Origin: Microbispora catharanthi
GTDB taxonomy: Bacteria; Actinomycetota; Actinomycetes; Streptosporangiales; Streptosporangiaceae
NCBI RefSeq assembly: GCF_006334915.2
Contig: NZ_VDMA02000009.1
Span: forward strand, 1 to 64,000
DNA length: 64,000 nucleotides
Direction of reading: 5' to 3'
The translations under genes and the position numbers were made by a program. The notes under the pieces were generated by a model that made no database searches, was not told the origin of the DNA, and saw only the letters and a program-made list of their open reading frames with translations. Of this stretch, positions 1-64,000 are shown piece by piece (the first letter of the stretch is position 1; every line of letters starts with the position of its first letter).

Positions 1-746
1 AGCACACCGTCTCGCGGCTGTTCGGCTCCCCGCCCGGTTACGTCGGGTACGAAGAGGGCGGCCAGCTGACCGAGAAGGTGCGGCGCAAGCCGTTCTCGGT
101 GGTCCTGTTCGACGAGATCGAGAAGGCGCACGCGGACATCTTCAACTCGCTGCTGCAGATCCTGGAGGACGGTCGGCTGACCGACGCCCAGGGCCGGGTG
201 GTGGACTTCAAGAACACCGTCATCATCATGACGACCAACCTCGGCACCCGGGACATCTCCAAGGCGGTGGGGCTGGGCTTCGCGAAGTCCAACGACGAGG
301 AGAGCACCTACGAGCGGATGAAGGTCAAGGTGCAGGAGGAGCTCAAGCAGCACTTCCGGCCGGAGTTCCTCAACCGCGTCGACGACATCGTGGTCTTCCA
401 CCAGCTGACGCCCAAGGAGATCATCCAGATCGTGGACCTGATGCTCGCCCAGGTGGCCGAGCGGCTCAAGGACCGCGACATGGGCCTGGAGGTGTCTCCG
501 GCGGCCAAGCAGGTGCTGGCCGACCGCGGGTACGACCCGGTGATGGGCGCCCGTCCGCTGCGGCGCACGATCCAGCGGGAGCTGGAGGACACGCTGTCGG
601 AGAAGATCCTCTACGGCGAGCTGCGGCCGGGCCAGGTCGTAAAGATCGACATCGAGGGCGAAGGCGACGCCGCGAAGTTCGTCTTCACCGGCGAGACCGC
701 GCCTGCCGCCGTCGCCGCGCCGACCACCACCGCGTCGAACGGCTGA
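1..746 (+). CDS. clpC: ATP-dependent Clp protease ATPase ClpC, C-terminal part (5' end outside window)
   Basis: This is the second AAA+ module of a Hsp100 unfoldase that feeds proteins to the ClpP protease in the cytoplasm. The reading frame is open from base 3, so the gene begins upstream. Visible are the pore-loop region GSPPGYVGY near the start, the Walker B motif VVLFDEIEKAH, the sensor-1 region with TTNLG, and the C-terminal sensor-2 arginine motif GARPLRRTIQRELED. The alanine-rich tail ends in ASNG. About 247 residues are visible out of the roughly 830-850 usual for ClpC. ClpC rather than ClpB is favoured by the short D2 domain and the acidic tail, but the N-terminal domain that would settle this is not in view. 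Confidence 0.93.
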   Translation, partial: HTVSRLFGSPPGYVGYEEGGQLTEKVRRKPFSVVLFDEIEKAHADIFNSLLQILEDGRLTDAQGRVVDFKNTVIIMTTNLGTRDISKAVGLGFAKSNDEESTYERMKVKVQEELKQHFRPEFLNRVDDIVVFHQLTPKEIIQIVDLMLAQVAERLKDRDMGLEVSPAAKQVLADRGYDPVMGARPLRRTIQRELEDTLSEKILYGELRPGQVVKIDIEGEGDAAKFVFTGETAPAAVAAPTTTASNG

Positions 747-755
747 TCCCGGCGT

Positions 756-1340
756 ATGGCCGGCCAGCAGGCGTTCTGGATCGACGGCCGATCCGACCGG
801 GAGCGCGTCCGCTACAGCGGCGTCAGCCACTACTCCGAGCGGGTGTGGGAGAACATCGGCGAGTTCGAGGGGGTGTGGGGTGACATCGCCCCGGTCGCGT
901 TCGCGTGCGCGGCCTGGCGGATCGCCACCCCACCCCTGACCTCGCCGGGGTTCGTGCGCTGGCACCGGCGGATCCTGTCCGCCTCCTGCGAGCGCAACAC
1001 CTGGGACGGGTCGCTGACGGCGCACGTCACGATCGTCTCTCCGCCGCCGGCCGCGCTGACGGTGTCGCGTGACTGGTGGCGCGACCGCGGCTGGCGGGAC
1101 TGGCCGGAGATCTTCGGCCAGTTCGTCGAGCCAGCCGAGCAGGACCTCGCGAAAGTTCCCTATCTGCGTCCGACCCTGGTCGTGGACGCCCCGGTGCCGC
1201 TGGACGACCTGCCCGCCGCGCCGGACGGGCCCGCGCACGACCTGGCGGAGACGGCGCACCGCGCGCTCGTGGTCCTCGTACGCGAGCTGAACGACCTGAT
1301 CGCCCCGGTCGTCACCCAACTGGAGCAGGGCCTGCGTTGA
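756..1340 (+). CDS. Uncharacterised 194-aa protein downstream of clpC
   Basis: I do not recognise this family. The product is 194 residues, soluble, with no signal peptide and many aromatic residues (about ten Trp). Clusters such as WWRDRGWRDWPEIF suggest a compact folded domain. Codon third positions are strongly G/C like the neighbours, which supports real coding. It starts 9 nt after the clpC stop on the same strand, so it is probably co-transcribed with clpC. No clear Shine-Dalgarno precedes the ATG. A link to proteostasis would be a guess from position only. Confidence 0.7.
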   Translation: MAGQQAFWIDGRSDRERVRYSGVSHYSERVWENIGEFEGVWGDIAPVAFACAAWRIATPPLTSPGFVRWHRRILSASCERNTWDGSLTAHVTIVSPPPAALTVSRDWWRDRGWRDWPEIFGQFVEPAEQDLAKVPYLRPTLVVDAPVPLDDLPAAPDGPAHDLAETAHRALVVLVRELNDLIAPVVTQLEQGLR

Positions 1341-1386
1341 CCGGCCGCGCGCCGTCTGACCGCAGGGCGACAACTTACTTCGCCCC

Positions 1387-1451
1387 TTGACACTGGCCCT
1401 GTACGGCCTCAATCTGTTGCGCATAGTGCTATGTGTTTCGTCTTGCACAAC
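1387..1451 (+). promoter_or_regulatory. mscR promoter with tandem GTTGCG operator
   Basis: A -35 TTGACA (1387-1392) and a -10 CAATCT (1410-1415) are separated by 17 nt. Directly after the -10 comes GTTGCGCATA (1416-1425). A second related element, GTTTCGTCTTGCACAAC, starts exactly 19 nt later (1435-1451). The same plan occurs before purU and before the dimethylglycine oxidase gene. An element overlapping the transcription start fits repression, probably by one of the two IclR proteins. Assignment of the regulator is inference. Confidence 0.65.
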
Positions 1452-1486
1452 TAACGCACGCTGACTGATCGAGGGAAAGAGAGACC

Positions 1487-2572
1487 ATGGCGCACGAAGT
1501 CCGCGGGGTCGTCGCGAGGGGCAAGGGACAGCCGGTCAGCCTGGAGACCGTCGTCGTCCCCGACCCGGGCCCGGGTGAGGCGCTCGTGGCCGTGCAGGCC
1601 TGCGGGGTGTGCCACACCGACCTGCACTACCGCGAGGGCGGCATCAACGACGACTTCCCGTTCCTCCTCGGGCACGAGGCGGCCGGAGTGGTCGAGGCCG
1701 TCGGCGAGGGGGTGACCGACGTCGCCCCCGGCGACTTCGTGATCCTCAACTGGCGCGCGGTCTGCGGCGCCTGCCGCGCCTGCCTGCGCGGACGCCCGCA
1801 GTACTGCTTCGCCACCCACAACGCCACCCAGAAGATGACGCTGGCCGACGGCACCCCGCTGTCCCCGGCGCTCGGGATCGGCGCGTTCGCCGACAAGACG
1901 CTCGTCGCGGCCGGCCAGTGCACCAAGGTCGACCCGAGCGCGTCGCCGGTCGCGGTCGGCCTGCTCGGTTGCGGGATCATGGCGGGGCTCGGCGCGGCCA
2001 TCAACACCGGCGGGGTGACCCGCGGCGACTCGGTCGCCGTCATCGGCTGCGGCGGCGTCGGCGACGCGGCCGTCGCGGGCGCGCATCTGGCCGGCGCGAC
2101 CACGATCATCGCGGTGGACGTGGACGACACCAAGCTCGAATGGGCCCGCCGCTTCGGCGCCACGCACACCGTGAACTCCCGCGAGACCGACGCGGTGGAG
2201 GCCGTCCGCGAGCTGACCGGCGGGTTCGGCGCCGACGTCGTGATCGAGGCGGTCGGGCGTCCCGAGACGTACAAGCAGGCCTTCTACGCCCGCGACCTGG
2301 CCGGGACCGTCGTGCTCGTCGGCGTGCCGACGCCGGAGATGACGCTGGAACTGCCGCTGCTCGACGTCTTCGGCCGCGGCGGCGCGCTCAAGTCCTCCTG
2401 GTACGGCGACTGCCTGCCCAGCCGCGACTTCCCCATGCTCGTGTCTCTCTACCAGCAGGGCAGGCTCGACCTGGACGCGTTCGTCACCGAGACGATCGCG
2501 CTCGAGGACGTCGAGGCGGCCTTCGACAAGATGCACCGCGGCGAGGTGCTGCGCTCCGTCGTGGTGCTCTGA
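1487..2572 (+). CDS. mscR: S-(hydroxymethyl)mycothiol dehydrogenase (mycothiol-dependent formaldehyde dehydrogenase)
   Basis: This zinc-dependent medium-chain dehydrogenase (361 aa) oxidises the formaldehyde-mycothiol adduct to S-formylmycothiol with NAD+, the actinobacterial equivalent of glutathione-dependent formaldehyde dehydrogenase. Visible are the catalytic zinc region [14 protein letters not shown] with the following GHEAAG, the structural zinc motif [15 protein letters not shown], and the Rossmann motif [13 protein letters not shown]. The ATG is preceded by GAGGGAAAG. Context supports the role: oxidative demethylation of betaine, dimethylglycine and sarcosine by the neighbouring enzymes releases formaldehyde. 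It is probably the first gene of an operon with the Rieske oxygenase and the molybdopterin oxidoreductase. A plain alcohol dehydrogenase is the alternative. Confidence 0.9.
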
Positions 2573-2678
2573 TTGCTCTCGACACCGGCCGGCTCTCCGG
2601 CGTGACCGGCTTCCCCTGACCATCTCAGATCCGCGACGCGCTACGCACGATCACTGTGCACGACCACCAGGAGCCCAA

Positions 2679-3800
2679 GTGAGCACCACGAGCCTGCCCC
2701 CCAGCCTGATGGCCACGCTGCCGGGCGAGCACTACACCGATCCCCAGGTCTTCGCGTTGGAGCAGAAGCGCGTCTTCGAGTCGATGTGGTTCTGCACGGT
2801 CCGGGCCGCCGACCTGCCCAAGCCCGGGGCGTTCAGGACCGTCCAGGTCGGCACGGAGAGCATCCTGATCACGCGGGCGCGGGACAACTCGATCCGCGCG
2901 TTCTACAACGTCTGCCGCCACCGCGGCGCCCGGATCTGCACGGAGGACTCCGGCGAGGTCAAGCGGGCCTTCCAGTGCCCGTACCACGCCTGGACGTACG
3001 ACCTGGAGGGCAAGCTCATCGCCGCCCCCAACCTCACCAAGATGCCCGACCTCGACCGGGTCGAATACGGCCTCGTCAACGTGGCGGTGCGGGAGTGGCT
3101 CGGCTACGTGTGGGTGTGCCTGGCCGACGAGCCGCCCTCGTTCGAGGACACCGTGCTCGGCGAGGTGCGCACGCGTCTCGGCGACGTGGCCTCCCTCGAC
3201 AACTACGACGTCGCCAACCTGGCGCTCGGCCGCCGGATCGTGTACGACGTGAAGGCGAACTGGAAGCTCATCGTCGAGAACTTCATGGAGTGCTACCACT
3301 GCGCGACCATCCACCCCGAGCTGACCGAGGTGCTGCCGGAGTTCGCCGACGGCTACGCGGCGCAGTACTACGTCGGCCACGGCGCGCTGTTCGGCGAGGA
3401 CATCCAGGGGTTCACGGTCGACGGCTCCGAGGGGCTCGACCGCATCCCGACCATCAGCGAGGATCAGGACCGGCGCTACTACGCGATCACGATCAAGCCG
3501 CAGGTGTTCGTCAACATGGTGCCCGACCATGTGATCATCCACCGGATGTTCCCGCTGGCGGTCGACCGCACGGTGGTGGAGTGCGACTGGCTCTACCTGC
3601 CGGAGGTCGTGGCCTCGGGCAAGGACATCAGCCGATCGGTGGAGCTGTTCCACCGGGTCAACGAGCAGGACTTCGACGCCTGCGAGCGGACCCAGCCCTC
3701 GATGAGCTCGCGCACGTACGCCAAGGGCGGCGTGCTGGTGCCGAGCGAGCACCACATCGGCATGTTCCATGATTGGGTCCGTGGCAAGCTCGGCGAGTGA
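2679..3800 (+). CDS. gbcA: Rieske non-haem iron oxygenase, glycine betaine demethylase alpha subunit type
   Basis: Aromatic-ring-hydroxylating dioxygenase alpha-subunit fold, 373 aa. The Rieske [2Fe-2S] motif is CRHRGARIC followed by CPYHAW (C-x-H ... C-x2-H), near residues 75-105. The mononuclear iron site is ECYHCATIHPE, with a later Asp in NEQDFDACER as probable third ligand. Glycine betaine monooxygenases of this type demethylate betaine to dimethylglycine with release of formaldehyde. That specificity is inferred from dimethylglycine oxidase, sarcosine oxidase and formaldehyde dehydrogenase genes in the same locus; stachydrine or carnitine are alternatives. It starts with GTG, chosen because CAGGAG lies 5 nt upstream. 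No reductase (GbcB-like) gene is seen in the window. Confidence 0.8.
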   Translation: MSTTSLPPSLMATLPGEHYTDPQVFALEQKRVFESMWFCTVRAADLPKPGAFRTVQVGTESILITRARDNSIRAFYNVCRHRGARICTEDSGEVKRAFQCPYHAWTYDLEGKLIAAPNLTKMPDLDRVEYGLVNVAVREWLGYVWVCLADEPPSFEDTVLGEVRTRLGDVASLDNYDVANLALGRRIVYDVKANWKLIVENFMECYHCATIHPELTEVLPEFADGYAAQYYVGHGALFGEDIQGFTVDGSEGLDRIPTISEDQDRRYYAITIKPQVFVNMVPDHVIIHRMFPLAVDRTVVECDWLYLPEVVASGKDISRSVELFHRVNEQDFDACERTQPSMSSRTYAKGGVLVPSEHHIGMFHDWVRGKLGE

Positions 3801-3818
3801 GTTCGGAGGAGATGCGGC

Positions 3819-6140
3819 GTGACACATGAGGCGCCTCGGGAGGACGTCGGAGACGAACGTCTGGAGATCGGCTCACCCAAGACCTGGGCGGGCGGGGTCC
3901 CGGCGGTCGGCCACGCGCTCGGCACGGCATACCGGCAGATGGGCGCGGGGCGGACGGTGCTGACCCTGCTGCGGGTCAACCAGAAGTCCGGCTTCGACTG
4001 CCCGGGATGCGCCTGGCCCGAGGGCGACGGCCACCGCAGTCCCGCCGAGTTCTGCGAGAACGGCGCGAAGGCGGTGGCCGAGGAGGCGACGGTCCGCAGG
4101 GTCACCCGCGACTTCTTCGCCGAGCATCCGGTGGACGAGCTGGCCCGGCGCAGCGACTACTGGCTGGGCCAGCAGGGCCGGCTCACCGAGCCGATGTACA
4201 AGCCGGCGGGCTCGGACCACTACGAGCCGATCTCGTGGGAGGACGCCTTCGGCGTCGTCGCGCGCGAACTGCGCGCGCTCGACCACTCCGGTCAGGCCGT
4301 CTTCTACACCTCCGGCCGCACCTCCAACGAGGCCGCCTTCGCCTACCAGCTTCTCGTCCGCCGTTTCGGCACCAACAACCTGCCCGACTGCTCCAACATG
4401 TGCCACGAGTCGAGCGGCTCGGCGCTGACCGAGACGCTCGGCATCGGCAAGGGGACGGTGCTGCTGGAGGACCTGCACCGGGCCGACCTCGTCTTCGTGG
4501 TCGGCCAGAACCCCGGCACCAACCACCCGCGCATGCTCACCGCGCTGGAGCGGGCCAAACGGAACGGCGCCCGGATCGTGGCGGTCAACCCGCTGCCGGA
4601 GGCGGGGCTGATGCGCTTCCGCAACCCGCAGCGGCTGTCCGGAGTCGTGGGCGGCGGCACGGCGCTGTCCGACCGGTTCCTGCAGATCCGCCTCGGCGGC
4701 GACCTGGCGCTGTTCCAGGCGCTGTCGCTGCTCCTGCTGGAGGCCGAGGACGCCGCGCCCGGCACGGTGGTGGACCGCGAGTTCGTCGAGGCGCACACGC
4801 ACGGGTTCGACGCCTGGGACAGGCACGTACGCGGGCTCGATTGGGCCGAGGTGCTGGAGGCGACCGGGCTGACCCGCGCCGAGATCGAGGAGACGGCCCG
4901 CGACGTGCTGGCCGCCCGCTCGGTCGTGGTCTGCTGGGCGATGGGCCTCACCCAGCACCGCAAGTCGGTCCCGACGATCAGGGAGATCGTCAACTTCCTG
5001 CTGCTGCGCGGCAACGTGGGACGGCCCGGCGCGGGCGTGTGTCCCGTACGCGGGCACTCCAACGTGCAGGGCGACCGGACGATGGGCATCTACGAGAAGC
5101 CCAAACCGGAGTTCCTCGATGCGTTGGAGAAGGAGTTCGGCTTCCCGCCGCCGCGCGAGCACGGCCACGACACCGTGGAGGCCATCCGCGCCATGCGCGA
5201 CGGGGACGCCAGGGTGTTCTTCGCCATGGGCGGCAACTTCGTCTCCGCGACGCCGGACACCGCCGCGACGGAGGCGGCCCTGCGGCGCTGCCGGCTCACC
5301 GTGCAGGTGTCGACCAAGCTGAACCGGTCGCACGCCGTGTGCGGCGAGCAGGCGCTCATCCTGCCCACGCTCGGCCGCACCGAGCGGGACGTCCAGGCCG
5401 GCGGCGAGCAGTTCGTCACGGTCGAGGACTCGATGGGCGCGGTGCACGCCTCGCGCGGGCGGCTGCGCCCGGCGTCGGACGCGCTGCTGTCCGAGGTGGC
5501 CATCGTGTGCCGGCTGGCCCGTGAGCTGCTCGGCGACGACCCGCACGTGCCGTGGGCCGAGTTCGAGGGCGGGTACGACGCGATCAGGGAGCGCATCGAG
5601 CGGGTGGTGCCCGGGTTCGACGACTTCAACGCGAGGGTGCGCAGGCCGGGCGGTTTCCTGCTGCCGAACGCGCCGCGCGACGAGCGCCGCTTCCCCACGG
5701 CCACGGGGAAGGCGAACTTCACGGTCAACCCGCTGGAGGTGCTGCGCGTGCCCCCGGGCCGCCTCCTGCTGCAGACCGTGCGCAGCCACGACCAGTACAA
5801 CACCACGATCTACGGGCTGAACGACCGCTACCGCGGCATCGCCAACGGGCGGCGGGTGGTGTTCGTCCACCCCGACGACCTGGCCGAGCGCGGTCTCGCC
5901 GACGGCGACATGCTCGACCTCATCAGCGAGTGGCCGGACGGCGAGCGCGTGGCCGAGGGGTTCCGGGCCGTCGCCTATCCGACGGCGCGAGGCTGCTGCG
6001 CGGCCTACTTCCCGGAGACCAACGTGCTTGTGCCCCTGGACTCGGTGGCGGAGACGTCGAACACGCCCACGTCCAAGAGCGTCGTCGTACGGCTGCGCCG
6101 CGCCGCCGAGGCGACGGCTATCCGCCGAGGCGGTGACTGA
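3819..6140 (+). CDS. YdeP/FdhF-family molybdopterin oxidoreductase (candidate formate dehydrogenase alpha subunit)
   Basis: 773 aa, of the family often labelled 'FdhF/YdeP oxidoreductase'. It binds bis-MGD molybdenum cofactor. The N-terminal FeS region is reduced to FDCPGCAWPE (residues about 49-58) instead of the four-Cys motif of classical FdhF. SNMCHESSG (about residue 192) is the likely place of the metal-ligand Cys. Further motifs are VVGQNPGTNHPR and RGHSNVQGDRTMG, and a C-terminal molydop-binding domain follows from about residue 620. The GTG start has CGGAGGA 8 nt upstream and lies 18 nt after gbcA. In this locus formate arises from PurU and from formaldehyde oxidation, so formate oxidation is a reasonable guess. 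The family's substrate is not settled, and no FdhD or electron-transfer subunit lies next to it. Its 3' end overlaps the convergent IclR gene by 23 nt. Confidence 0.82.
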   Translation: MTHEAPREDVGDERLEIGSPKTWAGGVPAVGHALGTAYRQMGAGRTVLTLLRVNQKSGFDCPGCAWPEGDGHRSPAEFCENGAKAVAEEATVRRVTRDFFAEHPVDELARRSDYWLGQQGRLTEPMYKPAGSDHYEPISWEDAFGVVARELRALDHSGQAVFYTSGRTSNEAAFAYQLLVRRFGTNNLPDCSNMCHESSGSALTETLGIGKGTVLLEDLHRADLVFVVGQNPGTNHPRMLTALERAKRNGARIVAVNPLPEAGLMRFRNPQRLSGVVGGGTALSDRFLQIRLGGDLALFQALSLLLLEAEDAAPGTVVDREFVEAHTHGFDAWDRHVRGLDWAEVLEATGLTRAEIEETARDVLAARSVVVCWAMGLTQHRKSVPTIREIVNFLLLRGNVGRPGAGVCPVRGHSNVQGDRTMGIYEKPKPEFLDALEKEFGFPPPREHGHDTVEAIRAMRDGDARVFFAMGGNFVSATPDTAATEAALRRCRLTVQVSTKLNRSHAVCGEQALILPTLGRTERDVQAGGEQFVTVEDSMGAVHASRGRLRPASDALLSEVAIVCRLARELLGDDPHVPWAEFEGGYDAIRERIERVVPGFDDFNARVRRPGGFLLPNAPRDERRFPTATGKANFTVNPLEVLRVPPGRLLLQTVRSHDQYNTTIYGLNDRYRGIANGRRVVFVHPDDLAERGLADGDMLDLISEWPDGERVAEGFRAVAYPTARGCCAAYFPETNVLVPLDSVAETSNTPTSKSVVVRLRRAAEATAIRRGGD

Positions 6141-6906
6141 TCTCCTCGGCTCCCTTGACGAGGACGGGGGCCAGCTCGCGCATGCGACTCTCGCTGAACC
6201 TGTAGGCGGGCCCTGACGCGCTGACCGCCGCCACGACCTCTCCGCCGAAGGAGCGGACGGGGGCGGCGAGCGCGTTCAGGCCCACCTCCAGCTCCTCGCG
6301 AGTCAGTGCGTAGCCGCGCTCGCGCACCTCCGCAAGCTCGCGCTCCAGGTCCTCCACCGAGGTCACCGTGTTCGGGGTGTAGCGCTGGAGGCCGGAGACG
6401 CGCAGCAGGTCGTCGCGGCGCTGCCGGTCCACGTACGCCAGCAGGACCTTGCCGCTCGACGTCGCGTGCAGGGGCGTGAGCTGACCCACCCAGTTGTAGG
6501 CGGTGACGGCGGAGGGGCCGCGCACCTGGTCGAGGTTGACCGCGTAGTGCGAACGCAGGACGGCGATGTTCACCGTCTCGCCGATCTCCTCCGCCAGGCG
6601 CTGGCAGACGGGCCTGCTCTGCTGGGTGACGTCCATCCGCATGGAGACGCTGCCGGCGAGGCGGACGAGCCCGAAGCCGAGGCGATACTTGCCGCGGTCC
6701 TCGGTCTGCTCCACGAGCCCGCGGGCCTCCAGGGCGCCCAGCAGGCGGAACGCGGTCGACTTGTGGACCTCGATCTCGGCGGCGATCTCGGTGACCCCTG
6801 CCTCTCCACGGCTGGCGAGGATCTCCATGATGCTGATCGCCCGGTCCACGGACTGCACGCCGCCGCCGTTGGCCTCGGGCCTGGCGGCGGAAGCGTCGTT
6901 GCTCAT
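6118..6906 (-). CDS. IclR-family transcriptional regulator (copy 1)
   Basis: 262 aa. The N-terminal winged helix (about residues 16-80) carries the HTH stretch EIAAEIEVHKSTAFRLLGALE, and the C-terminal IclR effector-binding domain follows (GETVNIAV, PLHATSSGKVLLAY). The ATG at 6906 is chosen over an upstream in-frame start because the longer form would run through two GTTGCGTCAC elements (see 6923-6991). It is convergent with the molybdopterin oxidoreductase gene. It is a clear paralogue of the IclR protein at 8742-9524, sharing VQSVDRA, HxSTAFRL and the effector-domain motifs. It is probably one of the regulators of the betaine locus and autoregulated; activator or repressor role cannot be told from sequence. 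Confidence 0.9.
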   Translation of the reverse strand: MSNDASAARPEANGGGVQSVDRAISIMEILASRGEAGVTEIAAEIEVHKSTAFRLLGALEARGLVEQTEDRGKYRLGFGLVRLAGSVSMRMDVTQQSRPVCQRLAEEIGETVNIAVLRSHYAVNLDQVRGPSAVTAYNWVGQLTPLHATSSGKVLLAYVDRQRRDDLLRVSGLQRYTPNTVTSVEDLERELAEVRERGYALTREELEVGLNALAAPVRSFGGEVVAAVSASGPAYRFSESRMRELAPVLVKGAEEISHRLGG

Positions 6907-6922
6907 AGCGGGACTGTAGCGC

Positions 6923-6991
6923 GTGACGCAACGCTGAGCTGGGGCGTCATCGGGATTCCGCAGGGAGATCTTTCGTCGCGAGTGACGCAAC
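6923..6991 (-). promoter_or_regulatory. Two GTTGCGTCAC elements upstream of the IclR gene
   Basis: Read on the minus strand, GTTGCGTCAC occurs at 6991-6982 and again at 6932-6923, 59 nt apart, just upstream of the IclR start at 6906. The GTTGCG core is the one that recurs at the promoters of mscR, purU and dimethylglycine oxidase. Here the 19-nt spacing and a convincing -35/-10 pair are absent. Autoregulation is the simplest interpretation. Confidence 0.45.
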
Positions 6992-7097
6992 TCGATGCGG
7001 CTACCGATACGTCAGGCGTCGAATCTTCCCTCTTCGATGGCGCACTTGAGGCGGCGCGTCACAGCACGGCCTGAGGGGTCGTCTCGGTTTGTGCGGG

Positions 7098-7128
7098 ACG
7101 CTCGGCCGGGAAGACCCCGGCCGAGCGT
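7098..7128 (-). terminator. Strong hairpin downstream of the LppU-like gene
   Basis: A perfect 13-bp stem (7098-7110 with 7116-7128) with a 5-nt loop lies 77 nt after the stop of the minus-strand gene at 7205. The T-tract is absent, as is common in actinomycetes. It may stop transcription from both sides, since the IclR promoter region lies beyond it. Confidence 0.6.
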
Positions 7129-7204
7129 GCCGAACGGACGCCGGTCCTGCTATACCGGGTTCGTCCCGAGTGCTCCGGCCTTCAATTCAGGCAGGGAGGC
7201 GTAT

Positions 7205-7597
7205 TCAGTTCTTGGGCGCCAGGCAGAGCACATAGCCCGCCTTGCCCTCCTCGCCTTCCCAGAAAGTCTGGTCCGCCTTCGAGTAGGCCGCGCAGATCTT
7301 CCCGTCCTTGTCCGCGTCCCACTCCTGCTCCGTCTTGCCCTCGATGCGGCCTTCGACAGTGAGTGTGGCGGCCGGGTCGGTGCACGAGACGACCTTGAGC
7401 TCGTCGGCCGTGGCGCCGGACATGCAGTCGCCGGCCTTGGCGATCTCGGGAGCTCCGGTCAGCTGCTTGTACGCGAAGCCGCCACCGGCGAGAACGGCGG
7501 CGCCGACGGCATAGGCGACGAGGCGCTTACCGAAGACCTTGCCCGCGCCTGCGGCCTTCTGGCCGTATGTCGAGGGCTGCTGGGGGGTTTCCGTCAT
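7205..7597 (-). CDS. LppU/SCO3897-like membrane-anchored protein
   Basis: 130 aa. An N-terminal cytoplasmic segment with basic residues is followed by one hydrophobic segment (about residues 27-45, LVAYAVGAAVLAGGGFAY) and an extracytoplasmic domain with four Cys (DCMSG, VVSCTDP, KICAAY, YVLCLAPKN), likely two disulfides. This Cys pattern and the ending LCLAPKN match the small actinobacterial family represented by LppU and SCO3897, whose function is unknown. It is monocistronic, bounded by the hairpin at 7098-7128 and the purU terminator on the other side. No link to betaine metabolism is apparent. Confidence 0.75.
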   Translation of the reverse strand: MTETPQQPSTYGQKAAGAGKVFGKRLVAYAVGAAVLAGGGFAYKQLTGAPEIAKAGDCMSGATADELKVVSCTDPAATLTVEGRIEGKTEQEWDADKDGKICAAYSKADQTFWEGEEGKAGYVLCLAPKN

Positions 7598-7727
7598 TAT
7601 CTGTTCCTGTATAGGGACGACATGTGGGGTATGAACTTACAGTGATCATGCGCCCCCTTCCATCTGAATTGTCATTTTGGGCCGCATTGAGGTTTGGCGA
7701 CTCACCGGTCAGGCGGAAAGCCAAGAC

Positions 7728-7751
7728 GCCCCGGCAAGACCATGCCGGGGC
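7728..7751 (-). terminator. purU terminator hairpin
   Basis: A perfect 9-bp GC stem (7728-7736 with 7743-7751, GCCCCGGCA/TGCCGGGGC) with a 6-nt loop begins 15 nt after the purU stop codon. It lies between purU and the gene at 7205 and would separate their transcripts. Confidence 0.7.
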
Positions 7752-7765
7752 CGGTGAAAAGAGGT

Positions 7766-8632
7766 CTAGCGGAAGACGACGGTGCGGTCGCCGTTGAGGA
7801 GCACGCGGTTCTCGCTGTGCCAGCGCACGGCCCTGGCCAGCACCTGCGCCTCCACGTCGCGGCCCACGGTGACGAGTTCGCCCGGGTCGAGCGAGTGGTC
7901 CACGCGCGCCACGTCCTGCTCGATGATCGGCCCCTCGTCGAGGTCGGCGGTGACGTAGTGCGCGGTCGCGCCGATCAGCTTGACGCCGCGCTCGTGCGCC
8001 TGGTGGTACGGCTTGGCGCCCTTGAACCCCGGCAGGAACGAGTGGTGGATGTTGATCGCCCGGCCCTCCAGGCGCTTGCACATGTCGTCGCTCAGTATCT
8101 GCATGTAGCGGGCGAGCACGACCAGATCGGTGTCGAGCTCCTCGGCCAGCTCAAGGATGCGCTGCTCGGCCTCGGGCTTGGTGCCCGACGTGACGGGCAC
8201 GTGGTGGAACGGCACGCCGTAGAACTCGGCCAGCGGTTCGAGGTCCCGGTGGTTGGAGACGATCGCGGGGATCTCGACGTTCAGCGCGCCGACCCGCTGG
8301 CGGTAGAGCAGGTCGTTCACGCAGTGGCCGAACTTCGACACGAGCACGAGGGTCCTCGTCGGCGTCACGGCGTCCTTGAGCTGCCAGGTCATGTGGAAGG
8401 AGTCGCCGACGTAGGAGAAGCCGCGGCGCAGCTCCTCGATGTCGCCGCGGCCCTCGGGCACCGCGAAGTGGACCCGCATGAAGAAGTGGCCGTTCGTCCG
8501 GTCGTTGAACTCCTGGCTCTGCAGGATGTCGCCCGCGTGCTGGACGAGGAAGCCGCTCACCGCGTAGACGATCCCCGGCCGGTCGACGCAGGAGAACGTG
8601 AGGACGAACTCGCGACCCGGGCGAGCGGACAT
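7766..8632 (-). CDS. purU: Formyltetrahydrofolate deformylase
   Basis: Hydrolyses 10-formyl-THF to THF and formate (288 aa). An N-terminal ACT domain (FVLTFSCVDRPGIVYAVSGFL) is followed by a formyltransferase-like domain with the catalytic region INIHHSFLPGFKGAKPYHQA and the Asp of ADLDEGPIIEQD. The ATG at 8632 is chosen because AGGAGG lies 4 nt upstream; in-frame starts 21 and 30 nt further up are possible. In sarcosine-degrading corynebacteria purU accompanies glyA-soxBDAG and regenerates THF after dimethylglycine and sarcosine oxidation load it with C1 units. That role fits here, although the gene has its own promoter and lies on the opposite strand. The formate could feed the molybdopterin oxidoreductase nearby. 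Confidence 0.95.
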   Translation of the reverse strand: MSARPGREFVLTFSCVDRPGIVYAVSGFLVQHAGDILQSQEFNDRTNGHFFMRVHFAVPEGRGDIEELRRGFSYVGDSFHMTWQLKDAVTPTRTLVLVSKFGHCVNDLLYRQRVGALNVEIPAIVSNHRDLEPLAEFYGVPFHHVPVTSGTKPEAEQRILELAEELDTDLVVLARYMQILSDDMCKRLEGRAINIHHSFLPGFKGAKPYHQAHERGVKLIGATAHYVTADLDEGPIIEQDVARVDHSLDPGELVTVGRDVEAQVLARAVRWHSENRVLLNGDRTVVFR

Positions 8633-8651
8633 GGAGCCTCCTGAGTGCGTC

Positions 8652-8708
8652 ATGCGCAACATGGTGACCTATACGCAACAGAGTGACCCGTCGGGTGGGG
8701 CAGGTCAA
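8652..8708 (-). promoter_or_regulatory. purU promoter with tandem GTTGCG operator
   Basis: Read on the minus strand: -35 TTGACC (8708-8703), 17 nt, -10 CACTCT (8685-8680), then immediately GTTGCGTATAGG from 8679. A second copy, GTTGCGCATGACGCAC, starts 19 nt later at 8660. Spacing of every element equals that at the mscR promoter. The second IclR gene starts divergently at 8742, so the regulator and its probable target share this intergenic region. Confidence 0.7.
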
Positions 8709-8741
8709 GAGCATGATGCGTAATCCGCGTAGAGTTGTGCC

Positions 8742-9524
8742 ATGAGCAACGGCTCGGGTGACGGGGCGGCCGTACAGTCCGTCGACCGCGCGCTCACCAT
8801 CCTGAAGTTGCTCGCCCGGGACGGCGAGCTCGGCGTCAGCGAGCTGGCGGCCAGCCTCGGCGTGCACAGGTCCACCGCGTTCCGCCTGGTGGCGACGCTG
8901 GAGAGCCACGATCTGGTCGAGCAGGACAGCGACCGCGGCAGATATCGGCTCGGTGTGGGCGTGGTCAGGCTCGCCGGGGCGACCAGCGCGCGGCTCGACC
9001 TGGTGCGTGAGAGCCGCGCCGTCACGCCGGCGCTCGCCCGCGCGGTGGGGGAGACCGTCAACGTGGCCGTCCTCGCCGATCGGGAGGCCCTGTACGTCGA
9101 CCAGGTCGCCGGGCCGTCGGCACTCCAGCTCCATCACTGGGTGGGCCGGCGGATCCCCCTGCACGCCACGTCGAACGGCAAGGTGCTGCTCGCGCACGCG
9201 CCCGCCGCGCTGTGCGAGGAGGTGATCGCGGCCGGGCTGCCCGTCCTCGCCGTCCGGACCGTCACCGATCCCGGCCGGCTGCGCGCGGAACTCGCCGAGG
9301 TGCGCCTTCGCGGGTACGCGACGGCGGTGGATGAACTGGAGGACGGCCTGAGCGCGGTCGCGGCGCCCGTCCTCGGCGCGGACGGCTCCGTCATCGCCTC
9401 GCTCAGCGCGTCCGGCCCGACCTTCCGGATGCCCGAAACGGCGATCGCCGCGGTAGCCGAGCAGATCATGGCGACAGCCCGAGAGGTATCTGCCCGAATG
9501 GGATGGTTTGGGTCGGAAGCGTAA
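8742..9524 (+). CDS. IclR-family transcriptional regulator (copy 2)
   Basis: 260 aa. N-terminal winged helix (about residues 10-75, ELAASLGVHRSTAFRLVATLE) and C-terminal IclR effector domain (GETVNVAVLADREALYVDQVAGPS, PLHATSNGKVLLAH). It is divergent from purU and flanked by the GTTGCG operators. A -10-like TAGAGT (8730-8735) sits 6 nt before the ATG and no Shine-Dalgarno is visible, so the mRNA may be leaderless; a further ATGCGTAAT element lies at 8715-8723. Paralogous to the IclR protein at 6118-6906. It is the better placed candidate for repressor of the betaine locus. Effector unknown; betaine, dimethylglycine or sarcosine would be logical. Confidence 0.92.
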   Translation: MSNGSGDGAAVQSVDRALTILKLLARDGELGVSELAASLGVHRSTAFRLVATLESHDLVEQDSDRGRYRLGVGVVRLAGATSARLDLVRESRAVTPALARAVGETVNVAVLADREALYVDQVAGPSALQLHHWVGRRIPLHATSNGKVLLAHAPAALCEEVIAAGLPVLAVRTVTDPGRLRAELAEVRLRGYATAVDELEDGLSAVAAPVLGADGSVIASLSASGPTFRMPETAIAAVAEQIMATAREVSARMGWFGSEA

Positions 9525-9536
9525 AAAAGGCGGGAA

Positions 9537-9653
9537 AGCCATCAGACGCCACCAGGTCAGGTAAGTCAGCGGTGGCCGCCCGACCAGCTGGGTGAAGCGG
9601 CGGGCGAAGGCGGCGCGGGACAGGCGTGCCTGCCGGCCCAGCTCCTCGCCCCC
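9537..9653 (-). pseudogene. C-terminal fragment of an AraC-family regulator
   Basis: On the minus strand the frame reads GRQARLSRAAFARRFTQLVG and then PPLTYLTWWRLMA. This is the second helix-turn-helix of AraC/XylS proteins (usual form: LSRAAFARRFTELVGEPPLTYLTRWR). About 40 residues are recognisable. No effector domain or first HTH precedes it, and a Trp replaces the usual Arg in the last helix. It lies in the 379-nt gap between the second IclR gene and the dimethylglycine oxidase gene and looks like a relic of a larger gene. Confidence 0.6.
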
Positions 9654-9740
9654 GCCCAGGCGTTCGACTCCCTGGACTTCCTTGAATATCTCGCCCGGCG
9701 CGGGATTCGCTGGAGCATCGAGGAGCAGCAGGTCGGCTGA
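9645..9740 (+). pseudogene. Possible fragment of a second, plus-strand gene
   Basis: A short plus-strand frame ends at TGA 9738 and reads AFDSLDFLEYLARRGIRWSI. The protein-like hydrophobic/charged pattern and the DSLDFL string resemble the serine region of acyl-carrier proteins, but this is weak. There is no start codon or upstream continuation. It abuts the AraC fragment, which suggests a recombination scar holding ends of two unrelated genes. From 9741 to 9812 I see nothing further. Confidence 0.2.
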
Positions 9741-9812
9741 CGCTCGGATACCGCGCCGGGTCCGCGCCACTACGCTCCCGGCAAGGGCGTGGTTTTGTCC
9801 TGTTTTTGATGC

Positions 9813-9878
9813 TTGACACCCGCAATATGACGCGTCACGCTTGTTGCGTTAAACGCATAACGTTGCGAATTGCGCAAC
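9813..9878 (+). promoter_or_regulatory. Promoter and tandem operator of the dimethylglycine oxidase-glyA-sox operon
   Basis: -35 TTGACA (9813-9818), 17 nt, weak -10 CACGCT (9836-9841), then GTTGCGTTAAACGCATAAC (9843-9861). A second copy, GTTGCGAATTGCGCAAC (9862-9878), starts exactly 19 nt after the first. Both copies are near-palindromic (GTTGCG ... CGCAAC). The arrangement equals those at mscR and purU and places the operator over the transcription start. Confidence 0.7.
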
Positions 9879-9903
9879 AATATATGCAGCAACGGAGGTG
9901 GGT

Positions 9904-12342
9904 ATGACGGGCCCGCGCGTCGTCATCATCGGAGCAGGCGTCGTCGGTGCTGCGCTCGCCGACGAACTGTCGGCCCGGGGCTGGACGGACGTCACCGTGG
10001 TCGACCAGGGCCCGGTGCCCGCGACCGGGGGCTCCTCCTCACACGCCCCGGGACTGGTCTTCCAGATCAACGGATCGAAGACGATGACCGAGATGGCGCG
10101 CTACACCGTCGAGAAGCTCTGCTCCCTCGACCTCGACGGCGAGCCCTGTTTCCTCCAGGTCGGCGGGCTCGAGGTCGCGACCAGCCCGGAACGGCTCGCC
10201 GAGCTGCACCGGCGGCACGGCTGGGCGACGTCCTGGGGCGTCGAGTCGCGCCTGCTCACCCCCGCCGAGTGCGCCGAGCACCATCCCCTGGTCGACCCCG
10301 ATGCCGTGCTGGGTGGCCTGCTCATCCCCACCGACGGCCTCGCCAAGGCCGTACGCGCGGTCGACGCCCAGCTGAGGCGGGCGCGGTCGCGTGGCGTGCG
10401 GGTGCTGGAGCGGCACGAGGTGCTCGACGTCCGCACCGAGGACGGCCGGGTGGCGGGCGTGGTGACCGACCAGCGTGAGATTCCCGCCGACGTCGTGGTC
10501 TGCTGCGCCGGCATCTGGGGTCCGAAGGTCGCCGGGATGGTCGGCATGCCGCTGCCGCTGACCCCGCTCGCGCACCAGCTCGCCTGGACCGGCCAGGTGC
10601 CCGACCTCGCCGGACGCGAGGAGGAGGCGACGCTGCCGATCCTGCGGCACCAGGACGCCGACCTCTACTACCGCCAGCGGTTCGACGGCATCGGCATCGG
10701 CTACTACGGCCACCGGCCGATGCCGATCCGCCCCGAGGAGCTGCTGTCGGTCGACGAGGCCGAGGTCATGCCGTCGGTCCTCACGTTCACCCCCGAGGAC
10801 TTCGAGGACGCCTGGACCGAGACGCAGCGGCTGCTGCCCGGCACCCGCGCGGCCAAGCTCGACGAGGGCATCAACGGACTGTTCTCCTTCACCCAGGACC
10901 ACATGCCGCTGATGGGCGAGTCCCCCGAGGTGAAGGGCTTCTGGGTGGCCGAGGCGGTCTGGGTGACCCACTCCGCGGGCGTCGGCAAGGCGATGGCCGA
11001 GTGGCTGGTCGACGGTCACTGCTCGTCGTTCGACCTGCACGAGTGCGACGTCAACCGGTTCGAGCCGCACCAGCTCGCGCCCGAGTATGTGCTGGCCCGC
11101 GACTGCCGGAACTTCGTCGAGGTCTACGACATCATCCACCCGCTCCAGCCGATGGAGGAGCCGCGGCCGGTGCGCCTCAGCCCCTTCCACACCCGGCAGC
11201 GCGAGCTGGACGCCTTCTTCCTGGAGGCCGTCGGCTACGAGCGGCCGCAGTGGTACGGCGCCAACGCCCGCCTGCTGGAGGGCCGCGACATCCCCACGCC
11301 CAACGACTGGGCGGCGCGCTACTGGTCGCCGATCGTCGGCGCGGAGGCCCAGGCGTCCCGCGAGTCCGTCGCGCTGTACGACATGACGGCGCTGAAGCGG
11401 CTGGAGGTCGCCGGTCCCGGCGCCCTCGCCTTCCTCCAGCGGCTGACGACCGGCCAGATGGACAAGTCGGTCGGCTCGGTGACCTACTGCCTGCTGCTCG
11501 ACACCGACGGCGGCATCCGCAGCGACGTGACCGTCGCCCGGCTGGGCCGCGACGTGTTCCAGGTCGGCGCCAACGGCAACCTCGACCTCGACTGGTTCCA
11601 CCGCCACCTGCCCGCGGACGGCTCGGTCATGGTCCGCGACATCACGGCAGGCACCTGCTGCCTCGGCGTCTGGGGCCCTCGCGCCCGCGACCTCGTCCAG
11701 CCGCTGACCGACGCCGACTTCTCCAACCAGGGCTTCCGCTACTTCCGGGCGAAGAAGGCGTACATCGGCACCGTGCCGGTCACCGCGCTGCGGCTGTCGT
11801 ACATCGGCGAGCTGGGCTGGGAGCTCTACACCACCGCCGACCTGGGCGCCAAGCTGTGGGACACGCTCTGGGAGGCCGGGCAGCGGCACGGCATCCTCGC
11901 CGGTGGGCGCGGCGCCTTCGCGAGCCTGCGGCTGGAGAAGGGCTACCGGTCCTTCGGCACCGACATGACCTTCGAGCACGACCCGTACGAGGCCGGGCTC
12001 GGGTTCGCGGTGAAGATGGACAAGGGCGACTTCATCGGCCGCGAGGCGCTGGAGCGGCGCAAGGAGAACGTGCGCCGCCGCCTCACCTGCCTGACCGTCG
12101 ACGACCCCACGCAGGTGGTCATGGGCAGGGAGCCGGTCTACGACGGCGGCACGAGCGTCGGCTACGTCACCAGCGCGGCCTTCGGCTACACGATCGGCAA
12201 GGGCATCGCCTACGCCTGGCTGCCCGCCGAGCTCGCGACCCCGGGACGGAGGCTGGAGATCGGCTACTTCGACCGGCGGGTGACCGCCGTGGTCGCCGAG
12301 GAGCCCCTGTTCGACCCCGCCATGGAACGGCTGCGCAGCTAG
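9904..12342 (+). CDS. dmg: Dimethylglycine oxidase (FAD amine oxidase fused to folate-binding GcvT domain)
   Basis: 812 aa. The N-terminal DAO-type FAD domain begins with [21 protein letters not shown]. The [11 protein letters not shown] segment contains His47, the position of covalent FAD attachment in Arthrobacter dimethylglycine oxidase and mitochondrial DMGDH. The C-terminal half (from about residue 420) is a GcvT/aminomethyltransferase fold that takes up the methylene group as 5,10-methylene-THF. Expected reaction: dimethylglycine + O2 to sarcosine + H2O2 + C1 unit. The ATG at 9904 is chosen because GGAGG ends 5 nt before it; an in-frame GTG at 9898 would lie inside the ribosome site. 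It leads the operon with glyA and soxBDAG. A sarcosine dehydrogenase activity is the main alternative. Confidence 0.9.
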
Positions 12343-12365
12343 TGGCACCCGAAAGGACTGAAGAA

Positions 12366-13643
12366 GTGCACGAATCGGTGCTGAACGCGCCGCTCGCCGA
12401 GGCCGACCCGGAGGTCGCGGCGGCGATCGGTGCGGAGACGGAACGCCAGCGGTCCACGCTGGAGATGATCGCGTCGGAGAACTTCGCGCCCGTCTCCGTC
12501 ATGCAGGCCCAGGGGTCGGTGCTGACGAACAAGTACGCCGAGGGCTACCCGGGCAGGCGCTACTACGGCGGCTGCGAACACGTCGACGTGATCGAGCGGC
12601 TGGCGATCGACCGGGTCAAGGCGCTGTTCGGCGCGGAGGCCGCCAACGTGCAGCCCCACTCGGGAGCGCAGGCCAACGCGGCGGCCATGTCCGCGCTGCT
12701 GGAGCCGGGCGACACGATCCTCGGCCTCGACCTCGCGCACGGCGGCCACCTCACCCACGGCATGCGGATCAACTTCTCCGGCCGGCTCTACAACGTCGTG
12801 GCCTACCACGTCCGTGAGAGCGACAGCCTCGTGGACATGGAGGAGGTCGAGCGGCTCGCCCGCGAGCACCGGCCCAAGCTGATCATCGCGGGCTGGTCGG
12901 CCTACCCCCGCCACCTCGACTTCGCCGCCTTCCGGCGCATCGCCGACGAGGTCGGGGCCTACCTGATGGTCGACATGGCGCACTTCGCCGGGCTGGTCGC
13001 GGCGGGGCTGCACCCGTCGCCCGTCCCGCACGCGCACGTCGTCACCACGACCACCCACAAGACGCTCGGCGGGCCCAGGGGCGGCGTGATCATGTCCACC
13101 GAGGACCTGGCCAAGAAGATCAACTCATCGGTGTTCCCGGGTCAGCAGGGCGGCCCGCTGGAGCACGTCATCGCGGCCAAGGCCGTCGCGTTCAAGATCG
13201 CGGCGGGCGAGTGGTTCCGCGACCGGCAGCGCCGCACGCTGGAGGGCGCGCGGACCCTCGCCGACCGGCTGCTCGCCCCCGACGCCGCCGAGGCGGGCGT
13301 ACGGGTGCTGTCCGGCGGCACGGACGTCCACCTGGTGCTGGTGGACCTGCGCGAATCCGAGCTGGACGGCCGTCAGGCCGAGGACCGGCTCCACGAGGCC
13401 GGGATCACGGTCAACCGCAACGCGGTGCCGTTCGACCCCCGGCCCCCGATGGTCACCTCGGGGCTGCGGATCGGCACCCCGGCCCTGGCCACCCGCGGCT
13501 TCGCCCGCCCCGAGTTCGAGGAGGTCTCCGACGTGATCGCCCAGGCGCTGCGTCCCGGCGCGGACCTGACGGCGCTGCGCGCCCGAGTCGAGGCCCTCGC
13601 CGCCAAGCACCCCCTCTACCCGGGTATCGGGGAGGCCCGATGA
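12366..13643 (+). CDS. glyA: Serine hydroxymethyltransferase
   Basis: PLP enzyme, 425 aa, converting glycine + 5,10-methylene-THF to serine. The PLP lysine is K232 in [14 protein letters not shown]. Also seen are [23 protein letters not shown] and DMAHFAGL. The GTG start with GAAAGGA upstream fits the usual N-terminus ([12 protein letters not shown]). It sits 23 nt after the dimethylglycine oxidase gene and its stop overlaps the soxB start (ATGA). In this operon it drains both products of sarcosine oxidation, glycine and methylene-THF, into serine. It is probably a pathway-dedicated copy; whether a housekeeping glyA exists elsewhere cannot be seen. Confidence 0.97.
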
Positions 13644-14887
13644 GCCCCGGCACTCGGGGGCACAGGACGCCGGGCGCCGACCTGCCCGACCACCCCGACC
13701 GGCTGTGGCGCTCGGCCGAGCCGAAGCGCGCGTACGACGTGGTGATCGTCGGCGGCGGCGGCCACGGCCTGGCCACGGCCTACTACCTGGCCAAGAACCA
13801 CGGGATCACCGACGTCGCGGTGCTGGAGCGCGGCTGGCTCGCGGGCGGGAACATGGCCCGCAACACCACGATCATCCGGTCGAACTACCTGTGGGACGAG
13901 AGCGCGGGCATCTACGAGCACGCGCTGAAGCTGTGGGAGGAGCTGGAGGAGGACCTCGGCTACCCGCTGCTGTTCAGCCAGCGCGGCGTCCTCAACCTGG
14001 CGCACAGCCTGCAGGACGTGCGTGACAGCGTGCGCCGGGTCAACGCCAACCGGCTCAACGGCGTGGACGCCGAGTGGCTGACGCCGGAGCAGGTCAAGGA
14101 GGTCTGCCCGATCGTCGACATCTCCCCGGACGTGCGCTACCCGGTGCTCGGCGGCACCTACCAGCCCCGGGCCGGCATCGCCAAGCACGACTACGTGGCG
14201 TGGGGCTTCGCGAAGGCGGCGGCCGACCTCGGGGTCGACATGATCGAGCACTGCGAGGTGACCGGCCTCGACGTGCGCGACGGCCGGGTGACCGGCGTCC
14301 GGACCACCCGCGGCCCGATCGCGGCCAGGAAGGTCGCGCTCGCCGCCGCCGGGCACTCCTCGGTCGTCGCCGGGTACGCGGGGGTGTCGCTGCCGCTGCA
14401 GAGCCACCCGCTGCAGGCCCTGGTGTCGGAGCTGCTGGAGCCGGTGCACCCGACCGTGGTCATGTCCAACGCGGTCCACGTGTACGTGAGCCAGGCGCAC
14501 AAGGGCGAGCTGGTCATGGGCGCGGGAATCGACGCGGCCAACTCCTACCGCCAGCGCGGCGCGTTCCACATCATCGAGCGCCAGATGGCGGCCGCGCTGG
14601 AGCTGTTCCCGGTCTTCGCCCGGGCGCACGTGCTGCGGACCTGGGGCGGCGTGGTGGACGTGACCCCCGACGCCTCGCCCGTCGTCGGCCTCACCCCCGT
14701 CGAAGACCTGTATGTCAACTGCGGCTGGGGCACCGGAGGGTTCAAGGCCACCCCGGGCGTCGGCTGGTGCTACGCCCACACCGTGGCCACCGGCGAGCCC
14801 CATCCGCTCAACGCCCCCTTCTCGCTCGACCGGTTCACCACCGGCAAGCTCGTCGACGAGCACGGCGCCGCCGCCGTCGCCCACTGA
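13640..14887 (+). CDS. soxB: Sarcosine oxidase beta subunit
   Basis: 415 aa DAO-family flavoprotein subunit of heterotetrameric sarcosine oxidase, the subunit that carries the sarcosine site and covalent FMN plus FAD in the studied corynebacterial enzyme. The dinucleotide motif is [22 protein letters not shown], followed by the family signature [16 protein letters not shown]. The C-terminal segment [15 protein letters not shown] is typical of the beta subunit. The ATG overlaps the glyA stop (ATGA), indicating translational coupling. Reaction of the complex: sarcosine + O2 + THF to glycine + H2O2 + 5,10-methylene-THF. Confidence 0.96.
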
Positions 14888-14903
14888 TTGTCTCGGAGTG
14901 CCA

Positions 14904-15182
14904 ATGCTGCTGATTCCCTGCCCGTGGTGCGGGCCGCGGGACGAGGCCGAGTTCCACTACGGGGGGCAGGCCCACGTCGCCTATCCGGAGGACCCGGCCG
15001 CCCTCTCCGACGAGGAGTGGGCCCGCTACCTGTTCTTCCGCGACAACCCCAAGGGCCTGTTCGCGGAGCGGTGGAGCCACACCGCCGGATGCCGCCGCTG
15101 GTTCAACGCCGTACGCGACACCGCAACCAACGAGATCCACGCCGTCTACCGGGTGGGCGAGCCGCGGCCGGTGACGGCATGA
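14904..15182 (+). CDS. soxD: Sarcosine oxidase delta subunit
   Basis: 92 aa. The small zinc-binding subunit: CPWCGPRDEAEF near the N-terminus, a His in HVAYPED, and a later Cys in HTAGCRRWFNAVRD give the expected Cys3-His zinc site. FFRDNPKGLFAERWSH is the family signature. The start ATG at 14904 gives the standard N-terminus MLLIPCPWCG. It lies 16 nt after soxB and overlaps the soxA start by ATGA. Confidence 0.95.
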   Translation: MLLIPCPWCGPRDEAEFHYGGQAHVAYPEDPAALSDEEWARYLFFRDNPKGLFAERWSHTAGCRRWFNAVRDTATNEIHAVYRVGEPRPVTA

Positions 15183-18043
15183 GTGTTCAGCCCTACCGCC
15201 GCGAGGGGGCGAGCGGGCGAGTGCTGCGCTTCCGATTCGACGGCCGGGAGTACGAGGGCCTGGAGGGCGACACGCTTGCCTCGGCCCTGCTCGCCAACGG
15301 CGTGCGCGCGGTGGCGAGCAGCGTCAAGCTCGGCCGCCCGCGCGGCGTGTACGCCGCGGGCTGCGAGGAGCCGAACGCGCTCGTCCAGATCGAGGAGCCC
15401 TTCCCCGAGCCCATGCTCCAGGCGACGACCGTCGAGCTGTACGACGGCCTGGTCGCCACGGGCCTGCCGGGACAGGGCAGGCTGGCCGACCGGCCCGACC
15501 CGGCGCGGTACGACGCCGTGCACGCGCACTGCGACGTGCTCGTGGTCGGCGCGGGACCGGCCGGCATCGCGGCCGCGAGCGTGGCCGCGCGGGCCGGCGC
15601 GCGGGTGATCCTCGCCGACGAGCGGCCCGAGCCGGGCGGCAGTCTGCTCGGCACGGCCGAGACGCTCGACGGCAGGCCGGGCCGTGAGTGGGCGGCCGAG
15701 GAGGTGGTCGCGCTGGCCGCTCTGCCGGAGGTGCGCGTGCTGCGCCGCACCACGGTCCTCGGCCACTACGACGACAACTACGTCATCGCGGTGGAACGCC
15801 GGACCAACCACCTGGGCGCCCAGGCGCCCGCCGGGATGGCGCGCGAGCGCGTCTGGCGGATCCGGGCCAGGCGCGTGGTGCTGGCGACGGGCGGCCACGA
15901 GCGGTTCGTCGCCTTCGCCGGCAACGACCTGCCCGGCGTGATGCTGGCCGGCGCGGCCCGCACGTACGCGAACCGCTACCGCGTCCTGCCCGGGCGCCGG
16001 GCGGTCGTGTTCACCACCAACGACAGCGCGTACGCCGCGGCGCTCGACCTCGCGGGCGCCGGCGTCGAGATCGCCGCGATCGCGGACGTGCGGCAGGCTC
16101 CCGGCGAGGCGTGGGCCGCCCGCTGCGCCGAGCGCGGCATCGAGGTCCTGACCGGCCACGTCGTCACCGCGGCGAAGGGCGAGGGCGAGGTCTCCTCGGT
16201 CGAGATCACCCCGCGTGTGGGTGGCGGCGCGCGGGAGGTCCCCGCCGACCTGCTGCTCGTGTCGGGCGGCTGGACGCCGGTGGTGCACCTGTTCAGCCAG
16301 GCCGGGGGCACGCTGCGGTACGACGAGGAGCTGGGCGCGTTCACGCCCGGCGAGACCCGTCAGGCGGTGGAGGCCGCCGGGTTCGCGAGGGGTGTCGGGG
16401 GCACGGGCGTCCGTACGCTGCGGGCCTGCCTGGAGGACGGCGCCGAGGCGGGCCGCCGCGCGCTGGCCGCCGCGGGCTTCGCCATGCCGGCCGAGATCGC
16501 TGTGCCGTCCGCCGAGGAGGAGCCCGCCGCCGCGCCCGCCGAGCACCTGTGGCTCGTCGAGGCCCCCGAGAACGACGGCGACTACGGCACGCACTTCGTG
16601 GACCTGCAGCGGGACGTCACCGTGGCGGAGGTCCTGCGCGCGACCGGTGCGGGGCTCACCTCGGTCGAGCACGTCAAGCGCTACACCACCGCCGGCACGG
16701 CCCACGACCAGGGCAAGACGTCCGGACTGCTGACCGGCGGCGTCGTGGCGCACGCGCTCGGCGTCGACGTCGCCGAGCTGGGGACCACGACGTTCCGCGC
16801 GCCGTACACGCCGGTCTCGTTCGCCGCGCTGGCGGGCCGCGACCGGGGGCCGCTGCACGACCCGGTGCGCGTCACCGCCATGCACGAGTGGCACGCGGCG
16901 CGCGGGGCGCTGTTCGAGAACGTCGGACAGTGGAAGCGGCCCTGGTACTACCCCCGGCAGGGCGAGGGCCCGGGTGAGGACATGGAGGCCGCCGTGCTGC
17001 GCGAGTGCCGGGCGGCACGCGAGGACGTGGCCGCGATGGACGCCTCCACGCTCGGGAAGATCGACGTGATCGGGCCCGACGCGGCCGTGTTCCTCGACCG
17101 GCTCTACACGAACATGATGAGCACGCTCAAGGTCGGCTCCATCCGCTACGGCGTGATGTGCCGGCCCGACGGCATGGTCTTCGACGACGGCACCGTCATC
17201 CGCCTGGCGGACGACCGCTTCCTCGTCACCACGACCACCGGCAACGCGGCGGCGGTGCTCGACTGGATGGAGGAGTGGCTGCAGACCGAGTGGCCGGACC
17301 TGCGGGTCTGCTGCACCTCGGTCACCGAGCAGTGGGCGACCGTGGCGCTCGTCGGGCCGCGTTCCCGCGAGGTGCTGGCGCGGCTCGCGCCCGGCCTCGC
17401 GGTGGACAACGACAGCTTCCCGTTCATGACGTGGCGGGACGCCGAGGTCGCGGGGATCGAGGCGCGGGTCTGCCGGATCAGCTTCTCCGGCGAGCTGGCC
17501 TACGAGATCAACGTGTCCTCCTGGTTCGGGCTCGCCCTGTGGGAGGCGGTCATGGCGTCCGGCGAGGTCACGCCGTACGGCACCGAGACCATGCACGTGC
17601 TGCGCGCCGAGAAGGGGTTCCCGATCGTCGGCCAGGACACCGACGGCACGGTCACCCCGCAGGACCTCGGCATGGAGTGGATCGTCTCGAAGAAGAAGCC
17701 CGACTTCGTCGGCAAGCGGTCCTTCGCCAGGGCGGACACCTCCCGGCCCGACCGCAAACACCTGGTCGGCCTGCTGCCCGAGGATCCCGGCGTGCTGCTG
17801 CCCGAGGGCGCCCACCTCGTGGAGACCTCGGCGCTGCCCGAGCCGCCGGTGCCCACGCTCGGCTTCGTCACCTCCAGCTACCGCAGCGCCGCGCTGGGCC
17901 GTACGTTCGCGCTCGCGCTGGTGAGCGGCGGGCGCGAGCGGGTCGGCGAGCGGCTGTACGCGCCGGTCGGGGCGGACCTGGTGCCCGTCACCGTGACCTC
18001 CCACGTCCTGTACGACCCGGAAGGAGCGCGCCGCGATGGCTGA
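15179..18043 (+). CDS. soxA: Sarcosine oxidase alpha subunit
   Basis: 954 aa. The N-terminal ferredoxin-like domain (residues about 10-100, GREYEGLEGDTLASALLANG) is followed by an NAD-binding domain (DVLVVGAGPAGIAAASVAARAG, about residue 120) and a C-terminal GcvT-like THF domain (from about residue 580; AMDASTLGKIDVIGPDA, GELAYEIN). The length is as expected for the family (about 960). The alpha subunit binds NAD+ tightly and, with beta, forms the chamber that passes the imine to THF. Start and stop both overlap neighbours (ATGA with soxD; 8 nt with soxG), so the four subunits are translationally coupled. Confidence 0.96.
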   Translation: MSVQPYRREGASGRVLRFRFDGREYEGLEGDTLASALLANGVRAVASSVKLGRPRGVYAAGCEEPNALVQIEEPFPEPMLQATTVELYDGLVATGLPGQGRLADRPDPARYDAVHAHCDVLVVGAGPAGIAAASVAARAGARVILADERPEPGGSLLGTAETLDGRPGREWAAEEVVALAALPEVRVLRRTTVLGHYDDNYVIAVERRTNHLGAQAPAGMARERVWRIRARRVVLATGGHERFVAFAGNDLPGVMLAGAARTYANRYRVLPGRRAVVFTTNDSAYAAALDLAGAGVEIAAIADVRQAPGEAWAARCAERGIEVLTGHVVTAAKGEGEVSSVEITPRVGGGAREVPADLLLVSGGWTPVVHLFSQAGGTLRYDEELGAFTPGETRQAVEAAGFARGVGGTGVRTLRACLEDGAEAGRRALAAAGFAMPAEIAVPSAEEEPAAAPAEHLWLVEAPENDGDYGTHFVDLQRDVTVAEVLRATGAGLTSVEHVKRYTTAGTAHDQGKTSGLLTGGVVAHALGVDVAELGTTTFRAPYTPVSFAALAGRDRGPLHDPVRVTAMHEWHAARGALFENVGQWKRPWYYPRQGEGPGEDMEAAVLRECRAAREDVAAMDASTLGKIDVIGPDAAVFLDRLYTNMMSTLKVGSIRYGVMCRPDGMVFDDGTVIRLADDRFLVTTTTGNAAAVLDWMEEWLQTEWPDLRVCCTSVTEQWATVALVGPRSREVLARLAPGLAVDNDSFPFMTWRDAEVAGIEARVCRISFSGELAYEINVSSWFGLALWEAVMASGEVTPYGTETMHVLRAEKGFPIVGQDTDGTVTPQDLGMEWIVSKKKPDFVGKRSFARADTSRPDRKHLVGLLPEDPGVLLPEGAHLVETSALPEPPVPTLGFVTSSYRSAALGRTFALALVSGGRERVGERLYAPVGADLVPVTVTSHVLYDPEGARRDG

Positions 18044-18638
18044 TTCGGCGGCTGAGTCGACGGCTGAGCGCAGGAGTCCGGCCGCGGCGTTCGCGGCCAG
18101 GTTCGAGGCGGCGAGCGCGGGCGGCGGCCTGCGCCTGGCCGAGATCCCGTTCCTGACCCAGATCAACCTCCGGGTGGACCCCAAGAGCCCGGCGGCGGAG
18201 CGCATCGGGACGGCGATCGGCGTGCCGCTGCCGGTGGAGCCCGGCACCGCGGCGGGCGGCGGCGACCTGGAGGTGCTGTGGCTCGGGCCCGATGAGTGGC
18301 TGGTGGTCGGCCCCGACGGCGCCGGCCCCGGCCTGGTGGAGCGGCTCATCGAGGCGGCGGACGGCGAGCACGTCTCGGTCGTCGACGTGTCGGCCCAGCG
18401 CACCACCCTGGTGGTCGCCGGGGACCGGGCGCGGGACGTGCTGGCCCACGGCTGCGCGCTGGACCTGCACCCCCGCGTGTTCGGCCCGGGCCGGTGCGCC
18501 CAGACCATGCTGGCCAGGGCGGGAGTCGTCCTGGTCGCCGGTGAGGACGGCTTCCGCCTGCTGGTCCGCTCGTCCTTCGCGGGGTACGTCGCGGAGTGGC
18601 TGCTCGACGTGTCCGCCGAGTACGTGGCCGGCGGATGA
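18036..18638 (+). CDS. soxG: Sarcosine oxidase gamma subunit
   Basis: 200 aa. GcvT-like small subunit, with WLGPDEWLVV, VVDVSAQRTTLVVAGDRARDVLAHGCALDLHP and a C-terminal SFAGYVAEWLLDVSAEY, all typical of SoxG. The first about 20 residues are low-complexity Ala/Ser/Glu. The start overlaps soxA by 8 nt and GGAAGGAG lies upstream of the ATG. Last gene of the operon; an 11-bp hairpin follows. Confidence 0.94.
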   Translation: MADSAAESTAERRSPAAAFAARFEAASAGGGLRLAEIPFLTQINLRVDPKSPAAERIGTAIGVPLPVEPGTAAGGGDLEVLWLGPDEWLVVGPDGAGPGLVERLIEAADGEHVSVVDVSAQRTTLVVAGDRARDVLAHGCALDLHPRVFGPGRCAQTMLARAGVVLVAGEDGFRLLVRSSFAGYVAEWLLDVSAEYVAGG

Positions 18639-18654
18639 GCGGCTGCTCACGATC

Positions 18655-18695
18655 CGCATCGGCCCGTCGGGTTCGCACCTCGCTGGGCCGATGCG
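18655..18695 (+). terminator. Hairpin at the end of the sox operon
   Basis: A perfect 11-bp inverted repeat (18655-18665 CGCATCGGCCC with 18685-18695 GGGCCGATGCG) with a 19-nt loop lies 17 nt after the soxG stop. It marks the probable end of the dimethylglycine oxidase-glyA-soxBDAG transcript and separates it from panD. Confidence 0.5.
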
Positions 18696-18789
18696 CGCGC
18701 CGTGGAAGGCTGCCGACCGGACATTTCTGGGCGTGACATACCATCGAGGACGCTCGTGAGGAGGGCCGTCCATACCCCGGTGGGAGATC

Positions 18790-19203
18790 ATGTTCCGCAC
18801 GCTGATGAAGTCGAAGATCCACCGCGCCACCGTCACGCAGGCCGATCTGCACTACGTCGGCTCGGTGACGATCGACGCGGACCTGATGGCCGAGGCCGAC
18901 CTCGTCGAGGGTGAGAAGGTCGACGTCGTCGACATCGACAACGGCAACCGGCTGTCCACGTACGTCATCGAGGGCCCGGCGGGCTCCGGAGTGATCGGCA
19001 TCAACGGCGCCGCCGCCCGCCTCATCTCGGTCGGCGATCTCGTGATCATCATCGCGTACGCGCTGGTCGCCGAGGAGGAGGTCAAGGCGCTCAAGCCCCG
19101 CGTCGTCTTCGTCGACAAGGACAACAAGCCGCTGCACGTGGGGTCCGACCCCGCCGCCGTACCCGACGGCATGGGCCTGACCCCCGGCGACCACGTAGCG
19201 TAG
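18790..19203 (+). CDS. panD: Aspartate 1-decarboxylase precursor
   Basis: 137 aa. It makes beta-alanine from L-aspartate for pantothenate and CoA. The proenzyme cleaves itself at Gly24-Ser25 (YVGSVTI) to generate the pyruvoyl cofactor. The conserved N-terminal [17 protein letters not shown] and the central GINGAAARL are present. The length is normal. It starts 151 nt after soxG behind a hairpin, so it is probably a separate transcript; no other pantothenate gene is nearby. Confidence 0.97.
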
Positions 19204-19249
19204 GAGATCGGTTATTCGGTGTGTGACCCCCGCACGCGCCACGACCTGG

Positions 19250-20242
19250 CTACTGCATGCTCACTCCGTGCGGGTGGTCGAACGAGACCGGGCAGGTGAA
19301 GATCCACAGTGCATATCCACGGCCGATCGTGATCCCCGTGGGCTGCCATCGGTTCGGGTGCTCGTGGAACTCGCTCTCGGGCCCGGCGTCCTCCAGGGGC
19401 CGCCAGCTCTCCGTCCCGTCCCACTCTCCGCCGTCGACCTTCACCAGCAGGTCCATGTCGGTGCCGCAGTCCTCGCAGAGCATCGGGTAGGGGCCGGTGA
19501 GGTTCCAGGCCGCGTAACCGCCCACTTTCCAGCCATCGGCGATCGAGAGCCCGGGGAAGTAGTCGTAGCCACTCGACTCCTCCCAGATCCGGATCCGCTC
19601 CTCCAGATCGCCGGGAAGGAAGTCCTCGTAGGGATATTCGACGACCTGCTCGGGATGCAGAACGCAGGGCACGGGCAGATAGGTGTCGTACTCCATCACC
19701 TCGGGCTCGGGCTGCTCGCTGAGCAGGTCGGTCACGTCGGCCGAACGCCGCCAGCGCAGCATGAGCGAGGGACAGTAGTGGGGCCCGTGGTCGCGCGGAC
19801 ACCACAGGAGCTGGAGAACATCGGCACCGGGCGGTCCCGCCAGGCCGGGCACGTCCCGCAGGTAGAGCTGGGCGACGGCCAGCATGGTGGTGGCGGTGTC
19901 AGGGTCGGCGTACTCCTCGTCGAGACGGTCGAGTTCGGCCCGTTCCTCAGGCGTGACGGCGAACCGCTCGCCCTTGCGGGTCCGGCCCCAGGCCGCGGAG
20001 AGAATGCGCCTGCGGTGCCGCTCGGCGTCCAGGCGGGTGAAGTCGCCCCCGTTCTCGTGCGACTCTTCGCACACCGGCCAGGGCTCGTCGGAGGGCCAGA
20101 GCAGGGGGCCGCCGATCGAACTGTCGTGCACGCCGGGCGTTCCGGGCCGCGGATGAAGGCGTGTGGCCGTCCGGGCGAGCGGTGCGATCTCGGGAAAGAC
20201 GGCGGCGATGTCGACAGGGCGCGGCGGGGTGGTCCGGGTCAT
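19250..20242 (-). CDS. Uncharacterised protein, YwqG/DUF1963-like C-terminal pattern
   Basis: 330 aa, soluble, acidic and rich in Trp/Pro. The N-terminal part has TRLHPRPGTPGVHDSSIGGP and LWPSDEPWPVC. The C-terminal part has the pattern KVGGYAAWNLTGPYPMLCEDCG, MDLLVKVDGGEWDG. The pairing of a 'GGxPxW' stretch with C-x2-C and a 'W' repeat resembles the YwqG (DUF1963) fold used in Streptomyces hypotheticals. ATG at 20242 is taken because the protein-like sequence begins there. Function unknown. The 158 nt between it and rnhB hold no clear gene. Confidence 0.7.
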   Translation of the reverse strand: MTRTTPPRPVDIAAVFPEIAPLARTATRLHPRPGTPGVHDSSIGGPLLWPSDEPWPVCEESHENGGDFTRLDAERHRRRILSAAWGRTRKGERFAVTPEERAELDRLDEEYADPDTATTMLAVAQLYLRDVPGLAGPPGADVLQLLWCPRDHGPHYCPSLMLRWRRSADVTDLLSEQPEPEVMEYDTYLPVPCVLHPEQVVEYPYEDFLPGDLEERIRIWEESSGYDYFPGLSIADGWKVGGYAAWNLTGPYPMLCEDCGTDMDLLVKVDGGEWDGTESWRPLEDAGPESEFHEHPNRWQPTGITIGRGYALWIFTCPVSFDHPHGVSMQ

Positions 20243-20400
20243 GCCAGAGGAATCTATTGGGCCGCACCGACACAAACCCGCGCCCCTACGGAGCGGCGGA
20301 GCGGGTCGAGTCGGTCGCCGTGGCCCTGAGCGGAGACGAACGGGCGAGGAAGGCGGTCGCCGACCTCGCCGCCAGCCGCGACCGGCCTGCCGCCGGGGCG

Positions 20401-21162
20401 TCAGAGGAGGGTCATCTGACCGGAGCCGGCGAGGGGGTCGCGGTGCTTGCGTAGGTGCCGCCACTGGGGGAGGTCGTCGAGGTACGACCACGAGAGCCGG
20501 TGGTGCGGGGTCGGCCCCATCTCCGCCAGCGCCTGCTGGTGGACGGGGGAGGGGTAGCCCGCGTTGGCGGCGAAGCCGTACGCCGGATACTCTTCGCCGA
20601 TCTCCGCCATCAGGCGGTCGCGGTGGACCTTGGCCAGCACCGACGCGGCGGCCACCGACACCGATCGCTGGTCGGCCTTGACCTCGCACCGCACCCGCCA
20701 CGGCCGGCCGAGGAAATCGTGCGCGCCGTCGAGGAGCACCATGTCGGGCCGCAGCGGCAGGGCCTCCAGCGCCCGGCACGCGGCCCGGCGCAGCGCCTCG
20801 GTCATGCCGACCTCGTCGATCTCCTCCGGTCCGGCCTCGCCGTACGCGTGACAGGTGAGCCAATCCGGCAGGACCGCCGCGAACGCCTCGCGCTGGGCCG
20901 GGCCGAGCAGTTTGGAATCGGTCAGGCGGACCGTGCGCTCCCCGCGTCCCGGCAGCTCGGGAGGCGGGCCGAAGGCGGTGACGGCCGCGCACACCACCGC
21001 CGGGCCCGCCCACGCGCCGCGGCCGACCTCGTCCACGCCCGCGATGTGGACCGCCCCCGCGGCACGCAGCTCGTCCTCGATCTCGTATCCGGCCGCCCGC
21101 CGCGGCGGTAGGGCGAGCGCGGAGTCAGTGCCCGGTTCAAGTCCGGGCAGCGCGTCGGTCAT
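20401..21162 (-). CDS. rnhB: Ribonuclease HII
   Basis: 253 aa. Cleaves the RNA strand of RNA-DNA hybrids and acts at single misincorporated ribonucleotides. The catalytic DEDD residues are seen in [13 protein letters not shown] (Asp, Glu), LLDGAHDFL (Asp) and the later Asp/Glu region AKVHRDRLM. The active-site signature [14 protein letters not shown] is complete. N-terminal residues 1-35 are an extension before the catalytic core. Housekeeping gene, not visibly linked to the cellulase operon behind it. Confidence 0.95.
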
Positions 21163-21255
21163 CCCGCCATCATCTCAGGCACCTCCAGGCTGATCGGGAA
21201 AGTCGGACGGTGCGCTCGCCCAGCGGTGACGGAGACGGCGTCGTGTCGCGGCGTG

Positions 21256-22767
21256 TCACGTCGTCGTGCAGGCGCTTCCGTTGAGGGTGAAGGCGGCCGG
21301 TTTGGGATTCCCACCGGTGTAGGCGCCGTTGAAGCCGAGGTACAGCGACTGGCCCGGCTTGATGGTCTTGTTCCATTCGTAGTTCTCGGCCGTGACGGCG
21401 GTGCCGGACTGGGTCCAGACGGCCGACCATCCGTTGGTGACCCGCTGGGAGGCGAGCGGGAAGCCGAAGCCGAGCTTCCACCCCTCGATGGCGGCGGTGC
21501 CGGTGTTGGTGATCGTGACGGCGGCGGTGAAGCCGCCGTCCCAGGTGGTGGTCGCGTACGTCACCCTGCATCCGGACCCGGCCGACGGGGACGGCGACGG
21601 GCTGGGGGACGGCGACAGGCCGAGGGACGGCGACGGGGTGGGTGAGGACGTTGCCCCGGGCTGCGCGATGGCCGTGTACGGCGCCGACGGGTTGCTCAGG
21701 TTGCCGGCACCGTCGCGGGCGACGACCTGGAAGGTGTACGGCTTGCCTCCTTCGAGGCCGGTGACGATGTCACGGGGCAGGCCGTTCTCGCCCTCGTACG
21801 CGTAGCCGTCGAGGGTCCGCCGGAACAGGTCGTAACGGGGCGGGACTCCGCTGTCGTCGCTGACGGAGTACCAGGCGAGGAAGATTCCACCGGGTATGTC
21901 CATCCCGGTCACGGAGGTCAGCCCGGTCGGGGTGCCGGGCGGCGTCGTGTCCGTCCCGGGGCTCGGGCTGGCGGCGGGCGGCTCCACCATGGCCCGGGCG
22001 CGGACCAGGTCGGAGGGCTCGCTGAGGTTGCCCGCGCGGTCCCGGGCCACCACGTAGAACAGGTAGTCGCGTCCCGCCGTGAGGCCGGTGACGACCGCGG
22101 TGACCTGGTCGGCCCGCATGTCGATCGTGGCCTGCGCGCGCGGGAAGGCGCCGTCGGCCCACACGTGGACCTCGTAGGTGGAGATCCCGATGTCGTCCGT
22201 GGACGGCGTCCAGACCAGCCCGACCGCGCCGTTGACGTAGACGCTCTGCGTGGCCAAGCCCTCGGGGCGGGACGGCGGGGTCCGGTCGATCGGCGACGGG
22301 CTGGGCGGGGGACTTGAGGGCGGCATGCCGCTGAGGTAGTTCGCGGTCTCCGTCAGTTCGTTGGACGGCGGGCCCGCGTTCCCCGCCGCGTCCCTGGCGA
22401 TCACCCGGAACGTGTACGACTGCCCCAGGGTGAGTCCGCTGACGATGGAACCGGGGCCGCTCGTGGTGCGGACGGTGGTGAAGGCGCCGCTCTGCTTCAC
22501 CTGGATGTCGTAGCCGGTCACGCCGACGTCGTCGGTCGCGGCGCTCCAGCACAGCGACACGCCGATGCCGAGGCTCGATCCGGGGGCCGCGGGCAGGGGA
22601 CAGTTCCGCAGTGTCCCCGGTGCGCTGGGCGGCGTGGTGTCCTCGGCCGCCGCGGAGGCCGGTGGAAGGGCCGCGGCGGCGAGGGCGAGCGCTGCGCCGG
22701 TGAAGCCGGCCCCCAGGAGACCGGTGCGCACACCCATGGAGGCTCTGCGGAAACCCTGGACGGACAT
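21256..22767 (-). CDS. Secreted non-catalytic protein: three fibronectin type III domains plus CBM2
   Basis: 503 aa with a signal peptide (hydrophobic segment about residues 15-38, cleavage near ASAAAED). Three FN3 repeats follow (each opening with DTTPPSAPG-, DRTPPSRPEG- or DTTPPGTPTG-like sequence and ending in RDxAGN), separated by Pro/Ser linkers. The C-terminal family 2 cellulose-binding module (GCRVTYATTTWDGGFTAAVTI ... to C near the end) keeps the terminal disulfide pair and several Trp. No glycosidase domain is present. It is the last gene of the cellulase operon, 64 nt after the GH9 gene. It might disrupt or coat cellulose, or anchor something to it. A truncated enzyme is less likely because the FN3 array is intact. 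Confidence 0.85.
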   Translation of the reverse strand: MSVQGFRRASMGVRTGLLGAGFTGAALALAAAALPPASAAAEDTTPPSAPGTLRNCPLPAAPGSSLGIGVSLCWSAATDDVGVTGYDIQVKQSGAFTTVRTTSGPGSIVSGLTLGQSYTFRVIARDAAGNAGPPSNELTETANYLSGMPPSSPPPSPSPIDRTPPSRPEGLATQSVYVNGAVGLVWTPSTDDIGISTYEVHVWADGAFPRAQATIDMRADQVTAVVTGLTAGRDYLFYVVARDRAGNLSEPSDLVRARAMVEPPAASPSPGTDTTPPGTPTGLTSVTGMDIPGGIFLAWYSVSDDSGVPPRYDLFRRTLDGYAYEGENGLPRDIVTGLEGGKPYTFQVVARDGAGNLSNPSAPYTAIAQPGATSSPTPSPSLGLSPSPSPSPSPSAGSGCRVTYATTTWDGGFTAAVTITNTGTAAIEGWKLGFGFPLASQRVTNGWSAVWTQSGTAVTAENYEWNKTIKPGQSLYLGFNGAYTGGNPKPAAFTLNGSACTTT

Positions 22768-22831
22768 GTGGAGTCACCTCTCTGCGCGGGCGGTCCGGCG
22801 CGCCGGAGTGCGCCGGACCGCGAGTGGGGGA

Positions 22832-23156
22832 TCAGGAGCAGGTGGTGCCGTTGAGGGTGAATGCGGTGGGTTTGGGGTTGCTGCCGGTGTAGGTGCCGTT
22901 GAAGCCGATCTGGATGGACTGTCCGGGGGTGATGGTCGTGTTCCAGTCGAGGTTGGCGGCGGTGACGCTGGTGCCGGTCTGGGTCCAGGTGGCCGACCAG
23001 CCGGGCGGGGTGATCTTCTGGGTGCCGGGGAAGGCGAACTTCAGTGTCCAGCCGCTGATCGCGGTCGTGCCGGTGTTGGCGATGGTCACGGTCGCGGTGA
23101 ACCCGCCGCCCCAGTCGCTCGTGCCATAGGTCACCTTGCACCCGCCACCGACCGAC
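22832..23156. repeat. Direct repeat copy A: CBM2-coding DNA of the FN3-containing GH9 gene
   Basis: This 325-nt stretch matches 25566-25890 with four mismatches by eye (about 99% identity), while the flanking linkers diverge. The identity includes synonymous sites, so it reflects recent duplication or gene conversion and not protein-level selection. Confidence 0.9.
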
Positions 23157-25552
23157 GGTGACGGAGACGGGCTGGGCGAGGGGGACGGGCTCGGCGAAAC
23201 CGGCGGGCTGGGCGACGGGCTGGGCAGGCCGGACTGGGCGGTCGCGGTGAGCGTGGCCGAGGGCTGGCTGGTGTTGCCGGCCGCGTCCCTGGCCACGACG
23301 TAGAACGTGTAGCTGGTCCCGGCCACCAGCTTGTCCGCGACGTACAGCGTGGACGTGGACGAGCCGATCTTGGTGAAGCCGGAGCCCTGCTTCATGTAGA
23401 CGTCGTAGCCGGTGACCCCGGTGTCGTCGGTCGAGGCCGTCCAGCACATCGGGACGGCGTTGACGAAGTCCGCCCCGCAGACCCACAGCCCGGTGGGCGC
23501 GCTCGGCGGCGTGGTGTCCACAGAGGGCGAAGGCGAGGACGACGGCGAGGGCGAGGGAGAGGGGGACGGCGAGGGAGACGGGCTGGACGTGCCGCCGGGC
23601 GGCGTGCCCCACACCAGCGTGTTCCCGTCGTACACCGGCACGTGCGACGCCGCCGACGCCGACCAGTCGTTGGCCGGGTCCCAGGCCGCGCCGTTCGGCA
23701 CCGAGATCCGCAGTTGCGTGCCGCGCCGGTAGAGCTGGGCGTCGCCGGGATAGATGGGCCTGCCCGTGCAGTCCACCTCGGCGTAGTAGGTGCGGTCCTG
23801 CGCGAGTGTCGGCCCCGTCACGGCACAGCCGTTGCTGTCTCCGCCGGTCACCTTCACCTGGGAGACGGAGGTCGAGCCGTCGAGCGTGAAGTAGTAGCGC
23901 GCCTTGCCCGACTGGAGGACGCGCGGCGGCCAGTTCGACGTGTTGGTGATGGTGACGGTCAGCGAGGTGCCGTCCACACCGCTGTAGACGTTGCCGGTCT
24001 CGGCGTAGATCTCCTCGTACTTCTGCTCAGGGGCGGGGAAGCCCGCCACCGGTGTCCCGCCGTACTCCTCGGCGAACCGCGCGAGCACGTTGGTGATGCC
24101 GGAGTTGTAGTCGATCGCCACCTCGTTGCGGACGTAGTCCGTGCGGCTGTCGGTGTAGGCGTCGGTCTGGTCCGGGCCGCCGGCGAGCGCGCCGTACAGG
24201 ACGTGCAGGTTCGGGCCGGTGGTGTCGCTCATGTAGCCGAGGTACTGGCCGCTGGCCGCGCGATGGTGGACGTGCGTCGGCGGGTTGGTCCCGAAGCCGA
24301 CCATGTAGCTGGAGTGGCGGGGATTGTCCCCGAGGGCGTAGTCGACCTGCCGCTTGGCGAAGTCGTGGTAGCGGGCGTAGAGCGGGTCACCGGGCCCGAG
24401 GTGGTCGGCGTAGACGAGGGCCACCCAGGCGGTGTTCAGCGCCATGCGCAGCGACGCCCAGTTGAAGACGTACGCCAGGCCGCCGGGGGTGACAGGTCCC
24501 TTCTTGCCCTTGTATCCCGTGGTCCAGTAGTCGAGGTAGCGCTGGACGTCGTCCTTGTATCGCTGCTCGCCCGTGAGCGCGGCCATCAGCGCGTAGACGC
24601 CGTACTCCTTGTCGTTCCAGCCGAGGCCGAAGCTGTAGGCGGGGACGGTGGTTCCGCCCGCGCCCTGGCCCACGTCGGGCTCGCTGCCCATCTTCGGGTA
24701 GAACTCGCGGGCCTTGTCCAGGTAGCTCCCGGTTCCGGTGGCCCGATAAAGCCACACGGCCGCCCAGGCCAGCTCGTCCCAGTACATCTTGGTCGCGCCC
24801 GGGTGGTCGGAGCCGCCCTCCCAGGTCGAGTTGTAGTAGCCGGAGATGCCCGGCACACAACTCGTGTACGCCGTGTCCTGACCGTTGGAGCCCTTGGTCG
24901 TGTCGGCGAACGTGAACAGCTGCCTGGCGTGGGTGAGCAGGGTGTCGGCGTACGCCGGGTCGGCCGGCCGGAAGGCCATCGAGGAGGCCGCCATGGCCGC
25001 CGCCGTCTCGGCGACGACGTCGGTGCCCTTGCACGTCGGCGTGATCTTGTAGACCGGCCGCGACATGCCCTTGATGTCGATCATCTCGGGCGGACCCCAG
25101 TACGCGTGGTCCACGCTGCCGTCGCCCACTTGGACGTACAACGTCTCCGGATCGGGATGGGCGGCGATCAGGTAGTCGGTGGCCCACTTGAGGTTGTTCA
25201 GCATGGGCGTGAGCTGGGTCCCGTAGCCGGTGCGGTTCTCGACCAGCCCCCAGGCCAGCATGGTCGTGGTGAACGCCATCGGGAAGCCGAACTTGACGTG
25301 GTCGCCCGCGTCGTACCAGCCGCCGGACAGGTCCGCCCCTGCGGCCTTTCCGTCGTTCAGCGTGCGGTCGCCGCGCCACTCCACCCGGCTCCAGGCGGGC
25401 TTGCTGCCCGACTGCTGCGCCTCGTAGAAGTAGATCGACTTCTGCAGGGCCTCGGTGTAGTTGTACGAGCTCGCCGCTTGGGCGGGCGCCGGGCCCGGGA
25501 CGAGCAGGGCGGCCAGTACGGCGGCCACCCCGCCCAGGGACAGGAGTCTCAT
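22832..25552 (-). CDS. Secreted GH9 cellulase with CBM3c, FN3 and CBM2
   Basis: 906 aa. Signal peptide (1-26, ending AQAAS). GH9 catalytic domain about residues 28-480 with DAGDHVKFGFPM (catalytic base/nucleophile Asp region), DNPRHSSYMVGFG (substrate His) and NEVAIDYNSG (general acid Glu). A CBM3c follows (about 490-640, RYYFTLDGS), then a Pro/Ser linker, one FN3 (VDTTPPSAPTGLW) and CBM2 at the end. The same domain order is known from Thermobifida fusca Cel9A, a processive endoglucanase, so processive endo-action on crystalline cellulose is expected. The gene begins 13 nt after the upstream GH9 stop, hence co-transcribed. Confidence 0.95.
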   Translation of the reverse strand: MRLLSLGGVAAVLAALLVPGPAPAQAASSYNYTEALQKSIYFYEAQQSGSKPAWSRVEWRGDRTLNDGKAAGADLSGGWYDAGDHVKFGFPMAFTTTMLAWGLVENRTGYGTQLTPMLNNLKWATDYLIAAHPDPETLYVQVGDGSVDHAYWGPPEMIDIKGMSRPVYKITPTCKGTDVVAETAAAMAASSMAFRPADPAYADTLLTHARQLFTFADTTKGSNGQDTAYTSCVPGISGYYNSTWEGGSDHPGATKMYWDELAWAAVWLYRATGTGSYLDKAREFYPKMGSEPDVGQGAGGTTVPAYSFGLGWNDKEYGVYALMAALTGEQRYKDDVQRYLDYWTTGYKGKKGPVTPGGLAYVFNWASLRMALNTAWVALVYADHLGPGDPLYARYHDFAKRQVDYALGDNPRHSSYMVGFGTNPPTHVHHRAASGQYLGYMSDTTGPNLHVLYGALAGGPDQTDAYTDSRTDYVRNEVAIDYNSGITNVLARFAEEYGGTPVAGFPAPEQKYEEIYAETGNVYSGVDGTSLTVTITNTSNWPPRVLQSGKARYYFTLDGSTSVSQVKVTGGDSNGCAVTGPTLAQDRTYYAEVDCTGRPIYPGDAQLYRRGTQLRISVPNGAAWDPANDWSASAASHVPVYDGNTLVWGTPPGGTSSPSPSPSPSPSPSPSSSPSPSVDTTPPSAPTGLWVCGADFVNAVPMCWTASTDDTGVTGYDVYMKQGSGFTKIGSSTSTLYVADKLVAGTSYTFYVVARDAAGNTSQPSATLTATAQSGLPSPSPSPPVSPSPSPSPSPSPSPSVGGGCKVTYGTSDWGGGFTATVTIANTGTTAISGWTLKFAFPGTQKITPPGWSATWTQTGTSVTAANLDWNTTITPGQSIQIGFNGTYTGSNPKPTAFTLNGTTCS

Positions 25553-25565
25553 GGATGGCCTCGTC

Positions 25566-25890
25566 TCAGGAGCAGGTGGTGCCGTTGAGGGTGAAGGCGG
25601 TGGGTTTGGGGTTGCTGCCGGTGTAGGTGCCGTTGAAGCCGATCTGGATGGACTGTCCGGGGGTGATGGTCGTGTTCCAGTCGAGGTTGGCGGCGGTGAC
25701 GGTGGTGCCGGTCTGGGTCCAGGTGGCCGACCAGCCGGGCGGGGTGATCTTCTGGGTGCCGGGGAAGGTGAACTTCAGTGTCCAGCCGCTGATCGCGGTC
25801 GTGCCGGTGTTGGCGATGGTCACGGTCGCGGTGAACCCGCCGCCCCAGTCGCTCGTGCCATAGGTCACCTTGCACCCGCCACCGGCCGAC
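25566..25890. repeat. Direct repeat copy B: CBM2-coding DNA of the second GH9 gene
   Basis: Partner of 22832-23156. Protein differences are limited to single substitutions (for example TSVT versus TTVT and KFAF versus KFTF). The spacing between copies is 2734 nt in the same orientation, so recombination between them would delete the downstream GH9 gene. Confidence 0.9.
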
Positions 25891-28004
25891 GGAGACGGAG
25901 ACGGTGACGGTGACGGGCTGGGCGAGGGGGACGGGCTCGGCGAAGCCGACGGGCTGGGCGACGGCGACGCCGAAGGGGACGCCGAGGGCGACGCGGACGG
26001 GGAGACGCTGGGGCTGGGCGACGGCTCGGCGCCGGGCGGCGTGCCCCAGATGAGGCGGCCGTCGTTGCCGTACAGGGTCATGTGGTCCGCGCCCTTGGCC
26101 GACCAGTCGTTGGACGGGTCCCACGTCGCGCCGTCGGCGACGCCGATGTGGAGCTGCACCTCGCGGCGGTACTCCGACTGGCCGCCGGGGAAGATGAGCG
26201 TGCCGGTGCAGTCGACCTCGGCGTAGTAGGTGCGCCCCTCCAGCAGATGTGGCCCGGTGGGCTGCTTGCACTGCGTGTAGGACGTGCTCACCGTGACCTG
26301 GCTCGCCGTCGTCGAGCCGTCCAGGGTGAAGTAGTAGCGGAACTTCGCCTTGTCCAGCACGGTCGCCGGCCAGGCCGACTTGTTGACGACGAAGGTCTTG
26401 GCCGCCGTCTCCCGCGTCGTGTGGGTGATCGTGGGCTCCAGGTAGAACTCCGGGCCGTCGGGCGTCTCACGGGGCAGCGTGGCCAGCGGCGAGCCGCCGT
26501 ACTCGCCGTAGAGGACGGCGAGCGAGCTGGTGATGCCGGAGTTGTAGTCGAGGGAGACCTCGTTCTTGACGTAGTCGCCGCGGCTGTCGGTGTAGGCGTC
26601 GGCGCCGTCCGGGCCGCCGACCAGCGCGCCGTACAGGATGTGCCTGCTGACGACGGGCTCGCCGTCGGGACCGGCGTTGGTCCAGGAGCCGTGCGCGCCG
26701 CGGTGGTGCGGGTTGCGCGGCGGATTGGTCCCGAAGCCGATCATGTAGCTGGAGTGCCGGGGGTTGTCGCCGAGCGCGTAGTCGATCTGCCGTTTGCCGA
26801 AGTCGTGGTAGCGCGCGTAGAGCGGGTCGCCCGAGCCGAGGAAGTCGGCGTACTTCATCGCGACGAAGGCCGTGTTGGCGGCCATGCGCAGCGAGGCCCA
26901 GTAGAAGATGTACGCCAGGCCGCCGGGCGTGATCGTGCCCTTCTTGCCCTTGTATCCGACGGTCCAGTAGTCCAGGTAGCGCTGGACGTCGTCCTTGTAC
27001 TTCTGCTCGCCGGTCAGCTCGGCCATCTGCTCGTAGACGGCGTACTGCTTGTCGTTCCAGCCGAAGCCGAAGTTGAAGACCGGCACCTGCTGTCCGTTGC
27101 TGCCCGGGTCCTCCTGGGCGCCCATCTTCGGGTAGAACTCGCGCGCCCGGTCGAGGTAGCCCGCGGTGCCGGTGGCCCGGTAGAGCCAGACGGAGGCCCA
27201 GGCCAGCTCGTCCCAGTACATCTTCGTGGCGCCCTCGACCTGCCCGCCCTCGCCGGTGGAGTTGTAGAACCCCTGCGCGGCGCTGACGCAGTTCACGTAC
27301 GCCGTGTCGCGGCCGTTCGTCCCCTTGGTCGTGTCGGCGAACGTGAACAGTTGCTTGGCGTGGGTGAGCAGCGTGTCGGCGTACGACGGGTCGGTCGGCC
27401 GGAAGACGATCGACGAGGCGGCCATCGCGGCGGCGGTCTCGGCGGCGACGTCGGTGCCCGGGCACGACGCGGTGATCTTGTAGACCGGCCGCTTGTGGCC
27501 CTTGGCCTCGACGGTCTCCGGCGCCCCCCAGTAGGAGTGGTCCTCACCGCCGTCGCCGACCTGGACATACAGGACGTTCGGCTCCGGGTGGGCGTGGATG
27601 AAGTAGTCGCCCGCCTGCCGGAGCGTGTTCAGCAGGTATGGCAACTGGCCCGAGCGCTCGTAGGACGCCCGGTAGTCCGCGCCGCCCCAGGCCAGCGTCG
27701 TGGTCATGGCCGCCATCGGGAAGCCGAACTTCACGTGGTCGCCCGCGTCGTAGAAGCCGCCCGACAGGTCCACCCCGGCGGACTTGCCGTCGTTGACCGT
27801 CGAGTCGGCCCGCCAGGTCACCCGGTTGGTGGACGGGAGGTGCCCCGACTCCTGCGCCTCGTAGAACAGGAACGACTTCTGCAGCGCCTCCCCGTAGTTG
27901 AAGGAGGCAGCCGCAACGGGGGCGGAAGTCGAGGTGACGGCCAGCAGGGCGCCGGCCAGTGCGGTCGCCGTGCTCGCGCTCAGCAGCCGTCGCGGTAGTC
28001 GCAT
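25566..28004 (-). CDS. Secreted GH9 cellulase with CBM3c and CBM2 (no FN3)
   Basis: 812 aa. The signal peptide (1-33, ending APVAAASF) is followed by a GH9 domain with DAGDHVKFGFPM, DNPRHSSYMIGFG and NEVSLDYNSG, CBM3c (RYYFTLDGS), a long Pro/Ser linker and CBM2. About two thirds of GH9 residues agree with the enzyme at 22832-25552, but the FN3 domain is missing. The ATG at 28004 is chosen because it gives the signal peptide directly and GAGGGG lies 7 nt upstream; the open frame upstream is not protein-like. First gene of the cellulase operon, behind the CelR-like site at 28078. Lacking FN3, it may differ in reach or processivity. Confidence 0.94.
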   Translation of the reverse strand: MRLPRRLLSASTATALAGALLAVTSTSAPVAAASFNYGEALQKSFLFYEAQESGHLPSTNRVTWRADSTVNDGKSAGVDLSGGFYDAGDHVKFGFPMAAMTTTLAWGGADYRASYERSGQLPYLLNTLRQAGDYFIHAHPEPNVLYVQVGDGGEDHSYWGAPETVEAKGHKRPVYKITASCPGTDVAAETAAAMAASSIVFRPTDPSYADTLLTHAKQLFTFADTTKGTNGRDTAYVNCVSAAQGFYNSTGEGGQVEGATKMYWDELAWASVWLYRATGTAGYLDRAREFYPKMGAQEDPGSNGQQVPVFNFGFGWNDKQYAVYEQMAELTGEQKYKDDVQRYLDYWTVGYKGKKGTITPGGLAYIFYWASLRMAANTAFVAMKYADFLGSGDPLYARYHDFGKRQIDYALGDNPRHSSYMIGFGTNPPRNPHHRGAHGSWTNAGPDGEPVVSRHILYGALVGGPDGADAYTDSRGDYVKNEVSLDYNSGITSSLAVLYGEYGGSPLATLPRETPDGPEFYLEPTITHTTRETAAKTFVVNKSAWPATVLDKAKFRYYFTLDGSTTASQVTVSTSYTQCKQPTGPHLLEGRTYYAEVDCTGTLIFPGGQSEYRREVQLHIGVADGATWDPSNDWSAKGADHMTLYGNDGRLIWGTPPGAEPSPSPSVSPSASPSASPSASPSPSPSASPSPSPSPSPSPSPSPSPSAGGGCKVTYGTSDWGGGFTATVTIANTGTTAISGWTLKFTFPGTQKITPPGWSATWTQTGTTVTAANLDWNTTITPGQSIQIGFNGTYTGSNPKPTAFTLNGTTCS
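25885..26020. repeat. Pro/Ser-linker coding repeat
   Basis: Degenerate 6- and 12-nt units (GGCGAC, GGGCTG and variants) encode (Pro-Ser)n between CBM3c and CBM2. Similar tracts occur at about 21585-21645, 23155-23225 and 23515-23590 in the sister genes. Such tracts are prone to slippage. Confidence 0.7.
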
Positions 28005-28077
28005 CACGTGCCCCTCGGAAAGGACGACGGGCCGGCCCCGCCGTGCGGGGCCGCCCCGGAAACGGGCGGGACGATCT

Positions 28078-28091
28078 CGGGAGAGCTCCCG
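28078..28091. promoter_or_regulatory. CelR/CebR-like operator upstream of the cellulase operon
   Basis: CGGGAGAGCTCCCG is an inverted repeat of 6-nt arms about a 2-nt centre. It agrees at 11 of 14 positions with TGGGAGCGCTCCCA, the operator of the LacI-type cellobiose-responsive repressor CelR of Thermobifida. It lies 74 nt upstream of the first GH9 start. Repression relieved by cellobiose is the expected mode. No celR-like gene is in the window. Confidence 0.7.
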
Positions 28092-28158
28092 CCCGGATCG
28101 TGCGTACGCGAGGCGGCGCGATCCAAGCACGCTCCGGTCACGGAGCAGTACGTCCAGG

Positions 28159-28326
28159 TCAGGACGGCCGAGGGCACGTCGCGGAGCTGAAACTTTCAGC
28201 TCGGCGCGGCGCTCGGAGCAGCGGCATGAGCACACCCGCGAGGAGAAGTCCGGCGACGACCAGGGTCGCCACGGGCAGCGCCGTCCTGCCGAACCGGCGG
28301 TGAATGAGTTTCGGATTGTGTGCCAT
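28159..28326 (-). CDS. Possible small single-pass membrane protein (55 aa)
   Basis: From ATG 28326 the frame gives a basic N-terminus (MAHNPKLIHRRFGR), one hydrophobic helix (about residues 17-38, LPVATLVVAGLLLAGVLMPLL) and a short basic tail. The positive-inside pattern is sensible. There is no clear ribosome site and no family is recognised. The end overlaps the palindrome at 28184-28202. Could be spurious. Apart from this and the two operator-like sites, the 443-nt gap between the GH9 gene and doxX holds nothing recognisable. Confidence 0.3.
   Translation of the reverse strand: MAHNPKLIHRRFGRTALPVATLVVAGLLLAGVLMPLLRAPRRAESFSSATCPRPS
28184..28202. promoter_or_regulatory. 19-nt palindrome with GAAACTTTC core
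   Basis: GAGCTGAAA-C-TTTCAGCTC is a perfect palindrome 180 nt upstream of the first GH9 gene. The core GAAACTTTC resembles CGAAA-N-TTTCG-type elements described before Streptomyces xylanase genes; that comparison is from memory. The same 9-nt core recurs at 29415-29423. It may be a second regulatory site or, as it lies over the end of a small frame, a hairpin terminator. Confidence 0.4.
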
Positions 28327-28447
28327 CGGAAGCGGCCCGCCTGCCTCGCGGCCGGACGCCGAGGACGTCCGGCCGCGAGGCGCCACCCGCACGGGTCGTG
28401 CCGGACCCGGCGCTGGAGTTCGCCCTACGGGCGGCGGCGCGGTGTGG

Positions 28448-28891
28448 CTACGCCCGCGCCGGGGCGGGCGCGTACGTGTCGATCTCGTGGTGCCGCATCC
28501 GGTGGATCAGCGTGTCCAGCGCCCAGGCGCCGGGCCCGAAGACCACGATGAGGAAGAACGACCAGCAGAACATCGCCGCCGCCTCGCCGCCGTTCCGGAT
28601 CGGGAACAGGCCCTGCGGCGCGTGGACCGTGAAGTACGCGTACGCCATCGAGCCGGAGCACAGCAGCGCGCTGACGCGGGTGAACAGCCCGGCGAGGACG
28701 AGCGTCCCGAAGACCAGCTGGATGGCCGCCGCCCACCAGCCCGGCCACGTGCCGAAGGCCAGGGCGTGACCGGTGCCGCGGTTGCCGCCCAGCACGCCGA
28801 AGATCGTCGCCACGCCGTGGCAGACGAACAGCAGCCCCGTCACGATGCGGAAAAGCGAGAGGACTGGGCCCCTGATCTGGTCCGTTTTCAT
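28448..28891 (-). CDS. DoxX-family membrane protein
   Basis: 147 aa with four hydrophobic segments: LFRIVTGLLFVCHGVATIFGV, AAIQLVFGTLVLAGLF, ALLCSGSMAYAYF and FCWSFFLIVVFGPGAWALDTL. RIVTGLLFVCHG and GGEAAAMFCW are typical DoxX family positions. Family members act in quinone- or thiol-linked redox membrane complexes, but most actinobacterial copies are uncharacterised. It is preceded by the ribosome site AAGGTGATCAC. Probably monocistronic. Confidence 0.88.
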   Translation of the reverse strand: MKTDQIRGPVLSLFRIVTGLLFVCHGVATIFGVLGGNRGTGHALAFGTWPGWWAAAIQLVFGTLVLAGLFTRVSALLCSGSMAYAYFTVHAPQGLFPIRNGGEAAAMFCWSFFLIVVFGPGAWALDTLIHRMRHHEIDTYAPAPARA

Positions 28892-29450
28892 GTGATCACC
28901 TTCTTGTCGTGCCTGCCGGACGGGCCGCGCCGCGTGCGCGCGGCGCGATCCGGGCCGGCCGATGGGAACGCGCCGGAAAAGCCGAGATCCGGCGGAAGTG
29001 AAACTGGAAACTCCGGCCGTCGCCTATTCGCAGTCATGGCGAAGTAAATCGGCCGTGATTTCCTGTGCTCCGTGGCTCACATTGTCGGCGAATTGGACGT
29101 CCGGCGGCGTGAAGCCGCGCGGAGGTGCGAGCAAAAGCCCCAGAACCACTGGTCAAAGCCCGAAATAAGCAGCATCGTCGCTGGCGGCTTCGGCGGTTCG
29201 GCTGTGGACCACGGCGGCCGCGCCTCGCTTATTCGACGGCGAATACGCGCGGGGCGGCGTTACCCCAAGAATGCTCACAGAAGTACTCATAGTCAAGAGT
29301 TCAAGTAATTCTCCGAGAGGAAATGGCGACACCATGTCGGCAAATCCGTGACGTCACCCCGGTCACCTGCCGATTCTCCGGGGACGCGGACGGTCCCGCC
29401 CCGGCAGGGGGCGTGAAACTTTCTCGCATCACCGCCGGGAACCCTGCGGG
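28892..29450. other. 559-nt gap without a convincing gene
   Basis: Base composition is visibly lower in G+C than the surroundings, notably 28990-29070 and 29225-29340. Short frames on both strands lack ribosome sites, codon bias and recognisable motifs. A copy of GAAACTTTC occurs at 29415-29423 near the end of the LysR gene. No inverted terminal repeats or RNA-gene fold were recognised. Confidence 0.5.
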
Positions 29451-30347
29451 CTACCTCGTCCAGAGGCACTCCTGCGCCGTCCGCACGAGTGCCATCAACC
29501 CGGCCGACAGCCGTTCGCCCCGCCACGCGAGCGCGTACGTCAGGCGAAGGTCACCCGCGTCCAGGGGGACGAAGGCGACGTCGTCCCTGCGGACGGACGT
29601 GACGACCAGGGAGGGTGTGGGCAGCAGGCCGACGCCGGCCGCGACCAGGTCGAGCGCGGCGGCGAAGTCGTCGATCTCGTCGGCCACCACGTGCTGCCGG
29701 TGCGGCCCGACGCGGGCGGCGAGCCGTGCCCACATCCCGCCGGGCGGGCGTTCGCGCGGCAGCAGGACGCGGTGCCGCGCGAGCCGTTCGGGCTGCAGGC
29801 GGGGCAGGCCGGCGAGCGGGTCCCCGGCCGGTACGGCCAGATGCCCGACGGGCACGTGGAAACGGGCGGCGGTGGTCAGCTCCCGCGGGAAGGGGGCGGC
29901 GAGGATGGCCGCGGTCACCTCGCCGACGGCGAGGGCCGCGACGGCGGCGGCCCGGCCGGCCGGGCACAGCTCCACCTCGGCCGGGGGATCACGGCGTGCC
30001 ATCCGGCGGGCGATCCGCGCCGCGAGGCCGCCCGCCGGCGGGGGATAGGCCAGGCGGACACCGGCGCCCTCCGGCGCCGTGAGCCGCCTCGCCTCGGCCG
30101 AGAAGGCGGCCGCCGACTCCAGCAACGCCTCGGCGTACGGCAGCAGCGTCTTGCCGGCCGGCGACAGGTGGACCTCCCGGCTGGTCCGCTCGAACAGGCG
30201 GACCCCGAGCGCGCGCTCGAGACGGCCGACGGCCTGGCTCGCGGCGGGCTGGGAGACGCCCAGTTCGGCGGCGGCGCGGGAGAAGCTGAGGTGCCGGGCG
30301 ACGAGGGCGAAGCAGCCGATGTCGCGCAGCGGCGGGCCGGAGTCCAC
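29451..30347 (-). CDS. LysR-family transcriptional regulator
   Basis: 298 aa. The N-terminal winged HTH is complete: LRDIGCFALVARHLSFSRAA, ELGVSQPAASQAVGRLERALG, LFERTSREVHLSPAGK. A LysR substrate-binding domain follows. GTG 30347 is chosen: it starts 7 residues before the HTH as usual, and the longer frame upstream runs through the neighbouring gene. It lies 17 nt after the SnoaL-like gene, so the two are probably one transcript. Target and effector are unknown. Confidence 0.88.
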   Translation of the reverse strand: MDSGPPLRDIGCFALVARHLSFSRAAAELGVSQPAASQAVGRLERALGVRLFERTSREVHLSPAGKTLLPYAEALLESAAAFSAEARRLTAPEGAGVRLAYPPPAGGLAARIARRMARRDPPAEVELCPAGRAAAVAALAVGEVTAAILAAPFPRELTTAARFHVPVGHLAVPAGDPLAGLPRLQPERLARHRVLLPRERPPGGMWARLAARVGPHRQHVVADEIDDFAAALDLVAAGVGLLPTPSLVVTSVRRDDVAFVPLDAGDLRLTYALAWRGERLSAGLMALVRTAQECLWTR

Positions 30348-30364
30348 GCTCCAGTATGGGGAGA

Positions 30365-30802
30365 TCAGGCGGTCCTGCGCAGACGCAGGTCGCAGCCCGT
30401 CTGCCGGTAGAACGCCCACTGGTCGTAGTAGACCCGCCCGCTGGCGAACACGCCGTCGTCGCCCATCGTGTAGGCACCCGCCGCCGGGAAGACCACGCGG
30501 CGGCCGGTGCCCATGACCTCCGTGCCGCCCGGCAGCAGCAGCACCCCGGTGTGGGTGCCGCTGAACGTCCACTCCGTGATGATGGTGTCGTCGAGGACGG
30601 CGCGTGCGGTGATCTCGTTGCGCATGTCGGGAAACGCCGTGAAGAGCTGCCGGAAGTACCAGCCGATCTGCTCGTGGCCCTCCATCACTCCCGCGGGCGT
30701 GACGAAGACGGCCCTCGTGGTGAAGCAGCGGACCACCCGCTCCTCGTCCTGCGAGCTGATCGCGTCCGTGAGCGCGTCGAGCAGCGCGCCGATCTCAGCC
30801 AT
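30365..30802 (-). CDS. SnoaL-like (NTF2-fold) protein
   Basis: 145 aa. Cone-shaped NTF2 fold typical of SnoaL-like polyketide cyclase/ester-cyclase families: N-terminal helix, then CFTTRAVFVTPAGVMEGHEQI, WYFRQLFTAFPDMRNEI and TEWTFSGTHTG. Most stand-alone genes of this type are not linked to antibiotics and their ligand is unknown. Upstream partner of the LysR gene. A binding or isomerase function on a small hydrophobic molecule is all that can be suggested. Confidence 0.8.
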   Translation of the reverse strand: MAEIGALLDALTDAISSQDEERVVRCFTTRAVFVTPAGVMEGHEQIGWYFRQLFTAFPDMRNEITARAVLDDTIITEWTFSGTHTGVLLLPGGTEVMGTGRRVVFPAAGAYTMGDDGVFASGRVYYDQWAFYRQTGCDLRLRRTA

Positions 30803-30889
30803 GCGCCTCCCGTCCCCCGTCCTGGAACTCCTACCCCCGGCAACGGGCGGTGACGCAGGCGCACGGCGCGCAGGGGTGTGCGTCGGAGG

Positions 30890-31711
30890 TCAGTCCTTGC
30901 GGCCGACCCCGCACAGCGCGTCGACCTCGGACGCCTCCCCGAACTGGCTGGGGGCGGGCCGCCACCGCGACACCGACACCACCCCCGGCTCCAGCAGCGT
31001 GAGGCCGTCGAAGAAGCGCGCGATCTGCTCGGGCGTCCGCAACCGGTAGGGGTCGCCGCCCTCGGCGCGGATGCGCTCCGCCTCGTCGGCCGCCTCGGGC
31101 AGGACGACCTTCGTGCCGTCCTCGAACACCAGGTGGCTCCCGGACGGCAGGGCGTCCATGAGCTGACGCACGATCGCGTACGCCTCCTCGTCGTCGAGCA
31201 CCTGGCCCATGATCCCCAGCAGCATGAGCGCCACCGGCTCGCCGAAGTCGAGCGTCTTCGACGCGGCGTTCAAGATCTTGTCAGGTTCGCGTACGTCGGC
31301 CTCGATGTAGTCGGTCACGCCGGGCGGGCTGCTGATCAGCAGGGCGTTCGCGTGCACCAGCACGAGGGGGTCGTTGTCGACGTACACGACCCGGGACTCC
31401 GGCGCCACCCGCTGCGCCACCTGGTGGGTGTTGTCGGCGGTCGGCAGGCCGGTGCCGATGTCGAGGAACTGCCGGATGCCCACCTCGCCCGCCAGGTGCC
31501 GTACGGCCCGGCCGAGGAAGCCGCGCGACTGCCGGGCGATGTCGACGATGCCCGGGTACGCCTGCCGGATCTGCTCGCCGAGTTCGCGGTCGACGGTGAA
31601 GTGGTCCTTGCCGCCCAGAAAGTAGTTCCAGATGCGTGCCGAGTGCGGCACGCTCGTGTCGAGCTTGGGACGGTGCTCCTCGCCTGGGCCGTCCGCCGTG
31701 CCTTCGCTCAC
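30890..31711 (-). CDS. DUF574 (Methyltransf_19) SAM-dependent methyltransferase
   Basis: 273 aa. Family signatures are PHSARIWNYFLGGKDHF near residue 22, then AVRHLAGEVGIRQFLDIGTGLPT, VVYVDNDPLVLVHANALL and the C-terminal RWRP. The family is strongly expanded in Streptomyces and relatives, and its substrates are mostly unknown; regulatory roles have been proposed. Several copies per genome are normal. It stands alone between the SnoaL gene and the divergent MerR gene. Confidence 0.92.
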   Translation of the reverse strand: MSEGTADGPGEEHRPKLDTSVPHSARIWNYFLGGKDHFTVDRELGEQIRQAYPGIVDIARQSRGFLGRAVRHLAGEVGIRQFLDIGTGLPTADNTHQVAQRVAPESRVVYVDNDPLVLVHANALLISSPPGVTDYIEADVREPDKILNAASKTLDFGEPVALMLLGIMGQVLDDEEAYAIVRQLMDALPSGSHLVFEDGTKVVLPEAADEAERIRAEGGDPYRLRTPEQIARFFDGLTLLEPGVVSVSRWRPAPSQFGEASEVDALCGVGRKD

Positions 31712-31790
31712 CCGGTCCTCCTGCGGTCACGTGATCAATGCCCCACCTTAGAGACTCGCGGGCCCGCGGCATAGCCGTGAGAACCGGCCC

Positions 31791-31821
31791 TTGAGTCTCC
31801 AGCCGGTGGAGAGACCAGACT
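31791..31821 (+). promoter_or_regulatory. MerR-type promoter with 19-bp spacer
   Basis: -35 TTGAGT (31791-31796) and -10 CAGACT (31816-31821) are 19 nt apart, the overlong spacer typical of MerR-controlled promoters. The spacer region contains the dyad TCTCCA-GCCGG-TGGAGA (31796-31812). The -10 ends 7 nt before the ATG at 31829. This predicts autoregulation and a leaderless mRNA. Confidence 0.75.
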
Positions 31822-31828
31822 CGGTGTC

Positions 31829-32734
31829 ATGGACGACGAGGGGCTGTTCACCATCGGATGGCTCTCCCGCCGCACCGGGATGCCGGTGCGCACGATCCGG
31901 TACTGGTCGGACGTCGGCGCGCTGCCGCCCGCGGAGCGGAGCGAGGGAGGCTACCGGCTCTACGACGCCGGCGCCGTGGCCAGGCTGGAGCTCATCAGGA
32001 CGCTGCGGGATCTCGGTCTCGGCCTGGACGACGTACGGCGGGTGCTGGAGCGGAAGGTCACCCTGGCCGACGTCGCCGCCGTCCATGTGGACGCACTGGA
32101 CGCGCAGATCCGCACCCTGCGGATCAGGCGCGCGGTGCTCAGCACCGTCGCGAGGCGGCGGTCCGGCACGGAGGAGACGAAACTGTTGAACGATCTGGCA
32201 CGGCTGTCCGCCGAGGAACGGCGGCGCATCATCGAGAACTTCGTGGACGAGGTCTTCGGCGGCCTGGACGCCGATCCGGAGCTCAGGAACCGGCTGCGGC
32301 ACACCGAGATCGGTCTGCCCGACGACCCCACGCCCGAGCAGGTGGACGCCTGGGTGGAGCTCGCCGAGCTCGTCCGCGACCCGGGCTTCCGGCGGCGGAT
32401 GCGCGACATGGTGGAGCACAACACGCGCAACCGCGCCGGGCAGGAGCCGGGGGCCTTCATGTGGTTCGCGAAGAAGGTCGCCTGGCAGGTCGGTCAGGCC
32501 CGGGAGAACGGGATGCGCCCCGACTCGCCCGAGGCCGCCGAGGTCGTCGGCCGCCTGCTCGGCGACATGGACGCCGACGGCCGGGCGGCAGTCAGGGAGC
32601 GCCTGGAGGCCGGCCTGTTCGCCGAGGCCGAGCGCTACCGGCATCTCATGGCCGTGATCAACGGCCGGGAGCCGAAGCCGTCCCACGCGGACGACTTCGC
32701 CTGGCTCCTCGCCGCCCTTCGCGCCCACCCCTGA
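31829..32734 (+). CDS. MerR-family transcriptional regulator
   Basis: 301 aa. The N-terminal MerR winged HTH (FTIGWLSRRTGMPVRTIRYW, SEGGYRLYDAGAVARLELI) is followed by a coiled-coil linker (about residues 75-110) and a long C-terminal domain of unknown ligand, without the Cys pairs of metal sensors. It is preceded by its own MerR-type promoter. The neighbour downstream is an FMN reductase, but that gene lacks a similar operator, so autoregulation is the only visible target. Confidence 0.93.
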   Translation: MDDEGLFTIGWLSRRTGMPVRTIRYWSDVGALPPAERSEGGYRLYDAGAVARLELIRTLRDLGLGLDDVRRVLERKVTLADVAAVHVDALDAQIRTLRIRRAVLSTVARRRSGTEETKLLNDLARLSAEERRRIIENFVDEVFGGLDADPELRNRLRHTEIGLPDDPTPEQVDAWVELAELVRDPGFRRRMRDMVEHNTRNRAGQEPGAFMWFAKKVAWQVGQARENGMRPDSPEAAEVVGRLLGDMDADGRAAVRERLEAGLFAEAERYRHLMAVINGREPKPSHADDFAWLLAALRAHP

Positions 32735-32855
32735 AGTCCGGAATCCCGATGACGACCGTCCCGCTCGCGCGTCCGGCCGGCGGGACGGCACGCCAGAGCG
32801 CGGCGAGCATGTCTTCGAAGCGCGACCCCTCGCGCGACGGGTGCGGAAGAGCGGC

Positions 32856-33479
32856 ATGTACATTGCGGTCGTCGATCAGGAAGGGGCGGCCCTCCTGGGT
32901 GAGTCGCGTCAGGCGGTGCGTGTGCTGCTCGTCTCGGGGAGCACCAGGGGTTCCTCGACCAACACCGCGGCATTGCGGACCGCCGTCCTGGCGGCGCCGG
33001 ACGAGGTGGAGGCCGTGCTGTACGAAGGGCTGGCCGACCTGCCCGCTTTCACCCCCGACGAGGATCCCGGGCATCCGCATCCAGCGGTGCGGGTGCTGCG
33101 GGAGCGGATCACCGCGGCCGACGCCGTGGTGTTCAGCACGCCCGAGTACGCCGGAGCCCTGCCGGGCAGCTTCAAGAACCTGCTCGACTGGACGGTGGGC
33201 GGCGGCGAGCTCAACCGCAAGCCGGTGGCCTGGATCAACGTCGCCGCTCCGGGGCGTGGGGATGCCGCCTACGCGGAGCTGGCGAAGGTCCTGGGCTACG
33301 TGGACGCCGTGATCGTCGACGAGTGTTGCGTGCGCCTGCCGGTCGCCAGGGACGCGGTCGGGGCGGACGGATCGGTCGCCGACGCGGAGTTCCGCGCCCG
33401 GCTCACCGATGTGCTCGGAACGCTCGCGCTCCACGCCCGACAGTCCCCGGCCGAGGTGCCCGCCACGCTTCGGCGTTGA
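32856..33479 (+). CDS. NADPH-dependent FMN reductase family protein
   Basis: 207 aa flavodoxin-like fold. The phosphate loop LLVSGSTRGSSTNTAAL and the FMN-contacting STPEYAGALPGSFKNLLDW are both present and are the family signature. It reduces FMN or quinones with NADPH; the exact substrate is open. The start is uncertain: ATG 32856 is given, but a GTG at 32841 or a shorter form starting near the phosphate loop is possible. It is 121 nt downstream of the MerR gene on the same strand. Confidence 0.87.
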   Translation: MYIAVVDQEGAALLGESRQAVRVLLVSGSTRGSSTNTAALRTAVLAAPDEVEAVLYEGLADLPAFTPDEDPGHPHPAVRVLRERITAADAVVFSTPEYAGALPGSFKNLLDWTVGGGELNRKPVAWINVAAPGRGDAAYAELAKVLGYVDAVIVDECCVRLPVARDAVGADGSVADAEFRARLTDVLGTLALHARQSPAEVPATLRR

Positions 33480-33507
33480 CCGAACTCATCGCGGGCAGCG
33501 ATGACGT

Positions 33508-34929
33508 ATGTCGTCGACGAGAACTTCCCCTACCATCCCCGGCCCCGACCCGGCCGCGGCGCGCCGGAGACGCCGGACGATCCTCGTCGTGATGTGCGCA
33601 GGCATGTTCCTCGTGCAACTCGACGTGACCGTCGTCAACGTCGCCCTGCCGCACATCGGCTCGGACCTCCGCACCGGCCTGCCCGGCATGCAGTGGGTCG
33701 TCGACTCCTACACCGTCGTCCTCGCCGCGTGCTTGCTCGCCGCAGGCGTCGTGGGAGACCGGCTGGGACACCGTGCCGTCGCCGTCGCCGGGCTCGCCCT
33801 CTTCGGCGCCGCCTCCCTGCTGTGCGGCCTCGCCCCCGGCGTCGGCACGCTGGTCGCGGCCCGCGCCCTGCAGGGCTTCGCCGCCGCGCTGCTGCTGCCC
33901 AGCACCCTGGCCGTGGTCAACACGACCTTCCCCGAACGCGCGGAACAGGCCCGCGCCCTCGGTGTCTGGGCGGGGGTGTCCGCCCTGGCGCTGCCCTGCG
34001 GCCCGGTGCTCGGCGGCCTGCTCGTCACCCTCGCCGGCTGGCGCTCGGTCTTCCTCGTCAACCTGCCCGTCGTCGCGGTCGCCGTCGTGCTCACCCTCCG
34101 CCGGGTCGGCAGGGACGAGCCCGCACCCGACCGGCGGCTGGACGTCCCGGGTGTGCTCGCCGCGGCCGTCGCCCTGCTCGCCCTCACCTACTGCGCCATC
34201 GCCTACGGCCACTCGGGGGTCTCCGCCCAGACCGCGGGGGCCGCCGTGGTCGCCGTGCTCGGCACGGCGGCCCTGGCCTGGTGGGAGCGCCGGGCTGCCG
34301 AGCCCCTCTTCCCGCCGTCCGTCATCGGCAGTTCCCGCTTCGTCGGTGCCAACGCCGTCGCCGCCCTGATGAACTTCGCCGGGATCGGCTTCGTCTTCGT
34401 CGTCACCCTGTATCTGCAGGGCGTCCGCCACCACGACGCCCTGTCCGCCGGCGCCATGCTGCTGCCGCTGTTCGCCCCCCTCGCGCTGTGCGCGCCGATC
34501 ACCGGGCGGCTCGCAGCCCGCCACGGGCCCCGGCTCCCGATGCTGGGCGGGCTGTCGCTCGGCACGGCCGGCGCCGCCTGCCTGTCGCTGGTCACCCCCA
34601 CCGGCCCCTACGCGGCGCTCCTCCCCGCGCTCCTCGGCCTCGGCCTCGGCATGGGCCTGCTCACCGCGTCCGTGGTCGCGGCGGCGCTGCGCGCCGGGCC
34701 CCCCTCCCGCCCCGGCCTGTCCTCGGGAGTAAACAACACCGCCCGGCAGGCGGGCGGTGCGCTCGGCGTCGCCGTCCTCGGCGCCATCGTGCAGGACCCC
34801 GCCGACGCCGTGAGGTTCACCGCCGGCCTGCGATGGGCGGGTGGCCTGTCGGCCCTGCTGTGGATCGCCGCGATCGTCATCACCCTCCGTACGGTGCCGG
34901 GCCCTGAGGACCGGGACGCAGCCGGATGA
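33508..34929 (+). CDS. MFS drug-resistance-type exporter (DHA2, 14-TM)
   Basis: 473 aa. About 14 hydrophobic segments. Motif D1-like LDVTVVNVALPHIGSDL in the first helix and motif A GDRLGHRAVAVAG between helices 2 and 3 mark the proton antiporter DHA2 branch. Motif C-like GPVLGGLLVTLAGWRSVFLVNLP is also present. Likely exports toxic or antibiotic molecules; substrate unknown. It begins 28 nt after the FMN reductase gene. Its 3' end overlaps the remnant MerR frame on the opposite strand. Confidence 0.92.
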   Translation: MSSTRTSPTIPGPDPAAARRRRRTILVVMCAGMFLVQLDVTVVNVALPHIGSDLRTGLPGMQWVVDSYTVVLAACLLAAGVVGDRLGHRAVAVAGLALFGAASLLCGLAPGVGTLVAARALQGFAAALLLPSTLAVVNTTFPERAEQARALGVWAGVSALALPCGPVLGGLLVTLAGWRSVFLVNLPVVAVAVVLTLRRVGRDEPAPDRRLDVPGVLAAAVALLALTYCAIAYGHSGVSAQTAGAAVVAVLGTAALAWWERRAAEPLFPPSVIGSSRFVGANAVAALMNFAGIGFVFVVTLYLQGVRHHDALSAGAMLLPLFAPLALCAPITGRLAARHGPRLPMLGGLSLGTAGAACLSLVTPTGPYAALLPALLGLGLGMGLLTASVVAAALRAGPPSRPGLSSGVNNTARQAGGALGVAVLGAIVQDPADAVRFTAGLRWAGGLSALLWIAAIVITLRTVPGPEDRDAAG

Positions 34930-35038
34930 CCGTTCCCGTCATCGGGCGTCGGTGAGCGGCGCGGGAGCCGGCGACGGGCGCCGCGAGGCCGAACCGGGCG
35001 GCCGCCTCGCCGATGCCGATGGTCGCACTTGACTTCAT
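34880..35038 (-). pseudogene. Remnant of a divergent MerR-family regulator gene
   Basis: From ATG 35038 the frame reads MKSSATIGIGEAAARFGLAA, the first half of a MerR HTH (usual continuation: HVLRHWE). After residue 20 the sequence loses all similarity and stops at residue 52, inside the MFS gene. The start overlaps a MerR-type operator (35029-35059). The regulator therefore seems to have been lost by deletion or replacement while its promoter target stayed. Confidence 0.6.
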
Positions 35039-35059
35039 GTCGACATTAAGTCGGAGGCT
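35029..35059 (+). promoter_or_regulatory. MerR-type promoter/operator in front of a methyltransferase gene
   Basis: -35 TTGACT (35029-35034), 19-nt spacer, -10 GAGGCT (35054-35059), 7 nt to the ATG at 35067. A 22-nt palindrome with 20 matching positions (35031-35052; arms GACTTnATGTC/GACATnAAGTC) fills the spacer. Architecture and distances equal those of the MerR promoter at 31791. Confidence 0.7.
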
Positions 35060-35066
35060 GTCCTCC

Positions 35067-35807
35067 ATGTCGAACCACACCCTCATCGCCCTTCTCGACC
35101 GCGTGGACAGGCATCCGGGCCAGGTGGCGCTGCGTGCCCGCTCGTACGAACTTCTCGGCCTGGCCGCCGGGAGCCGTGTGGCGGACGTCGGCTGCGGCGC
35201 CGGACCGGCCGTCGCGGAGATGGCCGCCCTGGGCGCGGAACCGATCGGCCTGGACGCGGACGAGCAGGTCATCGAGGTCGCCCGGTCCCGGCACCCGGGC
35301 CTGGAGTTCCGCCGGGCGGACGCCTGCGACCTGCCGTTCGGGGACGGCGAGCTGGCCGGTTATCGGGCCGACAAGGTCTACCATGCCCTGGCCGATCCGG
35401 CGCGGGCGGCGGCCGAGGCATGGCGGGTGCTCGCCCCGGGCGGACGGATCGTGCTGGTGGGGCAGGACTGGGACACGTTCGTGATCGATTCGGACGACCC
35501 CGCCCTCACCCGGGTCATGGTGCGGGCGAGGGCGGACGCCGTTCCCAGCCCGCACGCGGCCCGCCGTCACCGCAACCTCCTGCTCGACGCGGGCTTCGCG
35601 GACGTCACCGCCGAGGTCCGTACGGGCGTCTTCACGGACGGTTCGCTCCTGCCGATGGTCACCGGCATCGCCGAGGGCGCGTACGCGGCGGGGGCGGTCA
35701 CCCGGCGGCAGGCCGACGACTGGATCGCGGAGCAGACCGGCCGCGCGCGGCGGGGCAGGCTGTTCCTCGCCGTGCCCATGTTCCTGGCCGCCGCCCGCCG
35801 CCCGTGA
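35067..35807 (+). CDS. Class I SAM-dependent methyltransferase
   Basis: 246 aa. Motif I VADVGCGAGPAVAEMAALG, acidic loop GLDADEQVIEVARS, and motif IV-V region KVYHALADPARAAAEAWRVLAPGGRIVLVG (UbiE/Methyltransf_11 type). ATG 35067 is chosen because the sequence just before the core starts there and the MerR-type -10 lies 7 nt upstream; an upstream in-frame start would include the operator. The substrate is unknown; a role in detoxification or resistance controlled by the lost MerR protein is conceivable. Confidence 0.9.
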   Translation: MSNHTLIALLDRVDRHPGQVALRARSYELLGLAAGSRVADVGCGAGPAVAEMAALGAEPIGLDADEQVIEVARSRHPGLEFRRADACDLPFGDGELAGYRADKVYHALADPARAAAEAWRVLAPGGRIVLVGQDWDTFVIDSDDPALTRVMVRARADAVPSPHAARRHRNLLLDAGFADVTAEVRTGVFTDGSLLPMVTGIAEGAYAAGAVTRRQADDWIAEQTGRARRGRLFLAVPMFLAAARRP

Positions 35808-35950
35808 GCGTACGGCTTGCCGAGGGCGGCCCCGCCGGGTGACGGATCGGCCGGAATGTCGGTGGCCGCGGCTACCGTTCGTCCGGTGACGATGTTCGAT
35901 CTTTCATTGCCGGCCACGGCGGGAGCCGTCCACGTCGAGGAAGGCGCCTG

Positions 35951-36292
35951 ATGGTCACGGTGGACGACGTGCGGCGGGTCGCGCTGGCACTGCCCCGCAC
36001 CGAGGAAGCGCTGGTGCGCGACCATGTGAAGTTCCGGATCAGGGGCATCGTGTACGCCTCTATCTCTCCGGACGAGACCCTGATGGGCTTCGCGTTCCCC
36101 AAGGAGGAACGGGCGGCCCTCGTGGCCTCCGAGCCGGAGAAGTTCCTCATGCCCCTCCCTTCGGACGAGCGCTACCAGTGGGTTCGGGTCAGGATGGCGG
36201 CCATCGACGAGACCGAGATGCGGGAGCTCATCGTCGACGCCTGGCGCATGGTCGTGCCCAAACGAGTGGCCGCCGCATACGACGCGACCTGA
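35951..36292 (+). CDS. MmcQ/YjbR-family protein
   Basis: 113 aa. CyaY/YjbR-like fold with the family signatures VRRVALALPRTEEALVRDHVKFRIRGIVYASISP, YQWVRVRMAAIDETEMRELIVDAWRMVVPK. Family members are small proteins often annotated as DNA-binding; real function is unsettled. Monocistronic. Of the following 191 nt (36293-36483), one minus-strand piece at 36308-36369 reads like the C-terminal tail of a protein (DQGGRHWDPYVMLAPD) without a body; nothing else is seen there. Confidence 0.85.
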   Translation: MVTVDDVRRVALALPRTEEALVRDHVKFRIRGIVYASISPDETLMGFAFPKEERAALVASEPEKFLMPLPSDERYQWVRVRMAAIDETEMRELIVDAWRMVVPKRVAAAYDAT

Positions 36293-36483
36293 CCGCCCAG
36301 CCCCCCGTCACCCCGGGGCGTCCGGCGCGAGCATCACGTACGGATCCCAGTGCCGGCCGCCCTGGTCCATAAGCACGGCCGATGAATCCGCTCCGAACCA
36401 GACGAGGGGCCGGAGGGCTGCGGACGAATCTGCTAGCCGGGACAGTAGACCCGAACCCCGCGAGGGAGGATCTCTGCCCCGGC

Positions 36484-37293
36484 TCAGACCCCGGCGCCGC
36501 CGTCGACCCGCAGGACGGCACCGGTCACGAAGGAGGAGCGGTCGCTCAGCAGCCAGGCGGCGGCCTCGGCGATCTCGGCCGGGTCGGCCCCGCGGCGCAG
36601 CGGTGTCCGCGCCGTGAGCCGCTCCTGGAGACCGGGGGACTCCGCTTCCCAGGCGCGGATCATCTCGGTGAGCGTGTTGCCGGGAGCGATGGCGTTGACG
36701 CGGATGCCTTCGGGGCCGTAGGTGACGGCGGCCGACTCGGTGAGGCTGTTGACCGCCCGTTTCATCGCACCGTAGGCCGGTAGCTCCGGGTTGCCTCCCC
36801 AACTGCCGACGGACGAGTTGTTGACGATGGCGCCCGTGCCCGCGGTGGCCCGGATCGCCTCCACCTCGGCGACCATGGCCAGCCAGACGCCCTTGAGGTT
36901 CACGGCGTAGATGCGGTCGAAGCCGGCCTCCGGCATCCGGTCCATCGGGCCGGGCCGCTGGCCGGTCGCCCCGTTGTTGAAGGCGACGTCGAGCCGACCG
37001 TACAGGTCCACCGCGCGGCTCACGGCGGCCCGCACGCTCGCCGCGTCGGCGAGGTCGCACACCACGTGGTCCGCGGTGCCGCCCGCCATGCGGATCTCCT
37101 CGGTCACCGCCTTCAATTCGGCCTCCGTCCGGGCCGCGAGCAGCACCCGGGCGCCCTCCCGGGCGAACAGCCGCGCCGCCGCGGCTCCGATACCGCGTCC
37201 GGCGCCGCTGATGAAGGCGACCTTGCCGGCCAGCAGACCATCAGCGCCGGGCGTGGCGGGGGTGGATGTGCCGGTGGTGATTGTGTTGTCCAT
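36484..37293 (-). CDS. SDR-family oxidoreductase
   Basis: 269 aa. Classical short-chain dehydrogenase: cofactor loop SGAGRGIGAAAARLF, NNGATG, catalytic Ser in NNSSVGSWGG and YGAMK (Tyr-x3-Lys), C-terminal VTGAVLRVDGGAGV. A basic residue in EAR.. after beta-2 (AARTEAEL) suggests NADP(H). ATG 37293 gives a 15-residue lead before the Rossmann core. It is divergent from the XRE regulator at 37379 with 85 nt between them, so that regulator probably controls it. Confidence 0.92.
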   Translation of the reverse strand: MDNTITTGTSTPATPGADGLLAGKVAFISGAGRGIGAAAARLFAREGARVLLAARTEAELKAVTEEIRMAGGTADHVVCDLADAASVRAAVSRAVDLYGRLDVAFNNGATGQRPGPMDRMPEAGFDRIYAVNLKGVWLAMVAEVEAIRATAGTGAIVNNSSVGSWGGNPELPAYGAMKRAVNSLTESAAVTYGPEGIRVNAIAPGNTLTEMIRAWEAESPGLQERLTARTPLRRGADPAEIAEAAAWLLSDRSSFVTGAVLRVDGGAGV

Positions 37294-37378
37294 GGCAGTG
37301 AGCCTGCGCCGGTGGGCGCGGCCTATCCAGGCATCGGCAGTACCTGGATCGCCTCCGCGCTTCGCGCACACTGGAGGT

Positions 37379-38230
37379 GTGGACCGACGAGAACTGGCCG
37401 ACTTCCTGCGCAGCAGGCGCGAACGGATCAGCCCTGCCGACGTGGGGCTGCCCGCCGGGCCCCGGCGCCGTACCCCCGGGCTGCGGCGTGAGGAGGCGGC
37501 GCAGCTGGCGTTCATCTCGACCGAGTACTACACGCGGCTGGAGCAGGCCCGCGGTCCGCGCCCGTCGCGCGAGGTGCTGGCCGGGCTGGCCCGGGCCCTG
37601 CGCCTGTCGGACGCCGAGCGCGCCCATCTCCATCATCTAGCCGGAGCCCCGCCCGCCCCGCCGCCAGGGCCCTCGCGCGAGGTGCGGCAGAGCATCCTGG
37701 ACCTGCTGGCGCGGCTGCCGCAGGCCGCCGCGTTCGTGACGTCCGCGACGCTCGAGGTGCTCGCCTGGAACGAGCTGGCGGCCGCCCTCATGGAGGACTT
37801 CTCGGCCTTGTCCCGGCGCGATCGCAACCTGGTGCGCCGCGTGTTCCTCGGCCCGCACCGCGAGGGACGGCGGTTGTACGGGGTCTCCGACGCCGGCGAG
37901 TTCGCCCAGCACGCGGCCCGGCGCCTGCGCGCCGCCGCCGCCCGCTATCCCGACGCGCCCGAGGTGACCGGGCTGGTGGCCGAACTTCTCGCGAAGAGCC
38001 CGGAGTTCGCGCGGCTGTGGGCTTCCCACGACGTGTCGGACGGGCCCACGCTGTGCAAGACCTTCCAGCACCCGATGGTCGGCCCGATCACCGTCAACTG
38101 CGACGTCCTCGACATCACCGACCGCGACCAGCAGGTGGTCATCTACACCGCCGTCCCCGGTTCGCCGTCCGACGAGGCGCTACGGCTGCTGTCGGTCATC
38201 GGTACACAGCGCATGGACGCCCCCCGCTGA
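37379..38230 (+). CDS. XRE-family regulator with MmyB-like ligand-binding domain
   Basis: 283 aa. The N-terminal HTH (ELADFLRSRRERISP, PGLRREEAAQLAFISTEYYTRLEQARG) is followed by the MLTR/MmyB-like domain (about residues 105-275; VLAWNELAAALMEDF, WASHDV, FQHPMVGPITVNCDVL). This class commonly represses a divergent dehydrogenase gene in actinomycetes, as the layout here suggests. GTG 37379 is chosen as the standard N-terminus VDRRELADFLR; CTGGAGG overlaps just upstream, and a leaderless start is also possible. Confidence 0.9.
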   Translation: MDRRELADFLRSRRERISPADVGLPAGPRRRTPGLRREEAAQLAFISTEYYTRLEQARGPRPSREVLAGLARALRLSDAERAHLHHLAGAPPAPPPGPSREVRQSILDLLARLPQAAAFVTSATLEVLAWNELAAALMEDFSALSRRDRNLVRRVFLGPHREGRRLYGVSDAGEFAQHAARRLRAAAARYPDAPEVTGLVAELLAKSPEFARLWASHDVSDGPTLCKTFQHPMVGPITVNCDVLDITDRDQQVVIYTAVPGSPSDEALRLLSVIGTQRMDAPR

Positions 38231-38343
38231 ACGACCCTGGTCAACCGTCGAGTTGATCCATAAGCGTTGTCAATAGATCCCCGCATGTGGGACGGGGTGC
38301 GGGGAGGATGCGGGACGTCCTGTTCGACGCATGAGGAGTGGTG

Positions 38344-40557
38344 ATGACGTCGTCTTTTCCCGCATCGACCGTGCTGGGGTATCCGCGGATCGGGCCGGAT
38401 CGGGAGTTGAAGCGGGCGCTGGAGTCGTACTGGGAGGGGCGTTCCAGCCGGGCGGACCTGGAGGAGACCGCGCGGCGGTTGCGGGAGGACACCTGGCGGC
38501 GGCTCGCCGCGCTCGGCCTGGAGGGCCTCCCGTCGAACACCTTCTCCTACTACGACCAGGTGCTCGACACGGCGGTGCTGCTGGGCGCGGTGCCCGGGCG
38601 TTACCGGCACGACGACGACCTGGCGACCTACTTCGCGATGGCCCGGGGCGCCGAGGGAATCGCCCCACTGCGCATGACCAAGTGGTTCGACACCAACTAC
38701 CACTACATCGTTCCCGAGATCGGCCCGGACACGGTCTTCTCCCTCGACGCCGCCAAGCCGCTGGCAGAGGTACGCGAGGCCCGCGCGCTGGGACTGGAGA
38801 CCCGGCCGGTGCTGGTCGGGCCGGTGACGTTCCTGCTGCTGTCGCAGGCCACGCCGGACAGTCCTGACGGCTTCGCCCCGCTCGACCGGCTGGACGACGT
38901 GGTCGAGGTGTACGCGCGCCTGCTGGCCGAACTGGCCGCGGAGGGCGTCGGCTGGGTGCAGCTGGACGAGCCCGCCCTGGTCGCCGACCGCACCGCCGCC
39001 GATCCGGCTGCGGTCGAGGCGGCGTACGGACGGCTGGGACGGCTGGAGAACCGGCCCTCGCTGCTGGTCGCCTCCTATTTCGGGGATCTCGGCGACGCGC
39101 TGCCCGTGCTGGCCGGAACGCCGGTCGAGGCCGTCGGCCTGGACCTCGTCCGGGGCACGGCCCACGGTGTGGACGCCCTGGCCGGCAAGACGGTCGTCGC
39201 CGGCGTGGTGTCGGGCCGGGACGTGTGGCGCGCCGACCGGGACCGCGCGCTGGCCACGCTGCGCGCCGTGCGGGAGCGCGCCGGGCGGGTCGTGGTGAGC
39301 ACGTCGTGCTCGCTCCTCCACGTGCCCTACGACGTGGAACGGGAGACCGGCCTCGATCCCGCGCTGCGGCGGCGGCTGGCGTTCGCCGAGCAGAAGGTCG
39401 CCGAGGTGGTCGAACTGGCGGCTCTGCTCGCGGCCACACCCGGCCGTCACCTGCCCGAACACTTCGCGGCACAAGAACGTCCGCACACCTCCCGGGTCCG
39501 GACGGCGGAGGGCCGCGCCCCCTACGCCGTACGGGCCGCGGCGCAGGCCGAGCACCTGAAGCTGCCGCTTCTCCCGGTCACCACGATCGGCTCCTTCCCC
39601 CAGACGGGCGAGCTGCGCCGGGCCCGGGCGGCCCTGGCGGCCGGGGAGATCGGCGAGGCGGCGTACGAGAGCATGGTCCGCGCGGAGATCGAGCAGGTCA
39701 TCGCGCTGCAGGAGCGGCTGGGGCTGGACGTCCTCGTGCACGGCGAGCCCGAGCGCAACGACATGGTGCAGTATTTCGCCGAGCACCTCGACGGCTTCGC
39801 CGTCACCCGGCACGGCTGGGTCCAGTCGTACGGCTCGCGCTGCACCCGCCCGCCCATCCTGCACGGCGACGTGCGGCGGCCGGAGCCGATCACCGTCCGC
39901 TGGGCGCGGTACGCCCAGTCGCTGACGAGCAAGCCGGTCAAGGGCATGCTCACCGGCCCGGTGACGATCGTGGCGTGGTCGTTCGTCCGCGACGACCTGC
40001 CGCTGCGCGAGGTGGTGTTCCAGGTCGCCGACGCCGTGCGGGAGGAGGTGGGCGACCTGGAGGAGGCGGGCATCCGCGTCATCCAGGTCGACGAGCCCGC
40101 GCTGCGCGAGCTGGTGCCGCTGCGGCGCGCCGAGCAGGCCGCCTACCTGGAGTGGGCCGTCGCGGCCTACCGATGGGCCACCTCGGGCGCGAGCGAGAAC
40201 ACGCAGATCCACACGCACCTGTGCTACTCGGACGCCGACGAGATCCTCGCCGCGATCGACGCCCTCGACGCCGACGTCACGAGCATCGAGTCGGCGCGCT
40301 CGCGGGGGCGCCTGCTCGGCGCGGTCGGCGCGTTCCCCAGGGGATTGGGGCCGGGCGTGTACGACATCCACTCGCCGCGGGTGCCGGGCGCCGACGAGGT
40401 GGAGCGCCTGCTCACGGAGGCGCTGCGGACGGTGCCCACCGAGCGGTTGTGGGTCAACCCCGACTGCGGGCTGAAGACCCGCTCGTACGAGCAGGTCGAG
40501 GCGGCGCTCGCCAACGTGGTCGAGGCGGCGGCCCGCCTGCGCGAGCGATACGCCTGA
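38344..40557 (+). CDS. metE: Cobalamin-independent methionine synthase
   Basis: 737 aa. Transfers the methyl group of 5-methyl-THF (polyglutamate) to homocysteine. N-terminal MetE domain ([39 protein letters not shown]) and C-terminal catalytic barrel ([13 protein letters not shown]) with zinc ligands in HTHLCYSD and [11 protein letters not shown] 38344 is chosen because GAGGAG lies 5 nt upstream. No cobalamin riboswitch fits in the 113-nt leader. It could take C1 units made by the betaine pathway, but no shared GTTGCG operator is seen. Confidence 0.96.
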
Positions 40558-40674
40558 CCCGGACCGGTACGCGTCCGGAGCGGGCCCCGGGCCGGCCGGC
40601 GGTACGCGGACCGTCCCGCAAGCGCGAGTGGGGTCCCCGAGGGGAGCGATCCGGTCGCTGTTCCGCGACTTCGG

Positions 40675-42348
40675 CTAAAGGCCGGCGCTGGCCAGGACGA
40701 CGCCCCGATAGAGGACGAGCGGGGCGCCGCCGTCGAGGCGGGCCAGGACGATCTCATCGTCGGGGCCGGGACCGGAGCGCAGGCTGTCTCGGGGGCGCAG
40801 GGAGACGATGAGGTGTCGCCCGTCGGCGGTGGGCAGCACGCGGGCGACCGCCTGGCCCTTCCGCGCTCCGGTCGCGATCCGGACCGCGGCGCCCGGCTCG
40901 CTCACCACCGTGAGCGAGCCGTCATCGCCGTCATCCCCACTGTCGCCGCCACTGTCGCCGCCACTGTCGCCGGCATCGCGAGTGTCACCGGAGAACAGGA
41001 TCCGGCGCCCGGGAAGGGCCGTGACCGGGAACGCTCCGGCCGGTCCGGCCGCGGTGACCCCCTCGGACGTGAGGGCGACCACGACGCCGTCCGGCGCGAG
41101 GCGGATGCCCGTCACGCCCGGGGTGGCCGTCCCTGGGCCGGCCGGCTGCCCTCCCGCTGGGGTGGCGGGGAGCGGCACGGCCTGCCGGGCCCGCGGAATG
41201 GTGACGGCCCGGCGCGCCCGGGCCTGCCGGAGGTCGACCTCCCACACCTCGGCGGGCTTCGGGTCACCGATGTCCGCGTTCCGGGCGAGCACCGCGACGA
41301 GCGCGTGCTCGCCCGCGACGGCGATCTTCACGCTGCCGTCGCCCGCAGGGAAGCCCTTGACCGGAGTGAGAGTGCCCGTCCGCAGGTCGGCCACGACCAG
41401 GCGCGGCCGGGCACGGCCCGCCATCACGAGGGCACGGCGGCCGTCCGGCGTGAAGGCGGCCGGCCCGACATCGTCCACCAGCCGGCGGACCTTGCCGTGG
41501 AAACCGGCGACGGCCAGCACCGACGCGCCGTCGTCCTGCCGCAGGGTCGTCGCGTACCCGTCGCCGGTGAAGGCGCCGGGGGCGCCGCGGCTCGACCGGT
41601 CCACGGTCACCGCGGTGCCGTCCCGGGTGTCGGTGATGACGAGCGCGTCGTCCCGCAGCGACGCCAGGTAGCGCCCGTCGGAGGAGACGGCCACCGGAAA
41701 CGCCGGCACGGAGGTCCTCGGAGTCGCGGTGCCGTCGCGCAGGTCGACGCCGCCGGCGTCGGTCGATCCCGGGCCGTACCAGTACACGCCCCCGTTGGGG
41801 GCGCGCTCGCACTGCGCCTCGGGCCCCGGCTGCTCGATCCGGCCGTCCGTACGGACGAGTAGGCACCGCCCGGTGGTCGCGGACACGGTGGGGCCGACGG
41901 GGAACGTCCCCTCGACGAAGACGTGAGCGGGAAGCGTGGCGTCGACCACGTCGCCGGAGACCAGGACGGCGTCGCGGGGATCCCCGGCCAGGTCGCGTAC
42001 CGCGATGGGAGCGGCCGGGTCGCCCAGTGCGACCTCCACGTGCCGGCGGACCCACGTGCCCTTCGCCAGCGCGTCGCCGAACCGGCCCACCCGGATCAGG
42101 CCGAGCATGTCGTCCCGCGTCTCGTCGGGGACGCGGGCGAGGAAGACGGCCGCGCCGCGCCCTTCACCACCGCGCCCTTCACCACCGCGCCCTTCACCAC
42201 CGCGCCCTTCACCACCGTGTCCCTCGACGCCGGCGGGCAGCGGGTTGACGCGTGCGGCCGGGTTTTCCTGCCCCGGCGGCCCGCCGGGGGAGCAGGCCGC
42301 GAGCGAGAGCAGGGCGAGCACCACGGCCGCGGGCGTACGCAGACCCAT
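40675..42348 (-). CDS. Lipoprotein with beta-propeller-like repeats, downstream of a two-component system
   Basis: 557 aa. Signal peptide with lipobox (LLSLAACS; Cys about residue 19). A Gly/Glu/Arg tandem repeat follows (GGEGR units, about residues 45-65), then a long domain of repeated short strands (FPVAVSSDGRYLASLRDD, AFTPDGRRALVMAGR, RLAPDGVVVALTSEG) that resemble TolB/WD40 blades. A Gly/Asp/Ser-rich loop (about residue 460) interrupts the last blades. It starts 23 nt after the response-regulator stop, so it is co-transcribed with HK and RR. This recalls the MtrAB-LpqB arrangement, in which a propeller lipoprotein modulates the kinase. Ligand unknown. Confidence 0.8.
   Translation of the reverse strand: MGLRTPAAVVLALLSLAACSPGGPPGQENPAARVNPLPAGVEGHGGEGRGGEGRGGEGRGGEGRGAAVFLARVPDETRDDMLGLIRVGRFGDALAKGTWVRRHVEVALGDPAAPIAVRDLAGDPRDAVLVSGDVVDATLPAHVFVEGTFPVGPTVSATTGRCLLVRTDGRIEQPGPEAQCERAPNGGVYWYGPGSTDAGGVDLRDGTATPRTSVPAFPVAVSSDGRYLASLRDDALVITDTRDGTAVTVDRSSRGAPGAFTGDGYATTLRQDDGASVLAVAGFHGKVRRLVDDVGPAAFTPDGRRALVMAGRARPRLVVADLRTGTLTPVKGFPAGDGSVKIAVAGEHALVAVLARNADIGDPKPAEVWEVDLRQARARRAVTIPRARQAVPLPATPAGGQPAGPGTATPGVTGIRLAPDGVVVALTSEGVTAAGPAGAFPVTALPGRRILFSGDTRDAGDSGGDSGGDSGDDGDDGSLTVVSEPGAAVRIATGARKGQAVARVLPTADGRHLIVSLRPRDSLRSGPGPDDEIVLARLDGGAPLVLYRGVVLASAGL
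42156..42215. repeat. 15-bp tandem repeat (4 units) in the lipoprotein gene
   Basis: Four exact copies of CGCGCCCTTCACCAC (plus-strand reading) encode the Gly-Glu-Gly-Arg-Gly linker behind the lipobox; a fifth degenerate unit follows. In-frame units mean copy-number change would lengthen or shorten the tether without breaking the gene. Confidence 0.9.
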
Positions 42349-42371
42349 GAGCGCGATCTTAGATCGCCCCG

Positions 42372-43046
42372 TCAGCCGCGCTTGGCGGAACTCCGGGGGA
42401 CCACCAGGCCGGACTCGTAGGCGAAGACGACGAGCTGGGCACGGTCCCGCGCGCCGAGCTTGGTCATCGCCCTGCTCACGTGGGTCTTGGCGGTGAACGG
42501 GCTGATCACCATGTGCGCGGCGATCTCCTCGTTGGTGAGGCCGCGCGCGACCAGGGCGACGACCTCCCGTTCGCGGTTGGTGAGCTCCTCGAGAGCGGCC
42601 GTCGGCACGGCGTCCGGCGGGCGGGAGACGTACTCGCTGATGAGCGTCCGGGTGACCGCCGGGGACAGCAGGGCGTCGCCGCGCGCCGCGACCCTGATCG
42701 CCTGGAGAAGCTCCACCGGCTCGGTGTCCTTGAGCAGGAAGCCGCTCGCGCCCGCGCGCAGCGCGTCGAACACGTAGCGGTCGAGCCCGTAGTTGGTCAG
42801 GATCACCACCCGGGTGGCGGCCAGGCGGGGATCGGCCGCGATGCGGCGGGTCGTCTCGATGCCGTCCATCACCGGCATCTGGATGTCCACGAGCGCGATG
42901 TCGGGGACGTGCCGCTCGGCCAGCGCCAGGCCCTGGCTGCCGTCGCCCGCCTCGCCGACCACTTCCACGCCGTCCTCGGCGTCGAGCAGCGCCTTGAATC
43001 CGGCCCGGATGAGCGCCTGGTCGTCCACCAGCAGCACCCTGATCAC
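42372..43046 (-). CDS. NarL/FixJ-type response regulator
   Basis: 224 aa. The receiver domain has acidic pocket VDDQ, phospho-acceptor Asp in IALVDIQMP, Thr/Lys positions ILTNYG and FLLKD. The C-terminal LuxR HTH is LTNREREVVALVARGLTNEE followed by ISPFTAKTHVSRAMTKL. GTG 43046 overlaps the kinase stop (GTGA), which fixes the start and indicates coupling. Partner of the kinase at 43043-44431; the operon ends with the lipoprotein. Confidence 0.95.
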   Translation of the reverse strand: MIRVLLVDDQALIRAGFKALLDAEDGVEVVGEAGDGSQGLALAERHVPDIALVDIQMPVMDGIETTRRIAADPRLAATRVVILTNYGLDRYVFDALRAGASGFLLKDTEPVELLQAIRVAARGDALLSPAVTRTLISEYVSRPPDAVPTAALEELTNREREVVALVARGLTNEEIAAHMVISPFTAKTHVSRAMTKLGARDRAQLVVFAYESGLVVPRSSAKRG

Positions 43047-44431
43047 GCCGCTCCCTCCGCAGTCGGCAAGGGCAGCTCGGCGTGGATGGTGAAACCGCCG
43101 TCCGCCCCCGGACCGGTCTGGAGCCGCCCGCCGAGCGCGGACACCCGCTCCCGCATGCCGGTGAGCCCGACGCCCACACGAACCGCTTCGGGCCGGATCA
43201 TGGTGCCCGCCTCGGAGGTCCCGTTCGATCCGTGTCGCGGCGTCGCCGCGGCGGGCAGACCCCTGCCGTCGTCCTCGACTCGTACGACGAGGGTGTCGGG
43301 CAGGTAGCGGACGTGCACGCACGCCGAGGCGGGGCCCGCGTGCCGCGCCACGTTGGTGAGCGACTCCTGCACGATCCGGTAGGCGGCCAGGTCGACCTCG
43401 GGCGGCAGGGCGCGCGGCGTACCGCTGATCGCCAGCGTGGCCGGCACGCCCGCCGACCGCGCCCGCTCGACCAGCTCGCCGATCCTGTCGGCCCGGGCCG
43501 TGTCGGGCGCGTCGTCAGGGCCGGGTTCGCGCAGCACCTCCAGCGTCGCGCGCAGCTCCCGCATGGCGTCCGCACTCGCGTCCTGGATCGCCAGCAGCGC
43601 GGCCGGCACGTCGTCGCCCCGCTTGCGCGCCAGATGGACGGCCACGCCGGCCTGCACCTTGATGATCGAGATGCTGTGGGTGAGCGAGTCGTGCAGCTCC
43701 CTGGCGATGCGCAGCCGCTCCTCGCCGGCGCGGCGCAGCGCGACCTCCTCGCGGGTGCGCTCCGCCTCGACGGCGCGCTGCTCGGCCTGGCGCAGGTACG
43801 CCCGCCGCTGCCGGGAGACGACCCCCGCCACGTTGGCGGCGACGAACCAGCCGACCAGCAGGCCGACACGGTCCGCCACCTCGCGCGGGGTCCGCGTGCC
43901 GAGGTCCGACAGCTCCACCAGCAGGACACCGGCGAGGTAGGCGGCGCTGACCGACGCCGCCCACAAGCGCCGGCCCGCGGTGGCCGCGGAGAACACGGTG
44001 ATCAGGAGGGGGAAGACGGTCGCGGTCTCGGGATGCACCCGCAGGGCGTAGACCAGCATGCAGGCCGCGGCGACGACGAGCGCCGTCACGGGCGCCGTCC
44101 GCCGCACGGCCAGGGCGGCGGACCCGCCCACCAGGAGCAGGTAGCCCACCACCCCCAGCTGCGCGGGGCCGCTCGGAGAGCCCGGAAGCAGGGTGGCGAC
44201 CGCCAGCAGCACCGCCACGACAGCCGCGATCGCGGCATCCGAGGCGTAGAACCGGGGAAGGCGGCGGGACCCGGCCTCCGTCCGGTCGTCGGAGAGGGCC
44301 GCTCCGTCGGGGAAGGCCAACAAGTCCGCGAACGCCCGCGGGCCGGGCGACGCCGGTGCGTCCACGATCACCGGTGAGTCAGGGGACGCCAATGGGCTGG
44401 GGGACGCCTGCCGTCCGCGATCGCCGTCCAT
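43043..44431 (-). CDS. Sensor histidine kinase (DesK/NarX-like, HisKA_3)
   Basis: 462 aa. The N-terminal Pro/Ala-rich cytoplasmic tail (1-60) is followed by about six hydrophobic segments (70-250), dimerisation helix with phospho-His in ARELHDSLTHSISIIKVQAG, and an HATPase_c domain (VQESLTNVARHAG, VEDDGRGLP, GVGLTGMRERVSALGG). The membrane block has no large extracytoplasmic loop, so a membrane or lipoprotein-borne signal is likely. ATG 44431 is preferred; a longer frame upstream would cover the intergenic inverted repeat. Confidence 0.93.
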   Translation of the reverse strand: MDGDRGRQASPSPLASPDSPVIVDAPASPGPRAFADLLAFPDGAALSDDRTEAGSRRLPRFYASDAAIAAVVAVLLAVATLLPGSPSGPAQLGVVGYLLLVGGSAALAVRRTAPVTALVVAAACMLVYALRVHPETATVFPLLITVFSAATAGRRLWAASVSAAYLAGVLLVELSDLGTRTPREVADRVGLLVGWFVAANVAGVVSRQRRAYLRQAEQRAVEAERTREEVALRRAGEERLRIARELHDSLTHSISIIKVQAGVAVHLARKRGDDVPAALLAIQDASADAMRELRATLEVLREPGPDDAPDTARADRIGELVERARSAGVPATLAISGTPRALPPEVDLAAYRIVQESLTNVARHAGPASACVHVRYLPDTLVVRVEDDGRGLPAAATPRHGSNGTSEAGTMIRPEAVRVGVGLTGMRERVSALGGRLQTGPGADGGFTIHAELPLPTAEGAA

Positions 44432-44475
44432 GTCAGAAGGGTAGACCGAGCCGTTTCGCGCCGCCTCCTCCCGGC

Positions 44476-44596
44476 GGACCGATCCTGCGCTACTCCCGCC
44501 GTAGTACGGCCGCCGCCTCGCAGCCGCGCCGGGAGCGGCTCGAAACGCCTTCCGCCGTACGACGACGGGAGCGGCCGCGCTCGGCAGGATCGGTCC
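44476..44596. repeat. Long-range inverted repeat between kinase operon and AhpD-like gene
   Basis: A perfect 13-nt repeat, GGACCGATCCTGC (44476-44488) and its complement (44584-44596), brackets partly matching inner arms (about 44489-44520 and 44555-44583, including TACTCCCGCCGTAGTA). It fills the 196-nt gap between divergently transcribed genes. Possible operator pair for the NarL-type regulator, or an RNA fold. Confidence 0.5.
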
Positions 44597-44627
44597 CCAT
44601 GACAGCACGACCGATGAGGAGGCCGAG

Positions 44628-45635
44628 ATGCCGACGCCCTATCGCTATGTGACCCCGGTGCCCACGGAGGCGGCGGCCGGGCTGATCGCCCAGGTCTACG
44701 CCCAGATCGCCAGTGATTTCGGCATGGCCCGCATGCCGCTGTTCCTGACGTTGTCCCCGGCTCCCGAGGTGCTCGCTCCCACATGGGCGATGCTGCGTGA
44801 GTCGCTGCTCGCCGGGCAGGCCCCGAGGGCGGCCAAGGAGGTCGTCGCCACCGGGGTCTCCCTCGCCAACAAGTGCCCGTTCTGTGTCGACGCGCACACC
44901 GTGCTCCTGCATGCGACCGGCGAGCACGAGCTGGCCGAGACCGTCGCGCGCGGGGAGAAGCCGTCCGATCCGGAGCACGCCCGGCTGTTCGCCTGGGCCA
45001 CTGGCACGGCCACGTCCGGGCAGGCGCCGCCGTGCCCGCCGGGTCACGCGGCCGAGCTCATCGGCACGGCCCTCGCCTTCCACTTCATCAACCGGATGGT
45101 GTCGTCGCTGCTGACCGACGACCTCCTGCCCGCCGGCCTGCAGCGGTCCCGGCTCGTACGTGGCCTGGGCGGCAGGGCCCTCGCCAGGACGGTACGCCGC
45201 AGGCTGCCGCAGGGCGAGGCGCTGCCGCTGCTGCGTGGGCTGCCGTCGGGCCCGGTCCCGGCCTGGGCGGCGGGCACCCCGGCCGGGACCGCGTTCGCCG
45301 CGCTGCTGGCCGCGGCGGGGGAGGGAGTCCATCTGCTGGGCGACACGGCCAGGGAGGCGGTCGTGGAGGCCGTCGCCGACTGGGACGGCGAACACCCTGC
45401 GCTGTCCGGCTGGCCGTCCGGTCCGCTGGCGGACGTCGCACCCGCACAGCGCCCGGCGGCCAGGCTCGCACTGCTGGCCGCCCTCGCGCCCTATCGGGTG
45501 ACCGACGCCGACGTCGCCGCCTGGCGGGAGGCCGGGGGCGGACGGTCCGACGCCGACCTCGTGCGGCTGCTGGCGTTCGGGGCGATCACCGCCGTCCGGC
45601 GGATCGAGGCGGCCCTCGCCGTGCCGGCCTCCTGA
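44628..45635 (+). CDS. AhpD-like carboxymuconolactone decarboxylase-fold protein
   Basis: 335 aa. All-helical CMD/AhpD fold with the peroxidase-type redox motif CPFCVDAH (about residue 83), the relay expected for peroxiredoxin-associated alkylhydroperoxidases. The protein is twice the length of a single AhpD domain; the second half has no CxxC and may be a degenerate repeat. GAGGAGG lies 8 nt upstream of the ATG. It is divergent from the sensor kinase operon and shares the intergenic inverted repeat with it, so it may be a target of that system. Confidence 0.82.
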   Translation: MPTPYRYVTPVPTEAAAGLIAQVYAQIASDFGMARMPLFLTLSPAPEVLAPTWAMLRESLLAGQAPRAAKEVVATGVSLANKCPFCVDAHTVLLHATGEHELAETVARGEKPSDPEHARLFAWATGTATSGQAPPCPPGHAAELIGTALAFHFINRMVSSLLTDDLLPAGLQRSRLVRGLGGRALARTVRRRLPQGEALPLLRGLPSGPVPAWAAGTPAGTAFAALLAAAGEGVHLLGDTAREAVVEAVADWDGEHPALSGWPSGPLADVAPAQRPAARLALLAALAPYRVTDADVAAWREAGGGRSDADLVRLLAFGAITAVRRIEAALAVPAS

Positions 45636-45689
45636 CATCGGGCGGCCACGGTCAGGGTGCGACGAGCGGACGACCGCAGGCGGAGGAGG

Positions 45690-46472
45690 TCAGACCTCCA
45701 GTTCGCCGGACCATATGGTCACGGCGTGCCCGGCGAGTTCGACGCGGTCGCCGCGCAGGGTCGTGCGCACGGTCCCGCCGCGCCGCGACACCTGCTCCCC
45801 GACGAGCGCGTCCCGGCCGAATCTGCCCGACCAGTGCGGCGCGAGCACGCAGTGGGCCGAACCGGTGACGGGGTCCTCCGGCACGCCCACCCGGGGGGCG
45901 AAGAACCGGGAGACGTAGTCGGCGGCGGTGCCCTCGCCGGGCGCCGTCACGATGACGCCCCGGGCCTCGACCTCGGCCAGCCGCGCCATGTCGGGGTCGG
46001 CGGTCCGGACCTCCTCGGCCGAACCGACCTCGACCAGCAGGTCGAACTCGCTGCGGCCGGTCCACACCGGCGTGACGCCGAGAGCCTCGGCGAGGCCGTC
46101 CGGCGGCGGGCACTGCGTGGCCTGCTTCGCCGGGAAGTCCATTGCGATCAGCCCGCCGTCCGCCTGCTCGGTCGCGAGCACGCCGCTCTTCGTGTCGAAC
46201 TCCAGCCGGCCCGACTCCCCCAGGGAGTAGAGGACGTGCGCGGTGGCCAGGGTGGCGTGCCCGCACAGCGCGACCTCGACCGCGGGGGTGAACCAGCGCA
46301 GCGAGCGCGGCCCCTCGTCCCGCCCCAGCACGAAGGCCGTCTCCGAATGGCGCATCTCGGCGGCCACCGCCTGCATCCACTCGTCCGGCACGGTGTCGTC
46401 GAGGAGGCAGACCGCGGCGGGATTGCCCCGGAACGGCCGGTCGGTGAAGGAGTCCACGGTGAAGATGCGCAT
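45690..46472 (-). CDS. PhzF-family isomerase/epimerase
   Basis: 260 aa. Diaminopimelate-epimerase-like fold: FTVDSFTDRPFRGNPAAVCLL, active-site Glu in HSETAFVL, ALCGHATLATAHVL and EDPVTGSAHCVLAPHW. The family is named after phenazine biosynthesis, but most members are unrelated to phenazines and no other phz gene is here. Substrate unknown. It ends close to the acetate kinase stop region on the same strand (11 nt between the acetate kinase stop and this start), so co-transcription with ackA is likely. Confidence 0.92.
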   Translation of the reverse strand: MRIFTVDSFTDRPFRGNPAAVCLLDDTVPDEWMQAVAAEMRHSETAFVLGRDEGPRSLRWFTPAVEVALCGHATLATAHVLYSLGESGRLEFDTKSGVLATEQADGGLIAMDFPAKQATQCPPPDGLAEALGVTPVWTGRSEFDLLVEVGSAEEVRTADPDMARLAEVEARGVIVTAPGEGTAADYVSRFFAPRVGVPEDPVTGSAHCVLAPHWSGRFGRDALVGEQVSRRGGTVRTTLRGDRVELAGHAVTIWSGELEV

Positions 46473-46483
46473 GTCTGCGGATT

Positions 46484-47602
46484 CTACGGCCGCATACCTT
46501 CACCAGCGGGACGGCCGAGCGCGGCGAGGGTCTCCCGGGCGACCTGGAGCTCCTCGCGGGGCCGTACGACGAGGACCGGCAGCCGGGCGTCCGGCGGGCT
46601 GACGACGCGATCCCGGTCCACGTCGTCGACGGCGGGCGGCTCGACGCCGAGGAGCGACAGCCTGCCGCACACGGCCTCGCGCACCTCGGGCTGGTCCCAG
46701 CCGATCTCGCCGGTGAACACGAGCGCGTCGAGCCGGTCGAGGGCGGCGGTCGAGGCGGCGATCTCCCGGCTCACCCGGTAGGCGAACACGTCGAGCGCCA
46801 AGGCGGCGGCCTCCTCGGACGAGGCGACCAGGTCGCGGGTGTCGCCGGACAGGCCGCCGGAGAGCCCGAGCAGGCCCGAGTCGTGCTCCAGCCCGTCGCG
46901 CAGCTCCTCCAGCGTGAGGCGTGAGCCGGACAGCAGCCACAGGAGCATGCCGGGATCGACGCTGCCGGAACGCTTGCTCATGGGCACGCCCTCCAACGGC
47001 GTGAACCCCATCGAGGTGTCCACGCTGCGGCCGTTCCGCACGGCGCAGACCGAGCATCCGCCGCCGAGATGCGTGAGGACCAGGTTGACCTGCCCGGCCG
47101 GGCGTCCGAGCAGTTCGGCCGCCCGGTGGGTCGCCCACGCGTACGACAGCCCGTGGAAGCCGTAGCGGCGCAGGCCCCACCGGCGCCGCCACCCGGCGGG
47201 CAGGGCGTAGGTCGCGGCGGCGGCGGGCAGGCCGGCGTGGAAGGCGGTGTCGGGACACAGCACGTGCGGCACGGACGGCAGCACCCGCCGGGCCGCCTCG
47301 ACCAGCGCGAGCGCGGGCGGCACGTGCAGCGGCGCGAGGTCGGCGTATCCGCGCACGGCCTTCACCACGTCGTCGTCGGCGACCGCCGGCGCCCGGACGG
47401 CCTCGCCGCCGTGGACGAGCCGGTGACCGACCGCGGTCACCTCGGCGTCCGCCCCGGACAGGAAGTCCGACAGCGTATGCTCCGCCGCCGCGGGGTCCGG
47501 GCTGTGCTCGCTGTGCTCGGTGCGCAGCACGCGGCCGTCCCGCACCAGATGCAGTTGGAGGCTGCTGGAACCCGCGTTGACGGTGAGCACGGTCGGTGTC
47601 AT
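46484..47602 (-). CDS. ackA: Acetate kinase
   Basis: 372 aa. ASKHA-fold kinase: VLTVNAGSSSLQLHLV, HRLVHGG, AFHAGLPAAAATYALP, YGFHGLSY, HLGGGCSVCAV, DTSMGFTPLEGVPMSKRSGSVDPG and FTGEIGWDQPEVRE. It forms acetyl-phosphate from acetate and ATP or the reverse. The protein is slightly shorter than the usual about 400 residues. Phosphotransacetylase (pta) or phosphoketolase, its usual partners, are not adjacent. Acetyl-phosphate made here could also phosphorylate response regulators, but that is speculation. Confidence 0.93.
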   Translation of the reverse strand: MTPTVLTVNAGSSSLQLHLVRDGRVLRTEHSEHSPDPAAAEHTLSDFLSGADAEVTAVGHRLVHGGEAVRAPAVADDDVVKAVRGYADLAPLHVPPALALVEAARRVLPSVPHVLCPDTAFHAGLPAAAATYALPAGWRRRWGLRRYGFHGLSYAWATHRAAELLGRPAGQVNLVLTHLGGGCSVCAVRNGRSVDTSMGFTPLEGVPMSKRSGSVDPGMLLWLLSGSRLTLEELRDGLEHDSGLLGLSGGLSGDTRDLVASSEEAAALALDVFAYRVSREIAASTAALDRLDALVFTGEIGWDQPEVREAVCGRLSLLGVEPPAVDDVDRDRVVSPPDARLPVLVVRPREELQVARETLAALGRPAGEGMRP

Positions 47603-47687
47603 GGCGTCCGTCTTTCCGGCGACCCGGCGGGCAAACCCCGGCAGGCCGCCGGACAGAGCGGTCGTGGAGGTCGGCGGGCGGGGGAGA

Positions 47688-48452
47688 CTACGGACGCACG
47701 GCGCAGAGCAGCCGGTTGTCGCCGCGCTGCCACAGCGTCCCGATCTCGGCGAAGCCCGCCGCGCGGAGGGCCTCGACGTGGGTGGACAGGTGGAGCGACT
47801 CCGAGCCGTGGTGTGCCGCGGTGGCCGGCCGGGGCGCCGCGACACCGGCGAGCTCGGGGTCGGCGGCGATCGCGTCCCACCACTGGCGCCAGTCCTCGGG
47901 ACGGCCGTCGGCGAAGCGCCGCCGCTCCTCGCTCTCGTGGACGGCCCGCTCCAGCCGCGCCAGTTCAGGAGTGGTGTCCTCGGAGCTGAAGTGGTCGCCG
48001 TTCAGGAACAGCCCACCCGGCCGCAGCACGGTCGCGAGCTCGGCGTACATGGCGCGCAGGTCCTGCTCGGCCAGCCAGTGCAACGCGGTCGTGCTCACCG
48101 CCGCGTCCGCCGGGCGGTCGAGGCCGAGCGCCTGGCTCCATCCGGGTTCGCGCAGGTCCAGGTCGGCGAGGCGCAGGCCGTCGCGGTCGCCGTACGCCGC
48201 CCGGGCGAGCGACAGCAACAGAGGATCGGCGTCGACCGCGACGATCCTGGCCCGGGGAAGGCGGTCCAGCAGGCGGGCCGACAGCGAGCCGGGGCCGCAG
48301 CCGAGGTCGATCACCAGGGGATCCGGGCGGCCCACACCGCCCTCGACGGCGTCGATCAGCGCGGTGAAGCGCTCCTCCCGGTCGGGGAGGTAGCCCTCCT
48401 GCTGGCGGTCCCAACGATCGATCCACCGGGTGGCCACGTCGAACGTGAGCAT
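47688..48452 (-). CDS. Class I SAM-dependent methyltransferase
   Basis: 254 aa. Motif I VIDLGCGPGSLSARLLDRLP, acidic loop VAVDADPLLLSLAR, motif IV STTALHWLAEQDL, VLRPGGLFLNGDHF. N-terminal FDVATRWIDRWDRQQEGYLPDREERF is typical of actinobacterial trans-aconitate-methyltransferase-like proteins. AAGGAGA precedes the ATG. It is divergent from the CGNR regulator, with a shared inverted repeat in the promoter, so it is probably that regulator's target. Substrate unknown. Confidence 0.9.
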   Translation of the reverse strand: MLTFDVATRWIDRWDRQQEGYLPDREERFTALIDAVEGGVGRPDPLVIDLGCGPGSLSARLLDRLPRARIVAVDADPLLLSLARAAYGDRDGLRLADLDLREPGWSQALGLDRPADAAVSTTALHWLAEQDLRAMYAELATVLRPGGLFLNGDHFSSEDTTPELARLERAVHESEERRRFADGRPEDWRQWWDAIAADPELAGVAAPRPATAAHHGSESLHLSTHVEALRAAGFAEIGTLWQRGDNRLLCAVRP

Positions 48453-48461
48453 GCCGTCTCC

Positions 48462-48495
48462 TTGTAACTGGCGTGTATGCTTTCGGCAGTTACAA
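48462..48495. promoter_or_regulatory. TTGTAACTG/CAGTTACAA inverted repeat between divergent genes
   Basis: Two 9-nt arms, TTGTAACTG (48462-48470) and CAGTTACAA (48487-48495), flank a 16-nt spacer holding a -10-like TATGCT. A third half-site TAACTG lies at 48513-48518, just before the CGNR start. The position suits an operator for the CGNR regulator acting on both genes. Confidence 0.6.
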
Positions 48496-48523
48496 CGTAG
48501 AGCGCAAGGGCGTAACTGGTCAA

Positions 48524-49093
48524 GTGAATTTCAACAGTCACACTGATGGCGTGGTGGCGGTCGCCGTCGGCCTGGTCAACGCGCTGACCGAAGGTGAGGC
48601 GCGGGGCCGGTCGTACGAGCCGCCGACGGGAGAGGCGCGGGCCGCCGCGGTCGCCGGCGTTCTCGCGACCGGCGACAGGCGGGCGCCCACGGTCACCGAG
48701 GCGGAGGCGGGCGCGCTCGCCGAGGTCGCGGGGCGGCTGCGCGGCGTGTTCGAGGCGGTGACGCGAGGCGACGTGGACGCGGCGGCGCTCACCGTGAACG
48801 GACTGCTGGCGGAGACGGACGCGCGCCCGCACCTCGACCGGCACGACGGAGAGCCCTGGCACCTGCACTTCCACGGCGCGGGCGGCACCCTGGCCGGAAA
48901 CTACGCGGCCAGTTGCGCGACCGGCCTCGCCGTGGTGCTCGGCGGCGAGTTGCACGACCGGCTCGGTGTGTGCACCGCGCCGCACTGCGACCGCGTGTAC
49001 GTGGACACCTCCCGCAACGGCACCCGTCGCTTCTGCTCCACGGCCTGCCAGAACCGGGTCAAGACGGCCGCGTTCCGGGCGCGCGGCGCCTGA
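48524..49093 (+). CDS. CGNR zinc-finger regulator (ABATE domain)
   Basis: 189 aa. The N-terminal ABATE domain is followed by the C-terminal CGNR zinc finger CTAPHCDRVYVDTSRNGTRRF, CSTACQNRVKTAAFRARGA, with four Cys ligands; the name-giving Cys-Gly-Asn-Arg is Cys-Gln-Asn-Arg here. GTG 48524 is chosen because VNFNSHTDGVVAVAVGLVNAL is the standard domain start and the longer frame would overlap the operator. A stress-linked transcription factor class in actinobacteria; the likely target is the divergent methyltransferase. Confidence 0.88.
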   Translation: MNFNSHTDGVVAVAVGLVNALTEGEARGRSYEPPTGEARAAAVAGVLATGDRRAPTVTEAEAGALAEVAGRLRGVFEAVTRGDVDAAALTVNGLLAETDARPHLDRHDGEPWHLHFHGAGGTLAGNYAASCATGLAVVLGGELHDRLGVCTAPHCDRVYVDTSRNGTRRFCSTACQNRVKTAAFRARGA

Positions 49094-49162
49094 CGGCGAG
49101 GCCCGAACGCCAGGTCCGATCGCCGCCGGACCTCCCGGCGCCGTTGTCGCCATGCTCGACAC

Positions 49163-49912
49163 ATGAACGAAATCAACGACATGAACGGCAAGGCGGCCCT
49201 GGTCACCGGGGGTGGCCGGGGAATCGGCGCGGCGGTCGTCCTCAAACTGGCCGAGCGCGGCGCGGACGTGGCGCTGACCTATGAGCGCGACGAGGACAGC
49301 GCGGCCGCCGTGGCCGAGAAGGTGAAGGGGATGGGCCGGCGGGCGCTGGTCATCCGGGCCGACAACGGCGACGCCGCGGCGGTCGCCGCGGCCGTGGACG
49401 AGGCCGCCGCGGAGTTCGGCCGGCTCGACGTCCTCGTGAACAACGCGGCGGTCTTCCACGTCGCGCCGATCGAGGAACTGGGGCCGGACGAGGTCGACCG
49501 TACGCTCGCGGCCAACGTGCGGGGGCCGTTCCTGGCCGCGCGGGCGGCGGCGGGCCACATGACCGAGGGTGGCCGGATCATCACGATCGGGAGCAACGTC
49601 GCCGAGCGGACCGTCTTCCCGGGCTTCGCCCTGTATGCCATGAGCAAGACGGCCATGACCGGAATGACCAAGGGACTCGCCCGCGACCTCGGGCCGCGCG
49701 GCATCACCGTCAACCTCGTCAACCCCGGCCCGACCGACACCGCCTCGAACCCGGCGGACAGCCCCATGGCCGACACGGTCCGGGGGCTGACGGTCCTCGG
49801 CCGCTACGCGCAGCCGGACGACATCGCCGAGACCGTGGCCCACCTGGCGGGCGACGGCGGGCGCTACGTCACCGGCGCGACGATCAACGTCGACGGCGGC
49901 TGGGCCGTCTGA
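49163..49912 (+). CDS. SDR-family oxidoreductase (FabG-like)
   Basis: 249 aa. Cofactor loop ALVTGGGRGIGAAVVLKLAERG, LVNNAAV, catalytic Ser in IGSNVAE and Tyr-x3-Lys in YAMSKTAM, C-terminal VTGATINVDGGWAV. An Arg after beta-2 (TYERDED) suggests NADP(H). Generic 3-oxoacyl-ACP-reductase-like annotation; the substrate cannot be told. It sits 69 nt downstream of the CGNR gene and may share its transcript. Confidence 0.92.
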   Translation: MNEINDMNGKAALVTGGGRGIGAAVVLKLAERGADVALTYERDEDSAAAVAEKVKGMGRRALVIRADNGDAAAVAAAVDEAAAEFGRLDVLVNNAAVFHVAPIEELGPDEVDRTLAANVRGPFLAARAAAGHMTEGGRIITIGSNVAERTVFPGFALYAMSKTAMTGMTKGLARDLGPRGITVNLVNPGPTDTASNPADSPMADTVRGLTVLGRYAQPDDIAETVAHLAGDGGRYVTGATINVDGGWAV

Positions 49913-49982
49913 CGTCCGTCCGGGCGCACCGCTCGGGCGGGGGCCCGGCCCGCTGACGGCCGCGGGACGGGGAGGTGAGGTG

Positions 49983-50717
49983 TCAGGCGTCGGCGGCTTC
50001 GACGTCGGCGATCACGCACGAGATGTTGTCGGGTCCGCCGCCCTCGTTGGCCAGCTCGATGAGCCGGTGGACCGTCTCCTGCGGATCGGCCACGGTGGTG
50101 AGCACGTGGTGCAGCACCTCGGGTTCGAGCACGGAGGTGAGCCCGTCGGAGCACAACAGGTAGCGGTCGCCCGGGAACGCCTCGCGCAGCGACAGGTCGG
50201 GCTCGGCCAGGCCGCTCGTCTCCAGCGCCCGCAGCAGCAGGGAGCGGCGCGGATGGCGGGCGGCCTGGTCGGGGCTCATGCGCCCGTCGTCCACCAGCGA
50301 CTGCACCAGCGTGTGGTCGCGCGTGATCTGGTAGAGCGCGCCGTCACGCAGCATGTACGCCCGCGAGTCGCCCACATGGGCCAGGGCGAACTTCCCGTGG
50401 CCGTCCCACAGCATCGCGGTGACCGTGGTGCCCATCCGCTCGAGCGCCGGGTCCTGCGCGGCGAGGTCGCCCAGGCGCTGCCCCGCCTCCCGTACGGCGT
50501 CCGCGAGGGCGGCGACGACGTCGGCGGGACCCGGACCGTCCTCCAGCCCGGCCAGTGTGGAGATGACGGCCGCACTGGCGACCTCGCCGTGTCCGTGCCC
50601 GCCCATCCCGTCGGCGATGGCGAGCAGGCGCTCGCCGGCGTGCACCGAATCCTCGTTGTTGGCACGCGAACGCCCGACGTCCGACCCAGCGGCGTACCGA
50701 ATACGGTTGTGCGTCAT
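49983..50717 (-). CDS. PP2C-type Ser/Thr protein phosphatase
   Basis: 244 aa, cytoplasmic. Complete PPM fold with metal-binding Asp residues: AAGSDVGRSRANNEDSV, LLAIADGMGGHGHGE, AHVGDSRAYMLRDG, LLCSDGLT, GGPDNISCVIADVE. No transmembrane segment, unlike PstP. Start and promoter lie back-to-back with the DNA methylase gene (58 nt apart), and a Ser/Thr kinase follows that gene. The phosphatase probably reverses phosphorylation by that kinase. Confidence 0.94.
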   Translation of the reverse strand: MTHNRIRYAAGSDVGRSRANNEDSVHAGERLLAIADGMGGHGHGEVASAAVISTLAGLEDGPGPADVVAALADAVREAGQRLGDLAAQDPALERMGTTVTAMLWDGHGKFALAHVGDSRAYMLRDGALYQITRDHTLVQSLVDDGRMSPDQAARHPRRSLLLRALETSGLAEPDLSLREAFPGDRYLLCSDGLTSVLEPEVLHHVLTTVADPQETVHRLIELANEGGGPDNISCVIADVEAADA

Positions 50718-50737
50718 GGTTTTGAGTAAACCATTGG

Positions 50738-50768
50738 TTGAGTGACTTCACAAGCACGGTGCTAGTCT
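50738..50768 (+). promoter_or_regulatory. Promoter of the DNA methylase gene, leaderless type
   Basis: -10 TAGTCT (50763-50768) ends 7 nt before ATG 50776 and no ribosome site is present. A -35-like TTGAGT (50738-50743) lies 19 nt upstream; a second TTGAGT copy (50722-50727) lies just inside the divergent phosphatase promoter. Confidence 0.5.
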
Positions 50769-50775
50769 CATGTTC

Positions 50776-52866
50776 ATGAGCCACGACGCCCAGGCCGACA
50801 ACCCGGCGGACACGACGGCGCGCCCGGCCGTCAGCCCGCTCGAGGCCGCCGTCGAAGCGGCGGTCGAAGCGACCGTGAACGCGGGCGACATCGCCCGGCT
50901 CGCCGACGTCGGCAGGGCCGCGGTCAGCAACTGGCGCCGCCGGTACGAGGACTTCCCCCAACCGGTCGGAGGTACCGCCTCCAGCCCGCTTTTCTCGCTT
51001 CCCGAAGTGGAGGCGTGGCTACGCAGGAACGGCAAGTCGTTCGAGGTGTCCCAGGGCGACCGCGTCTGGCAGCGGCTGCGGGCGTCGGCCGACGACCTGC
51101 GCCTGGGCGAGGTGCTGGGGGAGGTCGGGGCGTTCCTGCTCTACACGCTCCGCGACCCCGACGGCTGGAAGCGGCTGTCCGCCGCCCCCGACTTCGCCGT
51201 AGGGCTCCCGGGTGCGGTGGCCGAGACGACAACCGACCTGCCTCCGCGTGCGGGGGACGCGACGCCGGTCGAGCCCGGCCTGCTCCGGCTGGTCGCCGGG
51301 ATGGCCGAGCGGAACGGCGTGGCCGGCACGTTCGAGTTCCTCTGCGAGCGGTACGCCGAGGCGCACAGCCGCAGGCTGGCACTGACCCGGCCCGACGTGG
51401 CCGCCCTGATGACCCGGCTGGCCTGCGCGGGGGCGCGCACGGTGCTCGACCCGGCGTGCGGCATGGGCACCCTCCTGCTGGACGCCGCCGGGGCCGGTGG
51501 GGCGGGAGACGAGGTGCGGCTGCTCGGCCAGGACGCCAACGAGACGGTCGCGCTGCTCGCGGCGCTGCGGCTGCTGCTGCGCGGGCGGGACGCCCGGGTC
51601 CTCCCCGGGGACGCGCTGCGGCACGACGCGTTCCCTCTGGACCGGCCGATGGACGGGCTCGGGGACGCGCTCGCGGACGCGGTGGTGTGCGACCCGCCGT
51701 TCAACGAGCGGGCCTGGGGCCACGAGGATCTCGTCGGCGATCCGCGCTGGCAGTACGGCATGCCTCCCCGGGGTGAGCCGGAGCTGGCCTGGGTGCAGCA
51801 CTGCCTCGCCCACGTGCGGCCCGGCGGGCTGGCGGCCGTCCTGATGCCGGGCGCCGCCGCGAGCCGCCGCCCGGGACGCCGCATCCGGGCGAACCTGCTG
51901 CGGACGGGCGCGCTGCGCGCGGTCTTCACGCTGGCGCCCGGTGGTCCCGACCTGTGGCTGCTGCGCCGTCCCGAGCCCGGGGAGCGGCAGCCCGGCGCGA
52001 TCCTGGTGGCCGACGCGGGAGACGACCCGGCCTCCGTCGAGGCGGTCTGGCGGGCCCACCTCGCGAAGAGCGAACTCCCGCGCGGTGGCCGCACGGTCAG
52101 GATCATCGACATCCTCGACGACGAGGTGGACGTGAGCCCGGCGCGGCACCTGTCACCCCGGGTCGACACGCGGGGCTTTCCCGCGGCCAGGGAGCGCTTC
52201 CTGGAGGCGGTCGCGGAGCTGGCCGACGACGTGCCCGACCTGGAGGTGCTCACCGGCGGCGCGGCGGGCTGGGACGCGTCGTGGGCGACCGTGGCCGAGA
52301 TGGCCAGATCCGGGCTGGTCACCATCAGGCACTCGACGCTGCGGGCGCTGCCCGCCGATGCTTCCGAAGGCGAGGCGTCTGACGGCGGGGTGCCCGACGG
52401 CGGGGTGCCCGAGGGTGGGGTGCCCGTGCTGACGGCCGACGACGTCGCGGCCGGGACGGCGCCGTCGCGGCGGATCCCGCGTGCCCCCGGCCTGGTCGCC
52501 GTACGACCGGGAGACGTCGTGGCGTCGGCCGTCACCGCGCGGGTGGTCGCGGGGGAGGGGGCGGTCCTGGGCCCCCATCTCAGCCTTTTCCGCGTCGATC
52601 CAGACAAGGTGGATCCCGAGTTCCTGGCCGGGTTCCTGCGCTACGCGGCGGGCGGCGGCCGGCCGCATCTGGGCAGCAGCCGCGTGGAGGCCCGCCGGGC
52701 CCGCGTCCCCCAGCTTCCCCTGGCCGTCCAGCGGACGTACGGCACGGCCTTCCGGCGGCTGCTCGCCCTGGAGGACGGCCTGCGCGAGGCGGCCGCCGCG
52801 GGGGAGGCGCTCGCCCGCCTCGGCGTCGATGGGCTGATCGACGGACGCCTCCGCCCTCATGGGTGA
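50776..52866 (+). CDS. N6-adenine DNA methylase with N-terminal HTH and specificity-like C-terminal half
   Basis: 696 aa. N-terminal region about residues 35-80 reads as a helix-turn-helix (DIARLADVGRAAVSNWRRRY). The central HsdM-type methylase has SAM motif I TVLDPACGMGTLLLDAAG (about 215) and catalytic motif IV CDPPFNERAWG (Asp-Pro-Pro-Phe in place of Asn-Pro-Pro-Phe/Tyr). The C-terminal about 200 residues (PGLVAVRPGDVVASAVTARV, SLFRVDPDKVDPEFLAGFLRY) resemble type I specificity-subunit target recognition. A 15-bp tandem repeat at 52381-52425 encodes VPDGG units. No hsdR or other nuclease is nearby. The gene is bracketed by a protein phosphatase and a protein kinase. ATG 50776 fits the leaderless promoter; ATG 50770 is possible. 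Orphan methylase with a regulatory role is the likely reading. Confidence 0.85.
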   Translation: MSHDAQADNPADTTARPAVSPLEAAVEAAVEATVNAGDIARLADVGRAAVSNWRRRYEDFPQPVGGTASSPLFSLPEVEAWLRRNGKSFEVSQGDRVWQRLRASADDLRLGEVLGEVGAFLLYTLRDPDGWKRLSAAPDFAVGLPGAVAETTTDLPPRAGDATPVEPGLLRLVAGMAERNGVAGTFEFLCERYAEAHSRRLALTRPDVAALMTRLACAGARTVLDPACGMGTLLLDAAGAGGAGDEVRLLGQDANETVALLAALRLLLRGRDARVLPGDALRHDAFPLDRPMDGLGDALADAVVCDPPFNERAWGHEDLVGDPRWQYGMPPRGEPELAWVQHCLAHVRPGGLAAVLMPGAAASRRPGRRIRANLLRTGALRAVFTLAPGGPDLWLLRRPEPGERQPGAILVADAGDDPASVEAVWRAHLAKSELPRGGRTVRIIDILDDEVDVSPARHLSPRVDTRGFPAARERFLEAVAELADDVPDLEVLTGGAAGWDASWATVAEMARSGLVTIRHSTLRALPADASEGEASDGGVPDGGVPEGGVPVLTADDVAAGTAPSRRIPRAPGLVAVRPGDVVASAVTARVVAGEGAVLGPHLSLFRVDPDKVDPEFLAGFLRYAAGGGRPHLGSSRVEARRARVPQLPLAVQRTYGTAFRRLLALEDGLREAAAAGEALARLGVDGLIDGRLRPHG
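52381..52425. repeat. 15-bp tandem repeat (3 units) in the DNA methylase gene
   Basis: Three copies of GACGGCGGGGTGCCC-type units (last one with three changes) encode a Val-Pro-Asp-Gly-Gly linker between the methylase and specificity-like halves. In-frame copy change would alter domain spacing only. Confidence 0.8.
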
Positions 52867-52976
52867 CGCGGCGTGGAGCTTCCCAGCTGAGAGAGTCCTG
52901 TCCACCCGGCCGCTGAGCCCGAGCATCGCGGACGAATCCGGTAGCTTTTTCCCCGATAGGCCGACGGGAGGGGCGC

Positions 52977-53879
52977 ATGGTCATCGGCGACCGGTATGAG
53001 CTGGACGACCTCCCCCTGGGGCAGGGCGGTATGGGCGCCGTGTACGGCGGGCACGACCGGCGGCTCGACCGCAAGGTGGCGGTGAAGTTCCTGCGGCTGC
53101 CCGACGGCCCGGACGAGGAGTTGCAGCGCCGGTTCATCCGCGAGGCGCGGATCCTCGCGAAGCTCGACCATCCGGGCGCGCCCGTGCTGTACGACTTCGG
53201 CACCTACGAGCAGCGGCTCTTCCAGGTCATGCAGTTCATCGAGGGCGTGACGGTCGCCGACCTGCTGAGCGAGCACGGCCCGCTGCCGGTGCCGTGGGCC
53301 GCGGCGATCGCCGCCCAGGCGTGCGCCGTGCTGACCGCCGCCCACGAGCTGTCGATCTGCCACCGCGACCTCAAGCCGACCAACCTCATGCTCTGCCCGG
53401 ACGGCAGTGTCAAGCTGCTCGACTTCGGGCTCGCCATGCTGCGCGAGGCGGACGTCGCGGGGTTGACGGCGCAGTTCACCCGGATCGGGCAGATCCTCGG
53501 CACTCCGGCGTACATGTCCCCCGAGCAGATCCAGCGGGGTGTCGCCGGGCCGAAGAGCGACCTGTACTCCCTCGGCTGCGTGCTGCACGAGATGCTGACC
53601 GGCAACCAGCTGTTCACCGGGCCGACGGAGTACGCCGTGTTCGACAAGCAGGTGAAGGAACGGCCGCCCCGGGTTACCGGGGTCCCCGCCGAGCTGGACC
53701 GTCTCATCGCCGAACTGCTGGAGAAGGAGCCGGACAACCGGCCGCCCGACGCGCACACGCTGTTCGAGCGGCTGCAGCCGTTCGCGGTCGACCTGCCCCC
53801 GCTGCCGGGCTTCCTCAACCCGTCGTCGGTCCCCAGCCCCGGGCGCATGTACGCCCAGATGGTCGGCCGCGTCCGCTGA
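52977..53879 (+). CDS. Soluble eukaryotic-type Ser/Thr protein kinase
   Basis: 300 aa, just the catalytic domain. Gly-rich loop LGQGGMGAVYGG, VAVKFLR (ATP Lys), CHRDLKPTNLML catalytic loop, LLDFGLAM (DFG), and YMSPEQIQ for APE. The activation loop is rich in Thr (GLTAQFTRIGQILGTPAY). It ends about 25 residues after the kinase fold; there is no membrane anchor or sensor domain, unlike PknB. GGGAGGGG precedes the ATG. It follows the methylase gene by 110 nt on the same strand. Possible substrate: the methylase itself or the phosphatase. Confidence 0.93.
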   Translation: MVIGDRYELDDLPLGQGGMGAVYGGHDRRLDRKVAVKFLRLPDGPDEELQRRFIREARILAKLDHPGAPVLYDFGTYEQRLFQVMQFIEGVTVADLLSEHGPLPVPWAAAIAAQACAVLTAAHELSICHRDLKPTNLMLCPDGSVKLLDFGLAMLREADVAGLTAQFTRIGQILGTPAYMSPEQIQRGVAGPKSDLYSLGCVLHEMLTGNQLFTGPTEYAVFDKQVKERPPRVTGVPAELDRLIAELLEKEPDNRPPDAHTLFERLQPFAVDLPPLPGFLNPSSVPSPGRMYAQMVGRVR

Positions 53880-53898
53880 AGGGGTTCGCCGGAAGCGC

Positions 53899-54942
53899 TC
53901 ACGCGCGCCAGGCCGTCAGGACCTCCTCGACCCGGGGGCGGATCCGCTCGCGGGCCGTCATCCGCGGCGTCCCGGCCATCAGCAGCTCGTCGTAGTCGGT
54001 GTCGAGGTGGCGCACGCTCGCGATCACGGCGAGCGTGATGGCGTTCTCGTCCAGCACGCGGGCGGCGGCGGTGCGGCCCACCCGCCCGCTGCCGCGTACG
54101 GCGGCGTGCGCGGCGATGGCCTCGGCCCGCTCGGCCGGGCAGCGGGGGAACAGGCGGCGGATCTGCGCCGCCATCCTCGTCTGGAACTCGGCGTCCTCAT
54201 CGGCGCGGCGCTCGCGGTCGCGTTCGCGGCGGCGCAGCCGCGCCTCCTCGTCGGCCAGGCACTGCTCCTCGGCCCGCGTCAGCGCCTCCTCCTCGACCAG
54301 GACGCCGAGCCGCTCGTATCTCTTGCGCCGCCGGTTGAAGCGGACCACCACGGCAGACAGGCCGCTCTCCTTCTTGGCGCGGCGGCTCAGCGCCGCGTTC
54401 CCCGCCGGGAGGAAGCACAGGTGATCCATGTCGGCGCAGGTCAGGCAGTGTGGCCGGTCGTCCTCCACGATCAGATAAGGCCCGGTGTCCCCGCATCCGG
54501 CGCAGGTCCACGCGTCCGGCGACGCCACGGCCACGAGGTCGGGGGCCTTGCTGTGCCGTTCGGTGATCTGCCGCCGCCGCGCCTCGCTCAGCTCCGGTGA
54601 GAGCCAGTGGACGCGGAAGGCGCGCTCCAGGTCCTCGTCGCCCGCCGCCGTGAAGCGCAGCGGCCGCCGGTCGCGGGTGCCCGCCGTGTACGCCGCCTCG
54701 CTCTCCACCAGGTCGCGGGACAGAGCCCAGGCGCGCAGATGCGACAGGGCCTCGGCCATCCGGCCGGTGTCCACGGCGGCCAGCCGTTCCAGGCTGTCGG
54801 CCCGGCCCTGCCGCCAGGTCTCCACATGGCGGTCGTGCAGCCACCGCAGGCCGGTGAGGACGTCGATCGGGGTCACGTACTTGCGGGTGGCCAGGGCGAT
54901 CTCCGCCGCCTGGGCCACCCGTCCGCCGAGCTTGCTGCGCAT
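53899..54942 (-). CDS. DUF2293-domain protein
   Basis: 347 aa. The middle part has a Cys4 zinc-ribbon-like motif (TCAGCGDTGPY, HCLTCADMDH). A long charged helix follows (about residues 200-250, repeated Arg/Glu). The C-terminal DUF2293 domain (about 260-340) reads RRLFPRCPAERAEAIAAHAAV, RGSGRVGRTAAARVL and ends near DTDYDELLMAG. The domain's function is unknown; basic character and zinc ribbon hint at nucleic-acid binding. The gene begins 15 nt downstream of the rodA stop on the same strand and may be read through from the mre operon. It is convergent with the kinase gene. Confidence 0.8.
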   Translation of the reverse strand: MRSKLGGRVAQAAEIALATRKYVTPIDVLTGLRWLHDRHVETWRQGRADSLERLAAVDTGRMAEALSHLRAWALSRDLVESEAAYTAGTRDRRPLRFTAAGDEDLERAFRVHWLSPELSEARRRQITERHSKAPDLVAVASPDAWTCAGCGDTGPYLIVEDDRPHCLTCADMDHLCFLPAGNAALSRRAKKESGLSAVVVRFNRRRKRYERLGVLVEEEALTRAEEQCLADEEARLRRRERDRERRADEDAEFQTRMAAQIRRLFPRCPAERAEAIAAHAAVRGSGRVGRTAAARVLDENAITLAVIASVRHLDTDYDELLMAGTPRMTARERIRPRVEEVLTAWRA

Positions 54943-54957
54943 TCCTCCAAGCCTGCC

Positions 54958-56214
54958 CTATGCCGGCGTGCGCGTACGCCGGTTCACGGCGGCCAGCAGC
55001 CCCACGGCCGCCAGGCTGGAGATCGTGGCCGACCCGCCGTATGACACGAACGGCAGCGGCAGCCCCGCGACCGGCAGCAGGCCCATGGTCATCCCCACGT
55101 TCACGAACGTCTGGAACGCAAGCCAGCACACCACCCCGCCGGCCACCGCCCTGCCGAACGGCGAGGGGCTCCTGGCCGCGATCCACAGGCCGCGCCACAG
55201 CAGGGCGAGCATCAGCAGGATCACGCAGGCGGCGCCGAGGAAGCCGAGCTCCTCGCCCGCGACCGTGAAGATGAAGTCGGTGTGCTGCTCGGGCACGAAA
55301 TGGCCCGCCGTCTGCTCGCCGTGGAACAGGCCCTTGCCGAGCAGGCCCCCGGAGCCGATCGCGATCCTGGCCTGGGTGGCGTTGTAGCCCATGCCCATCG
55401 GGTCGGCGTCCGGGTCGGCCAGCACCATCAGGCGCTGGAGCTGGTAGGGCCGGATGAGGTCGAGCCGCCACACCAGGAGCAGTCCGGCGGCCCCGGCTGC
55501 GGCGAACGCCGCGAACCACCTCTTGGGCGCGCCGGACACCACGATCATCCCGGTGGTCAGCACTAGGAAGACGAGCGCGGTGCCGTGGTCGGGCTGCAGC
55601 GCGATCAGCCCGACCGGCAGCGCGGCGAGGCCCAGGGCGAGCAGCACGGCCCCGGCGCCCGGCCTGCGCTCGCCGTCGCGCGGCTCGCCCAGCGCCGTCG
55701 CGAGCGCGAGCACCGTGGCCGCCTTGGCGAACTCGGACGGCTGGAACTGCAGCCCGTCACCGAGCACGATCCAGGCGTGCGAGCCGTTGATCGTGCGGCC
55801 CAGCGGGGTCAGCACGGCGACCAGCCCGGCCAGCCCGAGGAGGTACAGCACCGGGACGTAGGCCCGCAGCACCCGCAGGTCGATCCGCGAGACGGCCCAC
55901 ATGAGCACGAAGCCGATGCCCACGCTGAGCGCCTGCCGCTGCGGCAGCGTCGAGCCCGGCTCGTTGCGGGTGGCCGACCACACGAGCAGCAGCCCGATCG
56001 CCGACAACGCGGCCGCCGGCAGCACCAGCCCCCAGGCGGGGAGGAAGGCGAGACGCGCCCACCCCCTGCGCCTGGTCGCCCGGCTCGCCGGCAGCCGTAC
56101 GGACAGGGGACCGAGTGCCGTCACCGCGTGCCTCCAACCGGCTGAGCCCTGCCCGTCCGACCGCTGCCCGTCCGACCGCTGCCTGTCTGAGCCCTGCCCG
56201 TCACCGCGCGCCAC
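54958..56214 (-). CDS. rodA: SEDS peptidoglycan glycosyltransferase RodA
   Basis: 418 aa, about ten transmembrane helices. It polymerises lipid II during elongation together with the class B PBP encoded just upstream. Seen are WLGLLLVWSATRNE-like first helix, GDGLQFQPSEFAKAATVLALA, LQPDHGTALVFL (catalytic-site Asp), EQHTDFIFTVAGEELGFLG and PLPFVSYGGSATISS. The start overlaps the mrdA stop by 14 nt. The first 25 residues are a low-complexity Asp/Gly/Gln/Ser stretch from a 15-bp repeat, so a downstream start is possible. Confidence 0.94.
   Translation of the reverse strand: MARGDGQGSDRQRSDGQRSDGQGSAGWRHAVTALGPLSVRLPASRATRRRGWARLAFLPAWGLVLPAAALSAIGLLLVWSATRNEPGSTLPQRQALSVGIGFVLMWAVSRIDLRVLRAYVPVLYLLGLAGLVAVLTPLGRTINGSHAWIVLGDGLQFQPSEFAKAATVLALATALGEPRDGERRPGAGAVLLALGLAALPVGLIALQPDHGTALVFLVLTTGMIVVSGAPKRWFAAFAAAGAAGLLLVWRLDLIRPYQLQRLMVLADPDADPMGMGYNATQARIAIGSGGLLGKGLFHGEQTAGHFVPEQHTDFIFTVAGEELGFLGAACVILLMLALLWRGLWIAARSPSPFGRAVAGGVVCWLAFQTFVNVGMTMGLLPVAGLPLPFVSYGGSATISSLAAVGLLAAVNRRTRTPA
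56149..56202. repeat. 15-bp tandem repeat at the rodA N-terminus
   Basis: Two exact CTGCCCGTCCGACCG units, a third degenerate one and a partial fourth (plus-strand reading) encode the Ser-Asp-Gly-Gln-Arg repeats at the cytoplasmic N-terminus of RodA. Confidence 0.8.
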
Positions 56215-58315
56215 CCGTCCCGGCGAACGCGACGGGAGGCAGGGAGGCGGACCGCGTCCCCCTGGCGTCCTTCTTGTCCTTCTTGCCGTGCTTTTTTCCG
56301 TCGTGCTTCTTCGCCTTATGGGTCAGGGCGGCGATGCCCTCCCAGATCTCGCGGGCGGCGGGGGCCGCCGTGGTCCCGCCCGTGCCACCCTGCGAGACGA
56401 CGACCACCACGACATACTTGGGCTTCTTCACCGGGCCGAAGGAGGCGAACCACGAGGTGTCCTTCCTGCCGTACGCCTCGGCGGTGCCGGTCTTCCCGGC
56501 GACCGGCAGACGCGTGAACGCGTACCCCTCGAACGCGCCCGCGGCTGTGCCCGTGCGCGGCACGCCGGCGAGTGCGTCGCGGATGAACCGCAGCGTCTTG
56601 CGCGAGGCGTCGATCTTCCCCACCACGGGCGGGGTGATCGTGCGGACCACCGTGCCGTCGGGGCGCACGACCTGCTTGCCGATCCTGGGGCTGAAGACCG
56701 TGCCGCCGTTGGCGAGCGCGGCGTACCCGCGGGCGAGCTGGAGCGGCGTCACCAGCACGTCGCCCTGGCCGATCGAGAAGTTGGCCGCGTCGCCGGCCCA
56801 CCAGACCCCGCCGGAGCGGCAGTTGTCGGCGGCGAGCGCCTTGAGGTAGGCCGCCCGCTTGCGGTCGGACATCTCCGGATAGCCGGTTTTGGCGCGACGG
56901 CAGGAGTCCGCCTTGGTCCGCTCCCAGTTGGCCTTCTTCCAGGCGCGGTCGGGCACCCTTCCCTGAGCCTCGTGCGGCAGGTCGACGCCGGTGGGCGTGC
57001 CGAACCCGAACTCCCTGGCCATCGCCTGCATCGGGTCCTTGGGGTGTTTGACCGGCTTGAGCCCCCCGTCGTGCCGCCACATCTTCTCCGCGAAACGGTA
57101 GAAGATCGTGTCGCAGGACACCACCAGGGCCCGGTGCATGTCCATCCGGCCCAGTTCGGCGCTCTCGAAGTTGTGGAACACCCGGCCGCCGATCTTGTAA
57201 CCGCCCGGGCAGTCGTAGGAGGCCCGCAGCGAGTAGCCCGCCTTCGCCGCCGCGGCCGTCGAGGTCACCTTCCAGGTGGAGCCCGGCGGCCACTGCCCCT
57301 GCACGGCGGCGCTGACCAGCGGCAGGTCCTCGTAGTCGTGCTGCGAGATGCCCCCGGTCCACACGCCCGGGTCGTAGGTGGGATAGTCGGCGATCGCCGT
57401 CACCCGCCCGGTCTTCGCCTCCAGCACCACCGCCGCGCCGCTGTCGGCGGGCTCGCCCCGCTTGCGCGCGGCGGTCACGGCCCGGGCCAGCGCCCGCTCA
57501 GCCACCTCCTGGATGCGCGCGTCGACGCTGGTCACCAGCGTGTCCCCGGCCACGGCGGCCTCCTCGCGGATCAGGCCGGTGATCTTGCCCGTGCTGTCCA
57601 CCGCCACCTCTCTGATCCCGGTGCGCCCGGCCAGCTCGCGGTCGTACTGCGCTTCGAGGCCGTCGCGGCCGATCAGCTCCGGGCCGCCCTCGGGGTCGTC
57701 GGGGGAGGGCGGCTGCAGGTAGCCGAGCACGTGCGCCGCGGCCGAGCCGAGGGGGTAGGTCCTGACCGGCCGCAGCGCGGTGCTGACACCGGGGAACTCG
57801 TCCTGCCGCTCCGCGATCCACAGCGCCGTGCGCACGCTCACGTCGTCCGCGATGACGATCGGCTGATACGGCGAGCCGGGCCAGCACGGCCGGGGCACGT
57901 CCCCGGCGCACAGCCGGGCCCGGTCGGCGATCTCCTGGTAGGGCCGGCCAAGGGCCCGGGCGAGCCGGGCCAGCACGTCCTTCCCGCCGTCGGGCTGGTG
58001 GATGAGGGCCATGTAGTCCACCGACACCTGCGGTCTGGTCTCGTTGGCCACCAGCGGCCGGCCGCGTACGTCGAGGATCCGCCCCCGCACCGGCGGCAGG
58101 ACGACCGAGCGCGCCCGCGACTCCGTGGCCGCCCTGACGTACGACGGGCCGGTGACGATCTGCAGGTACCACAGCCGCCCGAGCAGGGTCAGCATGAGCG
58201 CGGTCACCACCGCGAACACGAGCGTGAGGCGGCCCTGGGGCCGGTTGCGACCCCGGTTGAGAGGGCGCTGCTTGACGCTCCTACGCAAGCCGCCTCCCTC
58301 GCGCGTACGGATCAC
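56201..58315 (-). CDS. mrdA: Class B penicillin-binding protein 2 (elongation transpeptidase)
   Basis: 704 aa. One membrane helix (about residues 28-50), then a pedestal domain and a transpeptidase domain with the three active-site motifs: STWK (about residue 345), Ser-x-Asn as SCD in LVVSCDTIFY, and KTGTAEA (about 607). A Lys/His-rich tail (about 670-690) follows the enzyme domain. It cross-links new peptidoglycan with RodA, guided by MreB-C-D. Start overlaps the mreD end by 35 nt; the N-terminal basic stretch before the helix supports this start. Confidence 0.95.
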   Translation of the reverse strand: MIRTREGGGLRRSVKQRPLNRGRNRPQGRLTLVFAVVTALMLTLLGRLWYLQIVTGPSYVRAATESRARSVVLPPVRGRILDVRGRPLVANETRPQVSVDYMALIHQPDGGKDVLARLARALGRPYQEIADRARLCAGDVPRPCWPGSPYQPIVIADDVSVRTALWIAERQDEFPGVSTALRPVRTYPLGSAAAHVLGYLQPPSPDDPEGGPELIGRDGLEAQYDRELAGRTGIREVAVDSTGKITGLIREEAAVAGDTLVTSVDARIQEVAERALARAVTAARKRGEPADSGAAVVLEAKTGRVTAIADYPTYDPGVWTGGISQHDYEDLPLVSAAVQGQWPPGSTWKVTSTAAAAKAGYSLRASYDCPGGYKIGGRVFHNFESAELGRMDMHRALVVSCDTIFYRFAEKMWRHDGGLKPVKHPKDPMQAMAREFGFGTPTGVDLPHEAQGRVPDRAWKKANWERTKADSCRRAKTGYPEMSDRKRAAYLKALAADNCRSGGVWWAGDAANFSIGQGDVLVTPLQLARGYAALANGGTVFSPRIGKQVVRPDGTVVRTITPPVVGKIDASRKTLRFIRDALAGVPRTGTAAGAFEGYAFTRLPVAGKTGTAEAYGRKDTSWFASFGPVKKPKYVVVVVVSQGGTGGTTAAPAAREIWEGIAALTHKAKKHDGKKHGKKDKKDARGTRSASLPPVAFAGTGGAR

Positions 58316-58865
58316 GTGAACTGTCCCGTGATCTGGGCACCCGCCCGAACGACCGGCGGCGGGGCAGCAGGGCGAGCGCCGCCGCCACGAGCGCGGCCAG
58401 GCCGACGGTCCAGGCGACGGCGCCGGGCGCGAGGGCCGTGCCCCACGGCGTGCCGTCGAGCAGGGCCGCGAGCACGCCCCCGGCGAGCGTCGCGCCCAGG
58501 GCCACGGCGGCGGCGACGGCGGCGCGCCGCCCGGCCGTGCCGTCCGCGGCGACCCGTGCGCACACCCACCCGGCGAGGCACATGACGAGGGCGAGCCGCC
58601 CTATGGTGTGGTCGGCGGGCGGCGCGATGTCGGCGGCCAGGCCCGCGGCGAACCCCAGGAACGCGCCCGCTCCTCCCCCCGCGGCGCCCCGCTCAGGCAA
58701 CCCCCTGGTCTCCGGCCTGGGCCGCAGACGCGGCGCGAGCGCGACGACCGCGACCAGCACGACGTCGGGGTGGCCGCCGGGCAGCGACAGCCCGTTGACC
58801 ACGGCGACCTGGAGCACCGGTGCGACGAGGACGACGAGCACGGACAGGACGACCGCCTTCATCAC
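58281..58865 (-). CDS. mreD: Rod shape-determining protein MreD
   Basis: 194 aa. Five to six hydrophobic helices with VVLSVLVVLVAPVLQVAVVNGL at the N-terminus and GFAAGLAADIAPPADHTIG (the conserved 'GL..D' of MreD). It links MreC and the synthase pair in the membrane. It overlaps mreC by 4 nt and mrdA by 35 nt. A low-complexity insert (about residues 50-70) separates helices 2 and 3. Confidence 0.9.
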   Translation of the reverse strand: MMKAVVLSVLVVLVAPVLQVAVVNGLSLPGGHPDVVLVAVVALAPRLRPRPETRGLPERGAAGGGAGAFLGFAAGLAADIAPPADHTIGRLALVMCLAGWVCARVAADGTAGRRAAVAAAVALGATLAGGVLAALLDGTPWGTALAPGAVAWTVGLAALVAAALALLPRRRSFGRVPRSRDSSRDPYARGRRLA

Positions 58866-59698
58866 GCCCCCTTCGCCTTCTTCGAGCCGCTCTTCGCGGC
58901 GTCCGTATCCCCGCCCCCGGCCTCGCCTTCGCCGGCGGACGCGTCCGCCGCCGCGCCGTCCGGCTGTGGTCCCAGCACCACGGTGACGAGGTCGAGCGCG
59001 GTGAATCGGGCGAAGGGACGCACGAGCGCCGTCCTGGTCAGCGCGTCCGGCGCGGGCTCCACCGTGACCACCGTGCCGATCGGCACGTCCGGCACGTACG
59101 GCCGCATGTCGCGCGAGCCCAGCGTCACCACCCGGTCGCCGGGCTTCACCTCCGCGGAGGGGTTGAGCAGGCTCAGCCGCAGCAGGCCGCGCTCGGGGAC
59201 GCCGGTCACCAGGCCGACCTCCCGGGAGCCCTCGAGCCGGGCCCCGATCGAGGCGCCGGAGGCCGTGGCCAGCTGGACCGTCGCCGTGCCGGGACCGGAT
59301 CGCAGGATCCGGCCGACCAGCCCGTCACCGTCGAACACGGTCATGTCGCGGTCCACGCCGCCGTCGGAGCCGGTGTCGACGGTGACCGTGCCGTCCCGGC
59401 CGAAGCCGATGACGTGGGCCGACGCGACCCGGTAGCCGTCCGCCTGAGCGGGGGACGGGGTCGTGCGGCGGGCGGCCAGCAGGTCGGCGCGCAGCCGGGC
59501 GTTCTCGCGTTCGAGCTCCTCCAGGCGCCGCTCGCCCGACGCCCAGCGGACGCCGGCGGACGCCGCGTCCTCCAGCCCGCCGTACACGGCCGACCCGAAC
59601 GCCCGCAGCGGCTCGAGTGGTGTGACGGTGTCGGCTGCGATCAGGGCGGCGGAGACGAGCGCCAGCAGCGCGGGCGCCCGGCGACCGGCGGCCCTCAT
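58862..59698 (-). CDS. mreC: Rod shape-determining protein MreC
   Basis: 278 aa. N-terminal membrane anchor (about 8-25), coiled coil (ERRLEELERENARLRADLL, about 55-80) and the two beta-barrel MreC core (VIGFGRDGTVTVDTGSDGGV, LVGRILRSGP, GDRVVTLGSRDMRPYVPDVPIG). The tail is acidic and Ala/Gly-rich. It starts inside the mreB stop (ATGA) and ends inside the mreD start. It is the periplasmic-side activator of PBP2-RodA. Confidence 0.94.
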   Translation of the reverse strand: MRAAGRRAPALLALVSAALIAADTVTPLEPLRAFGSAVYGGLEDAASAGVRWASGERRLEELERENARLRADLLAARRTTPSPAQADGYRVASAHVIGFGRDGTVTVDTGSDGGVDRDMTVFDGDGLVGRILRSGPGTATVQLATASGASIGARLEGSREVGLVTGVPERGLLRLSLLNPSAEVKPGDRVVTLGSRDMRPYVPDVPIGTVVTVEPAPDALTRTALVRPFARFTALDLVTVVLGPQPDGAAADASAGEGEAGGGDTDAAKSGSKKAKGA

Positions 59699-60729
59699 CG
59701 TCGCGTTTCGGGGAGGAACACGTCCTGCATGTCGTCGAAGCGCTCGACGCACCGGCCCGCGCCCAGCACCACCGACTGGAGCGGCTGGTCGACGAGGTGG
59801 ATCGGCATGCCGACGGCCTTTTCGAGCCGTCCGGCGAGCCCGTCGAGCAGCGCGCCGCCGCCGGTCAGCACGATGCCGTTGTCGATCAGGTCGCCCGCCA
59901 GCTCGGCCGGGCACTGGTCCAGCGTGGTCTGCACGGCGTCGACGATCGTCTGGACCTGGTCCTCGATCGCCTCCCTGACCTGCGCCCGGTTGATCGTCGC
60001 GGTCTTGGGCAGGCCGGTCACCAGGTCGCGGCCCCGGATCGGCAGCGGTGTGGTGTCGTCGCCGCCGGGCCGCGCGCTGCCCAGCTTGATCTTGACGTGC
60101 TCGGCCGTGCGCTCGCCGAGCATCAGGGAGTGCTCCTTCTTGACGTAGTTGACGATCGCCTCGTCGAGCTCGTCGCCGCCGACCCGCACGGACTTCGACA
60201 CGACCACCCCGCCGAGCGAGACGATCGCGACCTCCGTCGTGCCGCCGCCGATGTCCACGACCATGTTGCCGGTCGTGTCGCCCACGTTGAGTCCCGCGCC
60301 GATCGCCGCGGCCATCGGCTCCTCGATGATGTGGACGCGGCGGGCGCCCGCCTCGTACGCCGCCTCCCTGACCGCGCGCTGCTCCACGCTCGTGGTGCCG
60401 CTCGGCACGGCGACGACGACCCGGGGCCTGGCCAGGTAGCGGCTCTTGTGCGCCACCTGGATGAAATGCCGCAGCATGCGCTCGGCCGCGTCGAGGTCGG
60501 CGATCACGCCGTCCTTGAGCGGGCGCAGCGTGGCGATGTGGGGCGGGGTCCGCCCGATCATCTCCTTCGCCGCGGTCCCGACCGCCACGATCCTGTCCGT
60601 GTGCAGGTTGATCGCCACCACCGACGGCTCGTCGAGGACGACGCCCTTCTTGCGCACGTACACGAGCGTGTTGGCCGTGCCGAGATCGACCGCCATGTCC
60701 CGGCCGAGCAATCCCCACGGGAAACCCAT
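59695..60729 (-). CDS. mreB: Actin-like cell-shape protein MreB
   Basis: 344 aa from ATG 60729. Actin fold: phosphate-1 DMAVDLGTANTLVYV, VVAVPSGTTSVEQRA, phosphate-2 DIGGGTTEVAIV, adenosine region VLTGGGALLDGL. It forms membrane-bound filaments that place the elongation machinery; in mycelial actinomycetes it is mostly needed for spore-wall synthesis. A GTG at 60762 would add 11 residues (MLSLLSESWSA); the ATG is preferred because GFPWGLLGRDMAV is the expected N-terminus. First gene of the five-gene mre operon; its promoter must lie in 60730-60827. Confidence 0.95.
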   Translation of the reverse strand: MGFPWGLLGRDMAVDLGTANTLVYVRKKGVVLDEPSVVAINLHTDRIVAVGTAAKEMIGRTPPHIATLRPLKDGVIADLDAAERMLRHFIQVAHKSRYLARPRVVVAVPSGTTSVEQRAVREAAYEAGARRVHIIEEPMAAAIGAGLNVGDTTGNMVVDIGGGTTEVAIVSLGGVVVSKSVRVGGDELDEAIVNYVKKEHSLMLGERTAEHVKIKLGSARPGGDDTTPLPIRGRDLVTGLPKTATINRAQVREAIEDQVQTIVDAVQTTLDQCPAELAGDLIDNGIVLTGGGALLDGLAGRLEKAVGMPIHLVDQPLQSVVLGAGRCVERFDDMQDVFLPETRR

Positions 60730-60827
60730 CGCCGACCAGCTTTCAGAGAGGAGGGAGAGCACGCGTGATCGCTGCCCGGCGGCCCCGCCTCTAAACAGAA
60801 CGGTCCCTCCCCGTACGAACCGGACCG

Positions 60828-61844
60828 CTAGGCGACGCTGAGATAGAGGTCTCTCGCCAGCTTCGTCACCCGCTCGGCCGACTGCGTGAAGGACGCCCCC
60901 GAGGGCTGCAGGGTGAGCACCACCATGATCAGCCGGTCGCCGATCACGCCAGTAGTGTGGAGCACCGGACGGCCGAAATCAACCGGGTTGCCGCCCATTG
61001 TGACTGCCCCGATACGGTACGACGTCGCCCTCGCGCGGGTGCACTTGACGGGAGGAACCGCGCCATACCCGGACCAGCCCTGCTTGATCGCCCAGGGTCG
61101 GGGAACAGCGCGGGGGATGCCGAAGAACTGGTCGAAACCGTCGCGAGCGCACTGGGACGCCTTGCGCAGATTGCCGAGGACGAAGTCGCGGACGCGGGGC
61201 TCGGCCCGCCGCAGCAGATACCGGTAGACGAGCGCGATGTCGGCCGCGCTGATGGCGGTGTAGCCCCAGAAGCCGGGTTTGGCGGCGGGTGGCGGTGCGG
61301 TTTCGGTCAGGCCGATCCTGCGCGCCATGCGTCGCACGATCTCGCCCTGGCCGCCGCGCCGCCACAGGGCCGTCGCCGCGTCGTCGTCGCTGCCGCGGAG
61401 CATGGGCGTCAGCAGCGCCATGTCCCCGGCGGGGATCGTCCCCCTGCGCCGTTCCAGGTAGTCGGTGGCGATGAGGATCTTCACCACCGACGCCGACCGG
61501 AACCGGTGGTGCGCCTGCCTTTGGGCGACCGTCCTGCCCGTGGTCACGTCGACCACGGCGTACCCCGCCGTCACCCCGGCCGGCACCCGGACGGGCTTCG
61601 CGGGGGACCGGACCGGACGGGCGGCCGACGCGTCCCTGATCGCCGGCCCGCTCGCCGCTGCCGTCGCGCCGCGGCCGCCGGAGCCGGTCGGATCGGAGCC
61701 GGTCGGATCGGAGGAGGGGGCTGGCGCCTGCGCCGCCGTCGTCCCTGCCGGGCCCGCGCCGCGGCCGTCTGAGGAGCAGCCGGTCAGGAGCGCCGGGAGC
61801 GCGGCGGCGACGGCCAGGACGGCGGCGGTTCTCGATCGCGTCAC
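60828..61844 (-). CDS. Class A beta-lactamase-fold lipoprotein (serine hydrolase)
   Basis: 338 aa. Lipobox LLTGCSS (Cys about residue 23) and a long Ser/Thr/Gly/Ala spacer with a 15-bp in-frame repeat (DPTGS twice; 61681-61710). The penicillin-recognising fold has Ser-x-x-Lys in SASVVK, SDDD in the place of SDN, and KQGWSG where KTG is usual. No convincing omega-loop Glu is visible, so real beta-lactamase activity is doubtful. It may be an inactive or peptidase-like cell-wall protein. It lies 66 nt upstream of the mre operon in the same direction. Confidence 0.85.
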   Translation of the reverse strand: MTRSRTAAVLAVAAALPALLTGCSSDGRGAGPAGTTAAQAPAPSSDPTGSDPTGSGGRGATAAASGPAIRDASAARPVRSPAKPVRVPAGVTAGYAVVDVTTGRTVAQRQAHHRFRSASVVKILIATDYLERRRGTIPAGDMALLTPMLRGSDDDAATALWRRGGQGEIVRRMARRIGLTETAPPPAAKPGFWGYTAISAADIALVYRYLLRRAEPRVRDFVLGNLRKASQCARDGFDQFFGIPRAVPRPWAIKQGWSGYGAVPPVKCTRARATSYRIGAVTMGGNPVDFGRPVLHTTGVIGDRLIMVVLTLQPSGASFTQSAERVTKLARDLYLSVA

Positions 61845-61935
61845 CCGACCATGCCTACCAGATCGCCTGTCGCCCGATGTGCGGAAATGTCAGGTGCGGC
61901 TGTCCCTTTGCCTCTCGGGGTCGATGCGGGACGGC

Positions 61936-62634
61936 TCAGGCAGGCGTACTCCCCGGCGGCCGGTCGGCGAGCGAGCCCGGGGTGATCAAACCGGTCTCGT
62001 AGGCGAGCACGACGGCCTGAACCCGGTCCCTGAGGCCGAGCTTGGACAGGATGCGCGCGACATGAGTCTTCACCGTCGTCGGGCTGAGGCTCAGCCGGTC
62101 AGCGAGCTCGGCGTTGCTCAGCCCGGTGGCGAGCAGGCGCAACACCTCCAGCTCCCGGGGCGTCAGCTCCGACAGATCCCGGTGTACGGCTGCTCTGGTC
62201 TCGTCACGGCGGGCGAACCGCTCGACCAGACGGCGGGTGATCGTCGGTGCGAGCAGGGCGTCCCCTGCGCGCACCAGACGCACCGCGGCCACCAGGTGCT
62301 CCGGTGTGACGTCCTTGAGCAGGAAGCCACTGGCCCCTGCGGTGAGTGCGGCGTAGACGTAGTGGTCGAGGTCGTAGGTGGTCAGGATGAGAACGCGCGT
62401 CTCGCCCGGGTCGGCAGCCATGATCTGCCGGGTGGCTTCGAGGCCGTCCATCCGCGGCATCCGGATGTCCATCAGCACGACGTCCGGCCGAGTACGCCGG
62501 ACGGCGGCGACGGCTTCCGCTCCGTCGGCCGCCTCGGCCGTCACCTCGATGCCGTCGGCGGCGAGGATCATCCCGAACCCGCTGCGTACCAGTGCTTGAT
62601 CGTCGGCGATGACCACGCGCGTCGGCCCGTTCAC
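61936..62634 (-). CDS. NarL/FixJ-type response regulator
   Basis: 232 aa. Receiver with IADDQ, phospho-Asp in VVLMDIRMP and FLLKD; LuxR HTH LTPRELEVLRLLATGLSNAE, SLSPTTVKTHVARILSKL. GTG 62634 overlaps the kinase stop (GTGA). Its partner is the kinase at 62631. It resembles the regulator at 42372-43046 in all motifs, but the operon lacks a propeller lipoprotein; the next gene on this strand is the beta-lactamase-fold lipoprotein 91 nt on. Confidence 0.95.
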   Translation of the reverse strand: MNGPTRVVIADDQALVRSGFGMILAADGIEVTAEAADGAEAVAAVRRTRPDVVLMDIRMPRMDGLEATRQIMAADPGETRVLILTTYDLDHYVYAALTAGASGFLLKDVTPEHLVAAVRLVRAGDALLAPTITRRLVERFARRDETRAAVHRDLSELTPRELEVLRLLATGLSNAELADRLSLSPTTVKTHVARILSKLGLRDRVQAVVLAYETGLITPGSLADRPPGSTPA

Positions 62635-63974
62635 GTAGTGGCCCACGGAACCCGCGCCTTGATTCGATAGCCGCCGTCGCTCCGCGGTCCGGCCTGCAGG
62701 GTGCCGCCGTAGAGGGCGAGCCGCTCCCGCAGCCCGATCAGGCCCCGGCCCTGGCCGTCTCCCGCGCGGGCCGTCAGCCTGCCGCCGGTGTCGGTGATCT
62801 CGATCTCCAGCCAGCCGCCGCGGTGGCCGATGGCGACGGACGCCGCCGCACCGGCCGCGTGCTTGATCGTGTTGGTCAGGGCCTCCTGGACGACGCGATA
62901 GACGGCCAGTTCCACCCCGGGCGGCAGCGGACCGGGCGGCGGGGAGATCTCGACGCCGACCCGCACTCCGGCTGCGCGAACCCGTTCGATCAACGAATCG
63001 AGCTGGTCGAGTCCCGGTTGCGGTTCGAGCCCGTCGGCACTGCCGCCCGCCCGCTCGCTCTCCGGCCCGGCCAGCAGTCCCATGACGTTGCGTAGTTCCG
63101 CCATGGCGGCGCGGCCGCCGGCTTCGACCGCGAGCAGGGCCTGCTTCGACCGAGCCGGAGCCGTGTCCATCACCGCGCGTGCCGCACCGGCCTGGATCAC
63201 CATCACGTTCACATTGTGGGTGACGACATCGTGCAGTTCGCCGGCGATCCGGGAGCGCTCTCCCCGGACGGCCTCGCGCATGGCCTCCTCCTGGGCGCGC
63301 TGTAGTTCGGCGACCCGGCGCCGGCCGGCGTCGAGCTGCCGCCGCCAGGATCGGACGAAAGCGGCGGCGACTCCGGCGCTCATCAGTACCACGAACGGCC
63401 CCAGCCAGCTCGGCAACGCCGGGACGGAGTCCCGGAAGGCGACGCCCGCCAGCACGGTGGCGAGGACGAGTCCCCCGACGGCCGGCGCCCGGTGCGTGCT
63501 GTGGGCCACCGCCCCGTAGGCGGCGATGGCGAACGTCAGCACGGTGATCCACGTCGCGTCGTCACGGGTGCCCAACGCCGCGGCCAGCACCACCCAGAAG
63601 GTGATCAGCGGGTACAACCGTCGCATCGCCAGCGGCAGGGCCGTCAGAACCACCAGGAGCGGAAGCGGGCCCGAATCCTGCTGGTCGTCGGCGGTGACCA
63701 GGGGCCGTTCCAGGCGGTCGGGAGCGGCGTCGCTGCTTCGCGGCGGTGGTGAGGGCCGCAGTCGCAAGGGCTCCAGCAGGGAGGGCGGCTGCTCGTCGAC
63801 GCGATGGGCATCGTCTGTCGCGCCCGCCGTCGCGGCCACTGCGGCAACGGTCAAGGCGATCGCGAGCAGCAGGTCGGCGAGGAGCGACCGGCGCGAGGCC
63901 CGGGCGGGTTTCCACACTGGGCGGAGCACATCCAGCCCGAACCGCCGCCATCCACGTCGTTCGCTCGCTGTCAC
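62631..63974 (-). CDS. Sensor histidine kinase (HisKA_3)
   Basis: 447 aa. One hydrophobic segment (about 33-52), an extracytoplasmic stretch rich in Pro/Asp (55-100), then about four more segments (105-215). Dimerisation helix with phospho-His in AGELHDVVTHNVNVMVIQAG and HATPase_c with VQEALTNTIKHAAG, ITDTGGRLTA, GLIGLRERLALYGG. It starts with GTG 26 nt from the window edge; a longer version cannot be excluded. The extracytoplasmic segment of about 45 residues is a possible sensor. Confidence 0.92.
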   Translation of the reverse strand: MTASERRGWRRFGLDVLRPVWKPARASRRSLLADLLLAIALTVAAVAATAGATDDAHRVDEQPPSLLEPLRLRPSPPPRSSDAAPDRLERPLVTADDQQDSGPLPLLVVLTALPLAMRRLYPLITFWVVLAAALGTRDDATWITVLTFAIAAYGAVAHSTHRAPAVGGLVLATVLAGVAFRDSVPALPSWLGPFVVLMSAGVAAAFVRSWRRQLDAGRRRVAELQRAQEEAMREAVRGERSRIAGELHDVVTHNVNVMVIQAGAARAVMDTAPARSKQALLAVEAGGRAAMAELRNVMGLLAGPESERAGGSADGLEPQPGLDQLDSLIERVRAAGVRVGVEISPPPGPLPPGVELAVYRVVQEALTNTIKHAAGAAASVAIGHRGGWLEIEITDTGGRLTARAGDGQGRGLIGLRERLALYGGTLQAGPRSDGGYRIKARVPWATT

Positions 63975-64000
63975 CGATGCATTGTCCCGACCGCACGGCA

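Follow-up and report, generated by a model that had tools for sequence, protein, structure and literature searches.

Which job does a DNA methylase-like protein do when its gene lies between those of a Ser/Thr phosphatase and a Ser/Thr kinase? Three such genes are found in the window, by which we mean the whole 64,000-nucleotide stretch of DNA analysed, which opens a 306,893-base contig of Microbispora catharanthi (genome of 9.25 Mb in 68 contigs). The initial annotation had proposed either phospho-controlled epigenetic regulation or a minimal defence system.

The phosphatase, methylase-like and kinase genes

ORF calls and Pfam matches over cut-off confirmed the three genes and their positions as first annotated. 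A PP2C-type Ser/Thr phosphatase of 244 aa (PP2C) is encoded on the minus strand at 49983..50717 (PF00481, 44.4 bits). It is separated by a divergent intergenic region of 52 bp (50718..50769) from the plus-strand gene of the methylase-like protein MT (50770..52866, 698 aa; N6_Mtase, 95.4 bits), for which a second ATG at 50776 is a possible alternative start. The kinase gene, STK (52977..53879, plus strand, 300 aa; Pkinase, PF00069, 159.4 bits), follows 110 bp downstream of MT on the same strand; STK is a kinase domain only, with no further domain over the Pfam cut-off beyond kinase-superfamily models. It contains the strings GQGGMG, VAVK and HRDLKPTN, and PP2C contains RANNEDS, DGMGGHG, GDSRAY, SDGLT and GGPDN, which we take to be the catalytic motifs of the two enzymes. 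Against the NCBIfam Stp1/IreP model, PP2C scored 210.9 bits, slightly below the cut-off of 230.

The annotated neighbours of the trio encode an SDR, a CGNR zinc finger protein, a DUF2293 protein, FtsW/RodA, a PBP with a transpeptidase domain and MreC. No HsdR or other restriction subunit is among them, which bears out the initial annotation, and neither is a recognised effector or nuclease. The FtsW/RodA, PBP and MreC genes (54958-60718) adjoin the trio in Microbispora; they are not near it in 32 of 45 named trio loci.

Conservation of the trio

The proposal of a functional module had been made to depend on the three genes remaining neighbours in related genomes, a check that the trio survived. 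MT was matched in 15 of 15 genomes of the genus, our own included, and PP2C, MT and STK occur together in all 14 same-genus relatives, the PP2C gene of L040 being cut by a contig end. DUF2293 and FtsW adjoin the trio in 14/14 of these relatives, and in every Microbispora genome examined the trio occupies one syntenic place. A wider set of 63 loci from named genomes, partly the same genomes as the same-genus set so that the counts are not additive, comprised 48 loci with close homologues of MT and 15 with distant methylases (L123-L137). PP2C lies divergently beside MT in 45 of the 48, with STK also downstream in 43 of these 45. The two exceptions, L098 and L099 (both MAGs), have PP2C and MT and no STK in the stretch examined, which at L099 ends 2.5 kb downstream; the remaining three loci (L114, L117 and L119) hold an MT paralogue with neither PP2C nor STK. 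The 45 loci come from Microbispora, Planotetraspora, Sphaerimonospora, Streptosporangium, Bailinhaonella, Acrocarpospora, Herbidospora, Planomonospora, Umezawaea, Amycolatopsis, Solihabitans and the two MAGs; the genera belong to the Streptosporangiaceae and Pseudonocardiaceae. None of the 13 other tested ORFs of the window was found nearby in 32 of the 45. PP2C, MT and STK thus form a conserved unit whose flanks change.

Outside this set, a phylum sample of 396 genomes, with few near relatives, gave no STK match at E 1e-130 except our own, and PP2C was found beside none of 37 STK-adjacent MT rows of other clades.

Linkage and co-divergence of MT and STK

We also started from the kinase. In 296 genomes of the class we took the 80 kinases nearest to STK (E up to 1e-65). 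An MT-family gene precedes 44 of them on the same strand within 1.5 kb, and 58 within 15.5 kb. The other 22 have no such listed MT in the 15.5 kb before them, and one of these kinases (G019:C7) itself stands directly upstream of an MT. With 50 kinase matches spread over the 9.25 Mb of our genome, chance would by our estimate produce such linkage in about 1% of cases. The distances of MT and STK are correlated (r 0.86, n=55, 0/2000 permutations), also in a reduced set (r 0.59, n=20, 0/5000 permutations); the two proteins co-diverge.

A tree of 94 kinases places 42 of the 45 linked ones in a single group of 48 rows (SH-aLRT 82, not starred), with those of L071, L202 and L223 outside; the six unlinked rows of the group also come from MT loci. 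Among the best 30 of the 50 kinases of our genome, only that of the window and that of locus L055 are inside this group. Since every kinase in the tree other than our own was taken from an MT locus, the test that starts from the kinase has the smaller bias of the two. Because the trio is co-inherited and MT and STK co-diverge, control of MT through phosphorylation by STK and PP2C is likely, as far as gene content and distances can tell.

Architecture and constraint of MT

The AF2 model of MT (mean pLDDT 86) starts with a helix-turn-helix (HTH), continues with an HsdM-like domain and ends in a part that resembles half an HsdS and includes a long helix. The HTH, a predicted MerR-like winged one (50866..51039, plus strand, residues ~33-90), was also modelled alone (pLDDT 82); it then resembles MerR-like binders, namely BldC, excisionases and CarA/CarH, with modest scores, the best being BldC at Z 6.2 over 53 residues, and a Foldseek search with it gave no match at E 0.001 or better. 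The HsdM-like methyltransferase domain (51046..52164, plus strand, residues ~93-465) superimposes on type I M subunits with Z of about 28 (28.5 to 3lkd_B; 27.8 to PacII M1, 7vs4_A, by VIA-align), and MT gave a profile match to PacII M1 (7vru_A) at E 1.3e-44. The HsdS-half-like target-recognition part with its long C-terminal helix (52168..52842, plus strand, residues ~467-691 of the model) has profile matches to the S subunits 5ybb_D and 3okg_A.

Our genome carries a second gene of the MT family (G000:C68:125007-126983; L003, L056), with NPPF in motif IV and no adjacent kinase or PP2C. Together with its relatives (L330-L340), it was collected from 12 Microbispora genomes, with NPPF in 12/12. 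Within-genus dN/dS was calculated over 12 genomes each for MT and this paralogue. In the trio MT it was 0.013 for the HTH, 0.244 for the methylase core and 0.266 for the S-like part, versus 0.104, 0.172 and 0.332 in the paralogue; over 13 within-genus comparisons, STK gave 0.104 and PP2C 0.178. In the trio MT the HTH is therefore frozen and the methylase core drifts, yet the core is still under purifying selection.

Motifs I and IV

The SAM motif I of MT, DPACGMG (51448..51468, plus strand, residues 227-233), is intact, and DP[AS]CGxG is retained in most rows of the family. Motif IV is DPPF (51691..51702, plus strand, residues 308-311) in place of the NPPF of type I M subunits. Over 54 trio rows it is DPPF in 52, DPPL in one and HPPF in one; two trio-type loci show HPPF, L050 (with STK) and L051 (without adjacent STK). 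In the 37 STK-adjacent rows lacking PP2C, the first residue is H in 17, D in six, G in five, A in three and N in five, plus one NLAV.

The Asn is present in 6 of 91 kinase-adjacent MT rows (one being the NLAV; three contig-end rows excluded) versus 27 of 60 rows without an adjacent kinase. Kinase adjacency was nevertheless rejected as the cause of Asn loss: the raw counts are strong but confounded by descent, and the link was not significant once phylogeny was controlled (of 8 independent pairs, 1-3 supported it and 0-1 opposed it across 200 random pairings; median p 0.5).

In EcoKI HsdM, the exchange of Asn for Asp reportedly abolishes activity. A passage of PMC10050889 lists Asp among the usable first residues of motif IV in methylases, and one of PMC9613975 gives the pocket mutants N276A/F279A of PacII M1 as having lost m6A activity. 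MT relatives with His, Ala or Gly at this position are therefore probably inactive, while Asp, a listed residue, would fit an active as well as an inactive enzyme. With another residue in place of the Asn of motif IV, and with stronger selection on the HTH than on the methylase core, methylation by the trio MT is doubtful. The interpretation of the initial annotation is partly supported.

A conserved element between PP2C and MT

Alignment of the intergenic region over trio loci revealed a conserved element on the minus strand (50725..50755) with the promoter-like hexamers TTGTGA (50748-50753) and TTTACT (50725-50730), 17 nt apart and directed towards PP2C. TTGTGA-N17-TnnnnT is present in 52 of 53 distinct regions (TTTACT in 47), with L098 as the exception. 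In 16 dereplicated sequences, conservation of the spacer was 0.81, versus 0.61 and 0.49 in the flanks. A candidate operator, TGTGAA-N5-TCAAC (50737-50752), lies across this spacer; its TCAAC is found in 13 of the 16 sequences, with TACAC or TTCAC in three. This element would be the binding site of the MT HTH.

Allowing up to 3 mismatches, the full 29-mer of the element has a single occurrence in the genome. The short core occurs 3 times exactly and 57 times with at most one mismatch, compared with 14 for a reversed control pattern; many of the 57 could be coding, and we do not claim a large regulon, although one may exist.

We then searched the upstream regions of 86 dereplicated non-trio MTs for a half-site derived from the trio loci. 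It occurred 54 times versus 6.9 expected from GC-matched windows, with at least one half-site at 34 loci versus 5.8 expected (four loci without a matched window contribute nothing to the expectation). Unbiased counts before the same genes gave TACACA and TGTGAA as top 6-mers and AGTCAAC and GTTCACA as top 7-mers. A passage of PMC5859096 describes BldC as binding direct repeats head to tail. Half-sites 9 bp apart occurred 16 times in the non-trio set versus 0.13 expected, with 0-2 at the other spacings from 6 to 22; the spacing was noticed and counted in the same sequences, and 13 of the 16 repeats belong to one clade of one genus, probably Streptomyces. As a rule for the family the strict 9-bp direct repeat fails: among 86 non-trio rows only 16 have it, and among 27 trio-type rows 14. 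It is absent from the other 13 trio-type rows, those of the window's genus included, where the window carries the looser TGTGAA-N5-TCAAC; the repeat is a hint at most.

BldC and other MerR-like winged HTH proteins resemble the predicted fold of the MT HTH at modest scores. They differ in that the latter heads a 698-aa methylase-like protein, and the BldC half-site, AATTXXXX(C), is unlike the candidate half-sites of MT.

Sister genes in type I restriction-modification operons

The second kinase of our genome in the 48-row group lies at L055:7700-17866 (contig 44). There, HsdM, HsdS, HsdR and a TPR-matching kinase come after a sister of MT with SPPF in motif IV, all in one direction; PADLOC called the MT sister MTase_I (PDLC03037, 651 bits). 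Beside it, an ORF at L055:5943-7724 had no Pfam match and the opposite ORF (L055:5880-7742) no PADLOC match. HsdM, HsdS and HsdR also lie between MT and kinase at 13 of 14 loci with the kinase 1.5-15.5 kb downstream of MT (L278-L288, L291 and L292), again in one direction. The Asn of motif IV is present in 11 of the 14 MTs of these operons (the 13 loci and L055).

The link to restriction-modification (R-M) is not universal. It is ruled out as such by L289, which has no HsdM, HsdS or HsdR match between MT and kinase; none was seen within the stretch examined at L290 and L293 (kinase 18 and 26 kb away), and L294-L297, with a close kinase, show no MT match in the 12-13 kb examined.

These actinomycete operons share with the trio a sister MT and a kinase of the same families; the trio differs in lacking HsdM, HsdS and HsdR and in having PP2C. 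With type I R-M enzymes in general, such as PacII M1, MT shares the HsdM-like fold and HsdS-half-like end. It differs as a single chain with its own HTH and DPPF in place of NPP[FYW], and the trio has a kinase and PP2C beside it instead of HsdR. Since the MT and STK families also bracket HsdM-HsdS-HsdR in type I R-M operons, their ancestral job was probably tied to DNA defence. No description of the trio or of an MT-HsdMSR-kinase operon was found in open-licence PubMed Central: known domains stand here in an uncommon but conserved arrangement that is undescribed in the open-licence literature searched.

Comparison with Pgl and MADS

The initial annotation had pointed to Pgl. The comparison holds in its logic, a kinase and a DNA methylase in one system, for which a passage of PMC4365076 proposes phosphorylation signalling; it fails in the Pgl features tested. 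Pgl/type 2 BREX comprises PglW, PglX, PglY and PglZ, whereas our genome has no PglZ over cut-off (one match to PF08665, 23.6 bits, cut-off 25, on another contig), the annotated neighbours include no PglY/BrxC-like ATPase, and the small STK scored 48.4 bits against the PglW model NF033442 (cut-off 990), so it is not the large multi-domain kinase. With MADS (methylation-associated defence system), the likeness consists of weak MT matches to mad1 and mad2 and a broad STK match to mad6. Both proteins are far below the NCBIfam cut-offs (MT, 14.4 versus 720 bits for MAD2; STK, 134.7 versus 460 for MAD6).

A proposed role for the trio and its alternatives

We propose that the trio is an autoregulated DNA-binding switch, set by kinase and phosphatase and related to kinase-bearing type I R-M systems, with methylation doubtful; the chances that this is correct seem to us about even. 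The MerR-like HTH of MT would bind TGTGAA-N5-TCAAC-like sites in the divergent PP2C/MT promoter, and bound MT would govern how its own genes (MT-STK) and PP2C are transcribed. The phosphorylation state of MT would be set by STK and PP2C, and its HsdM/HsdS-like body would be retained as a sensor that binds DNA and/or SAM, its methyl transfer being probably weak or lost. In favour of the switch we count the conservation of the trio amid changing flanks, the linkage of the closest kinases to MT-family genes, the correlated distances of MT and STK, an HTH held far more tightly than the core, the promoter element with half-sites before non-trio MTs, HPPF at L050 and L051, and the sister genes around HsdM-HsdS-HsdR. 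These are computational results, from which we infer that the HTH binds the element, that both enzymes act on MT and that its catalysis is reduced, as well as the direction of descent and the output. Against this switch speak the intact motif I, the purifying selection on the core, the listing of Asp as usable in motif IV and the non-significant link of kinase adjacency to Asn loss on the tree, as well as the 22 unlinked kinases among the closest 80, the absence of STK at L098 and L099 and of the strict repeat in 13 of 27 trio-type rows. More tentative is a bolder version, in which a retired DNA methyltransferase has become a kinase-set transcription switch: its HsdM/HsdS body with a MerR-like HTH would sense DNA or SAM and read its own operator, a dedicated kinase writing its phosphorylation and PP2C erasing it, the sister genes forming a kinase-controlled layer on type I R-M operons.

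MT could instead be an active orphan methylase, a single-chain M-S enzyme that methylates its own motif with Asp and whose activity STK and PP2C switch as epigenetic control. DPPF in 52 of 54 trio rows makes Asp look like a kept residue, one that PMC10050889 lists, in the passage cited, as usable; besides an intact motif I, MT retains the S-like part and, in motif IV, PP and F. HPPF at L050 and L051, an HTH far more constrained than the core and the reported inactivity of the EcoKI exchange argue the other way, as do the PacII M1 mutants without m6A activity (same passage of PMC9613975), and we consider this reading unlikely. Equally unlikely, in our view, is a stand-alone defence, with MT as the detector of foreign DNA, STK halting infection by phosphorylating targets in the cell and PP2C resetting the system. 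The sister genes in type I R-M operons and the signalling proposed for Pgl in that passage of PMC4365076 fit it, and STK matches PADLOC PD-T4-6 (PDLC04042, 314 bits) and mad6, but 35 PADLOC models match STK, so these kinase models are broad. Nor is a recognised effector or nuclease among the annotated neighbours; defence genes would be expected to be patchy, and the trio is in every Microbispora genome examined, with DUF2293 and FtsW adjoining in all 14 relatives. The "minimal defence system" of the initial annotation has support as a relationship, through the sister genes that bracket type I R-M; the trio itself was found at one syntenic place in each Microbispora genome examined. The switch and defence readings overlap, as a switch may serve defence. 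That three unrelated genes stand together by accident is very improbable: PP2C looks like a general Stp1-type phosphatase and was found beside none of the 37 STK-adjacent MTs of other clades, but 43 of the 45 named loci show the same gene order, the window's other tested genes were not found at 32 of these 45, the shared promoter region is conserved, and MT and STK co-diverge.

If the switch is real, it would link Ser/Thr phosphorylation to R-M proteins outside Pgl/BREX and MADS. Were its descent from a restriction enzyme and its regulatory output as we infer, it would also show how part of such an enzyme can turn into a regulator. The trio offers a concrete operator, an enzyme pair and a catalytic-residue question that are testable in a soil actinomycete. 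Judging by the sister MT-HsdM-HsdS-HsdR-kinase operons, phospho-control may be built into some type I R-M systems, a point of relevance to the way in which these systems keep from damaging their own cell.

Variants of the family

Four MT relatives (L198, L200, L201 and L235) have GPPS in motif IV and DSACGVG in motif I, and a kinase gene follows each of them after about 120 bp; they are clearer candidates for inactive methylases than the MT of the window. Shorter relatives with D/E/H-PP-A/T/V in motif IV and no close-clade kinase downstream occur at L074, L239-L243 and L245-L247. In a clade with HPPF or HPPY (L185-L193, L210, L213, L214, L221, L224, L234 and L238), the kinase lies 0.7-1.05 kb downstream, and between it and MT is a short ORF whose product looks membrane-bound by eye. 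Some Streptosporangium and Planomonospora loci (L089, L093, L095, L096 and L111) carry, besides the PP2C of the trio, a second PP2C gene 1.3-2.3 kb from MT.
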